Source: an uncultured Bacilli bacterium (GTDB lineage Bacteria > Bacillota_I > Bacilli_A > RF39 > UBA660). From it: a stretch of DNA of 44,186 nucleotides. The notes beneath the pieces are model-generated. The model did not search any database. It was not told where the DNA came from and worked only from the letters and a program-made list of their open reading frames with translations. Positions 1 through 44,186 of this stretch are shown here, piece by piece (positions within the stretch are counted from its first letter, which is position 1; each line of letters begins with the position of its first letter). The stretch spans positions 1 through 44,186 of the forward strand of contig CALVHI010000004.1 of assembly GCA_944327365.1 (NCBI GenBank), in the 5' to 3' direction. The position numbers and the translations under genes are program-made.

Positions 1-2
1 AA

Positions 3-47
3 AAGCTCATAAACCCGTATAAATAAAGGGATCATGAGCTTTTTTTG
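3..47. terminator. Bidirectional intrinsic terminator at the left edge
   Basis: A hairpin with stem AAAGCTCAT/ATGAGCTTT encloses a smaller CCC/GGG stem. On the plus strand it is followed by a run of T (40-46). On the minus strand the run of T starts at the window edge. It can end the leftward ABC operon and any rightward transcript entering from the left. Confidence 0.8.
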
Positions 48-80
48 CTATTCAACTGTCAAACGGGAGATTATACCAAA

Positions 81-1469
81 TTATGATAAGTTTTTTACAT
101 CTTTTTTAAGAAAGATGACATAAGTTATACAGATCATCACAATAATATAAAGAAGAATGACGAAAAGAGAGGTTAACAAGTCATTTCCATAAGGGCTAGT
201 ACCACCTGTTAAAATATAGCTAAAATCCCAATATAAAGAAACACATGCTCTAAATATTTTAAAATCATAAGTAAGAGCGATATTGGCAATAACGTTTCCT
301 AGTAAATAAAACAAAAAGCCAATTGTTATTGCAGCAGATGTAGATGCACTAATTGTACTAACCATAAAGGTTAAAATACCAATAACTAAATACATAGGAA
401 GGCCTAATACTAATAAGTTTGCTAAATATGCTAACACTGGAAAAGTTTTTATGCCATCATCCCATATAATAACTGGAATACTAAGACTATCAAACCCTAA
501 AATAACTCCCCCAACAATCATTTCAATTAAAACAAGGAAAAGAACAATTAAAGGAATAAACAATAATAAAATGAGTAATTTAGAGGTCAAAATAGTTCTT
601 CTTTTAAATGGTTTAGTAAAAAGATATTTGATTGTGCCTCGAGTATATTCTTCACTAACTAATGATCCAGCCAGCATAATAACATAAATCAAAATAAAGA
701 TACCAAATTCAGAAGAAAAATTAATCAAAACTGCTCTTAGCGTATGATCATTTAATAAATCTTGTTGGGTATCAATTACATATTCATGAATACTCATCTG
801 TTTATCTAAATAATTTAATCTTTTTTCTTCTTCACTTGTTAGATGATCACGATGTAATAGATTAATATATTCATAAGTATTTTCTTCTAAAAACACTAGA
901 GAATCGTGCAAATAATGATCTTCATCATAATATACTTCTTCCCCTTCGCGATAAAGAGCATAATTAAGTAGAGTTTGATATCTTTCACATTCAATACCTT
1001 TAGTATTTTCAACTTTATCCGTTAAATAAGCAATCCTTTGTTCTAAAAAGTATTTTACATCATGATTTTGAATATGGGCAATATCTTCTTCTACCTCAAA
1101 GCGATAGACCTCACTTAAATTTTCATCTTCATAAATATATTTGCTTTCAAAAAGACGATAAATTGGATTATATAAAAAATTTTCAATAATATAATTAACT
1201 TCATGATTACCATATTCTTCTTTTAATTCCTCTATTTTAATTTGCGTTAAGTTTTCTACATAAATTACAAGTTCTTCAGAATCATTTAAATCTAGCCCTA
1301 AATTTTCTTCTTCAAGATCTAAAATAGATGGAGAATCTTCGGTAATTTCTATAGGTGTACGATATAAAATATTTGTTAAAATGCAAAATAAAATAAAAAC
1401 AAATGTAACAACATAAAAACTTCTTTTACGCAATAATTTAATTCCTTCATTTTTAATAAGAGCAATCAT
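81..1469 (-). CDS. ABC-2 type transporter permease
   Basis: Predicted membrane subunit of an ABC transporter of the ABC-2/NatB-BcrB type. Its 462 residues begin with a short basic tail and one membrane segment (about residues 17-37). A long acidic, Tyr-rich extracytoplasmic stretch follows (about 40-255). Then come five or so hydrophobic segments, starting near the motif GSLVSEEYTRGT, a typical ABC-2 permease signature just after the second membrane helix. The gene begins 2 bases after the stop of the ATPase gene, so the two form one operon and probably one complex. The substrate cannot be read from the sequence; peptide or antibiotic export, or Na+ export, are the usual roles of relatives. 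The large external domain is bigger than in simple family members. Confidence 0.85.
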   Translation of the reverse strand: MIALIKNEGIKLLRKRSFYVVTFVFILFCILTNILYRTPIEITEDSPSILDLEEENLGLDLNDSEELVIYVENLTQIKIEELKEEYGNHEVNYIIENFLYNPIYRLFESKYIYEDENLSEVYRFEVEEDIAHIQNHDVKYFLEQRIAYLTDKVENTKGIECERYQTLLNYALYREGEEVYYDEDHYLHDSLVFLEENTYEYINLLHRDHLTSEEEKRLNYLDKQMSIHEYVIDTQQDLLNDHTLRAVLINFSSEFGIFILIYVIMLAGSLVSEEYTRGTIKYLFTKPFKRRTILTSKLLILLLFIPLIVLFLVLIEMIVGGVILGFDSLSIPVIIWDDGIKTFPVLAYLANLLVLGLPMYLVIGILTFMVSTISASTSAAITIGFLFYLLGNVIANIALTYDFKIFRACVSLYWDFSYILTGGTSPYGNDLLTSLFVILLYIIVMICITYVIFLKKDVKNLS

Positions 1470-1471
1470 TA

Positions 1472-2362
1472 CTATCCCTCCCCCGATCTTTTCATAAAAG
1501 CTTCTTCTAAAGAAAGAGTTTCTTTATTTACTTCATAAACTAAAATATCATGAAGAATTAATGTGCGTATGAATAAAGCTATATCATGCTCATCCCTTAC
1601 TACTTCTATATGATTTTCATCCAATATTTTATCTGAATCATTTAAATAAGCTTGACATTGATCTACATCATTAACTTTTAAAATATACTTACTTTCATCC
1701 ATTTCTTTAATCTTCTTAATTGAAGTATCTTCTAATATTTCTCCATTAGAAATAATACATACTCTAGTACAAAAGCTTTCTAATTCACTTAGATTATGAC
1801 TTGAAACAAGTATCCCTACCCCGCTTTTAGCCAATCTTTTTAATAAAACTCTTAAATCTTTTATTCCTTCCGGATCTAAACCATTTGTTGGTTCATCTAA
1901 AATTAATAATTCGGGAGAATTAATAAGTGCAATCGCAATTCCTAATCTTTGCCTCATCCCAAGTGAATATTTACTCACTAATTCATGAATATAATCTTCA
2001 AGACCAACTAGTTCTATAATACGATATAAATCATCATTCATAATATTTTTATACATTCTTGCCTGTATCTTTAAATTTTCCCAGCCTGATAAATACATAT
2101 AGACATCAGGATATTCTACTAAACACCCCACTTTTTCCATAGCTAATTTAAAATCTTTTTTAATATCATAACCATTAATATATACACGACCAGAACTCAT
2201 CTTTTGAAGCCCTAATATACATTTAATTGTAGTAGTTTTCCCAGCACCATTAGGACCTATAAAGGCAATAATATCTCCATGTTTAACTTCTAAAGAAATA
2301 TTTTTTAATATTTTCTTCTTCCCTATATTTTTACATAAATTTTCTATTTTTAATACATTCAT
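1472..2362 (-). CDS. ABC transporter ATP-binding protein (BcrA/NatA type)
   Basis: ATPase subunit driving the permease encoded directly downstream. Visible motifs are Walker A GPNGAGKTT, the signature YSLGMRQRLG, Walker B LLILDEPTNGLDPEG and the switch SSHNLSE. A C-terminal tail of about 80 residues follows the nucleotide-binding domain, as in BcrA/CcmA-like exporters. The ATG at 2362 (protein begins MNVLKIEN) is preferred because AAGGA lies 6 bases before it. An in-frame ATG at 2377 has no ribosome binding site. The G+C-poor upstream region carries TATAAT boxes. Function as an exporter ATPase is firm; the cargo is unknown. Confidence 0.92.
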   Translation of the reverse strand: MNVLKIENLCKNIGKKKILKNISLEVKHGDIIAFIGPNGAGKTTTIKCILGLQKMSSGRVYINGYDIKKDFKLAMEKVGCLVEYPDVYMYLSGWENLKIQARMYKNIMNDDLYRIIELVGLEDYIHELVSKYSLGMRQRLGIAIALINSPELLILDEPTNGLDPEGIKDLRVLLKRLAKSGVGILVSSHNLSELESFCTRVCIISNGEILEDTSIKKIKEMDESKYILKVNDVDQCQAYLNDSDKILDENHIEVVRDEHDIALFIRTLILHDILVYEVNKETLSLEEAFMKRSGEG

Positions 2363-2380
2363 TCTAATTCCTTCCATATA

Positions 2381-2410
2381 TTATTATACCAAAATAGATA
2401 TAATTATAAA
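2381..2410 (-). promoter_or_regulatory. Possible promoter of the ABC operon
   Basis: A TATAAT box followed by a short AT-rich leader lies about 20-25 bases upstream of the ATPase start. No good -35 box stands at 17 bases. A TTGAGA lies 25 bases away and a second TATAAT sits between them, so the assignment is tentative. Confidence 0.4.
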
Positions 2411-2507
2411 ACCTCTCAACTTAATAGCATACTAAAAATAGTTAAAAAAAGCAAGCCATAAAAATTCGACATATCTCGCTATATGCTATTATACTAAAAA
2501 CTAGCAC

Positions 2508-2570
2508 CGCAAAAATGTTCTATTTTGCGTAATTTGAAAAATGTGGCTACTTTTCATAACCACATTTTTC
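2508..2570 (-). terminator. Two tandem hairpins at the end of topA
   Basis: The first stem (GAAAAATGTGG/CCACATTTTTC, 11 base pairs, 2536-2546 with 2560-2570) holds the topA stop codon in its loop but has no following T run. A second stem (CGCAAAA/TTTTGCG, 2508-2514 with 2523-2529) follows and leads into a moderately T-rich stretch. Together they probably terminate topA or protect its 3' end. Confidence 0.6.
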
Positions 2571-4571
2571 ACATATAATTTTCTTATTTTTAATAACAAG
2601 TAAACTTTGGCAATTAGGACAATTCTCTTTTGTTGGTTCATACCAAGTTGCATATTTACACTTCGGATAATTACTGCATCCATAAAAAGTCTTTTTCTTT
2701 TTAGTATGCCTAGCTATAATATCGTGCCCACACTCTGGACATTTTGCATAAACTTTTACTTCTTTGATATCCTTCTTTACATATTTACACTTCGGATAAT
2801 TATTACATGCAACAAAATCACCATATTTACCTTTGCGATTAACTAATTCTCCGCCACATTCTGGACAAATCTCCCCAGTTTTAACTGGAGCTTTCTTTTC
2901 CATCTCAAGAAAAGCTTTATCTACTAATGGAGCAAATTCATCATAAAATTTGCGCAATACTTCAATATTATTTATTTTATGATCTGCTATTTCATCCAAT
3001 TCTTTTTCCATATTCGCTGTATATTCTACATTTACGATATTACTAAAATATTCTTGAAGCTTATCACTTGTTTCAATCCCGATATCCGTTGGATAAAACT
3101 TTTTATCTTCCATTTTCACATAACCTCGTTCTTGAATTGTTTTCATAATTGTCGCATAAGTACTTGGTCTACCGATACCTAAAAGTTCCATTTCTTTAAT
3201 TAAACTTGCTTCTGTATATCTTGATGCCGGTTTGGTAAAATGTTGATACTTTTCTATTTTATCAGCAACAACGATATCACTATGATAATTTTTAAAATCA
3301 GGTAAAATAACATCTTCATTTTCTTCATACTCACCATATACTTTTAAATAACCATCAAACTTTAATACACTTCCCGTTGCTTTAAATATATAATCATGAT
3401 TATTAAAAATTATGGTAGTAGCTAATGTTTTAGCGCTACTCATTAAATAAGCTAAAGTCCTAATATAAATTAAGCGATATAATTTATATTCATCATTGCT
3501 TAAATACTCTTTAATAGATTCGGGAGTACGCATAATGCTCGTTGGTCTAATTGCTTCATGAGCATCTTGAGCTCCAATTGGTTCTTTAGTGTGTTTAATT
3601 CCCCCAACATACTCACTACCATAATTATTTTTAATATAATTTTTTGTTTCTTTAACAAATCCTTCAGAAAGTCTTGTCGAATCTGTACGCATATAAGTAA
3701 TTAAACCTACTGTTTCACTTCCAACATTCATTCCTTCATACAATTTTTGAGCGATTTGCATAGTTTTACTTGATGAAAAATTAAGACGATTCGTTGCCAT
3801 TTGCTGTAATGTAGAAGTACGAAATGGATCTTTTGGCTTTTTTAACTTTTCTTTTTCCTCAACATGATCAATTTTAAAAGATAAAGATAATTTGCTGAGA
3901 ATTTCATCAGCTTCTTTTTCATTTTTAATTTCTATTTTCTTATCTTTATATTTTTCTAAACTAGCTGTAAATGTTTTAAAATCAGCTTCAATTGTCCAAT
4001 ATTCTTCTGGAATAAACGCTAAGATCTCCCTTTCGCGATCAACAATTAATTTTAAAGCTACACTTTGAACCCGTCCAGCACTTTTCCCACCAGTTTTTCG
4101 TTGCATAAGTTTTGATAGACGAAAGCCAATAATGCGATCCAACATTCTTCTTGTCTCTTGACTTTTAACTAAATCCATATCAATTTTTCTTGGATGTTTC
4201 ATTGCATCAACAACAACATCTTTAGTAATTTCATTAAAAACTACTCTTTCACTTATGTCGTCAGTAAGTCCAAGTTCATCATATAAATGCCAAGAAATAG
4301 CTTCTCCTTCTCGATCCGGATCAGTTGCTAGTATTACTTTATCCGCTTCTTTAGCCATCTTTTTTAAAGACGCTACTTCTTTACCTTTTCCTTTAATGAC
4401 TACATAATTTGGTTTAAATCCAGCCTCTATATCAATGCCTAAACCATATTTGCCAGTCACAGAAAGATCTCTAATATGCCCTTTGCTAGAAACAACATGA
4501 TAATCACTACCTAAATATTTTTCAATGGTTTTACTCTTCGCCGGTGATTCGACGATAACTAATTCACTCAT
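2547..4571 (-). CDS. topA: DNA topoisomerase I
   Basis: Type IA topoisomerase that relaxes negative supercoils by single-strand passage. The Toprim domain begins LVIVESPAKSKTIEKYLG and includes the metal-binding TDPDREGE (about residues 83-90). The catalytic tyrosine is Tyr293 in ITYMRTDSTR. The C-terminus carries three four-cysteine zinc ribbons (two CPECG types with a later NYPKC, then a shorter CPNC...CEKCG), so the 674-residue protein looks complete. The start overlaps the stop of the upstream LtaS-like gene by four bases (ATGA), implying translational coupling. The order rplS-rbgA-rnhB-topA is that of many Bacillota. In B. subtilis dprA lies just before topA; here the LtaS-like gene occupies that place. 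Confidence 0.98.
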   Translation of the reverse strand: MSELVIVESPAKSKTIEKYLGSDYHVVSSKGHIRDLSVTGKYGLGIDIEAGFKPNYVVIKGKGKEVASLKKMAKEADKVILATDPDREGEAISWHLYDELGLTDDISERVVFNEITKDVVVDAMKHPRKIDMDLVKSQETRRMLDRIIGFRLSKLMQRKTGGKSAGRVQSVALKLIVDREREILAFIPEEYWTIEADFKTFTASLEKYKDKKIEIKNEKEADEILSKLSLSFKIDHVEEKEKLKKPKDPFRTSTLQQMATNRLNFSSSKTMQIAQKLYEGMNVGSETVGLITYMRTDSTRLSEGFVKETKNYIKNNYGSEYVGGIKHTKEPIGAQDAHEAIRPTSIMRTPESIKEYLSNDEYKLYRLIYIRTLAYLMSSAKTLATTIIFNNHDYIFKATGSVLKFDGYLKVYGEYEENEDVILPDFKNYHSDIVVADKIEKYQHFTKPASRYTEASLIKEMELLGIGRPSTYATIMKTIQERGYVKMEDKKFYPTDIGIETSDKLQEYFSNIVNVEYTANMEKELDEIADHKINNIEVLRKFYDEFAPLVDKAFLEMEKKAPVKTGEICPECGGELVNRKGKYGDFVACNNYPKCKYVKKDIKEVKVYAKCPECGHDIIARHTKKKKTFYGCSNYPKCKYATWYEPTKENCPNCQSLLVIKNKKIICEKCGYEK

Positions 4572-6637
4572 AATTCATCCTTTCTTTCGTTGGAAGTGGC
4601 CACATTATTTAATTGTTCTTCTAAATAATGAAAGTAATTTTTGCGAATTGCTAAACTACTCATCTCTAATTTTAACCGCACTTTGGTGTTAATTGCAAGT
4701 ATTTCTTCATCAGTATACGTATTTTTTGTATAATAATGAAGTTTTGATGTACTAGCATCATAAAAAGCTTTTTCATTTTTCCATGATCCATCATTAAAAA
4801 TTACTAAAGATTCAAAAGAATCACTAAAAATATCTTGCCCCATATAAAGTCTAGAATCATATTCTAAGTTAAATAAATTCGCTAAAGTTGGTAATATATC
4901 AATATAACTCGTATAAAAATCAATCTCTTTTTTTTCAAGTTCACTATTAAAAATAATGAATGGTACTTGATCTGCATTATTATCTTGGCTTAAATCATAG
5001 TCATATAAAACATTTAATTTATCTATATCAATAGAATAAGGATAATGATCTGCAAATAAAACAATTACCGTATCATCTAAAATACCTCGCTCATCAAGTC
5101 CATCTAAAAGCATCCCAATTGCTTGATCTACTATTTTTAATTTTGATAAATATCTCTTTACTTCCACAGGATATTCTTCTGCAAATAAATCCATATACAT
5201 ATCTCCATATTTACTTGATAAATTATATGGCATATGAGAAGTAACTGTAGTAATAAAACTCATAAACGGTTGATCTTTATTTTGTTCATCTAATATGTTT
5301 AAATAGCTAGAAATCAGCTGACTATCGCTTGGCCAAGTATCATACGCGGGATATTTATAACTAAAATCAAGTTTTAAATCCACAGCATCATAATAATTCA
5401 TACTTCCCATATTTTTATGAATAACACTTCTATTATAATACCAATCATAATAATCATGAAAACTATTCGTAATATAATCTTTTTGATTAAATAAATTAAA
5501 TATACTTTCAAAATATGTATTATTTTGATATACATTAGCTGTACAATTATTATTAATAGAATATAAACTAATCATAGCGCTCATTTCATTATTGCCAGTA
5601 CTACATACATTTCTTGGAGAATAATTATTCAAAAAAGTATATCCATTATCTGTCAAGCGCTTAATATTAGGGAAATACTCTTCATTAAATAATATTTCAC
5701 TACCTGATTCTACCATAATCATAATTAAGTTTTTCCCCTCAAATAAACCAGTATATGAATTTGATAAACTAACTTGATTTTGAATAAAATACTGATTTAA
5801 CGTATTATAATCTTGATCACTTTCTTGATCAATCAATTCCAACCATTGATCTTGATCAATCGTTACATGATTAAAAGATGTTTTATCACTTTCCAATTCA
5901 TCTAATTGTTCTTCTAACTTTTGAGAGTCAATATCAGTATATAAAGTATACTCTCCAGGAAAAAAGTATTCCTTAAGATCAAGAATTCCATAGCCAATAT
6001 AACCAAATCCTCGAATTACCAAACTAGCATTTGCAGGCTTTTTAAATAATTCATAAGCTGTAGTAGATTGTAATTTATCTTGCATAAAAGATGCCTTTAA
6101 AGATACTAAATAAAGAAAAGAAAGAAGAAAAAGAAAAAATATTGGAATCATTTTGAAAAAAATAAGCTGTTGGCTAAATTTTCTTTTAGGAAGGGTTAGT
6201 GTTACTTTTTTTTCGACAAAAATATAATAAATAAGAAGGAGAAGAAAAGGGAGTAAAAGAAGATAAAAGATTGGTTTAAAACTGCCAAGAAAATCGCCAA
6301 TATAGCTCGTTACTGCTCCAATCTGTGTATTTGAACTAATTGAAGCATAAACGCCTAAATAATGATGAAATCCAAGCTCACAAATACCATAAATCGTAGC
6401 AATAAAAACCAGTAAGATAAGAATAATTTTATTTATTATTCTTGGAAATAAAGCAAGAATATAGCCTATAAATAAAGAAAGGATTTGAAGGCCAATAAAT
6501 ACTCTTAAACTAGCAATATTTAGTATTGGTATTCCATCAATAAGGTGAAATAACAATTCTAAAAAAAGAAAACAAAGAAAAAGTAAAATATAATTTTGAA
6601 TTATTCTACTTAACCACAACTTCTTTATCTTTTTCAC
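4568..6637 (-). CDS. LtaS-like sulfatase-family membrane enzyme (phosphoglycerol transferase type)
   Basis: Polytopic membrane protein of 689 residues with about five N-terminal helices (to about residue 180) and an extracytoplasmic alkaline-phosphatase-fold domain. Conserved LtaS positions can be matched: metal/nucleophile residues Glu310 (MVESGSE) and Thr347 (CSTGNNE), His468 (TSHMPY), Asp530-His531 (FADHYP) and YNR at 401-403 in place of the WNR of S. aureus LtaS. The family moves glycerol phosphate from phosphatidylglycerol to lipoteichoic acid or glycolipids; the exact acceptor is inference. The GTG start at 6637 lies inside rnhB, with GGAGG 9 bases before it, and the end overlaps topA. 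The gene is thus wedged between two nucleic-acid genes with overlaps on both sides. Confidence 0.85.
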   Translation of the reverse strand: MKKIKKLWLSRIIQNYILLFLCFLFLELLFHLIDGIPILNIASLRVFIGLQILSLFIGYILALFPRIINKIILILLVFIATIYGICELGFHHYLGVYASISSNTQIGAVTSYIGDFLGSFKPIFYLLLLPFLLLLIYYIFVEKKVTLTLPKRKFSQQLIFFKMIPIFFLFLLSFLYLVSLKASFMQDKLQSTTAYELFKKPANASLVIRGFGYIGYGILDLKEYFFPGEYTLYTDIDSQKLEEQLDELESDKTSFNHVTIDQDQWLELIDQESDQDYNTLNQYFIQNQVSLSNSYTGLFEGKNLIMIMVESGSEILFNEEYFPNIKRLTDNGYTFLNNYSPRNVCSTGNNEMSAMISLYSINNNCTANVYQNNTYFESIFNLFNQKDYITNSFHDYYDWYYNRSVIHKNMGSMNYYDAVDLKLDFSYKYPAYDTWPSDSQLISSYLNILDEQNKDQPFMSFITTVTSHMPYNLSSKYGDMYMDLFAEEYPVEVKRYLSKLKIVDQAIGMLLDGLDERGILDDTVIVLFADHYPYSIDIDKLNVLYDYDLSQDNNADQVPFIIFNSELEKKEIDFYTSYIDILPTLANLFNLEYDSRLYMGQDIFSDSFESLVIFNDGSWKNEKAFYDASTSKLHYYTKNTYTDEEILAINTKVRLKLEMSSLAIRKNYFHYLEEQLNNVATSNERKDEL

Positions 6638-7256
6638 GATTCAATTCCTCCATAACTAATCTAACCGGCCTAAAAGTCATCCGATACTCATTAGTTATAC
6701 CATATTTTTTAATGAATTCCAAGTGTTCTTTGGTAGGATATCCTTTATTTTTTTTATAATTATACATAGGATACTTTTGATCTAACTCGTACATAATATG
6801 ATCTCTTGTTACTTTAGCAATTACTGATGCTGCAGCAATAGATAAAGATAAGGCATCCCCATGAATAATTGGCCTAGATGGAATATCAATATCATTTAAA
6901 CTCATTGCATCACTTAAAATGTATTCTGGAGTAACATCTAAATTATTTATAGCAATATACATTGCTTTACGACTTGCTTCTAAAATATTGATCTGATCAA
7001 TTTCTTTAGCACTAACTATACCAACCCCAATACTAATAGCGTCTCTTTGTAAAACTCCATAAAAATATTCTCTTTTTTTTTCACTTAATTGTTTAGAATC
7101 GTTTAATCCTTCTAAATGATAATTTTTGGGTAAAATAACTGCAGAAGCTACAACTGGCCCTACTAAAGGACCACGTCCTGCTTCATCTACTCCTGCAATT
7201 AATGTGATATTATTTCTATATAATTCTCTTTCATATTTTAATAAATTAGAACTCAT
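6606..7256 (-). CDS. rnhB: Ribonuclease HII
   Basis: Endonuclease that cuts the RNA strand of RNA-DNA hybrids and single ribonucleotides in DNA. The N-terminal signature GVDEAGRGPLVGPV carries the first catalytic Asp-Glu pair (Asp24, Glu25). A further acidic site is in LSDAM, and the SIAAASVIAKVTRD block is typical of RNase HII. At 216 residues it is family length. It overlaps the end of rbgA by 11 bases and the start of the LtaS-like gene by 32 bases. The rbgA-rnhB pairing is widely conserved in Bacillota. Confidence 0.97.
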   Translation of the reverse strand: MSSNLLKYERELYRNNITLIAGVDEAGRGPLVGPVVASAVILPKNYHLEGLNDSKQLSEKKREYFYGVLQRDAISIGVGIVSAKEIDQINILEASRKAMYIAINNLDVTPEYILSDAMSLNDIDIPSRPIIHGDALSLSIAAASVIAKVTRDHIMYELDQKYPMYNYKKNKGYPTKEHLEFIKKYGITNEYRMTFRPVRLVMEELNREKDKEVVVK

Positions 7257-8097
7257 AATCGAATACTATCTCCTTTATATATCCACTTTTAATATCATTA
7301 ATAATACGATTGCTTACCTTCTCATAATCTACTTCACCATTTCTAATAGCCCCCATACTTTTAGCAATCACTTCGTAAACTTCTAGAAAATCTAAACCTG
7401 CTAGATTTTGCGTAATACCATATCTTTCTTTCAATTTATCAGGATAGTATTTATTTAGCTTATTAAGTATATGAACTGCTACCTCATTTTCATCTAATAT
7501 TTCAGCTTTAATAGCACTAAAAGCGGCTAGATTTAATGCTACTTCTTTTTGCTCTAATCTAGGCTCCAATATACCAGGAGTATCTAAAAGTGTAATATTA
7601 TGCTTAGTAGATAGCCAAACAAGCCCTTTTGTCACTCCTGGTTTGTTTGCTACTAGAGCCACATTTCTTCCCACCATCTTATTTATTAAAGTAGATTTTC
7701 CAACATTAGGTATTCCTACAACTAAAACTCGAACATCTTTTCTTTTTAACCCCTTACTCTCTCTTTTTTGTTGAATTTCTTCAGCTAATTCATGAGTAAG
7801 TTTAACAATTTTTAAAATATCCTCATCTTTATTTAAATCTACTAATAAAACTTTATTTCCTAAATTTTCATAATATTTTACCCATCTTAATGCAATTTCT
7901 TCATCAGTTAAATCTTTTTTTGTCATAATTATGATTTTAGGCTTATTCCCAATAATATCATAAATATTATTTATTTTTGATGACTTTGGTATTCTTGAAT
8001 CAATAAGTTCATAGACTACATCTATAAGTTCCTGCTCTTCCTTCATTAGTCTTTTTGCTTTAGCCATATGACCTGGATACCAATTAATATTTGTCAT
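7246..8097 (-). CDS. rbgA: Ribosome biogenesis GTPase RbgA (YlqF)
   Basis: Circularly permuted GTPase needed for late assembly of the 50S subunit. The order of motifs shows the permutation: G4 TKKD (residues 59-62) precedes G1 GIPNVGKS (129-136) and G3 DTPG (172-175). The N-terminus INWYPGHMAKAKR is the classic RbgA start, and the C-terminal domain is the family's RNA-binding part. The 283-residue length is normal. It follows lepB by about 30 bases and is the second gene of the operon beginning at the promoter near 8650. Its neighbour rplS is another large-subunit gene. Confidence 0.97.
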   Translation of the reverse strand: MTNINWYPGHMAKAKRLMKEEQELIDVVYELIDSRIPKSSKINNIYDIIGNKPKIIIMTKKDLTDEEIALRWVKYYENLGNKVLLVDLNKDEDILKIVKLTHELAEEIQQKRESKGLKRKDVRVLVVGIPNVGKSTLINKMVGRNVALVANKPGVTKGLVWLSTKHNITLLDTPGILEPRLEQKEVALNLAAFSAIKAEILDENEVAVHILNKLNKYYPDKLKERYGITQNLAGLDFLEVYEVIAKSMGAIRNGEVDYEKVSNRIINDIKSGYIKEIVFDYEF

Positions 8098-8127
8098 AAT
8101 ATCACTTCCTCTCTACACTCAATTTTC

Positions 8128-8610
8128 CTATTCTACTTTACCAATCTTACCAAATGGGTACATAACAAAATTAGTAGTACCCTTAATTTCCTCACGACTA
8201 ACTTTACCAAATACTCTACTATCTATAGATACAACCCGATTATCTCCTAAAACAAAATATTCATCTTCCCCAAGAGTTACAGCATCTACATTATAAGTTC
8301 TTCCATAACCAAAATCATCCTCTAACTTTTTGCCATTTATATAAATCTTACTATTACTAATTTTAATTGTTTCCCCGGGAAGCCCAATCACTCTTTTAAT
8401 CAAATGATGATCATTTTCATCTAATAAAACAACAACAATATCAAAGCGATCAATCTCTCCTAATTTATTTAAAAGCATAATTTCGTTGCCATCTAAAGTT
8501 GGATACATACTATTGCCATTTACTTTAACTGGAGTAATAATAAACGTTCGAATAAAAACGACAACAACAATAATGATAATATAAGGTATTAAATTTCTTA
8601 ACAATTTCAT
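8128..8610 (-). CDS. lepB: Signal peptidase I (copy next to rplS)
   Basis: Membrane serine-lysine protease that removes signal peptides from exported proteins. One N-terminal membrane segment (about residues 8-27) is followed by the nucleophile motif NSMYPT, the lysine motif KRVIGLPGE and the box GDNRVVSIDSR. At 160 residues it is a short type I peptidase. AGGAGG stands a few bases before the ATG. It heads the operon lepB-rbgA-rnhB-LtaS-like-topA. The order rplS-lepB-rbgA-rnhB is also known in clostridia. A second, more divergent signal peptidase lies at 29665-30192. Confidence 0.95.
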   Translation of the reverse strand: MKLLRNLIPYIIIIVVVVFIRTFIITPVKVNGNSMYPTLDGNEIMLLNKLGEIDRFDIVVVLLDENDHHLIKRVIGLPGETIKISNSKIYINGKKLEDDFGYGRTYNVDAVTLGEDEYFVLGDNRVVSIDSRVFGKVSREEIKGTTNFVMYPFGKIGKVE

Positions 8611-8632
8611 ATACTCCTCCTAGATCCCTTTA

Positions 8633-8661
8633 ATAGTAACACTTTTTCTTTCCATCTTCAA
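8633..8661 (-). promoter_or_regulatory. Promoter of the lepB-rbgA-rnhB-topA operon
   Basis: TTGAAG (8656-8661), a 17-base spacer and TACTAT (8633-8638) with an upstream TGT form a sigma-A type promoter. It lies just after the rplS terminator and before the lepB ribosome binding site. Confidence 0.65.
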
Positions 8662-8675
8662 TCATTTTTTACCAA

Positions 8676-8699
8676 AAGAAAAAAGGCTATTCACCTTTT
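8676..8699 (-). terminator. Terminator of rplS
   Basis: Short stem AAAAGG/CCTTTT with loop TGAATAG, followed by further T residues. It overlaps the last codons of rplS. Confidence 0.65.
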
Positions 8700-9046
8700 G
8701 CATTAACATTTCTCTCTTTAACTCGGTATTCTTTACGCATACCCTTAATAAAGTTAAGTTTCGCACGTCTAACTAAACCTTTTTTCACAACGACAATCTT
8801 ATCGATCGTAGGTGTATTTACGGGAAAGATACGAGTAACACCAATTCCCCCTGATTTCTTTCTTACTGAAAAAGTCTCAGATACACCATGACCTTTACGA
8901 GCTACAACCAAGCCTTCAAAAGCTTGAATTCTCTCTTTCTTTCCTTCTTTAACCCATACATCAACACGTACTGTGTCTCCTACACGAAATTCAGGAATGT
9001 CGCGTCTCATATGACGTTCATTAATTTTGTCTACTAAATTTGCCAT
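8687..9046 (-). CDS. rplS: 50S ribosomal protein L19
   Basis: Large-subunit protein at the 30S-50S interface. The N-terminal half shows the L19 hallmarks FRVGDTVRVDV and RIQAFEGLVVARKG. Later blocks are FSVRKKSGGIGVTRIFPVNTPTIDKI and the basic tail with RRAKLNF. The 119-residue length is normal. It appears to be a single-gene transcript: a promoter and an approximately 75-base structured leader lie upstream and a terminator overlaps the 3' end. trmD, the usual partner upstream, is not present here. Confidence 0.98.
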   Translation of the reverse strand: MANLVDKINERHMRRDIPEFRVGDTVRVDVWVKEGKKERIQAFEGLVVARKGHGVSETFSVRKKSGGIGVTRIFPVNTPTIDKIVVVKKGLVRRAKLNFIKGMRKEYRVKERNVNAKGE

Positions 9047-9121
9047 ATATCCACATCCTCTCTAATTTTTATTAACCTATAATCATAATATATATCATCG
9101 GATTATATTTTCTTGGGTCTT
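9047..9121 (-). promoter_or_regulatory. rplS 5' leader with a hairpin
   Basis: Between the rplS promoter and its start codon lies a leader of about 75 bases. It contains a stem TATAATC/GATTATA enclosing about 16 bases. Firmicutes rplS genes often carry an L19 autoregulatory leader. I cannot match the consensus here, so the assignment rests on position and the hairpin only. Confidence 0.35.
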
Positions 9122-9125
9122 AATC

Positions 9126-9154
9126 ATTATAACACACAACATAATAAATTACAA
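9126..9154 (-). promoter_or_regulatory. Promoter of rplS
   Basis: TTGTAA (9149-9154), exactly 17 bases, then TATAAT (9126-9131). The -35 box overlaps the stop codon of the upstream hypothetical gene. Confidence 0.75.
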
Positions 9155-9631
9155 ATTTTTTGATAAAGATTCACTTTCATGGCAAACCATTTGATATTCT
9201 CCTAAAGGTTTTTGTAAAGGACAATCTTCATCTAAAATACAAACATAATCTTGTTTATTAATATTTCCGTCATGAATTGACATAATTTTTTTCATTAATT
9301 TTTCTCCTTCTTTAAAGACAACCATTAAATCCTGATTATCATGATTAAATTTAGCAAATAAAATCTTACTTGAAAAAGGCAAAACCAAACGTTGGATAAA
9401 AAGAACTTGATCTTGCAATAATACTTTTTTTAGCTCAACTACACCGCACATTAATTTTCCAGCATGATTAGAAAGCGTATGATCAGTTGCATAACCAATA
9501 ATCACTACCAAATTATCATTTACATCAAAAAAAGAAAAATTAGAATTCAAAGAAATCTCCAATCCTTGTTCTGGAATATAAAGAGAATGAAAAGAGGCTA
9601 GCTCTTCTAAAGTACACAGATATGTTTTCAT
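9149..9631 (-). CDS. Hypothetical protein downstream of greA
   Basis: I do not recognise this 160-residue protein. It has no clear membrane segment or signal peptide. It contains five cysteines, three of them in the C-terminal third (VCILDEDCP and MVCHES). Alternating hydrophobic stretches suggest a beta-rich soluble fold. It starts 25 bases after greA, so it is probably the last gene of the ruvX-greA operon, in the slot next to greA where B. subtilis has udk on the other side. Its ATG at 9631 is oddly placed: the strong AGGAGG right after the greA stop is about 21 bases away and no nearer in-frame start is seen. Real gene likely, function unknown. Confidence 0.7.
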   Translation of the reverse strand: MKTYLCTLEELASFHSLYIPEQGLEISLNSNFSFFDVNDNLVVIIGYATDHTLSNHAGKLMCGVVELKKVLLQDQVLFIQRLVLPFSSKILFAKFNHDNQDLMVVFKEGEKLMKKIMSIHDGNINKQDYVCILDEDCPLQKPLGEYQMVCHESESLSKNL

Positions 9632-9656
9632 AATATTTTTGTTTAAAAACTTCCTC

Positions 9657-10124
9657 CTAGTTCACGCTTTTTAATAAAACATCATAGGATCCATTAGGAC
9701 TTTCTACAGAAACAGTCTCTCCTGCTCTATGGCCAATCACAGCCTTTCCTATTGGCGATTCATTTGAAATTTTATTATTGAATGGATCAGCTTCTAGAGA
9801 ACCAACAATTTTATATTCTTCGCTATCACCAGGCTCATATTCAATAACAATTGTTGAACCAACATTAGCAATATTCTTATCAAGATGTTCTACTATCTCA
9901 CAATGTTCTAATTTATATTCTAATTCTTTAATTCTGCTCTCTAATTGAGCTTGTTCATTTCTTGCAGCATCATAATCAGCATTTTCAGATAAATCACCTA
10001 AAGAACGAGCATATTTTAAAGCATTAATCACTTCTGGTCTTTTCTTTAACTTTAAATCGTTTAACTCTTGTTCTAACTCTAAATACCCTTCTGGGGTAAG
10101 TACAACTGTATTTTCATCTTTCAT
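9657..10124 (-). CDS. greA: Transcription elongation factor GreA
   Basis: Factor that rescues backtracked RNA polymerase by stimulating transcript cleavage. The N-terminal coiled coil carries the acidic tip motif GDLSENADYDAARNEQ, and the C-terminal FKBP-like domain ends with SPIGKAVIGHRAGE and a further VESPNGSY block. At 155 residues it is family length. AAGGTGG lies 6 bases before the start. It follows yrrO by about 38 bases. The same neighbourhood (mltG-yrrM-yrrN-yrrO-udk-greA) is found in B. subtilis, but udk is missing here. Confidence 0.98.
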   Translation of the reverse strand: MKDENTVVLTPEGYLELEQELNDLKLKKRPEVINALKYARSLGDLSENADYDAARNEQAQLESRIKELEYKLEHCEIVEHLDKNIANVGSTIVIEYEPGDSEEYKIVGSLEADPFNNKISNESPIGKAVIGHRAGETVSVESPNGSYDVLLKSVN

Positions 10125-10162
10125 ATTATTCCACCTTCATTTTTTGCATCTACAAAAGAATA

Positions 10163-11350
10163 CTACAAATAATCCTTTTTGTCAAATACTTTTAATCGCA
10201 TCATCGCATTTTCTGAAACTTTTTTATCTACTTCACAATAAACCCTCATTCTTGGATGTCTAGCAACTTCTAATTCATTTCCATCTTCATCCCAAATTTT
10301 AGTAATAGAATAAGTAAAAGCATCCATATTAGGGCCAAAAAACTCTACAACATCTCCAACTTGAAAGTAATTTCGTTCTTCAATTAAAATTCTACTACCA
10401 TCTTGACTTAAAACAATCCCTAAAAAATCTTGGTTTGATACTTCTTCTCTTCCTAAATAGTATTGTTCACTAACTCCAGGGAGTTTATTATAAAACTGAG
10501 GAACGCTTTCTCTGTTAGCACAACGATTAATAATATCGTTAGAATATCGTATGTCACTTTCCTTTAAAGTATTCCTTTTAATTTTATCAAATAGCTTTCT
10601 ATAAGTATCAATTACAGTTGCAATATAATAAACAGAACGCATTCTTCCTTCTACTTTAAATGAATTCACTCCAATATCAATCATATCTTTTAAATACAAT
10701 GACATATTAAGATCTTTAGGAGTCATGCTAAATATTTCTTGTTCCCCATTAATATTAAAAGCCCATCGACAAATTTGCGCACATCCTCCCCTATTAGAAT
10801 CTCGATTAGTGGCAACATTAGATAAGACACACTTCCCACTAAAACTTGTACACATTGCCCCTTGAATAAAACATTCAAGATCTAACCCAGTTTTTAGTTT
10901 AATATCTAATATATCTTCTCTAGACGCTTCTCTTGCTAAAACAATTCTTTTTACGCCTAAATTTTTATAATAGAGAGCTGCAAAGGCATTCAATGTACTG
11001 GCCTGTGTTGATAGATGTATTTCTAGCGGTATAGAGTTTTCTTTTATTATTTTAATTACTGCAATATCACTTACAATTACAGCATCTACTTTAATTAAAG
11101 CTAGATTTTCTAAATATTCTTTTAACCCCTCTAAATCTTTTTCATGAAATACAATATTGACTGTTACATAAAGCTTTTTGCGATGTTGATGAGCAAATTC
11201 TACCGCTTCAATCAACTCCTCTCGGCTAAAATTAATGGCATTAGCTCTTAGAGAATACTGATACCCACCAATATATACAGCATCTGCTCCATATAAATAA
11301 GCAATTTTTAAACGTTCCAAATTTCCTGCAGGAGCTAGTAACTCGATCAT
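10163..11350 (-). CDS. yrrO: Peptidase U32 family tRNA hydroxylation protein (YrrO/TrhP2-like)
   Basis: U32-family protein. In B. subtilis YrrN and YrrO act in prephenate-dependent formation of 5-hydroxyuridine at tRNA wobble position 34. The N-terminus IELLAPAGNLERLKIAYLYG and the block SFKVEGRMRSVYYIATV are diagnostic. Iron-sulfur-type cysteines occur in GAMCTSFSGKCVLS and GGCAQICRWAFN. The C-terminal part is a small beta-barrel ending near VFDKKD. The ATG at 11350 is preferred because AAGGAG lies 8 bases before it. Another ATG at 11356 overlaps the yrrN stop and is too close to that site. It lies directly after trmR and yrrN, consistent with one modification pathway. Confidence 0.92.
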   Translation of the reverse strand: MIELLAPAGNLERLKIAYLYGADAVYIGGYQYSLRANAINFSREELIEAVEFAHQHRKKLYVTVNIVFHEKDLEGLKEYLENLALIKVDAVIVSDIAVIKIIKENSIPLEIHLSTQASTLNAFAALYYKNLGVKRIVLAREASREDILDIKLKTGLDLECFIQGAMCTSFSGKCVLSNVATNRDSNRGGCAQICRWAFNINGEQEIFSMTPKDLNMSLYLKDMIDIGVNSFKVEGRMRSVYYIATVIDTYRKLFDKIKRNTLKESDIRYSNDIINRCANRESVPQFYNKLPGVSEQYYLGREEVSNQDFLGIVLSQDGSRILIEERNYFQVGDVVEFFGPNMDAFTYSITKIWDEDGNELEVARHPRMRVYCEVDKKVSENAMMRLKVFDKKDYL

Positions 11351-11352
11351 TT

Positions 11353-12147
11353 TCATCTCTCCTTAATTCTAACAATTGTTTCATGTTCGCTTAAATATTT
11401 ATACGGATATTTCTTATCTAAGGTGGACTTGGCATGTAGAATATCTAATACTTCTTTATCTTCCAAAAACAAAGTCTGTATCATATGAAATAAAACAGGT
11501 TTAAGTTCACGATATTTAAGCCCGTTAAAAGGGGATCCCGTATAAACAACTGTACCATATTCATTTTCTACTACTTTAAAAGTTTGCTTTAAATCATTTG
11601 CAATTTCACTAACTTTAGATGCATTCTTCTTAAAATATTCGTTATAATTCGTAATTAATTTCCGTCTAGAATACATAATATTTACATATCCAAAAGTAAA
11701 TAAAACTACCGGCTTTTTTGCTTTTTTAACTATTTTTTCTGTCTCATCAAAAGTTAGATCACTACTTACAACAACACTATCACAATCTTCTAAATAAGAA
11801 TTAACACTAATAGAATTACAATTAAAATGATTTAAAAAAAGGATTTTAACAAGAGGTCGATCAAATTCTTTTAATACTTGCAAAATACCAATATCATCAA
11901 AGACAATTCCTTTAATATGATCAGGTAATGTTGCTAGCAGTTTTTTAAAATCACGTATTCCTTCATGATCTAAAATTCGATTAATAAATATATAAGCACC
12001 TTCACTCTTAATTTCTAAAGGAGTAAACACTTCAGGAAAGCCAACACTAAATCCTTTAATTGGAAAAAGGAAAGTAACATGACTTTCTTCTTTTAATTTT
12101 TCTATTAATGTATGATTTGTTATTAATATTAAATAATTATTTTTCAT
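11353..12147 (-). CDS. yrrN: Small peptidase U32 family protein (YrrN/TrhP1-like)
   Basis: Companion of YrrO. Similarity is weaker, but position, length (264 residues) and the pattern of a degenerate TIM-barrel fit YrrN. It lacks the cysteine cluster of YrrO; only a couple of scattered cysteines (such as HFNCNS and LEDCDS) are seen. It is somewhat shorter than the B. subtilis protein. It overlaps trmR by 11 bases and shares the ATGA of the next gene, so it is translationally coupled on both sides. The likely role is 5-hydroxyuridine synthesis at tRNA U34, inferred mainly from the conserved cluster. Confidence 0.78.
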   Translation of the reverse strand: MKNNYLILITNHTLIEKLKEESHVTFLFPIKGFSVGFPEVFTPLEIKSEGAYIFINRILDHEGIRDFKKLLATLPDHIKGIVFDDIGILQVLKEFDRPLVKILFLNHFNCNSISVNSYLEDCDSVVVSSDLTFDETEKIVKKAKKPVVLFTFGYVNIMYSRRKLITNYNEYFKKNASKVSEIANDLKQTFKVVENEYGTVVYTGSPFNGLKYRELKPVLFHMIQTLFLEDKEVLDILHAKSTLDKKYPYKYLSEHETIVRIKER

Positions 12148-12730
12148 CTTTTTTTACACTTACGGATAGGCCGTCTCCTACATCATAAAAATTTGTTTCA
12201 AATTCTTGATTATTTTTCAAAAATTCAATATAATCCTCTATCTTTTCCACTAAACCTCTTAAATTTTTAGATTCAATTTCTTTAGATTTCCCTACATGAC
12301 CATGAAATTTTAAATTATCTGTAATTATAACACCACCGTCATTTAAAAAATATTTAAACTTCTCAAAGAATTTAATGTATTGCCCCTTAGCAGCATCAAT
12401 AAAAATCATATCATATTTAACACCAGTTAAATTAACATCTAAAGCATCTTGAAATACTACATTAATCTTCTTTTCAAACCCACATTTTTTAACATTTTTT
12501 AGACATTCCATATATCTTGCTTCATCACGTTCAATAGTTGTTACAGTAACATCTTGGGCTACACTTGCCATTAAAATTGTTGAATAACCAATTGCACTTC
12601 CAATTTCAAGAATATTTTTAATATTATTCTTTTTAATATATTTCATAATGAAAGCGATTGAATCTTTTTCAATAATTGGAATATTTTTAAGGGAGGCATA
12701 TTCCTCCATCTCAAGTATTAGTTCTTTCAT
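12137..12730 (-). CDS. trmR: SAM-dependent O-methyltransferase (TrmR/YrrM-like)
   Basis: Class I methyltransferase of the catechol-O-methyltransferase family, 197 residues. The SAM-binding loop reads ILEIGSAIGYSTILMA. The acidic ribose-binding residue is in TTIERDE, and the metal/catalytic region in FIDAAKGQY with later ITDNLKFHG. B. subtilis YrrM (TrmR) methylates 5-hydroxyuridine to 5-methoxyuridine at wobble position 34 of tRNA. The adjacent yrrN and yrrO homologues that make its substrate support the same role. AGAGGTGAA precedes the start. Confidence 0.88.
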   Translation of the reverse strand: MKELILEMEEYASLKNIPIIEKDSIAFIMKYIKKNNIKNILEIGSAIGYSTILMASVAQDVTVTTIERDEARYMECLKNVKKCGFEKKINVVFQDALDVNLTGVKYDMIFIDAAKGQYIKFFEKFKYFLNDGGVIITDNLKFHGHVGKSKEIESKNLRGLVEKIEDYIEFLKNNQEFETNFYDVGDGLSVSVKKDEK

Positions 12731-12743
12731 AATTCACCTCTAA

Positions 12744-13814
12744 TTAATTATATTCGTACCACATGCCACTCGCTTGCAATTCTTTTATTTTAGCATCATG
12801 TTCAGCATTTGTTCTCGTAAAATATGTCTTTCCATTTTTATCCGCTACAAAGAAGTAATAGTCATGTTCTTCAGGATGTAATACAGCATCAATAGATTCT
12901 TTACTAGGTGAGCAAATCGGTCCGATTGGAAGTCGCCCAGCCATCGCCACTGGTCTCGTATTATAGGCGTTGATATCATTAATCTCGCTTAAATATAAAT
13001 CGCGATCACTAAATTCTACCCCAGCAGCATAATACGTTGTTGCATCACTTCCTAAACTCATTTTTGATTTTAAACGATTATAAAATACTCCAGCCACACC
13101 CGCTCTATCATCACTAGTAGAGCCTTCTACTTCAACAATACTTGCAAGTGTTAAGAGCTCATGAATGCTATATTGACTATTTTCTATCTCTTCTTTATAA
13201 TTATTTAATACTGCATTCATACCATCAAGCATTCTTTCTATAATATCTTTTATGCTACTTTCTTGATAAATTTCATAAGTGCTAGCAAATAAATATCCTT
13301 CTAACGGATAATATATTTCTGGATTTAAAATATCTTCTGATAAAAACCAGTATTTCTCGATAAGCTCATTTAAGTACTCTTCACTACTTAATACTTCTAA
13401 TACTTCTTCTTTGGTAGTGCTAGTTATTTGCGCTATATCTTCTGCATATCTTACTAGTCTTCTTCCTTCGACAAAAGTTATATCTTCTGTATTATCTTCA
13501 ACAATAATTTTTCCTTCATGAAATTGGTTTAATATTTCTTTTAAACTCATATTAGGACTTATTTCATATTCTCCAGCTTGTAAATTTAAATTATGATGAA
13601 AAACAAGATATACATACGCAGATAATTTATTTTTAATTAAGCCTTCTTCATCTAAAGCATCAATAATATCTGTTTTACTTTCTCCTGATGTAATTTGGAA
13701 TATTACAACTTCATCACTTTTGGATGCTGGTGAAATTCCATAAAAATAGAAAATAATCAGCAAAACGATAAAAGCCACTATACCCCCACCAGCGATCATC
13801 AACTTCTTTTTCAT
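12744..13814 (-). CDS. mltG: Endolytic murein transglycosylase MltG
   Basis: Membrane-anchored lytic transglycosylase of the YceG family that cuts nascent glycan strands. One N-terminal membrane helix (about residues 6-25) is followed by a LysM-like region and the catalytic domain. The catalytic glutamate is probably Glu228 in LLTLASIVEVEGS, followed by VAGVFYNRL and the LPIGPICSP block. At 356 residues it is normal. It is the third gene of the ruvX operon and begins 6 bases after yrzB. It should work with the PBP, MraY and FtsW encoded elsewhere in the window. Confidence 0.96.
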   Translation of the reverse strand: MKKKLMIAGGGIVAFIVLLIIFYFYGISPASKSDEVVIFQITSGESKTDIIDALDEEGLIKNKLSAYVYLVFHHNLNLQAGEYEISPNMSLKEILNQFHEGKIIVEDNTEDITFVEGRRLVRYAEDIAQITSTTKEEVLEVLSSEEYLNELIEKYWFLSEDILNPEIYYPLEGYLFASTYEIYQESSIKDIIERMLDGMNAVLNNYKEEIENSQYSIHELLTLASIVEVEGSTSDDRAGVAGVFYNRLKSKMSLGSDATTYYAAGVEFSDRDLYLSEINDINAYNTRPVAMAGRLPIGPICSPSKESIDAVLHPEEHDYYFFVADKNGKTYFTRTNAEHDAKIKELQASGMWYEYN

Positions 13815-13820
13815 ACTGCC

Positions 13821-14093
13821 CTATTCACTCGCCTCTTCAATACTGGAAAGTAAATTTTCAATAACATTCCATTCTTCATCCGTCTCAATATCTTGAAGCT
13901 CTAATGTTTCTTTCTTTTTGTCATAAGTTGCTGCATAAGTTATAACATTTCCCTCTTCATCTAAAGAATTATCCGTAAAAACGATATAACTTTTCTTTGT
14001 TTCTTCTGAATCAAAAGTAAACAAAATCTCATATTCACACGTTTTTCCACTTTTATCTGTTACAGTAAAATAACGATTCTTCTCTTCATTCAT
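13821..14093 (-). CDS. yrzB: YrzB-like DUF1292 protein
   Basis: Small acidic protein of 90 residues of the DUF1292 family, with the usual beta-strand pattern YEILFTFDSEE and a strand-rich middle, and a WNVIENLL helix near the end. The function of the family is unknown. Its start overlaps the end of ruvX by four bases. Its place between ruvX and mltG is conserved in Bacilli, which is the strongest support for the call. Confidence 0.9.
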   Translation of the reverse strand: MNEEKNRYFTVTDKSGKTCEYEILFTFDSEETKKSYIVFTDNSLDEEGNVITYAATYDKKKETLELQDIETDEEWNVIENLLSSIEEASE

Positions 14094-14512
14094 TTATTTT
14101 CCTCCATTTTAAGTAATGTTTCTAAAATTATAACAGCCGCAACCCCATCAATTACTTTTTTGCGTTTTTTCCTGCTTAGATCTGCCTCTAATAATATATT
14201 TTCAGCTTGAACAGTAGTTAGTCTTTCATCGACAAGTATAACAGGAATATTAAATGATCCCTCTATCATTTCTTTAAATTTCAAACTTCTAGTACTTGCA
14301 AACCCCAAAGAACCATTCATATTTTTAGGAAAGCCTAAAGCAATTTTAGAAATCTTATATTCTTCTAATATATTGCTTAATTCTTTTAAAGCTATATCAT
14401 ATTGCTCTTTAGGAAAATGAATTACTTTTAGAGGACTTGCAATCACATGCGCTTCATCACTAATTGCTACTCCAAGGCTTTTCACTCCTAAGTCTAAACC
14501 TAAATAACGCAT
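14090..14512 (-). CDS. ruvX: RuvX/YqgF Holliday junction resolvase-like nuclease
   Basis: RNase H-fold protein of 140 residues, implicated in Holliday junction resolution and in 16S rRNA 5'-end processing in different bacteria. The first strand LGLDLGVKSLGVAISD holds the first catalytic Asp. LGFPKNMNGSLG and VILVDERLTTVQAE are the conserved YqgF blocks, and the second acidic residue lies near IDGVAAVIIL. AGGTGATGAA stands just before the ATG. It opens the seven- or eight-gene operon running to greA. Confidence 0.96.
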   Translation of the reverse strand: MRYLGLDLGVKSLGVAISDEAHVIASPLKVIHFPKEQYDIALKELSNILEEYKISKIALGFPKNMNGSLGFASTRSLKFKEMIEGSFNIPVILVDERLTTVQAENILLEADLSRKKRKKVIDGVAAVIILETLLKMEENK

Positions 14513-14537
14513 TTCATCACCTACAAGTACAAGTAAT

Positions 14538-14566
14538 ATTTTAACAGATTTTATCTAAAATTACAA
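14538..14566 (-). promoter_or_regulatory. Promoter of the ruvX-greA operon
   Basis: TTGTAA (14561-14566), a 17-base spacer and TAAAAT (14538-14543), placed between the 77-residue membrane protein gene and ruvX. Confidence 0.6.
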
Positions 14567-14569
14567 CCT

Positions 14570-14803
14570 TTACCGTTTATTTTGACACGCTCCCCGCCAT
14601 ATTACAACAGTATCACCATTTTCATCTATATCATAAGCATAACACATACTTTCATCTTCGTTGCATATTGCCTCACGACAATACTCGTAACTATAATTAT
14701 CCATATTATTATTTGTCTTAAATAAAATAAGCACTATAACTTCTAATACTACCAAAACACCCATTACAATTAAAAACGTTTTAAGACTAATTTCTTTTTT
14801 CAT
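14570..14803 (-). CDS. Small membrane protein with four extracytoplasmic cysteines
   Basis: I do not recognise this 77-residue protein. After a basic start it has one hydrophobic helix (about residues 9-28). A polar domain follows with cysteines at 42, 47, 54 and 73, enough for two disulfide bonds if this part is outside the cell. AGGG stands 5 bases before the ATG. It starts 7 bases after a 35-residue membrane protein gene beginning with the same MKKE, so the two are co-transcribed. No function can be assigned. Confidence 0.75.
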   Translation of the reverse strand: MKKEISLKTFLIVMGVLVVLEVIVLILFKTNNNMDNYSYEYCREAICNEDESMCYAYDIDENGDTVVIWRGACQNKR

Positions 14804-14810
14804 TTTATCC

Positions 14811-14918
14811 CTACCAAATTCTAAAAATCATAAATACAAACAGTAAAATACAAGCGCCAAAAAATAGTGCTTCATAAAGTTTCATTGTTTTATTATTTTT
14901 TTTAACTTCTTTTTTCAT
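14811..14918 (-). CDS. 35-residue membrane miniprotein
   Basis: A short reading frame starts at ATG 14918 and ends with TAG at 14811-14813. The protein begins MKKEVKKNNKTMKLYEA and continues into a single hydrophobic helix (about residues 17-32) ending in Trp. GAGGG lies 6 bases before the start. An extended -10 box (TGT then TACAAT) lies about 20 bases further up. It directly precedes the 77-residue membrane protein with 7 bases between. Basic N-terminus plus one helix suggests a small inner-membrane peptide; a toxin-like or regulatory role is possible but not supported by any match. Confidence 0.65.
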   Translation of the reverse strand: MKKEVKKNNKTMKLYEALFFGACILLFVFMIFRIW

Positions 14919-14936
14919 AAACAACCCTCATAAAAT

Positions 14937-14945
14937 ATTGTAACA
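14937..14945 (-). promoter_or_regulatory. Extended -10 promoter of the small membrane protein pair
   Basis: TGT directly followed by TACAAT, a good extended -10 element. No convincing -35 is present at 16-18 bases. Confidence 0.45.
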
Positions 14946-15088
14946 TAAATTACCAAAGAATAATAGGGTAAATACGAAATTGATCTATTAAAATTTAATC
15001 CAAGATTAACGAATCCCCCACTTAATCTACATGACTTAATTCTTCTAATGCATGATTTGTCATAAGATTTTCATCCCCCTACCATAAA
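14943..15088 (-). other. Intergenic stretch between ppdK terminator and the small membrane genes
   Basis: No complete gene is seen here. Two G-rich tracts (minus-strand GGGGGAT near 15009-15016 and 15070-15077) lie about 60 bases apart. The second could serve as a ribosome binding site for a 13-codon frame reading MTNHALEELSHVD (minus strand, ending near 15026). This may be a relic of a longer gene or chance. Confidence 0.35.
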
Positions 15089-15124
15089 CCAAAAGAAAAC
15101 TCTATTCAAAAGAATAAAGTTTTC
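15089..15124 (-). terminator. Terminator of ppdK
   Basis: A 13-base-pair stem (15095-15107 with 15112-15124, one G-T pair) with a four-base loop is followed by TTTT. It is the strongest hairpin in this part of the window. Confidence 0.85.
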
Positions 15125-15206
15125 AACCATCCATAAGTGAGAAATATTGCATTTTGCCAATACAATAATATCAATTAGCATATTGCCCTAAAATCAATAC
15201 CATTTT

Positions 15207-17834
15207 TTATTTACCAGCTTTAATGGTAGCTTGTGCAGTAGCAAGCCTAGCAATTGGCACACGATATGGGCTACAAGACACATAATCAAGTCCAACCCTT
15301 TCACAGAACTCAATACTAGCAGGATCGCCCCCATGTTCACCACATACACCTAAATGAATATCACTTCTAGTCTTTCTTCCTTTTTCTGTGGCAATACGAA
15401 TAAGCTCGCCTACTCCCTCTGTATCTAATTTAGCAAAAGGATCACTTTCAAATATTTGGTTTTTATAATAATCATTTAAGAATTTACCTGCATCATCTCT
15501 TGAGAAACCATAAGTCATTTGAGTTAAATCATTAGTTCCAAAAGAGAAGAATTCTGCATATTCTGAGAGTTTATCAGCAGTTAAAGCAGCCCTAGGTATT
15601 TCAATCATTGTTCCAACATGATAAGTGATATCACTACCAGTCTCTTTAATTAACTTATCTGCTTCTTCTACAATAATATCCCGAACGAATTTAAGCTCTT
15701 TTACATCCCCAACTAAAGGAATCATAATCTCCGGAGTTGCTTTAAGCCCCTCTTTTCCTACATTAATTGCAGCTTCAATCACTGCTCTTGTTTGCATTCT
15801 GGCAATTTCCGGATAAGTAACCGCTAGTCTACAACCTCTATGTCCCATCATAGGATTAAATTCTTTTAAAGATTCAATTCGTTTTTTTAATGCTTCAAAG
15901 CTCATACCAAGAGCTTCTGCTAAAGGTTTAATTTCTTCATCAGTGTGTGGTAAGAATTCATGTAAAGGTGGATCTAAAAGACGAATAGTAACACTATATG
16001 GAGCCATTGCTTTAAATAATTCTTCAAAATCTCCTCTTTGATAAGGTAAAATATCTTCCAAAGCTTTCTCTCTTTGAGAAAGACTCTCTGCCGTAATCAT
16101 CTTTCTAAAATTAAATATTCTATCACTTTCAAAGAACATATGCTCAGTCCGGCATAACCCAATACCTTCTGCTCCAAACTTACGAGCCTGCTTAGCATCT
16201 TTAGGTGTATCAGCATTGGTACGAACTTTCATTCTTCTTGCTTCATCAGCCCAAGTCATAAATGTTTCAAAGTCACCACTAATATTTGGCTCTTCCGTCT
16301 TAATTAAGCCATCATAAACACAACCTGTAGAACCATCTAAACTAATTTCATCGCCTTCATGATAAACCTTACCACTCTTAGTAGTAAGTGTATTCGCTTC
16401 TTCATCAATAATTAAATCTCCACATCCAGATACACAGCATCTACCCATACCTCGAGCAACAACTGCAGCATGGCTAGTCATTCCCCCACGAATCGTTAAA
16501 ATTCCTTCCGCATGATTCATACCTTCGATATCTTCAGGAGATGTTTCAAGTCTTACTAAAATTGTTTTTTCACCCATTTTAGAATGTTCCGTTACACTTT
16601 CTGCTGAAAAATAAATCTTACCAGCTCCAGCTCCTGGAGATGCAGCAAGACCAGTGGCAATCACTTCGCCATTTTTTAGAGCATCTGCATTAAATGTTGG
16701 ATGAAGTAAGCTATCGAGTTGTTTTGGTTCAACTTTTAAAAGAGCTTCTTCTTTGGTAATTAATCCTTCACTTACCATATCAACAGCAATTTTTAAGGCA
16801 GCAGTCGCGGTTCTCTTACCATTTCTCGTTTGAAGCATAAATAAATGTCCATCTTCAATAGTAAATTCCATATCTTGCATATCTTTATAATGATTTTCAA
16901 GTGTTTTCGCAATTTTAGCAAACTCTTTATATACCTCTGGCATCGTATCCTCAAGTTTACTAATAGGTTCCGGAGTACGAATGCCTGCAACAACATCTTC
17001 TCCTTGTGCATTAATTAAATATTCACCATAAAGTTTAGCCTCACCTGTTGCCGGGTTTCTAGTAAATGCTACCCCTGTACCTGAATTATTGCCACGATTA
17101 CCATAAACCATTTCTTGAACATTTACCGCCGTACCCCAACTAGATGGAATATCATTCATTCTTCGGTAATAAATAGCTCGCTCATTATTCCAACTTCTAA
17201 ATACAGCAGTAACTGCTTCAATAAGCTGAATTCTAGGGTCTTGTGGAAAATCTTCATGAGCAATTTCCTTATAAATCTTTTTAAATTCATCAGTTACTTC
17301 CACCATATCAAGAGCAGTTAAATCCGTATCAAATTTAACACCTTTTTCTTTTTTAATTTCATCTAAGCGTCGCTCAAAACTTGATTTTGGATAACCCTTA
17401 ACTACATCTGCAAACATTTGAATAAATCTGCGATAAGAATCATATACAAATCTCTTATTGTTTGTTACTTCCGTAAATCCCTCTGCTACTTCATCATTCA
17501 TACCTAAATTAAGAACTGTATCCATCATACCAGGCATACTAGCACGAGCTCCACTTCTTACACTAACTAAGAGTGGGTTTTTCTTATCACCAAACGTTTT
17601 ACCAGTAATACCCTCTAATTCTTCTAATTTAGCATAAATTTCCTTTTTAATTTCTTCATCTAATACTTCTTTATCTTCATAATACTTATTACAAGCTTCC
17701 GTTGTAACAGTAAAACCTCTTGGAACTGGAAGTCCAAGACCAGTCATTTCTGCTAAATTAGCACCCTTACCCCCTAATAGTTCTTTCATATCTTTATTAC
17801 CTTCCAAGAAAAGGTATACATATTTTTTCTTCAT
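15207..17834 (-). CDS. ppdK: Pyruvate, phosphate dikinase
   Basis: Interconverts pyruvate, ATP and phosphate with phosphoenolpyruvate, AMP and pyrophosphate. In anaerobes it often runs toward ATP in a PPi-saving glycolysis. The 875-residue protein shows all three domains: an ATP-grasp N-terminus (GGKGANLAEMTGLGLPVPRG and SVRSGARASMPGMMDTVLNLG), the phosphohistidine loop GGMTSHAAVVARGMG (His near 455), and the PEP/pyruvate barrel with GTNDLTQM and catalytic Cys in GVCGEHGGDP. It has its own promoter, AGGAGG and terminator. It lies near ackA, a second substrate-level ATP-forming enzyme. No PPDK regulatory protein gene is seen in the window. Confidence 0.98.
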   Translation of the reverse strand: MKKKYVYLFLEGNKDMKELLGGKGANLAEMTGLGLPVPRGFTVTTEACNKYYEDKEVLDEEIKKEIYAKLEELEGITGKTFGDKKNPLLVSVRSGARASMPGMMDTVLNLGMNDEVAEGFTEVTNNKRFVYDSYRRFIQMFADVVKGYPKSSFERRLDEIKKEKGVKFDTDLTALDMVEVTDEFKKIYKEIAHEDFPQDPRIQLIEAVTAVFRSWNNERAIYYRRMNDIPSSWGTAVNVQEMVYGNRGNNSGTGVAFTRNPATGEAKLYGEYLINAQGEDVVAGIRTPEPISKLEDTMPEVYKEFAKIAKTLENHYKDMQDMEFTIEDGHLFMLQTRNGKRTATAALKIAVDMVSEGLITKEEALLKVEPKQLDSLLHPTFNADALKNGEVIATGLAASPGAGAGKIYFSAESVTEHSKMGEKTILVRLETSPEDIEGMNHAEGILTIRGGMTSHAAVVARGMGRCCVSGCGDLIIDEEANTLTTKSGKVYHEGDEISLDGSTGCVYDGLIKTEEPNISGDFETFMTWADEARRMKVRTNADTPKDAKQARKFGAEGIGLCRTEHMFFESDRIFNFRKMITAESLSQREKALEDILPYQRGDFEELFKAMAPYSVTIRLLDPPLHEFLPHTDEEIKPLAEALGMSFEALKKRIESLKEFNPMMGHRGCRLAVTYPEIARMQTRAVIEAAINVGKEGLKATPEIMIPLVGDVKELKFVRDIIVEEADKLIKETGSDITYHVGTMIEIPRAALTADKLSEYAEFFSFGTNDLTQMTYGFSRDDAGKFLNDYYKNQIFESDPFAKLDTEGVGELIRIATEKGRKTRSDIHLGVCGEHGGDPASIEFCERVGLDYVSCSPYRVPIARLATAQATIKAGK

Positions 17835-17852
17835 ATATCCTCCTATTTATCC

Positions 17853-17881
17853 ATTATAACATGATCAAATCATAACTACAA
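17853..17881 (-). promoter_or_regulatory. Promoter of ppdK
   Basis: TTGTAG (17876-17881), 17-base spacer and a perfect TATAAT (17853-17858). AGGAGG (17839-17844) then precedes the start at 17834. Confidence 0.8.
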
Positions 17882-17911
17882 TAAGCTAGCTAAAAACTTG
17901 ACAAAATTTAT

Positions 17912-17936
17912 CAAAAAACTCATCAAAATGATGAGC
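17912..17936 (-). terminator. Terminator of the ackA-DHH operon
   Basis: Perfect seven-base stem CTCATCA/TGATGAG with a three-base loop, followed by a T run on the minus strand. It abuts the stop codon of the DHH gene. Confidence 0.85.
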
Positions 17937-18916
17937 TATAAATTACTAATACTTGCTCGCTTATATTCCTCACATAGACAATCTAATTCATGAATAAAAG
18001 CATCAATCTCTTCTTTGCTAGTTATTCTAGCACCACTCGCATATTTATGCCCTCCACCATGATAATGGCTTGCCACTTCATTAATTATTGGCCCATGAGA
18101 GCGAATGCTTACTTTATAAACTTGATTTTTTACATCTTCTGTAATAAAAGTCCAAACACTAACCTCACGAATAAAGTTAAAATGATTAATAAGATTAGCC
18201 GGAGTAGCTAAATCAACATGATATTCACGAATTATATCACTCGGTATAATAATATATCCTAAACCATTATCTGTAACTTTCATATTCATTGCCAAATACC
18301 CTTGAAATCTTACTTCATCAAGACTACGATCATATAAATAACTATATAAAGAAGTAAAATCAAGTTTTGTTTTTTCAATCAATTTATGAACAATTAAAAA
18401 TGTTTCATTTGTAGTATAAGGAAGTAAAAAACGATCACTATCTGAAACTATTCCTAAATAAAGATTACTTGCAATCTTAGTATCTAACTTAAGAGGCGAA
18501 TTCAAAAGAAGTTGTGCGATCATTTGACAAGTAGAACAACTTGTCTCATCCGTCCAATCAACAGATCCTTTAATATCTTCAGCTGGATGATGATCAATTT
18601 TCATAATTTCCTTATATTCTAAACCTTCAATTCCATCTACTCTTAATATATTAGGAACATCTAAAACTATTAATAAACAATCTTTAAAATGAATAGTATC
18701 TATTTTATCTAAAATACCATAATATTTAAATTTAGATACACCAAGTCCTACGGCAACAACTTCTTTTTCAGGAAAAGTAAGACGAATAGAATCACGAAGA
18801 GCAATCGTAGAAGCAATAGCATCAGGATCAGGTCCTACATGGCGAGCAATAACAATCTGATGATATTCTTTTATCTTTTTGTATACTTTTTTTACCATAT
18901 GATTAATGGGTACCAC
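17936..18916 (-). CDS. DHH/DHHA1 phosphoesterase (NrnA-like oligoribonuclease / pAp phosphatase)
   Basis: Manganese phosphoesterase of the DHH family, 326 residues. The first metal site is IARHVGPDPDAIAS, the DHH motif reads MKIDHHPA, and the DHHA1 domain ends with the substrate loop HYHGGGHKYASGA. Relatives such as B. subtilis NrnA degrade short RNA and pAp, others cleave cyclic dinucleotide products. The window gives no way to choose, and no GGDEF-like or transmembrane segments are present, so it is not GdpP. It lies 4 bases after ackA. The start is unclear: AAGGGGGTGGT, an almost full Shine-Dalgarno match, overlaps the GTG at 18916. The real start may be ATT (18907) or ATG (18898). Confidence 0.88.
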   Translation of the reverse strand: MVPINHMVKKVYKKIKEYHQIVIARHVGPDPDAIASTIALRDSIRLTFPEKEVVAVGLGVSKFKYYGILDKIDTIHFKDCLLIVLDVPNILRVDGIEGLEYKEIMKIDHHPAEDIKGSVDWTDETSCSTCQMIAQLLLNSPLKLDTKIASNLYLGIVSDSDRFLLPYTTNETFLIVHKLIEKTKLDFTSLYSYLYDRSLDEVRFQGYLAMNMKVTDNGLGYIIIPSDIIREYHVDLATPANLINHFNFIREVSVWTFITEDVKNQVYKVSIRSHGPIINEVASHYHGGGHKYASGARITSKEEIDAFIHELDCLCEEYKRASISNL

Positions 18917-18920
18917 CCCC

Positions 18921-20117
18921 TTATTTAATTAAATCATAAGTATCCAAGGCTATCATAAGTTCTTCATTTGTAGGAACAACATAAACACTAACCTTAGACT
19001 CATCACTAGAAATAATTCCTTCATTTACATCTAAATAACTAGCAATCTTCATATTTTTATCATGATCAACATAAATTCCTAAACAATTTAATTTATTAAC
19101 AATTTCTTCTCTAAATTCTCTAGCATTTTCACCAAGTCCCGCGGTAAAAACTAAAGCATCTACTTTACCATCTAATTCTACATAATATTTAGCAATATAA
19201 TCAACTATACGATTAACATACATATTATTAGCAAGTATTGCATCATGATTTCCTTCCGCCATAGCTGATTCAATATCTCTATGATCACTAAATTTTCCAC
19301 TTAAACCAAATAAACCACTTTTCTTATTTAAAATCGTATCTACTTCTTTAATTGATTCTCCTGTTTTTTCCATATAATAAGGAATCACTGAATAATCAAT
19401 ATCCCCTGAACGTGTTCCCATAATCAAACCAGCATTCGGAGTAAATCCCATTGTTGTATCAAAACTTTTACCATCTTTAATCGCACAAATACTTCCACCA
19501 CTACCAATATGACAGCTGATAATATTTATATCGTTCTTACCTAATTTTTCTTGCATAATTTTAGTAATATATTTATGGCTTGTTCCATGAAACCCATATT
19601 TACGAATTTGCAAGTCTTTATACCAAGATAGTGGCACTGAATATAAATATTGTTCTTCCCCCATTGTTTGATGGAATGCTGTATCAAAAACACCTACCAT
19701 CGGTACATTTGGCAATACTTCTCTAAAAGCTTCTACTCCTAAAATATTAGCTGGATTATGTAGAGGAGCTAAACTAGATAATTCACTAACGGTATGAAGT
19801 ACATCATCATCTATTACAACACTAGATGCATATTTATCTCCACCATGAACCAAACGATGCCCAATACCATTAATTTCTTCTAATGATGTAATAATCTTAT
19901 TATCTAATAACTCTTTCATTAATAATTGAATAGCATCTTTATGATCTTTCATATCACTTTCTTTTTTTATCTTCTCTCCATTAATTTTAATACTATAGAT
20001 TCCTCCACTTAAACCTATTTTTTCAAAATTTCCACTAATTAATTCTTTTTGCTCTGGAAGTTCAATCATATTAAATTTCAAAGATGAACTACCTGCATTT
20101 ACTGTTAATATTTTCAT
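18921..20117 (-). CDS. ackA: Acetate kinase
   Basis: Forms ATP and acetate from acetyl phosphate, the last step of the Pta-Ack pathway. The sequence opens with ILTVNAGSSSLKF. Further conserved blocks are GHRLVHGG, GFHGTSHKYI with an active-site His, CHIGSGGSICAIKDGKS, GTRSGDID and FTAGLGENA. At 398 residues it is family length. GAGGAA precedes the start. Its promoter appears to overlap the terminator of the upstream InlB-repeat gene. pta is not in the window. Confidence 0.98.
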   Translation of the reverse strand: MKILTVNAGSSSLKFNMIELPEQKELISGNFEKIGLSGGIYSIKINGEKIKKESDMKDHKDAIQLLMKELLDNKIITSLEEINGIGHRLVHGGDKYASSVVIDDDVLHTVSELSSLAPLHNPANILGVEAFREVLPNVPMVGVFDTAFHQTMGEEQYLYSVPLSWYKDLQIRKYGFHGTSHKYITKIMQEKLGKNDINIISCHIGSGGSICAIKDGKSFDTTMGFTPNAGLIMGTRSGDIDYSVIPYYMEKTGESIKEVDTILNKKSGLFGLSGKFSDHRDIESAMAEGNHDAILANNMYVNRIVDYIAKYYVELDGKVDALVFTAGLGENAREFREEIVNKLNCLGIYVDHDKNMKIASYLDVNEGIISSDESKVSVYVVPTNEELMIALDTYDLIK

Positions 20118-20140
20118 AAATTCCTCTTTTCTATAAAACT

Positions 20141-20169
20141 ATTATACAAAAAAAAAGAATAGATTTCCA
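20141..20169 (-). promoter_or_regulatory. Promoter of ackA lying within the upstream terminator
   Basis: TGGAAA (20164-20169), exactly 17 bases, then TATAAT (20141-20146). The -35 box falls in the loop of the weak terminator hairpin of the InlB-repeat gene. Confidence 0.6.
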
Positions 20170-20180
20170 TCCCTTTTTTT
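20150..20180 (-). terminator. Weak terminator of the InlB-repeat gene
   Basis: An imperfect hairpin (AAAG-GGAT/ATCT-CTTT with a bulge and loop GGAA) followed by nine T. The T run is convincing, the stem is weak. Confidence 0.45.
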
Positions 20181-20183
20181 AAT

Positions 20184-20894
20184 TTATCCTGTTTTCCAAA
20201 AAGCTATTAATGTAACATCATCATAGATTGGTTCATTAAATAAAAATTCTTCCCCGTCTTTAAACCACCCTATAAACTGATACCCTTCTCTTGTAGGCTC
20301 TTTAGACATTTTAGCAAGACTTCCTTTTTTAATAACTAAATCTTCAATTTCGCTTCCTCCCTTAGTATCAAAATGAATGGTGGCGAAACTTTCTTCTTTC
20401 TTTTTATAACTAGCTACAAACACCATATTCTGATGAATTTCATCATCAAACATAAAGGGTTGATTATGATAAAACCAACCCATAAATTCATAACCATCTT
20501 TATAAGCTTTAGGAATATCTTTTAAAGTTTCGCTTTCATTAACAATAATTGGTTCAATTTTATTACCACCTAAAGTATCAAATGATAATTTATAAGTTAT
20601 CTTTTCTTCTTTTTGCCAATGAGCTGTTAAAGTAATATTAGAGTCAACTTTTTGATCAAAATCAAACAAATTTTCCCCTAAATACCAGCCCATAAATTTG
20701 TAGTCATCTCTAGTTGGGTCATCTGGTTTATTAACTTTTTCTTTTAATCCTGTTTTTATAGGTTCTACTATACTTCCCCCATTAGAATTAAAAATTACCT
20801 GATATCCATCTTTTACTAAATAAAAATAAATACCACTACCTAATAAGACGACAAGAAGGAAAATGAAGATACCAGTTTTAAAAACATACCACAT
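20184..20894 (-). CDS. Membrane-anchored protein with three InlB B-repeats
   Basis: Predicted surface protein of 236 residues. An N-terminal membrane helix (about residues 7-27) anchors three tandem InlB B-repeat (Flg_new/Listeria-Bacteroides) modules of about 65 residues. Each has the pattern of a strand with a GG turn (NSNGGS, DTLGGN, DTKGGS), a block such as PTRDDYKFMGWY, then an F-rich strand and a T/V-L-x-A-x-W ending. These beta-grasp modules are common on Gram-positive surfaces, with poorly defined binding roles. It begins about 42 bases after ftsW. There is no sorting signal; the N-terminal helix is the likely anchor. Confidence 0.88.
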   Translation of the reverse strand: MWYVFKTGIFIFLLVVLLGSGIYFYLVKDGYQVIFNSNGGSIVEPIKTGLKEKVNKPDDPTRDDYKFMGWYLGENLFDFDQKVDSNITLTAHWQKEEKITYKLSFDTLGGNKIEPIIVNESETLKDIPKAYKDGYEFMGWFYHNQPFMFDDEIHQNMVFVASYKKKEESFATIHFDTKGGSEIEDLVIKKGSLAKMSKEPTREGYQFIGWFKDGEEFLFNEPIYDDVTLIAFWKTG

Positions 20895-20936
20895 AAAACC
20901 ACCATTATTATTATAAGAAAGAGCATAAAAAACATA

Positions 20937-22022
20937 CTATTTTCTACTAATATTCAATATAATTCCGATACTAATCATACTCATAAGTAAACTAGAGCCT
21001 CCATAAGAAAAGAATGGGAGAGTTACTCCTGTAACAGGAATTAAACCAACAACAACAGCTAAATTAAGACTAGCTTGAATAAATATTCCAAAAGCAAGCC
21101 CAAATACCAAATATTTAGAAAACAAATCATTGCATTTAAGAGCAATCTTAACCATTCGATAAAAAATAAAGAAGAAAAAGCCACACACAATAAGTACACC
21201 CAAAAAGCCAAATTCTTCACTAATGATGGAAAAAATAAAATCAGTTTGAGGTTCAGGTAAATAAAAATGTTTTTGTCTTGAATTTAAAAAGCCTTGCCCT
21301 AAAAGTCCTCCTGGACCAATCGCATACAAGCTTTGAATAATTTGATATCCACTGCCTAAAGGATCACTCCAAGGATTTAAGAAAGATACAATTCGAGCTA
21401 TCCGATATGGTGCTGCAATAATAAGTCCAACGATTCCAACTAGTCCTAAAACTCCTAACTTAATAAAAAAAGATATTTTTAAACCCGATGCAAAAATAAG
21501 AGCAATTAAAGTAAGAGCCATTACCATTGCCGTACCAAAATCAGGCTCTAGCATTATAAGAGCAAAAAATATAGCAATGACCAAAAAAATTGGAAGCGCT
21601 CCTTTTTTAACCTCCTGCATATTCTTCTCATTGCGAGCTAAATACTTCGCCGTAAAGATAATTAAACCTAATTTAGCAAATTCACTAGGTTGGATCCCTA
21701 AGCCCCCTATGCCAAACCAACTTCTGCTCCCATTTCGTATTGTTCCAATCCCGGGTATTAATACTAATATAAGCAAAATAAAACAAGCAAGTAAAGTCAT
21801 GTTAGCGCGTTTCTTTAAAAAAGATAAATTCATTTTACTACAAAATAACATTACAAATATTCCAATTACAAAAAACAAACTTTGTTGTTTTACATATTTT
21901 AAAGAATCAGCATACTTAAATTCTGCCCAAATACTACTTGATGAATAGATCATAATTATCCCAAAAATACTGATAAGGATTACACTAATAAAAAGATAAT
22001 AATCGATATGGTGCTTTTTCAC
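20937..22022 (-). CDS. ftsW: FtsW/SpoVE-family peptidoglycan glycosyltransferase (SEDS)
   Basis: Polytopic SEDS protein that polymerises lipid II at the septum together with a class B PBP. About ten membrane helices are seen. Signature blocks are GSRSWFGIGGLGIQPSEFAKL, EPDFGTA, the loop with FLNPWSDPLGSGYQIIQSLYAIGPGG, and YLPEPQTDFIFSIISEEFGF holding the conserved Asp. It ends with the FFSYGGSSL motif. The GTG start at 22022 is chosen because AGGTGA lies 6 bases before it; a TTG two codons earlier is directly against that site. The upstream order PBP-mraY-ftsW is a shortened dcw cluster. The probable partner is the PBP at 23155. Confidence 0.95.
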   Translation of the reverse strand: MKKHHIDYYLFISVILISIFGIIMIYSSSSIWAEFKYADSLKYVKQQSLFFVIGIFVMLFCSKMNLSFLKKRANMTLLACFILLILVLIPGIGTIRNGSRSWFGIGGLGIQPSEFAKLGLIIFTAKYLARNEKNMQEVKKGALPIFLVIAIFFALIMLEPDFGTAMVMALTLIALIFASGLKISFFIKLGVLGLVGIVGLIIAAPYRIARIVSFLNPWSDPLGSGYQIIQSLYAIGPGGLLGQGFLNSRQKHFYLPEPQTDFIFSIISEEFGFLGVLIVCGFFFFIFYRMVKIALKCNDLFSKYLVFGLAFGIFIQASLNLAVVVGLIPVTGVTLPFFSYGGSSLLMSMISIGIILNISRK

Positions 22023-22050
22023 AAACAATCACCTAACAAATTTTATGATG

Positions 22051-22078
22051 TAAAAAAAAATGTAGAACTTCTACATTT
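22051..22078 (-). terminator. Terminator-like hairpin between mraY and ftsW
   Basis: Stem AAATGTAG/CTACATTT with a five-base loop and nine T on the minus strand, overlapping the mraY stop. The ftsW start is less than 30 bases beyond it and no strong promoter intervenes, so it may attenuate rather than stop transcription. Confidence 0.75.
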
Positions 22079-23069
22079 ATAGCCAAACTCCATAAGTTAT
22101 GGCAGCCATAGCAAGGATTAAACCTGCTACCCAAAAATATCTTACAATATCTTGTTCATTCATTCCCATGACTTCAAAATGATGATGGAGTGGAGCTCTT
22201 TTAAACACTTTTTTATGAAACTTACGAATAGCAATAATTTGAATTAGACTACTTAGTGTTTCAATTACAAATACGCCACCAATAACTGCAAGAGATAACT
22301 CGTGTCTTGTAATAATAGCAATAGTTGCAAGGGCTGCTCCTAAAGATAAAGAACCTAAATCGCCCATAAACACTTTAGCTGGATGAGCATTAAATACTAA
22401 AAAGCCCATTAATGCTCCTGCTATAATAAAACAAAATATAGCGACTTCCTGATATCCTTCCATCCATCCTGCATTCCAAGAAATAAGACCAAAAGCAAAG
22501 AAAGCTATGGCACTAAGACCCCCTGCTAAACCATCTAACCCATCTGTAATATTAACAGCATTAGAGCTCCCTACTAACAAGAATAAGATAAATAAGCCAA
22601 AAGTCCAACCAAGAGGAATTGTAATCCCTAAACTCGAGATAACTAAATCAGACTGTCCACCATTGCTCATAAAAATATAGAAGAAAATAAGAGCAATAAT
22701 CATTTGAATTAAGAGTTTAGCGAGTATACTGAGTCCTTTATTGTTATGATACTTTATTTTTAAATAATCATCTATAAATCCAAGTAATGCATAAGACAAA
22801 AATACAAATACTAAAATAATCAAATTATAAGAAATTTCTATACTATCATTAAAATATAAAAGTATTAAAGCAACAATCGTAGGAATAATAAAGATTAATC
22901 CACCCATGGTAGGAGTTCCTTCTTTTTTTAAGTGCCGTTCTCCAATATAATGACTAACATATTGCCCAATATGAAAGCGTCTTAAAATTGGAATTAATAT
23001 AACACCTGTAATAATTGCTAAAATAAAACCTAATAAAAGAGCCATTGCCGCTTTAGCAAGTATTAACAT
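22077..23069 (-). CDS. mraY: Phospho-N-acetylmuramoyl-pentapeptide-transferase
   Basis: Transfers phospho-MurNAc-pentapeptide to undecaprenyl phosphate to make lipid I, at the inner face of the membrane. It is 330 residues with about ten helices. Diagnostic motifs are KKEGTPTMGG, the aspartate motif LGFIDDYLK, NAVNITDGLDGLAGG, VFMGDLGSLSLG and the histidine motif APLHHHFE. The start follows AGAGGTGG. murF and murD, usual dcw neighbours, are absent on either side. Confidence 0.98.
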   Translation of the reverse strand: MLILAKAAMALLLGFILAIITGVILIPILRRFHIGQYVSHYIGERHLKKEGTPTMGGLIFIIPTIVALILLYFNDSIEISYNLIILVFVFLSYALLGFIDDYLKIKYHNNKGLSILAKLLIQMIIALIFFYIFMSNGGQSDLVISSLGITIPLGWTFGLFILFLLVGSSNAVNITDGLDGLAGGLSAIAFFAFGLISWNAGWMEGYQEVAIFCFIIAGALMGFLVFNAHPAKVFMGDLGSLSLGAALATIAIITRHELSLAVIGGVFVIETLSSLIQIIAIRKFHKKVFKRAPLHHHFEVMGMNEQDIVRYFWVAGLILAMAAITYGVWL

Positions 23070-23091
23070 AACCCACCTCTTCCTTTAGTCT

Positions 23092-23097
23092 ATTATA
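23092..23097 (-). promoter_or_regulatory. Possible -10 box upstream of mraY
   Basis: A TATAAT lies about 25 bases before the mraY start in an 85-base gap after the PBP gene. No recognisable -35 is seen at 17 bases. Confidence 0.35.
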
Positions 23098-23154
23098 CTA
23101 CTTATTATGGTAAATTACTTCATTTATAATTCGATTTGACACCAAAGTTTACGA

Positions 23155-25059
23155 CTACCCTAGAAGAAGCATGATTGACTCACCTTCTTTTACATAATAT
23201 CCAGCCTTAGGAGACATGTATAAAACTGTATCACCTACTCCTGAATACTCTATTTTAAAATTTTTAAGAGCTTTAGTCGCTTCTTTTTTACTCATTCCTA
23301 CAACATTAGGCAAAATACTATACTTTTTATCTAGCCAAGTATATTCTTTAGGCATTCCATCATCACTTGGTTTAATATTTAAAATATCTATTGCTGATAA
23401 TAACACATTTCTTGCTATAGGAGCGGAAACCACCCCACCATACTGAGTAACTCCTTTAGGATTATCAATAGCAACATAAACTATTATTTCCGGATCATTA
23501 GCAGGCATAAAACCCATAAAAGATAAAATATAATTGCCATCTAAATATTTCCCATTTTCTACTTTCTGTGCTGTACCAGTTTTCCCTCCCACTCGATAAT
23601 TTTCAATATAAGCATTTTTACCACTACCATTCGCAACAACACTTTCTAAAGCATATCTAACTAAACTACTTGTTTCTTCACTTATTACTTGGGCAGTTGA
23701 TTGAGAATGAACTTTCTTAATTAAGCTGTTTGTTTCACTTTCTAAATAACTATCTACTATATATGGAGTATAAAGATACCCGCCATTTATTGCTGCTGAA
23801 ACGGCTCTAATCTGTCCTATGGGAGTGACACTAATTCCCTGACCAAAACTCGTTGTTGCTAGTTCTACTGGCCCCATTTTTTCTTTATCAAATAGTATTC
23901 CTGTTGCTTCTCCATTTAAATCTATTCCTGTTTTAGCTCCAAATCCATAAGCTTCAATATAACTCATCAGTTTATCTACACCTAGAGTTTGCCCAATTCG
24001 AACAAAACCGGGATTACAGGAATTTTCTACAACTTCAAGCATCGTTTGTACACCATGTCCTCCAGATTTCCAGCAATGAATAACTGCACCATCAACTTCA
24101 ATTGCCCCTCCATCTGTAAAAGTGTCTTCAAATAAATTAATAGTTTTCTCTTCTAATGCTGCAGATAAAGTTATTATCTTAAAAGTTGAACCAGGCTCAT
24201 AAGTCATCCAAATCGGTAAGTTACGATTAATTACTTCCGTTTTATAATCTTGATAATGATTGCTATTAAAGTTTGGCCTACTTGCCATTGCTAATACTTC
24301 TCCCGTATCAGGATCCATTGCTACAATCAAACCCCGTTCAGGATTATATCGATCTAAAGCATTATCTAACTCATTTTCTATAGCTAACTGTAAATTGATA
24401 TCAATAGTAAGTTTTAAAGTAATTCCGCTAGTTGGAGCCTCATAAATTTCCGTAAGTTCAAGTTTATTCCCTTTTCCATCAGAAAAATATTTAATTGCCC
24501 CATCAGCTCCTGTCAAATACTCATCATAGTAAAGTTCAATTCCTGATAAACCTTGATTATCAATACCTACATAACCTAACACATGAGATAATACATCTTC
24601 ATAGGGATAGTATCTCTTACTTTCTTTTAATAAATACACTCCATCATAACCTAATTCATCTATTTTCTGTGCAATATCAAAAGATAATCCTCTTCCTTCA
24701 GGATGTACTCTTTCTATAGAAGTAGACTTTGTAACATGTTTTAACATATCTTGATAATCAGTTCCTAAAATAGCTGATAAATCTTGAGCTACTGCCTTAG
24801 CATCATCAATTTGACCGGGAACAACGACAAGAGATACCGTTGTAACATTAGTTGCTAATATTTCTCCATTTCGATCAACAATAAGCCCTCGATCTGCTTT
24901 AATCGGAAGTTCTCTACTCCACAAGTTTTCTGCTAAACTAGAAAGCTTATCATAAGCAAAAACTTGAATATAAAACACTTTAATAATAATAGCTATTAAA
25001 ATAATTATACTAATTAAAAAAATAAAACGTATTCTTTCATGAATAGTACTAAAAAACAT
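23155..25059 (-). CDS. Class B penicillin-binding protein with PASTA domain (PBP2B/SpoVD type)
   Basis: Transpeptidase that cross-links peptidoglycan. An N-terminal membrane helix is followed by the PBP dimerisation domain (LPIKADRGLIVDRNGEILATN). The transpeptidase domain has the catalytic motifs STFK (in EPGSTFKI), SCN (in VENSCNPGF) and KTG (in GGKTGTAQK). A single C-terminal PASTA module begins ILPNVVGMSKKEATKAL. The ATG at 25059 is favoured (GGTG upstream); a TTG at 25089 would start inside the preceding terminator. It precedes mraY and ftsW, so it is the probable FtsW partner. It is either the division PBP or a SpoVD-like paralogue; sequence alone does not separate them. Confidence 0.95.
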   Translation of the reverse strand: MFFSTIHERIRFIFLISIIILIAIIIKVFYIQVFAYDKLSSLAENLWSRELPIKADRGLIVDRNGEILATNVTTVSLVVVPGQIDDAKAVAQDLSAILGTDYQDMLKHVTKSTSIERVHPEGRGLSFDIAQKIDELGYDGVYLLKESKRYYPYEDVLSHVLGYVGIDNQGLSGIELYYDEYLTGADGAIKYFSDGKGNKLELTEIYEAPTSGITLKLTIDINLQLAIENELDNALDRYNPERGLIVAMDPDTGEVLAMASRPNFNSNHYQDYKTEVINRNLPIWMTYEPGSTFKIITLSAALEEKTINLFEDTFTDGGAIEVDGAVIHCWKSGGHGVQTMLEVVENSCNPGFVRIGQTLGVDKLMSYIEAYGFGAKTGIDLNGEATGILFDKEKMGPVELATTSFGQGISVTPIGQIRAVSAAINGGYLYTPYIVDSYLESETNSLIKKVHSQSTAQVISEETSSLVRYALESVVANGSGKNAYIENYRVGGKTGTAQKVENGKYLDGNYILSFMGFMPANDPEIIVYVAIDNPKGVTQYGGVVSAPIARNVLLSAIDILNIKPSDDGMPKEYTWLDKKYSILPNVVGMSKKEATKALKNFKIEYSGVGDTVLYMSPKAGYYVKEGESIMLLLG

Positions 25060-25086
25060 ATTCTTCACCAATAAACTATATGAAAG

Positions 25087-25117
25087 CAAAAAAAAAATTA
25101 GAAGTTACTCTAATTTT
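25087..25117 (-). terminator. Terminator of the PH-domain gene
   Basis: Nine-base stem AAAATTAGA/TCTAATTTT with a six-base loop, followed by ten T on the minus strand. The PBP start is only about 28 bases beyond. Confidence 0.85.
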
Positions 25118-25120
25118 AAA

Positions 25121-25516
25121 TTATCCAATTTTAGCTTTCATCATCGCTTTATAAACTTTTTTAATTACTTCTTTTTTATCGTGATTCATATCAATAAAAT
25201 TGACATGTAACTGATACCCACTATCAAAACTGAATAATAACTCAACTTTACCTGGCTTAAAATTAATTGCACTAGTAGAAATAGATACATAGGGAATAAC
25301 ATGTATTTTTTTATAATATACTGCTAAAGTATCACGGTCAAATAATATCATTTTCTTATCTGTAAAAACAACATAATCACGACTATTTTTATATCCAATT
25401 AAAATAGTTTCATTATCCTCTACATATTCTTTTGCATAATCTGGTAACTTATCTTCATAAACTTCCGTTTTAAAATCAAAATACTTAGATAATTCTTTAA
25501 ATTTAATATAAGACAT
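25121..25516 (-). CDS. Bacterial PH-domain-like protein
   Basis: Soluble protein of 131 residues without signal or membrane segment. It probably belongs to the bacterial pleckstrin-homology-like family (bPH/DUF1696): a strand-rich core with YVVFTDKKMILFD, then IHVIPYVSISTSAINFKPG, a strand LLFSFDSGYQLHVNF and a C-terminal amphipathic helix. These are the usual landmarks of that fold. The role of such proteins is largely unknown; some respond to envelope stress. It is a single-gene unit with its own embedded promoter and a strong terminator. AAGGAT lies 8 bases before the start. Confidence 0.75.
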   Translation of the reverse strand: MSYIKFKELSKYFDFKTEVYEDKLPDYAKEYVEDNETILIGYKNSRDYVVFTDKKMILFDRDTLAVYYKKIHVIPYVSISTSAINFKPGKVELLFSFDSGYQLHVNFIDMNHDKKEVIKKVYKAMMKAKIG

Positions 25517-25529
25517 AACTCCACATCCT

Positions 25530-25544
25530 TACAATATTATTGTA
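25530..25544. promoter_or_regulatory. 15-base palindrome over the -10 box of the PH-domain gene
   Basis: TACAATATTATTGTA is a perfect 7-1-7 inverted repeat. It covers the TACAAT -10 box and ends 13 bases before the start codon. This is the layout of a repressor operator, though the cognate regulator cannot be named. Confidence 0.5.
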
Positions 25545-25567
25545 CAAAAAAAAGGAATATATTTCAA
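25539..25567 (-). promoter_or_regulatory. Promoter of the PH-domain gene inside the upstream terminator
   Basis: TTGAAA (25562-25567), 17 bases, TACAAT (25539-25544). The -35 box lies in the loop, and the spacer in the right arm and T run, of the terminator of the surface protein gene. Confidence 0.65.
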
Positions 25568-25576
25568 TTCCTTTTT
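25546..25576 (-). terminator. Terminator of the surface protein gene
   Basis: Stem AAGGAAT/ATTCCTT with an eight-base loop and eight T on the minus strand. It overlaps the stop codon at 25575-25577. Confidence 0.85.
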
Positions 25577-28500
25577 ATGCATTTGGATTTAAAACTGGAA
25601 CATAATATCTATAATTCCAATTTGTATCTCGAATTGCTGCATAATAATTTGCTGTAGATTCATAATAATTCATTTGGATTTTATTATTATTATACACACT
25701 ATTTAATGTTTCTTGAACATATTTTTCGCTATCTGATGTTACTAAAATACCAATCCAAGAACTACCCTCAACATTGTTTAAAGTAAGATTATTATCTTTA
25801 ATGTTATCTAAAGAGCCATCATAATTTAATAAATGAATAGCTCCCATTATAGTAGCATTTTTAATAGTTATTTCATTACTACAAGTACTAGTCGCAGTAC
25901 AATCCAATCTAATAGTTCCTTGGCCTTGTAAATTGCTAGTTGTATTATAAACACCACCATTAATAACAACATTATCAGCTTCTGGACTAATATTTAAAAC
26001 AGTACTTTCACTTATAACATTTACATTATTTAAAGTTACATTATCACCAGTAATTGTTATAATTCCTTCAATATTTACATTATTTAATGTAATATTGTTG
26101 GCGGTAATATTTAATGAACCTGTTATTTTATTAGAGCTATTACCATAAATTGTAACTCCATCAGCAATATTAGCAAAATCGGTAGCACTCATTGTAACAT
26201 CATTAACTAAAGTAATATGATTATTAGGAACACTTAAGGCATTTTTTATTCCTTCGGCATCAAATTTTACAACACTAATATTTTCAAAGACTGTTTCATT
26301 TCCTGATTCATCAACAATACGAATATTAGCATTTTTTAGTTCATCTTGATATGGCATACCACCAGCAAACTCACCAGCTGTATAATCATTATCAATCTTT
26401 CTCCATTCTTCATCATTTATATAAATCCTATATTTTTTTGAATTATCAGTAATTTTAAATGTGAATCCTCCGCCTAATTTATTTACACCATCTTCAGCAT
26501 ATCTAACAAAATAAGTCATATTACTTTCAAGTCCTGTCACTTCTGGTGCAGTAGTATCTGTTATTACTACTAACATTACTGCTTCAACTGAATTTCCAGA
26601 AGAATCGGTTGTCTTATAATAAAGATTATATCTTCCAGTTAAGTTAGTATCAAAACCATTTGTTTTAAAGTCATAATTATAAACATTGGCTTCTCCATTA
26701 CTTGGAAATAATGTTGCAGAATAAGGCTCAATTGTTCTTTCTTTATCATAATTATCTGCAACTGTTGCCAAAACATCTTCAAGTGTTAATTTACTACCAG
26801 TTTCAATACGTAATTCATTTTGATTAAGTCCTTCAGTACCAGCAAGAATAATTGTAGGACTTGTTGTATCTTTTAAAGTAATAACTTTTTCTACATAAGC
26901 TTTATTTCCTGCTTCATCACGAATATCATAAGTAACAAGATAGTCACCAAGAGGACAAGCTTTTAATGATGTATTCCAATTATCATAGCCAAAACATTTA
27001 GTACTTTCACCTTTTGTACCATCAGCATTTTTTTGATACCAATTCATATTTACATTACTAAAAGATAAAGCCCCATCCATATTATCAGTTACTTTTCCAG
27101 GTTGAGGATATTCATATACATCAACGCCAACTTTAAATTCTGCTGGAATTTCAGATAAATCAAATTTTGGTGCAGTAGTATCAATTGTAAATTCATAAGT
27201 TGAAGAGTTATTAGCTCTATCCGTAACAACTAATTGATATTTACCTTCTTTATCATATGTTACAACACAATCTTGAGTATTATCCCAATTGAATTTACAA
27301 ATAACTTCTTCTTCTTTCGTTAATTGATTAACAATTTTAACTTCTTTTAAATCATTATCTGTAACTACTAAATTGACTTCTTGATATTTATTTCCAGGTA
27401 TGAATTCAACATCTTTAGATGCAACCTTACCTGTTCCAGTAACACTTGGAGCAGTACGGTCATGATAAATCCAGATTTCATCCATATTACCAGCTAAATC
27501 ATAGGCTGTCAATTTATACATACAATTGCCATCAGTTAATTCCCAAGTTAAGGCTTCTTCACCTTCATAAGTTGTTGTTTTTCCAGTTCCATAACTATAT
27601 ACTTCTAAACGAGCAATATTTTCTTCTGTTATTTTTACAGTAAACTTACTAAACGTATCACCATTTGTAAAATTAAACTCTGGAAGCGTATTATCAACTA
27701 TTACTTTATTATATTTACTTAAAGTAATATCTGCTTCTGTTTTAGTATCTCCTACATTACCAAGTTTATCTTCATAACCTGATACTGTAAATTTAATAAT
27801 ACCATCAGTTAAATCTAAAGTAGAAATATCTGGAATATCAACGAAATAAGAATAACTATTTTTACCATCATCCGTTGCTTTAAAAGCAGTATATTCATAT
27901 CCATTAATTGTAATTGTTGGATTTACTGCTAGTAATTCATTAAAGTAAGCCAGAATTCTGATACCTTTACCATTTTTTACATAATGAGCATCAAATTCTG
28001 CTTCACTAGTATAACCGGTAATACCTAAATTTATTAATTCAGGTGCTTCTCCATCATATTTAACTTGTCCATAGCCATTTTCTTCATGGTATGTAACATT
28101 GTCATTATCAAGAGTTGTAGTATTACCGAAAATATCTGTAACCTCAATAGTAAATTTAATATTTTCAGCATGAACTAATTTCATTTCTTCTGCATCAATT
28201 GTAATGGTTTTTGAATAAATATAACGAGAATCATTAGCTCTACGAGTTAATTCCCCTGTCCAATCCCCAATAGTAATTACTGGATTTTCAGCTAATTCTT
28301 CATTAACATTTATCTCAACAATTAATTTTTGATTATTACCAATAATTGTACGATTATCTTCATCTGCACTTAAAATGTATACCCACTTAGATTCTGGCGC
28401 ATCATTATCAATAGTAAATTCATCAGTATTAATATGGCCAAATTTATCTTTTGCGCTTACAGTATAAGTTCCAGAATTCTTACTATCGTATTCATAAGTT

Positions 28501-29381
28501 AAAGTAAGTGTTCTATTTTCATTGTTACCTTCACTAGTAAAGTCTTTTTCAGTAAACACCTTATCATTAACTGTTACTTCTGTTAAGAATTTGTCAGATA
28601 CAGTTAAAGTTACTTCTCCACCAAATTTATTTTCGAATTCATTAGTACCAGTAACTTCAATTTTAGGATCTGTTTCATCAATTGCTACCCATATAGTTGT
28701 TTCATTTCCAAGTTTATCATAAGCCGTAATTTTATATGTTGCCTCATCACTTAAAGTAAATTCGTTTGTTCCTTCTTTTGTCTCAGTAGTATCTGTATCT
28801 TGATTATAAATAGTAATATAAGCTAAAGAAGCATCTTCAACTTTAATATTTATGTCTTTATCACTATGAGTACCTGATGCAACATTAAATTTTGGAGCAG
28901 TCTTATCAAGACTAAATTCTACTACAGTCTCATTACCAGCGTCATCTTTAACAGATAAACGATAAGTACCATCGCTACTTAGCGTCATACCATTACTAAA
29001 TTCTAATGCTTCATCATTTAAAGTAATAGAAACATTTAAGTTTTCTTCAACTAATGATAAAACAACATCCGTATTTACATAACCAATTTTGTTATCTGGC
29101 CCTTGATAAGTTTTATCAAGAATAGTTACAATCGGTGCAGATTTATCCGTTTCATCTTCACTTGGTTTATCGTCTTCCTCGGGAGCATTTGGCTTATCCT
29201 CTTCACTTGGTGTACTTGGCTTATTTTCTTCATCATCACCAATTACTACTTCCGTTTTATCTTCATCCTTTGGATTATCAGTTATAGAGTCACTTCCCTC
29301 ATTACGGTTCCCACTTGTTTTGTTATCGTCAGAATCGTTGGGCGTGTCTTCTTCTTCACCTTCTTCCACCACTACCATCAT
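25575..29381 (-). CDS. Ig-repeat and beta-helix surface protein, main body (N-terminus in another frame)
   Basis: Large extracellular protein body of about 1268 residues. It begins with an acidic, Pro/Ser-rich linker (to about residue 85). About ten Ig-like modules follow, with recurring DxTAPxF-type starts and D-x-x-GN-x-T endings such as KDDAGNETVVEF, YDKLGNETTIW and TDRANNSSTYEF. The last 200 or so residues form a right-handed beta-helix-like domain rich in NNITLNNV/ITIKNATI steps. No LPxTG or other sorting signal is seen. The ATG at 29381 has no ribosome binding site and no signal peptide. The real start is in the overlapping frame at 29547 (next entry), so one indel or a frameshift separates the two. 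Adhesion or substrate binding is inferred from the domains. Confidence 0.85.
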   Translation of the reverse strand: MMVVVEEGEEEDTPNDSDDNKTSGNRNEGSDSITDNPKDEDKTEVVIGDDEENKPSTPSEEDKPNAPEEDDKPSEDETDKSAPIVTILDKTYQGPDNKIGYVNTDVVLSLVEENLNVSITLNDEALEFSNGMTLSSDGTYRLSVKDDAGNETVVEFSLDKTAPKFNVASGTHSDKDINIKVEDASLAYITIYNQDTDTTETKEGTNEFTLSDEATYKITAYDKLGNETTIWVAIDETDPKIEVTGTNEFENKFGGEVTLTVSDKFLTEVTVNDKVFTEKDFTSEGNNENRTLTLTYEYDSKNSGTYTVSAKDKFGHINTDEFTIDNDAPESKWVYILSADEDNRTIIGNNQKLIVEINVNEELAENPVITIGDWTGELTRRANDSRYIYSKTITIDAEEMKLVHAENIKFTIEVTDIFGNTTTLDNDNVTYHEENGYGQVKYDGEAPELINLGITGYTSEAEFDAHYVKNGKGIRILAYFNELLAVNPTITINGYEYTAFKATDDGKNSYSYFVDIPDISTLDLTDGIIKFTVSGYEDKLGNVGDTKTEADITLSKYNKVIVDNTLPEFNFTNGDTFSKFTVKITEENIARLEVYSYGTGKTTTYEGEEALTWELTDGNCMYKLTAYDLAGNMDEIWIYHDRTAPSVTGTGKVASKDVEFIPGNKYQEVNLVVTDNDLKEVKIVNQLTKEEEVICKFNWDNTQDCVVTYDKEGKYQLVVTDRANNSSTYEFTIDTTAPKFDLSEIPAEFKVGVDVYEYPQPGKVTDNMDGALSFSNVNMNWYQKNADGTKGESTKCFGYDNWNTSLKACPLGDYLVTYDIRDEAGNKAYVEKVITLKDTTSPTIILAGTEGLNQNELRIETGSKLTLEDVLATVADNYDKERTIEPYSATLFPSNGEANVYNYDFKTNGFDTNLTGRYNLYYKTTDSSGNSVEAVMLVVITDTTAPEVTGLESNMTYFVRYAEDGVNKLGGGFTFKITDNSKKYRIYINDEEWRKIDNDYTAGEFAGGMPYQDELKNANIRIVDESGNETVFENISVVKFDAEGIKNALSVPNNHITLVNDVTMSATDFANIADGVTIYGNSSNKITGSLNITANNITLNNVNIEGIITITGDNVTLNNVNVISESTVLNISPEADNVVINGGVYNTTSNLQGQGTIRLDCTATSTCSNEITIKNATIMGAIHLLNYDGSLDNIKDNNLTLNNVEGSSWIGILVTSDSEKYVQETLNSVYNNNKIQMNYYESTANYYAAIRDTNWNYRYYVPVLNPNA

Positions 29382-29547
29382 TCGTATTCTCGTTGTCTAG
29401 ATTCTCATCATCATTGACATCGCTTGAATTATTAACATCATTATTATTCTCATCTAGACGTTCACTTGGATTAGCGAATACGAAAGTACCTAATCCGATT
29501 AAAAGAATAATAACAACGGCTAATATTATGCCTTTTTTCTTATCCAT
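29356..29547 (-). CDS. Signal/anchor segment of the surface protein, frame-broken
   Basis: A 63-residue frame starts at ATG 29547 with AGGAGG 7-8 bases before it and a strong promoter further up. It reads MDKKKGIILAVVIILLIGLG, a signal or anchor helix, then an Asn/Asp-rich linker with NNDVNNSSDVNDDEN. It ends at a TGA (29356-29358) inside the acidic linker of the large protein. Joining the frames needs a +1 shift (one extra base, or two missing) somewhere between 29356 and 29396, where both frames are open. Natural inactivation, phase variation and an assembly error are all possible. The purine-rich GGT/GAA runs there are short and no homopolymer is present. Confidence 0.8.
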   Translation of the reverse strand: MDKKKGIILAVVIILLIGLGTFVFANPSERLDENNNDVNNSSDVNDDENLDNENTNDGSGGRR

Positions 29548-29573
29548 GAAAAACCTCCTGTCTTCCAACATTA

Positions 29574-29601
29574 ATTATAGCATTTTTTTAATTAAAATCA
29601 A
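29574..29601 (-). promoter_or_regulatory. Promoter of the surface protein gene
   Basis: TTGATT (29596-29601), 16 bases, and TATAAT (29574-29579) preceded by TGC, an extended -10. AGGAGG (about 29554-29559) and the ATG at 29547 follow. Confidence 0.75.
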
Positions 29602-29650
29602 CTATTCTATACATAAAATATGCTTTTTTTCGTGAATTTTTGACAAAATT

Positions 29651-29688
29651 TGCAAAAAAATAAACTAGAACGCTGCTAGTTTATTTAA
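29651..29688 (-). terminator. Terminator of the ezrA-SEC-C-lepB operon
   Basis: An 11-base-pair stem AAATAAACTAG/CTAGTTTATTT (29658-29668 with 29676-29686) is followed by a T run. It contains the stop codon of the second signal peptidase. Confidence 0.9.
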
Positions 29689-30192
29689 AGGCCATATTCG
29701 AAAGGAAACTTTCCCTATCACTACATCTTTACTTATTAAGCCTATTTCTCTACTATCTAAAGAATCTTCTCTATTATCGCCAAGCACTAAATACATATCA
29801 TCAGGAATTGTATCATAACCTAAACTACTTAGTTCAAAATCATCATAAACAAGACCTTCATCCAAATAATTTTCTATATATAATTCACCATTAATATATA
29901 AGGTATTATCACGAATAGAAACAATATCCCCAGGAAGACCAATGACTCTTTTGATTAAATATTTTGTATCAGCATATTCTAAAGATATAATATCTCCCCT
30001 CTTAATATCTGTAAAACGATATTTAAACTTATTTAAAATAAGCACATCCCCATTTTCTAAAGTACTATTCATCGAATTACCTACTACCTGTGTAACCGAA
30101 ACTACATAAATCATTAAAAACAAAATAATTATTATCACAATGATTAATTTAACAAAATCTATTATAAATTCTCTAATACTAAGCCAGTCCAT
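29665..30192 (-). CDS. lepB: Signal peptidase I (second copy)
   Basis: Type I signal peptidase of 175 residues. One membrane segment (about residues 12-33) is followed by the serine motif NSMNST, the lysine motif KRVIGLPGD and GDNREDSLDSR. All catalytic residues are present. It differs clearly from the copy at 8128-8610, with a longer loop before the GDNR box. It is the last gene of the ezrA operon and sits right before the large surface protein, which it may help process; that link is inference from position. AGAGGTGG precedes the ATG. Confidence 0.94.
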   Translation of the reverse strand: MDWLSIREFIIDFVKLIIVIIIILFLMIYVVSVTQVVGNSMNSTLENGDVLILNKFKYRFTDIKRGDIISLEYADTKYLIKRVIGLPGDIVSIRDNTLYINGELYIENYLDEGLVYDDFELSSLGYDTIPDDMYLVLGDNREDSLDSREIGLISKDVVIGKVSFRIWPLNKLAAF

Positions 30193-30201
30193 AATCCACC
30201 T

Positions 30202-31209
30202 CTATTTAAATAATTTCTCGCAACAATTTTTAAACTTAAACTTTTTGCCACTTCCACAAATGCATGGTTCATTCCTATCTGGCAAAATTATATTTTCTTT
30301 TAAAGCATTTAAGCTATTACCATAATAAATCCAAACTGGAAAATCAGGAACAATTAAAGTAACTTCATGATATAATTCATCGATATGACCACATATATTT
30401 TTTAATATTTCTTCATCATGAATATCAAATCCACAATAAAACATTAAATCCCGTAATACAAGATCGATATTCTCACTATTTAAATGCATTTCTAAGAAAT
30501 TAAGAAACTGTAATGTTTTTTCTTGAAATAAATTTAGTTTATATTTTCCAAAACTAATTAATTCTTCTAAAGTATATTGAGCTATTTTATAATTTTTTCG
30601 CATTTTTAAAACATCTTCATAATAAAGATCTTCTAAAGAAATTAGATATTCTTCTTTTTTATAGCGAATAATTTTTATATATTTTTTTAACTTAGGCTGT
30701 TTATGAACATATTTTTTCAAGTTTGCAAGATTATAATATATTCCATGACTTTGAAGAATTTTTAAGACTTCACTTATTTGTAAAATATTATAAACACGAC
30801 TCATACCAATTAAAACACTATCAAAAATATCTTGCATAGCATAAGTATTTTCGTCTAATAAATTCATTGCCATTTTAACATAATTTACTAAATCACTAGG
30901 AATATAATATTCTTTATTATTTTCTAAAATTAAATAGTTTTTTCTTAGATTTTGAAATAATAAATGATCAATATATCCATATTCTCTCTTTTTTATATTC
31001 TCATCTAATAACTTTTTTAGAATATGAAGCTCTTCAATACTACATAATCTTAATATAATTTCTGGATCTTTTCGATAAAGAGAAATGATATTGCGATAAA
31101 TATCATTTCTTGTTACTTTACTATATTCTTTTGGGTTTAAAGCAATCTTACAATAAAAATCATAAACCTCATTCTTATTCTCTTTAAGCATGTAATCTTT
31201 TAAACTCAT
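30202..31209 (-). CDS. SEC-C motif protein with unknown helical N-terminal region
   Basis: A 335-residue protein that is mostly Leu/Lys/Tyr-rich and helical. Only the end is recognisable: a SEC-C zinc-binding motif DRNEPCICGSGKKFKFKNCC (residues about 312-331), as found at the C-terminus of SecA and many unrelated proteins. There is no SecA motor domain. The first 300 residues match no family I know. Its ATG overlaps the ezrA stop by one base (TAATG), so the two are translationally coupled, and it lies 9 bases before lepB. A role connected with secretion or ribosome contact is possible but unproven. Confidence 0.8.
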   Translation of the reverse strand: MSLKDYMLKENKNEVYDFYCKIALNPKEYSKVTRNDIYRNIISLYRKDPEIILRLCSIEELHILKKLLDENIKKREYGYIDHLLFQNLRKNYLILENNKEYYIPSDLVNYVKMAMNLLDENTYAMQDIFDSVLIGMSRVYNILQISEVLKILQSHGIYYNLANLKKYVHKQPKLKKYIKIIRYKKEEYLISLEDLYYEDVLKMRKNYKIAQYTLEELISFGKYKLNLFQEKTLQFLNFLEMHLNSENIDLVLRDLMFYCGFDIHDEEILKNICGHIDELYHEVTLIVPDFPVWIYYGNSLNALKENIILPDRNEPCICGSGKKFKFKNCCEKLFK

Positions 31210-32924
31210 TATTGATACTCCTCTAAAAGTTTTTTATAAATTCCTGGTTCAACTAAATTAATCGCATTTATTGCATTTTCTAAACTAATCTTAAAGTTAC
31301 CTTTATAAAAAGCTGTTTCTGCTTTAATTAACCATAGTTCAACATCTTTATGCATAGCTCTATAACGATTTCCATAAACAATTGCTACTTCTGCCATTCT
31401 TGCTGTTTTTACCGATTCTTTAATTGTATTATAAACTTTTAAAGTTAAATCTCTCGCTGTATCTACCCTTGTATTTAATATTTTAATAGATATCGGTCTT
31501 TTATCTAATTCCAATACCATGTCTTCAATCGCCCCAGCTGCTTCCCCTAATTCAACATAAAAGCTTTTAGGAGTTACTGGTAAACGATAAGATCTCATAT
31601 TGTTTTTAGCTTGATTAAGAATCTTTTTAATTTCATCAAGTTGTTCTCTAGCTCTTTTTTCATCTTCTTTTAGGCTTCCCAAACTACGCAGTGTTTGTTC
31701 TAATTTTTCTTCTGTTTTTAAAAGCTTACTATTTAAAATTTCCATTTCTTTATGAAGACGAGAAAAAGCAAAAACACCTCTTCGACGCAAATCAATAATT
31801 CGTGCATAATCTTCTTTAATACTAACTATTTCACTTTTAATGACATCTAATATGGATAATTCCTCATCACTTAAATCATAGCTATATTTTAAATCTTCAA
31901 TTCTCTTGTTTAAATCATTGCTAATCTTCTCAAGCTTTGTTGCTTTAATCAATATACTTCTTTCTAAATCTTCAAAAACTTTTTTTGAAGTTCTTTCTTT
32001 ATCAAAATTATGGTATAATGAATCAAAATAATCTAAAATCGTCTTCAATTCAAATACGCTATCCTCTAAATTTAAAACATTCAATCTTCCAAAAACATCA
32101 TTAATCTTCTTTTCTGATTCAACAATATTATAATCGATATTAAGATAATCTAAATTATACCCTTCTTTTTCCATTTTCGTAGTAATTTTTTTAATATCTG
32201 CTATTTTATCAGGGATAAGCTTTTTACCCATAATGATAATAGATGGCGCTTCTTCAATAACAACTTTTAAATTCCCAATTGTATCATCAATAGCTTTAAC
32301 AATTTTACCAACCTCAGTATATTCATTTTTATCCATAGCAACTTCAAATGTACTAAATAATTTATCAACATTTTCAAACTGCAACTCTATTGGATTTTGT
32401 ACATCTTCATAATCCAACTTATGATTATGATACTTCGTTAAAATAAGACGATATTCGCTCTTAAGTTTTGTTATTGTCTCTCTATTTTTTTCTTCACTTA
32501 ATGTAATTTCCCTAATTTCATCTAATAAAAAATTAGATTTAGTTTTTACATAGGCAATTTGTAATTCTAGTGTAGCTATTTTAGGTTTCAAAGCTTTATA
32601 ATCTTTATCTTCAAACACATTTTCTATTTCGATTAAAGCATCAGTAATCTTAGGAATTTCTACCTCTTTAATTTCCTTTAATCTTTTTTGCCAATCATCA
32701 TATTTTTTTTGCATTACTTCATTATTAATCAATGCTCCAACTTTATTTAATTCTGAAAGAATGGAAGCTCCAACAATTAAATTTTTATCCCGCTCTAAAT
32801 TAGCAATTTCATTTTGATATTTTTGTTTTTCTTTTTTATTAATCCAATGTAAAACAATAAGAATTAGAAAAACAGTAAATAAATAATAAAGAATACCTAT
32901 AAAAATAAAAGTAGTTCTCGTCAT
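31209..32924 (-). CDS. ezrA: Septation ring formation regulator EzrA
   Basis: Membrane-anchored regulator of FtsZ assembly, typical of Bacilli. One N-terminal membrane helix (about residues 5-28) precedes more than 530 residues of spectrin-like coiled coil. The C-terminal region carries the conserved patch VAIVYGNRYR and a helical repeat ending KLLEEYQ. Length of about 571 residues agrees with the family. The ATG at 32924 is preferred (AGGA 10 bases before it); a GTG at 32933 sits against the same site. It opens an operon with the SEC-C protein and signal peptidase. Confidence 0.9.
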   Translation of the reverse strand: MTRTTFIFIGILYYLFTVFLILIVLHWINKKEKQKYQNEIANLERDKNLIVGASILSELNKVGALINNEVMQKKYDDWQKRLKEIKEVEIPKITDALIEIENVFEDKDYKALKPKIATLELQIAYVKTKSNFLLDEIREITLSEEKNRETITKLKSEYRLILTKYHNHKLDYEDVQNPIELQFENVDKLFSTFEVAMDKNEYTEVGKIVKAIDDTIGNLKVVIEEAPSIIIMGKKLIPDKIADIKKITTKMEKEGYNLDYLNIDYNIVESEKKINDVFGRLNVLNLEDSVFELKTILDYFDSLYHNFDKERTSKKVFEDLERSILIKATKLEKISNDLNKRIEDLKYSYDLSDEELSILDVIKSEIVSIKEDYARIIDLRRRGVFAFSRLHKEMEILNSKLLKTEEKLEQTLRSLGSLKEDEKRAREQLDEIKKILNQAKNNMRSYRLPVTPKSFYVELGEAAGAIEDMVLELDKRPISIKILNTRVDTARDLTLKVYNTIKESVKTARMAEVAIVYGNRYRAMHKDVELWLIKAETAFYKGNFKISLENAINAINLVEPGIYKKLLEEYQ

Positions 32925-32944
32925 ATGTTTCACTTCCTATTATA

Positions 32945-32974
32945 ATTGTATCACAACTTAGGGTAATTTGTCGA
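32945..32974 (-). promoter_or_regulatory. Promoter of the ezrA operon
   Basis: TCGACA (32969-32974), 18 bases, TACAAT (32945-32950). A second TATAAT overlaps just downstream (32939-32944). Confidence 0.55.
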
Positions 32975-33004
32975 TATAAGGAATTAATTTTTTAAAAATA
33001 ATGA

Positions 33005-33036
33005 ACAAAAAAAGAAAGCTATTTTTCACTTTCTTC
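33005..33036 (-). terminator. Terminator of the SpoIVB-like gene
   Basis: Stem AAGAAAG/CTTTCTT (33012-33018 with 33029-33035) and seven T on the minus strand, overlapping the 3' end of the gene. Confidence 0.8.
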
Positions 33037-33984
33037 TAGCATTGTCGTAACAAATATTCCATATCCTGATTCAACATGATCAGTAACAACATGAGTTATT
33101 GCACCAATTAGCTTACCATCCTGAACAATTGGTGAACCACTCATTCCCTGAACCACACCTCCTGTTACATCTAATAATTTCTTATCTGTTATTTCAAAAG
33201 AAATATTTTTAATTTCGCTATTTTCATTAATTCTTTTAATTTCTATTTCAAAAGATTCTACTTTTTCATCTTCAAGTACAGTATAAATTAATGCTTTTCC
33301 TACATGTACTTCACTAGGATCCGCCACTTCAATTAAGTTATCTAAATCATAATCATCAGTATAAGTTCCATAAATTCCAACTTTAGTATTTTTATCAATA
33401 TCTCCATATACTGAATTATAATAAAACTTAGCATTTTTACTACCGGGATTTCCATCAGAAGATTCATCAATACTTGTAATTGAATTTTTAAAGATAGACC
33501 CCGCCTTTACTTCTACTATTCTTGATGTATTTGATTCTAATACTTCATGACCTAGTGCTCCATAAATATTATCTTCAGGATCAATAAATGTTAATGTACC
33601 AATACCAGTAATACCATCTTTTACATAAAGCCCTGTTTTAAACATTCCATTTTCAAAGTAAAGATCTAAACTTGTTTTCATCTCTTTATTTCCTCTTAAA
33701 AAAGTAATTTCAATAGAGTCTTCTTTTATCTTTTCTTCTAAAGCACGAGATAAATCTTCAATAGATTCAATTTTAATATCTTCAACTTTAATAATAATAT
33801 CTCCTTCAATTAAATCAGACTTATGATATTTACCATTAACTTTATAAAAGCCTATTACCATAACTCCATCACTTTGAATATGAATGCCAACTGTATCTCC
33901 ACCTAAAATAACTTCTTTAGAGTAAGCAAAAACAGTAAGAGGGCTCATCAATAAAATACATAAAAAAATTATAAACTTTTTCAT
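33019..33984 (-). CDS. spoIVB: SpoIVB-like S55 family serine peptidase with PDZ domain
   Basis: Secreted or membrane-tethered serine peptidase. A signal-like segment (residues 4-20) is followed by a PDZ domain (about 30-100, with SDLIEGDIIIKVEDI). The S55 domain has IGTLTFIDPEDNIYGALGHEV with catalytic His146 and VVQGMSGSPIVQDGKLIGA with Ser282. The His-Ser distance of 136 matches B. subtilis SpoIVB closely. At 321 residues it is about 100 shorter than that protein, mostly at the N-terminus. In B. subtilis SpoIVB cleaves SpoIVFA to activate sigma-K processing. Here the neighbours are proS and ezrA rather than recN and spo0A, and no sporulation gene is seen, so another substrate is possible. 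Confidence 0.9.
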   Translation of the reverse strand: MKKFIIFLCILLMSPLTVFAYSKEVILGGDTVGIHIQSDGVMVIGFYKVNGKYHKSDLIEGDIIIKVEDIKIESIEDLSRALEEKIKEDSIEITFLRGNKEMKTSLDLYFENGMFKTGLYVKDGITGIGTLTFIDPEDNIYGALGHEVLESNTSRIVEVKAGSIFKNSITSIDESSDGNPGSKNAKFYYNSVYGDIDKNTKVGIYGTYTDDYDLDNLIEVADPSEVHVGKALIYTVLEDEKVESFEIEIKRINENSEIKNISFEITDKKLLDVTGGVVQGMSGSPIVQDGKLIGAITHVVTDHVESGYGIFVTTMLEESEK

Positions 33985-34029
33985 CTTTCTTCACCATTAA
34001 TAGTATGGAATATAATTTTTTTTAAACAC

Positions 34030-34044
34030 AGCCAATAATTGGCT
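34030..34044. repeat. Perfect 15-base palindrome between proS and the SpoIVB-like gene
   Basis: AGCCAATAATTGGCT is a 7-1-7 inverted repeat about 15 bases past the proS stop. It lacks a clean T run on the minus strand (GTGTTTAAAA follows). It is a weak terminator or an operator near the promoter region of the peptidase gene. Confidence 0.45.
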
Positions 34045-34058
34045 ATCCCCATAGTTTA

Positions 34059-35480
34059 CTAATATTGTCGTCCAAAATAAAGCCGATATTTAGCTTTCTT
34101 GCCACAAACAACACAATCTGTATGAATACTTTCATCATCAATTAAACAACGACTTTTCATACTAAATTCATCTTTAATTTTATTTTCACAAGCTTCATCA
34201 CCACACCAATTAGCTTTAATGAATCCCGGCTTACTAATAGCAATCTTTTTAAATTCATCCCAGGAGTTGGCCTCATAAATCATACTATCGCGACGCTTCA
34301 ATGCTTTCTCATATAAATTATTTTGAATATCTAAAAATAAAGTTTCTAATGTATCGGCAATATCTAAAACTGGCACTTTTATCTTTTCTAATGTATCTCT
34401 TCGAACTAATGTGACTTCCTCTTTTTCTAAATCTCTTTTACCAATTTCCATTCGAATTGGATAACCCTTAATTTCAGCTTCAGCAAATTTGAAACCAGGT
34501 GTTTTATCCCTTTCATCTACCTTATAAGAAATATTTAATTTCTTTAATTTTTCACATATCGTATTAGTAACTTCATTTATTTTTTCATCATTACCAATAG
34601 GAATAATAATTACTTTTGTTGGAGCAATATTAGGTGGTAAGACAAGGCCTCTATCATCCCCATGAACCATTATTAGAGCCCCAATCATCCGGGTTGTAAC
34701 ACCCCAACTAGTTTGATATGGAGTTTGAAGTTTATTATCTTTATCTAAAAATTCAATCCCAAAAGCTTTAGCAAATCCTTGACCAAAATAATGACTCGTT
34801 CCATTTTGAAGAGCAACTCCATCATACATCATTGCTTCTAGTGAATAAGATGCGACCGCCCCAGCAAACTTCTCTTTTTCCGTTTTTTTGCCAACAATTA
34901 CCGGTATAGCAAGAATATTTCTTTGAAAATCTTCATAAACATGAAGCATTTGTAAAGTTTCTTTTATTGCCTCCTCTTCGGTTGCATGCATCGTATGTCC
35001 TTCTTGCCATAAAATCTCTCTACTGCGTAAAAAAGGTCTAGTCGTCTTCTCCCATCTAACAATAGTACACCACTGATTATATAGTTTTGGTAAATCGCGA
35101 TAAGATTTAATAATCTTTTTATAATAATCACAAAACAAAACTTCACTAGTTGGTCTAACACATAAACGTTCATCAAGCTTTTCACTACCACCCTGAGTTA
35201 CCCATGCTACTTCTGGAGCAAAACCCTCAACATGCTTTTTTTCTACATTAAGTAGACTTTCAGGAATAAACATAGGCATTTGGACATTCTCGTGACCTGT
35301 TTCTTTAAATTTTTGGTCTAATATTTTTTGCATATTCTCCCAAATTGCATAACCATAAGGACAAATAATCATACTTCCTTTAACAGAAGAATAATCTACC
35401 AATCCTGCTTTTTTTACAACATCTGTATACCATTTTGCAAAATCTGTATCCCTTGATGTAATATCTTTTAATTCATTCAT
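34059..35480 (-). CDS. proS: Prolyl-tRNA synthetase (archaeal/eukaryal-like type)
   Basis: Class II synthetase charging tRNA-Pro. Class II motif 2 lies in IVRWEKTTRPFLRSREILWQ and motif 3 in VHGDDRGLVLPP. An anticodon-binding domain follows. A C-terminal zinc-type domain has cysteines in KANWCGDEACE, KSRCLID and TDCVVCGK, and ends in Tyr, as in the short form of ProRS without the editing insertion. At 473 residues it fits this form rather than the long bacterial type. GGAGG stands before the start. It is the last gene of nusB-xseA-xseB-proS, 1 base after xseB. Confidence 0.96.
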   Translation of the reverse strand: MNELKDITSRDTDFAKWYTDVVKKAGLVDYSSVKGSMIICPYGYAIWENMQKILDQKFKETGHENVQMPMFIPESLLNVEKKHVEGFAPEVAWVTQGGSEKLDERLCVRPTSEVLFCDYYKKIIKSYRDLPKLYNQWCTIVRWEKTTRPFLRSREILWQEGHTMHATEEEAIKETLQMLHVYEDFQRNILAIPVIVGKKTEKEKFAGAVASYSLEAMMYDGVALQNGTSHYFGQGFAKAFGIEFLDKDNKLQTPYQTSWGVTTRMIGALIMVHGDDRGLVLPPNIAPTKVIIIPIGNDEKINEVTNTICEKLKKLNISYKVDERDKTPGFKFAEAEIKGYPIRMEIGKRDLEKEEVTLVRRDTLEKIKVPVLDIADTLETLFLDIQNNLYEKALKRRDSMIYEANSWDEFKKIAISKPGFIKANWCGDEACENKIKDEFSMKSRCLIDDESIHTDCVVCGKKAKYRLYFGRQY

Positions 35481-35481
35481 C

Positions 35482-35697
35482 TTATTCCTCCACTTTAAAT
35501 TGAGCTAGTTCTTTATTTTCCGTTAAAATTTTATTAACTTTTTCTGTTGCGTGATTTAATTTTTCACTACAATATTTAGCTAAATTCATGGCTTCTGTAT
35601 ATTTTTCAATTGCTTGATCTAACTCTACATTGCCACTTTCAAGTTCTTTAACTATAGCCTCTAATTCTTTTAAGGCATCTTCAAACGATTTTTCCAT
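35482..35697 (-). CDS. xseB: Exodeoxyribonuclease VII small subunit
   Basis: Small subunit of exonuclease VII, 71 residues. The diagnostic block is SFEDALKELEAIVKELESG followed by VELDQAIEKYTEAMNLAKYC, forming a helical hairpin. It overlaps the end of xseA by 17 bases, with AAGGAGG 6 bases before its ATG inside xseA. This keeps the subunits coupled, several small subunits binding one large subunit. Confidence 0.97.
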   Translation of the reverse strand: MEKSFEDALKELEAIVKELESGNVELDQAIEKYTEAMNLAKYCSEKLNHATEKVNKILTENKELAQFKVEE

Positions 35698-37030
35698 GAT
35701 TTACCTCCTTTACCGTTGCTTTTATATTCCCTTTAGAAAAGCGAATATGAATATGATCTCCTGCTTTTAAAAGTTCGCTACTTTTAATAACCTCACCTTC
35801 CCTTGTTACAAGAGAATAACCTTTTTCCAATATTCCTAAAGGATTAATTAATTTTAAAGTATTGACTAATATTTTAAAGCTGTGATCATTTTTTAAAATA
35901 ATATTTTTAATATTATGATATAATGTTTTTTCCTGAAATAAGAGTAATTCTTGTTTATTTTGAAATAAACGCATAGGATCTTTTAAAATATATGAATTTT
36001 TGATATGATCCATATGTAATTTATAATTATCTAATCTTTTAGTAATTATATAATTTAGATTTTCAATCATATTATCTAATTTTTGCTCCTTCATTTCATA
36101 TAAAGAAAGAGGATTATTTAAAATGTATGAATTTTTAATATGATCTAGTCTTAATTGATATCTTTTTAAATCATTCATAATAAATTCATTTAAGCGTATC
36201 TGAAAAGAATGAATCATATTATTAATTTCACTAATGGTCGGGACAGCCATTTCTGCTGCTCCTGTTGGGGTTGGAGCGCGAAGATCTGCTACAAAATCAG
36301 CAATCGTAAAATCTATTTCATGACCAACTGCACTAATAATTGGTGTTCTAGCTTCATAAATAGCTCGTGCCACAATCTCTTCATTAAAAGCCCACAAGTC
36401 TTCAATAGAACCTCCTCCCCGACCAACAATTAAAACATCTAAATCATATTTACCACTATCAGCTTCTTTAATTTGTCTTACAATATCGGGTGCTGCATAC
36501 TCACCTTGAACTAATGCTGGAAACAAAATCGTCTCGACAATTGGAAACCGTCTTGCAATAGTAGATAAGATATCTTTAATAGCTGCTCCTGTTGGGGCTG
36601 TAACAATCCCTATTCTTTTAGGAATTTTAGGAATTGGCTTCTTATGTGCTTCATTAAATAACCCCTCTTTAGACAATCTTTCTTTTAATTTTTCATACTC
36701 AACATATAAAGCCCCTAATCCATCTACTTCCATTTTATCAATATAAATTTGATAAGTACCAGCACTTGGATAACAAGAAATTCTTCCTTCAACTAATACA
36801 TTCATTCCATCTTCTGGCTTAAAATTCAAAGTAACTGCACTGGAATAAAACATAACCGCACTAATTCTAGAAGTATCATCTTTTAAAGTGAAATATAAAT
36901 GCCCTCTTGTATGATTCTTAAAATTAGAAATTTCCCCTCTTAAAAAAACTTTCCTTAAATAAATATTATCATCAAACATCGTCTTAATATACTGATTAAG
37001 TTCCCCAATACTAATATATTTCTCTTCCAT
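35681..37030 (-). CDS. xseA: Exodeoxyribonuclease VII large subunit
   Basis: Catalytic subunit of exonuclease VII, which degrades single-stranded DNA from both ends. The N-terminal OB-fold is seen in FLRGEISNFKNHTRGHLYFTLKDD. The catalytic core has IGIVTAPTGAAIKDIL, VIVGRGGGSIEDLWAFNEE, SAVGHEIDFTIADFVADLRAPTPTGAAE. The C-terminal part is coiled coil and contains a 45-residue tandem repeat sharing DHIKNSYIL. It ends with LINPLGILEKGYSLV as in the family. Length 449 is normal. It follows nusB by about 45 bases. Confidence 0.98.
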   Translation of the reverse strand: MEEKYISIGELNQYIKTMFDDNIYLRKVFLRGEISNFKNHTRGHLYFTLKDDTSRISAVMFYSSAVTLNFKPEDGMNVLVEGRISCYPSAGTYQIYIDKMEVDGLGALYVEYEKLKERLSKEGLFNEAHKKPIPKIPKRIGIVTAPTGAAIKDILSTIARRFPIVETILFPALVQGEYAAPDIVRQIKEADSGKYDLDVLIVGRGGGSIEDLWAFNEEIVARAIYEARTPIISAVGHEIDFTIADFVADLRAPTPTGAAEMAVPTISEINNMIHSFQIRLNEFIMNDLKRYQLRLDHIKNSYILNNPLSLYEMKEQKLDNMIENLNYIITKRLDNYKLHMDHIKNSYILKDPMRLFQNKQELLLFQEKTLYHNIKNIILKNDHSFKILVNTLKLINPLGILEKGYSLVTREGEVIKSSELLKAGDHIHIRFSKGNIKATVKEVNHGKIV

Positions 37031-37075
37031 CTTATTCCCTATCTTTCTAAAAAGAAAATGTAAAGCTTAATTAAA

Positions 37076-37477
37076 CTAAACATTTTCTTCTTTTACTACT
37101 TTATCCAATACTGCATTAATCATTTTTCGAACAGCATCATCACTGTACTTTTTAGCTAATTCTACTGCTTCATTAATGACAACTTCAAAAGGAGTATCAG
37201 TATATTTAAGTTCATATAAAGCAAGCCTTAAAATAGAAGCCCCCGTTTTATCAATTCTTTTAATATCCCAATCTTTCATCTTACTATTTGCAAGCCTATC
37301 TAGCTCATCTTGATTAGTTATAACACCATAAACCATATCTTTAACGAAATCACTTACATATTCCATATTATCATGAATAAGTTCTTCAATATCACAAGTA
37401 AGATGATTACTCTTCATTAAATCATATTGATATAATATAATCATAATTTTCTCTCTTAAATAACTACGAGTTGCCAC
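37076..37477 (-). CDS. nusB: Transcription antitermination factor NusB
   Basis: All-helical RNA-binding protein that, with NusE (S10), binds boxA in rRNA antitermination. Recognisable parts are the start with LREKIMIILYQYDLM and the C-terminal half WDIKRIDKTGASILRLALYEL followed by PFEVVINEAVELAKKYS. The GTG at 37477 is preferred, as AGGTG lies 6 bases before it; the upstream GTG (37486) and ATG (37483) overlap that site. It heads the nusB-xseA-xseB-proS operon. Confidence 0.95.
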   Translation of the reverse strand: MATRSYLREKIMIILYQYDLMKSNHLTCDIEELIHDNMEYVSDFVKDMVYGVITNQDELDRLANSKMKDWDIKRIDKTGASILRLALYELKYTDTPFEVVINEAVELAKKYSDDAVRKMINAVLDKVVKEENV

Positions 37478-37494
37478 ATCCATCACCTGTTTTA

Positions 37495-37523
37495 ATTATA
37501 TTATAATTTTAAATAGTTTGCAA
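37495..37523 (-). promoter_or_regulatory. Promoter of the nusB operon
   Basis: TTGCAA (37518-37523), exactly 17 bases, and TATAAT (37495-37500), about 20 bases before the nusB start. Confidence 0.75.
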
Positions 37524-37744
37524 CTATTTAAGATATTTAACATTGGAACAAATGCAAATAAGAACTGTGATTTTTTTCATATAAATATACTATGCAGGAT
37601 ATATGCATGATGCTAGTGGAACAAATAATAGGTATCATTTTAGCTTTCATTGATTAATTCATATTTTCATAGTTTTTTCTGCTGTATATTAATACATCAC
37701 AGACCTTCCCGTGCTTATTTACTTTTATATATATCTATTTTAAT
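37524..37744 (-). other. Non-coding remainder of the mutS-nusB gap
   Basis: No open frame of note. It contains a small hairpin TGTAT-TAAT-ATACA near 37686-37699 and the sequence GCACGGGAAGGTC, the only G+C-rich patch. Lying directly downstream of the TnpB relic, it could be the remains of the right end of the element. Confidence 0.35.
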
Positions 37745-37828
37745 TTAATTATTGTAACTTCTGAGTACCTCATTTAGTATATGAATACTTGCATTGTAAT
37801 CTCGCTCTATTTCTATAAGATAAAAAAA
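37745..37828 (-). pseudogene. tnpB: C-terminal relic of an IS605-family TnpB (OrfB)
   Basis: An open stretch just after the mutS terminator ends at TAA (37745-37747) and reads IEIERDYNASIHILNEVLR plus a short tail. Firmicute TnpB proteins characteristically end with a C-terminal segment of the type DRDYNASINILNEGLR, which includes the last RuvC-type acidic residue. Only about 25 residues remain; the rest of the RuvC and zinc-finger regions is gone and an in-frame stop lies at 37829-37831. No tnpA, and no intact left end, is visible. Confidence 0.75.
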
Positions 37829-37849
37829 CTAAATTTTACTCTAGTTCTT
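37822..37849 (-). terminator. Terminator of mutS
   Basis: Stem AACTA/TAGTT with a ten-base loop and a run of seven T on the minus strand; it overlaps the mutS stop codon. Confidence 0.65.
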
Positions 37850-40364
37850 TTAATTCAAAAATAATATTAAGTGCTTCCATAGGAGTAATATGTAGAGGAT
37901 CAATGGTTTTTAATTTTTCTTTTAATGGATCTTTCTTTTCTTCATCGAATGTCATAGCTAACTGTTGGTTAACATGCCTCCTCTGCCTCTCCTGCTTTTC
38001 ATATCCATCTAATATTTCTTGAGCTCTATTAAGCAATTCTTCTGGCATATGGGCTAGTCTAGCTACATGTATTCCATAACTCTTATCAGCAGGACCATTT
38101 TGTACTTTATGTAAGAAAGTAATCATATTACCCTCTTCTTTTGCTGCAACATGAACATTCTTAATATTTAAAAATTCATTTTCTAGCTTAGTAAGTTCAT
38201 GATAGTGAGTTGAAAACAAGGTTTTACACTTAATCCTTTTAGCAATATACTCAAGTATTGCCTCTGCTATACTCATACCATCATAAGTAGCCGTACCTCT
38301 TCCTAATTCATCAAATAAAATAAGACTATTTTTAGTAGCATGTACTATTGCATTTTGAGCTTCTTTCATTTCAACCATAAATGTTGATTCTCCACTAACT
38401 AAATCATCACTTGCTCCAATTCTTGTAAATATCTGATCAAATATCCCTATATTTGCTTTTTTAGCTGGAACAAACGAACCCATTTGAGCCATAATAATAA
38501 TAATTGCTAATTCTCTCATATAAGTTGATTTACCACTCATATTAGGACCTGTAATGAGTAAAATATCAGTTGTTTCATCCATAATAATATCATTTGGAAC
38601 ATAAGCATCTTTACTTACCTTTTCAATTACCGGATGTCTACCATCAATAATTTCTATCTTATTTTCTGTATTTAATGTTGGTTTAACAAAATTATATTCT
38701 GCACTACAAATAGCCAAACTTACTAAAGCATCAATCTCGCTAATTACACCAGCAGTCTTTTTAATTTCTAATACTTCATTTCTAATTTTATTACGTATTT
38801 CTATAAAGAGTTCATACTCTAATTCAAATATCTTTTCTTCTGCATTTAAAATTAAAGCTTCTTTTTCTTTTAACTCCGGAGAAATAAAACGTTCACAATT
38901 TGTTAATGTTTGTCTCCTCTCCCAACCCCACTGTTCTTTTACAAAAGAAGCTTGTCCTTTTGATACTTCAATATAATAACCAAATACTTTATTAAAACCT
39001 ACTTTTAAATTTTTAATTCCGGTAGAATCTTTTAATTTAGCTTCAAATTCAGCGATAAAATCTTTCCCTCCTGAACGAATTCTTTTTAATTCATCTAACT
39101 CTTTATTATAGCCATCTTTAATTAAATATCCTTCTCTTACTGTTATAGGTGGATTTTCATAAATTGCTTGCTCTAACAGTTCATATAATAATTCATGAGT
39201 ATTCATTTGATAATCAAGATTTATTTCTTTTAAAATATCCTTAATTCTTGGTAAAACATAAAAAGATGTTTTAAATTGTAAAAGATCTCTTGCATTTAAA
39301 TTACCACATATCACTTTTGCACACAATCTTTCCAAGTCATAAACTTGATAAAGTAAGTTTCTTAGTTCATCTGTAAGCATAAATTCTTCATTAAATACTT
39401 CAATTTTATGATATCTGCTCTCTATTTGTTCTTTATTCCTTAATGGATTAATTAACCATGATTTTAATTTTCTAGAACCCATCGCTGTTTTTGTCTTATC
39501 TAAAAGCCATAAAAGAGAATAAGTACGTTCTTTTAATCTAAGTGTTTCCGTAAGCTCTAAATTACGAATCGTATGGATATCCATTTCTAAATAATCATTT
39601 TTATTAACAATCTCTACTCGGGAAAAGTGATGCAAATCTTTTAATTCTTTAATAACTAAATAATAAAGTAAATGACGAATACCTTGTTTTACACGAATAT
39701 CTTGACAAGAATTAATTAGCTCATCATATCCTTCTGTTAAATACTCTTTACAAATAGAAACTTCTATCCCATAAGTATTTTTTAACAAATAAATTAGCTC
39801 ACTATCTTCATTATTTTCTAATAATATTTCCTTAACATTTAAATGCATCACTTCACTAATTAAGTTTTCTTTATGATGAGAAATACTTAAGCTTTTAATC
39901 TCTCCTGTAGAAATATCTGCATAAGTAATTAAGTACATATAATTAAAGTCTAATATACTTGCGATATAATTATTGTCATGTTCATCTAAGCTTTCTAAAT
40001 TAACAACACTTCCCTTAGAAATAACATCGACAACACCCCTTTTTACCATACCCTTTGTATTTTTAGGATCTTCTAATTGTTCACAAATAGCTACCTTATA
40101 ACCTTTAGCTACTAATTTTTCAATATATGGGGTAACACTATGATAAGGAACGCCACACATAGGAACTCGCTCTTTTAAACCAGCATTCTTTCCCGTTAAA
40201 GTTAGCTCTAATTCCCGAGATGCTATTTCTCCATCTTCAAAAAAAAGCTCATAAAAATCTCCTAAACGATAAAATAATAATTCATCTGGATATTGATCTT
40301 TTGTTTCCATATATTGTTTCATCATTGGACTTAATTCTTCACGATTAACTTCATTTCTTTTCAT
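37836..40364 (-). CDS. mutS: DNA mismatch repair protein MutS
   Basis: Recognises base mismatches and small loops. The N-terminal mismatch-binding domain shows MMKQYMETKDQYPDELLFYRLGDFYELFF when read in parts, with the Phe-x-Glu wedge in FYELF. Later come the lever and clamp domains. The ATPase has Walker A LLITGPNMSGKSTYMRE, the ABC-like STFMVEMKE, Walker B LILFDELGRGT and FSTHYHEL. The C-terminal tail ends with PLHITPMEALNIIFELKELE. At 842 residues it is complete. mutL, often adjacent, is not in the window. GAGG lies 7 bases before the ATG. Confidence 0.98.
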   Translation of the reverse strand: MKRNEVNREELSPMMKQYMETKDQYPDELLFYRLGDFYELFFEDGEIASRELELTLTGKNAGLKERVPMCGVPYHSVTPYIEKLVAKGYKVAICEQLEDPKNTKGMVKRGVVDVISKGSVVNLESLDEHDNNYIASILDFNYMYLITYADISTGEIKSLSISHHKENLISEVMHLNVKEILLENNEDSELIYLLKNTYGIEVSICKEYLTEGYDELINSCQDIRVKQGIRHLLYYLVIKELKDLHHFSRVEIVNKNDYLEMDIHTIRNLELTETLRLKERTYSLLWLLDKTKTAMGSRKLKSWLINPLRNKEQIESRYHKIEVFNEEFMLTDELRNLLYQVYDLERLCAKVICGNLNARDLLQFKTSFYVLPRIKDILKEINLDYQMNTHELLYELLEQAIYENPPITVREGYLIKDGYNKELDELKRIRSGGKDFIAEFEAKLKDSTGIKNLKVGFNKVFGYYIEVSKGQASFVKEQWGWERRQTLTNCERFISPELKEKEALILNAEEKIFELEYELFIEIRNKIRNEVLEIKKTAGVISEIDALVSLAICSAEYNFVKPTLNTENKIEIIDGRHPVIEKVSKDAYVPNDIIMDETTDILLITGPNMSGKSTYMRELAIIIIMAQMGSFVPAKKANIGIFDQIFTRIGASDDLVSGESTFMVEMKEAQNAIVHATKNSLILFDELGRGTATYDGMSIAEAILEYIAKRIKCKTLFSTHYHELTKLENEFLNIKNVHVAAKEEGNMITFLHKVQNGPADKSYGIHVARLAHMPEELLNRAQEILDGYEKQERQRRHVNQQLAMTFDEEKKDPLKEKLKTIDPLHITPMEALNIIFELKELE

Positions 40365-40392
40365 TTTACTGCCTCTTTTACTACATGCTTTA

Positions 40393-40401
40393 TTGTAACA
40401 A
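40393..40401 (-). promoter_or_regulatory. Extended -10 element upstream of mutS
   Basis: TGT followed by TACAAT about 30 bases before the mutS start; the -35 region (AAGACT at 17 bases) is poor. Position is approximate to a few bases. Confidence 0.4.
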
Positions 40402-40432
40402 ATTTTTATTAAAAAGTCTTTATTTTTGCTAA

Positions 40433-40470
40433 AAAAATCTAAAAAATCTACTAGTTTCCTAGTAGATCTT
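40433..40470 (-). terminator. Terminator of the FIST-ALDH-SDR operon
   Basis: Perfect nine-base stem ATCTACTAG/CTAGTAGAT (40446-40454 with 40459-40467), four-base loop, then a T run on the minus strand. Confidence 0.9.
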
Positions 40471-40472
40471 AA

Positions 40473-41231
40473 TTAAACACAAGTATATCCACCATCAACT
40501 GGTAAGATTACCCCTGTAACATAGCTAGCTTCAGCGCTTCCTAAGAAGATTGCCGCAGCATTAAGCTCCCCTTCACGACCATATCTTCCGAGTGGAACAG
40601 TCGATTTCATATATGCCGTAAATGAATCAGTTATAAGTGTTTCATGCGTAAGTTCCGTATCAAAGTATCCTGGGCATATTGCATTACAAGTAATACCATA
40701 CTTAGCAAGTTCAGCTGCAACAGCGCGAGTAAAATTAATTACTCCCCCTTTACTAGTATGATAAGCAACCGTGTCCATAGCCATATTTCCAACCATACCA
40801 TACATAGATGAAATGTTTATAATGCGACCATAATTATGTTCTTTCATGATATTAGCAAATGCTCTTGTTACATAAAACAAACTTGTCATATCTGTTTTAA
40901 TAGTAAAATCCCAATCTTCATCAGTCATATCTAAGACACCAGCATTTTTACTACTTCCAGCACAGTTAACTAAAACATCAACTTTGCCAAATTTCTCTTT
41001 CACTTCTTTAGCAGCTACATTTACACTAGTAGCATCTGTTACATCACATTTAATGGGATAAGCTTCTACCCCCAAGGCCCGTATTTCCTCTGCTACCGCT
41101 TCTAATTTTTCCATACGTCTTGCTGTTATTACAACAGTGGCACCTTGACGGGCATAACCTAAAGCCATTTGTCTACCTAAACCAGATGAAGCACCAGATA
41201 CTACAACTACTCTTCCGGTATAATCAAACAT
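40473..41231 (-). CDS. SDR-family NAD(P)-dependent oxidoreductase
   Basis: Classical short-chain dehydrogenase of 252 residues. The cofactor motif is SGASSGLGR (Gly13, Gly17, Gly19), with NCAGS at 89-93, the catalytic Ser in INISSMYG, and Tyr157/Lys161 in AYHTSKGG. It ends with the usual VDGGYTCV tail. Overall it resembles 3-oxoacyl-ACP reductase or gluconate 5-dehydrogenase, but substrate cannot be told. It starts 12 bases after the aldehyde dehydrogenase with AAAGGAGG in front, and is the last gene of the operon. A joint alcohol/aldehyde/acid conversion with its neighbour is plausible. Confidence 0.93.
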   Translation of the reverse strand: MFDYTGRVVVVSGASSGLGRQMALGYARQGATVVITARRMEKLEAVAEEIRALGVEAYPIKCDVTDATSVNVAAKEVKEKFGKVDVLVNCAGSSKNAGVLDMTDEDWDFTIKTDMTSLFYVTRAFANIMKEHNYGRIINISSMYGMVGNMAMDTVAYHTSKGGVINFTRAVAAELAKYGITCNAICPGYFDTELTHETLITDSFTAYMKSTVPLGRYGREGELNAAAIFLGSAEASYVTGVILPVDGGYTCV

Positions 41232-41243
41232 AACATTCCTCCT

Positions 41244-42680
41244 TTATTTAGTAACATTTTTTAAGATAACAGTTTTCGTTCTAGACATTTCTTTTAAAGT
41301 GGTCATAATTCCCTCATTACCAATTCCTGAATATTTCCAGCCACCAAAAGGTTGTTCAAAGGAACGGAAGAATGATGCCCCATTAATAACAAAGCCACCA
41401 CATTCCATAGCTTCACTAACTTTAATCGCTTTACTAATATCTTTGGTAATAATGGATCCAGACAATCCATAAATAGACTTATTCGCTATTTCAATAGCCT
41501 CATCCAAGCTATCAAAACCAATTACTGGAATGACTGGTCCAAAAATTTCCATATCTTTAGCAACATCCATATCTGGAGTAACATTATCAAGGATAGTTGG
41601 CTCATAGAATGCGCCATTTCTTTTGCCACCGCAAACAAGTGTTGCACCAGCTTTAATCGTTTCGTTTACTTGACGCTCTACTTCAATAGCAGCTTCCTCA
41701 CTTACTAGACAACCAATATCGGTAGACATATCTTGAGGGTTACCTTGTTTTAATGAATGAATCTTATCAGTCATTTTTCTAATAAATTCATCTTTAACAG
41801 AATTTTCAACTAAGAATCTTTTTGAAGCACAACATACTTGACCCGTGTTATAAAGTCTTCCCCAAACAGTTTCTTCAATAGCTAAATCCATATCACCATC
41901 GGCACAAAGAATAAAAGCGTCATTTCCACCTAGTTCTAAAGAACTATGTGCACAATGATCAGCACAATTTTTAGCAGCATCTATTCCTGCAGCAGTAGAA
42001 CCAGTAAGACTTACCATATCAACTTTCTTACTACTAGTTAGAGCTTTACCAACAACAGAACCACTTCCATGAACAACGCTAATGATACCAGCTGGAACTC
42101 CAGCTTCCACCAGTAATTCAACATATCTAGTTAAAGTTAGAGGATTTACACTAGCAGGTTTTAAGATAACCGCATTTCCCATTAATAATGCAGGTGGTAC
42201 TTTATTAATAAAGATATCACTTGGGAAATTAAATGGAATAATTGCTACTACTACTCCTAAAGGTTGTTGTATCGTATATTGAATCGTATTTTCTTGCCCT
42301 TTTTCCGTACCTCTATAAACAATATTTCCGTATTCATGTTTTACTTTTTCAACATATCCTGGGACACCAATCTGGATATTTGCTATTTCATTATAAGCTT
42401 CTTTAATTGGTTTACCTGTTTCTTTAGAAAGAAGCATAGCCAGTTCATCTTTATTTTCTTCAACAAGCTCTGCAAATCTTGATAATACTTCGCAACGTTC
42501 AATGACACTTTTTGCCTCCCACATCTTTTGATGAGCATCGGCATAGTCAATTGCTCTTTCTACATCTTCTTTTGTTAAACTTGGTACGGTATCAATTAAT
42601 TCGTTTGTGGCAGGGTTATATACTTCAATAACCTTGCCATCAGAAGAATCGCACCATTTATTTCCAATTAAACTTTTCAT
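41244..42680 (-). CDS. NAD(P)-dependent aldehyde dehydrogenase
   Basis: Non-phosphorylating aldehyde dehydrogenase of 478 residues that oxidises an aldehyde to its acid. Key residues are Asn151 (IIPFNFPSD), Lys174 (ILKPASVNP), the cofactor loop SLTGSTAAG, general base Glu249 (SSLELGGNDA) and catalytic Cys283 (NTGQVCCA). The C-terminus carries FGPVIPV and PFGGWKYSGIG. It is of the succinate-semialdehyde / lactaldehyde / glyceraldehyde-3-phosphate class; the substrate is not decided by motifs alone. It lies 14 bases after the FIST gene, with GGGGG before its start. Confidence 0.95.
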   Translation of the reverse strand: MKSLIGNKWCDSSDGKVIEVYNPATNELIDTVPSLTKEDVERAIDYADAHQKMWEAKSVIERCEVLSRFAELVEENKDELAMLLSKETGKPIKEAYNEIANIQIGVPGYVEKVKHEYGNIVYRGTEKGQENTIQYTIQQPLGVVVAIIPFNFPSDIFINKVPPALLMGNAVILKPASVNPLTLTRYVELLVEAGVPAGIISVVHGSGSVVGKALTSSKKVDMVSLTGSTAAGIDAAKNCADHCAHSSLELGGNDAFILCADGDMDLAIEETVWGRLYNTGQVCCASKRFLVENSVKDEFIRKMTDKIHSLKQGNPQDMSTDIGCLVSEEAAIEVERQVNETIKAGATLVCGGKRNGAFYEPTILDNVTPDMDVAKDMEIFGPVIPVIGFDSLDEAIEIANKSIYGLSGSIITKDISKAIKVSEAMECGGFVINGASFFRSFEQPFGGWKYSGIGNEGIMTTLKEMSRTKTVILKNVTK

Positions 42681-42694
42681 TTATTTTCCCCCTT

Positions 42695-43867
42695 TTATTC
42701 TCCAAATGCCGTATATGATAGTGATAATCCACCAACCGTATTAGATGAATGATCTCCTCTACCATATTCACCAAATGTAAATACTACTAAGAATTCTTTA
42801 TCCGGAATAGCTTTCTTAATTTCAGGATAAATCTTATCTTCAATATTAGCTAGAGCAAGACCAAGTCTTCGTCCACCACAATGAACCAAGAAATAACTCT
42901 TTACTTCACCATCCATCATATCAGTTACTTTTTCAATTGTTTCTTCGTTTGCTTTTAATATTCCTTCTGGAGTATTTTCCATTTGAATAACAGCCGTATT
43001 TAAAGCTAAATCAGCTCCAATATTCATTGAATAATCATCATTACCATTCATTGGATGACGAACAGCAATTACTTTACCAATAGGATCTTTTACGCCTAGA
43101 GGTGCACAAATTGTTTCGGTAAGCAAGTTACCTCCCATTAATGAATCTACATCTTTGCCGGTCCATTCAGCATATTTTTTTAAGGCTGGTTCATGGTCAA
43201 TTTCAACAAGTGTTCTTCTATCTCTAACCTTTGTAATAATACCAGCATTTTTAGTTTCATGATAAGCGCCTGTATAAAAATTTTTCATTTTGCCATTCGT
43301 ATAAAAAATAGCAAGTACACAACCATCAGCAAAAGATTCTCCATCATTTAAGATACTCCATTTACCTTCAACTGTATTATCTGCAGCTGATCCACCAAAT
43401 ACAGGAACATCCCCAATAACATCCTCTATTCCTTTCATATATTCTTCTTCATTCGCAGGACTTGCACTCATAAAGAAGAAATCAGGTTTTAAACTCTTAT
43501 CTTTTACTTTACTTACTGCTTCTTTAGCAATACGTCTACCTATTTCACGAGGCGATTCATCTGTCTTTTTAGAACCGGCAGTTACTACTTCAACATCACC
43601 ACCAAATAACATCATTCCTGAATATCCTGTTTCTTTATTTAAATATCCATCTTGAGTACATAAGGCTACTGATGAAGTACAACCGATGATTGGAACATCA
43701 CCAAGTACGCTTTTTGCTCCTTCCATTAATTTAGCTTGATCTTGAACACAACTTGTAAAGAGCAATCCAACTTGAGGATTTTCTAGTTTGTTTGCCATTT
43801 TGGCAGTTTCTACACCTGATGCATATGCATCTTCTAACTCACTATATCCAACTTTTGTTTTTAACAT
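42695..43867 (-). CDS. Stand-alone FIST-domain protein
   Basis: A 390-residue soluble protein made only of FIST_N and FIST_C domains. FIST_N is seen in VGYSELEDAYASG, LLFTSCVQDQ, VPIIGCTSSV and VFGGSAADNT. FIST_C ends with VVFTFGEYGRGDHSSNTVGGLSLSYTAFG. FIST is an input domain thought to sense small ligands such as amino acids and is often joined to kinase, methyl-accepting or GGDEF outputs. No output domain is present here. It heads an operon with an aldehyde dehydrogenase and an SDR, so it may bind the pathway's metabolite or act as an enzyme-like partner. AAGGAG lies 9 bases before the start. Confidence 0.92.
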   Translation of the reverse strand: MLKTKVGYSELEDAYASGVETAKMANKLENPQVGLLFTSCVQDQAKLMEGAKSVLGDVPIIGCTSSVALCTQDGYLNKETGYSGMMLFGGDVEVVTAGSKKTDESPREIGRRIAKEAVSKVKDKSLKPDFFFMSASPANEEEYMKGIEDVIGDVPVFGGSAADNTVEGKWSILNDGESFADGCVLAIFYTNGKMKNFYTGAYHETKNAGIITKVRDRRTLVEIDHEPALKKYAEWTGKDVDSLMGGNLLTETICAPLGVKDPIGKVIAVRHPMNGNDDYSMNIGADLALNTAVIQMENTPEGILKANEETIEKVTDMMDGEVKSYFLVHCGGRRLGLALANIEDKIYPEIKKAIPDKEFLVVFTFGEYGRGDHSSNTVGGLSLSYTAFGE

Positions 43868-44136
43868 TTTTTCACTCTCCTTTACTTAACTAATGTTTCT
43901 ACTAAATTTGGACTTTAAAATTCATTATTGTTTTATCATCTAACTTTTAGTGCACCATTACCTCCATTCTCTACTAACATTTTACCACATTTTTATCATT
44001 TATACTTGATTAATCTCAATACTTAACATAAAAGTGTAAAGTTATCATTAATTAAATAAAAAGGCAAGATTTCTCTTACTTTCTTATACTAGAAAATTAA
44101 ACTACAAATCTTATACCCCGACAGTTTTTAAATTAT
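43868..44136 (-). promoter_or_regulatory. Leader and promoter region of the FIST operon
   Basis: An extended -10 (TGG then TAAAAT, 43979-43987) lies about 110 bases upstream of the FIST start; no clear -35 stands before it. The resulting leader of about 105 bases contains GGAGG followed closely by ATG-GTG-CAC-TAA (near 43945-43965), which could be a tiny leader frame or chance. No known riboswitch is recognised. Confidence 0.4.
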
Positions 44137-44172
44137 AATAAAAAAGACATAAGTTCCATACTATGTCTTTAT
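44137..44172 (-). terminator. Terminator of a gene beyond the right edge
   Basis: Nine-base stem AAAGACATA/TATGTCTTT with a ten-base loop, followed by six T on the minus strand. It would end a leftward transcript coming from outside the window. Confidence 0.8.
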
Positions 44173-44186
44173 GCTTCTATATTGAT

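Follow-up and report, generated by a model that had tools for sequence, protein, structure and literature searches.

A recent frame break in the gene for a predicted Ig-like surface protein from an uncultured member of the Bacilli, at a locus with cassette exchange and several broken alleles

The window analysed here, a stretch of 44,186 nt, is one (C4) of the 56 contigs of G000, a draft MAG of an uncultured Bacilli bacterium (1.03 Mb, 86.5% complete), and the frame break described below is known from this one draft assembly of the source species. On the minus strand of the window lies a gene, split over two frames, whose product is predicted to be an Ig-like surface protein that is either secreted or tethered to the membrane (Table 1). 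The order of signal peptidase I, surface protein and bPH_1 protein, often followed by a penicillin-binding protein with PASTA domains, is found in the window as well as in many genera of the family. Matches of the body protein to the Pfam families BiPBP_C, Big_3_4 and Bact_surface_Ig-like were weak and all under the cut-off, and a sequence comparison of the surface protein with solved structures gave no match; the C-terminal repeat resembles a beta-helix in its sequence pattern only.

Table 1. Features of the surface-protein locus in the window
Feature	Position	Strand	Remarks
Penicillin-binding protein with PASTA, next neighbour	23158..25089	-	Pfam; same position in several genomes of the genus
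bPH_1 protein, downstream neighbour	25124..25516	-	Pfam PF08000, E 7.7e-13; synteny conserved
Body frame: linker remainder, Ig-like repeats, C-terminal beta-helix-like repeat	25575..29396	-	1273 codons
Central cassette, recently common to the window and G010	27194..28541	-	13 differences in ~1.35 kb
Dual-open region: one-base length difference from intact orthologue, short G-rich/purine stretch	29356..29396	-	
5′ fragment: ATG, signal peptide (MDKKKGIILAVVIILLIGLGTFVFA, then N), acidic N/D/E-rich linker, TGA at 29358-29356	29356..29547	-	Orthologous starts in eight genomes of the genus
Promoter-like TTGATT-16-TATAAT, 5′ of the signal-peptide frame	29574..29601	-	Consensus match only; position conserved among closer alleles of the genus
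Signal peptidase I (Peptidase_S26), upstream neighbour	29668..30192	-	Pfam PF10502, E 1.3e-44; synteny conserved

Read from stop to stop, the signal-peptide frame spans positions 29574-29356 (72 codons, MDKKKGIILAVVIILLIGLGTFVFANPSE...NTNDGSGGRR, then TGA), with its ATG at 29547 preceded by AGGAGG. The body frame (29396-25575) is one register off and stop-free, and the two frames are open together in 29356-29396 only, exactly as given in a preliminary description made from the sequence. The promoter, AGGAGG and ATG which it had assigned to the first frame, and the TGA ending that frame within an acidic linker, were likewise all found, as was the lack of a ribosome binding site and signal peptide on the large frame, where the earliest ATG (29381) has no AGGAGG, good Shine-Dalgarno sequence or signal peptide. 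Where it had spoken of a signal anchor, the signal was recovered; its last residues, VFA-N, would make a plausible site for cleavage, and it may be a cleavable signal peptide instead of an anchor. The spacer of the promoter-like element holds an A7 run, the length of which is constant among G000, G010 and G006, giving no sign of switching through the promoter spacer in these three genomes. Downstream of the break, the linker contains a frame-neutral array of period 27 (29159-29232, 2.7 copies), which was the sole listing of Tandem Repeats Finder.

In G010 (CALVQN010000004.1, MAG of an uncultured Bacilli bacterium of the same genus), the orthologue is a single frame of 1249 codons in the same synteny, which opens with the same signal peptide and continues into the same body. 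Single-frame orthologues are also present in G005, G009, G002, G007, G008 and G014, and in G013 the frame is single up to the contig end. Around the break, the DNA of the window and of G010 is near-identical apart from a length difference of one base, and in an alignment of the 5′ region of nine alleles the window alone is out of frame at the break column, with the eight orthologues of the genus in frame. Since intact orthologues span the break and only the window is out of register, the two frames are, judging from these alignments, one ancestral gene that is now split, and because the orthologue of the sister species G010 is one frame leading from the same signal peptide into the same body, the arrangement can hardly be a product of chance. 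These orthologues and the stop-free body bear out the recent break between signal peptide and body of one surface-protein gene that the preliminary description had proposed; the homologues are intact across the break, and its site is not conserved. A search for another strain of the source species, among genome contigs with one genome per species, gave only the contig of G010, and among viral contigs it gave none. Further decay, which is expected only of old pseudogenes, was absent from the window copy, with no other stop in its 1273 codons, so the allele is either very young or not null.

Broken alleles are not confined to the window. Across the family, 33 alleles could be assessed (G314 and G381, which were unclear, are excluded from this count), of which 28 are intact and five broken, the window allele included; calls were based on the anchor position, the open-frame length and the position of bPH, with a minority made by reading the sequence. 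The five broken alleles have lesions of differing kinds at five different sites. In G006, a TAA nonsense codon directly follows the signal peptide (L025, 6888-6890) and the body is open for ~1.3k codons, whereas the frame breaks of the others are located mid-gene (G226), near codon 330 (G378), and near the C-terminus together with an additional TAA (G213). Most, if not all, of the genomes in this comparison are draft MAGs, and these lesions may share the assembly doubt attached to the window. In G011 (L220, ~2290) the surface gene is absent, with the end of the signal peptidase I frame running straight into the bPH_1 region, which represents either a real deletion or a mis-join. Stops inside some of the signal peptidase and bPH matches of other genomes were not counted as breaks, since the open frames there are of full length.

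With the window allele excluded, 4/32 alleles are broken, which amounts to 4 breaks in 104 kb (3.8 per 100 kb), whereas the coding DNA matched between G000 and G010, 434 kb in all, has 2 breaks besides that of the window allele (0.46 per 100 kb). The excess has a Fisher p of 0.0002 per gene and of 0.015 after correction for length, based on few events and on controls that are conserved genes (≥50% identity) expected to break less than surface genes, and part of the excess may therefore be plain dispensability. Among the 465 matched genes of the source genome (434 kb), 3 have a frame break, namely the surface gene and the genes for a P-type ATPase and a sensor kinase, and all three look dispensable. 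The sensor histidine kinase gene (L112, 18018-19421, contig C20) has several small indels, one of them in an AT repeat, and lies near a contig end, while the break in the P-type ATPase gene (L173, ~12075, contig C25) is close to a T6 run.

The preliminary description had noted GGT and GAA repeats at the junction, and had suggested that their slippage would switch the protein on and off. The repeats are indeed present, as period-3 and degenerate period-9 (Gly-Glu-Glu) repeats in the dual-open region, but their slippage does not shift the frame, as gain or loss of a unit of period 3 leaves the frame unchanged, and the period-9 repeat is likewise frame-neutral. Within the 90 nt of the junction, the longest homopolymer is 3 nt and the longest period-3 tract (GAAGAAGAAGA) is 11 nt, no tract with units of two, four or five nucleotides stands out, and tract length at the break column does not vary among the eight orthologues. 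The predicted RNA fold around the break is no better than that of shuffled sequences (z 0.20), a conserved frameshift site was not found across the homologues, and no relative needs a shift there. As tract, RNA structure and a relative in need of a shift are all lacking, there is no positive evidence for either slippage-based phase variation or programmed frameshifting.

Reversible slippage in the linker would be in keeping with a surface protein that is broken near its 5′ end behind the signal peptide and has an open body, with the G006 allele likewise broken within the first 30 codons, and with a precedent that works in a similar way in the vaa gene of Mycoplasma hominis (PMC524362). We nevertheless consider phase variation of this kind improbable, given the missing non-triplet tract, the in-frame orthologues of invariant tract length, and the nonsense codon and distant break sites of the other alleles. 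The breaks of G000 and G006, both towards the 5′ end, at first suggested a switch, a reading that was dropped because G213, G226 and G378 break elsewhere.

A programmed break, which the preliminary description had also entertained, would require a +1 ribosomal shift to fuse both frames, and the TGA does lie immediately 3′ of an AGG codon that is itself preceded by a purine-rich sequence. However, the orthologues need no shift, and a new recoding site would have had to arise in a single species; a shift at AGG-TGA was rejected for want of conservation and structure, and recoding is extremely unlikely. It is very unlikely, too, that the body is made separately by re-initiation at ATG 29381 as a second, cytoplasmic protein. 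The first frame is still open where the ATG ATG lies (29381-29376), so that its end and the possible start overlap, a layout that can allow coupling, yet the start is poorly equipped for initiation as described above, the body consists of extracellular Ig-like repeats that would be left without a signal peptide, and the orthologues make a single protein.

The central cassette of the gene is ~99% identical to that of G010, against a genome-wide identity of 77.5%, whereas the surface gene outside the cassette is mostly 45–65% identical and the signal peptidase I genes of the window and G010 differ by a dS of 0.83. Exact runs of at least 150 nt shared by G000 and G010, with fully masked (N) stretches ignored, are located in the cassette, with one further run of 169 nt elsewhere. 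The gene is thus a mosaic, with a block far closer to another lineage than are its flanks and the genome, and since identity is so far above both, the cassette must have moved between the species long after their split. The differences accumulated since the exchange comprise 7 synonymous and 6 non-synonymous changes, an excess of synonymous changes over the neutral expectation (p about 0.01) measured over both branches together rather than on the window branch alone, and this ratio points to a body that was under constraint until recently. An attempt to prove from dN/dS that the window copy had long been functional was dropped, as the cassette was recently exchanged and both branches can be tested only jointly.

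The explanation we favour, with modest confidence, is that the window carries a null allele of recent origin, in a surface-protein gene that is dispensable, shuffles cassettes and repeatedly gives rise to nulls. In the acidic linker, a change in length by one base would throw the body out of register, so that translation from the normal start would end at 29356 after 63 residues, and the absence of a signal-bearing body protein would make the allele null; its youth is suggested by the body, which retains all of its open codons. The locus would be dispensable and fast-evolving, with cassettes exchanged between species and independent nulls recurring in the family. The lesion is presumably present in living cells, and nulls would be favoured or tolerated. 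An early lesion is not necessarily final, as a null allele could presumably be rescued through recombination with an intact one.

The main rival is that the assembly or the consensus sequence of the MAG is in error at the break, in which case the living population would be in frame and the break artefactual. We regard this as the less likely possibility, although a real one: the break concerns a single base in a single genome at an unconserved site, the body is wholly open and was apparently constrained, and a mosaic gene of co-occurring species may invite local mis-joins in metagenome assembly. The authors of the GeneTack survey judged BLAST-validated singleton frameshifts to be likelier sequencing errors than mutations (PMC3711429). 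The window allele resembles the singleton and hypothetical-pseudogene frameshift genes of that survey in having a homologue-validated frame transition at an unconserved site, and differs in that breaks are found in several alleles of a single syntenic gene, at a different site in each, which indicates loss that recurs and is more than a singleton. Against an error, G000 is otherwise clean at its three breaks per 465 genes, which argues against a sloppy assembly and not against one local error; the break site is not a homopolymer, where long-read errors usually fall; and four further assemblies, independent of this one, also have a break in the gene.

A broader version of the null-allele explanation holds that signal peptidase I, Ig surface protein and bPH form a family-wide contingency locus without repeat tracts, where nulls arise anywhere and are reversed by interspecies cassette exchange. 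We consider this unlikely; if true, expression would be varied by recombination rather than slippage.

Several known systems share parts of this design. CwpV of Clostridioides difficile is switched by invertible DNA, whereas the surface gene has a reading-frame break. CwpV is otherwise similar, being a large surface protein with repeats, from a Firmicute of the gut, of which the expression can be off (PMC4737114). The hypervariable Ig-domain module of Thermococcales is alike by description, in that its genes are hypervariable and one of them encodes a large protein with Ig domains, and is unlike in being archaeal and in having other neighbours (PMC8416519). The closest known system in overall design is the vaa adhesin locus of M. 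hominis, which also has a conserved 5′ end, exchangeable body cassettes and a recombination hot spot, and in which a frameshift near the 5′ end leaves the body frame open (PMC524362). The vaa gene switches at 1e-3 to 1e-4 through a poly-A tract, which has 8 A when ON (PMC524362), while the lesions of the surface gene are scattered among alleles; as the defining poly-A switch is absent at the surface gene, we do not claim membership of the vaa class.

The frame break by itself is ordinary, and the surrounding locus is more useful. Its surface protein is syntenic and evolves fast within an uncultured family of Bacilli, cassettes have recently been exchanged between species, and several alleles have been broken independently. 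The turnover of null alleles in a surface protein, which phage or host pressure may drive, can therefore be put to the test at this locus.
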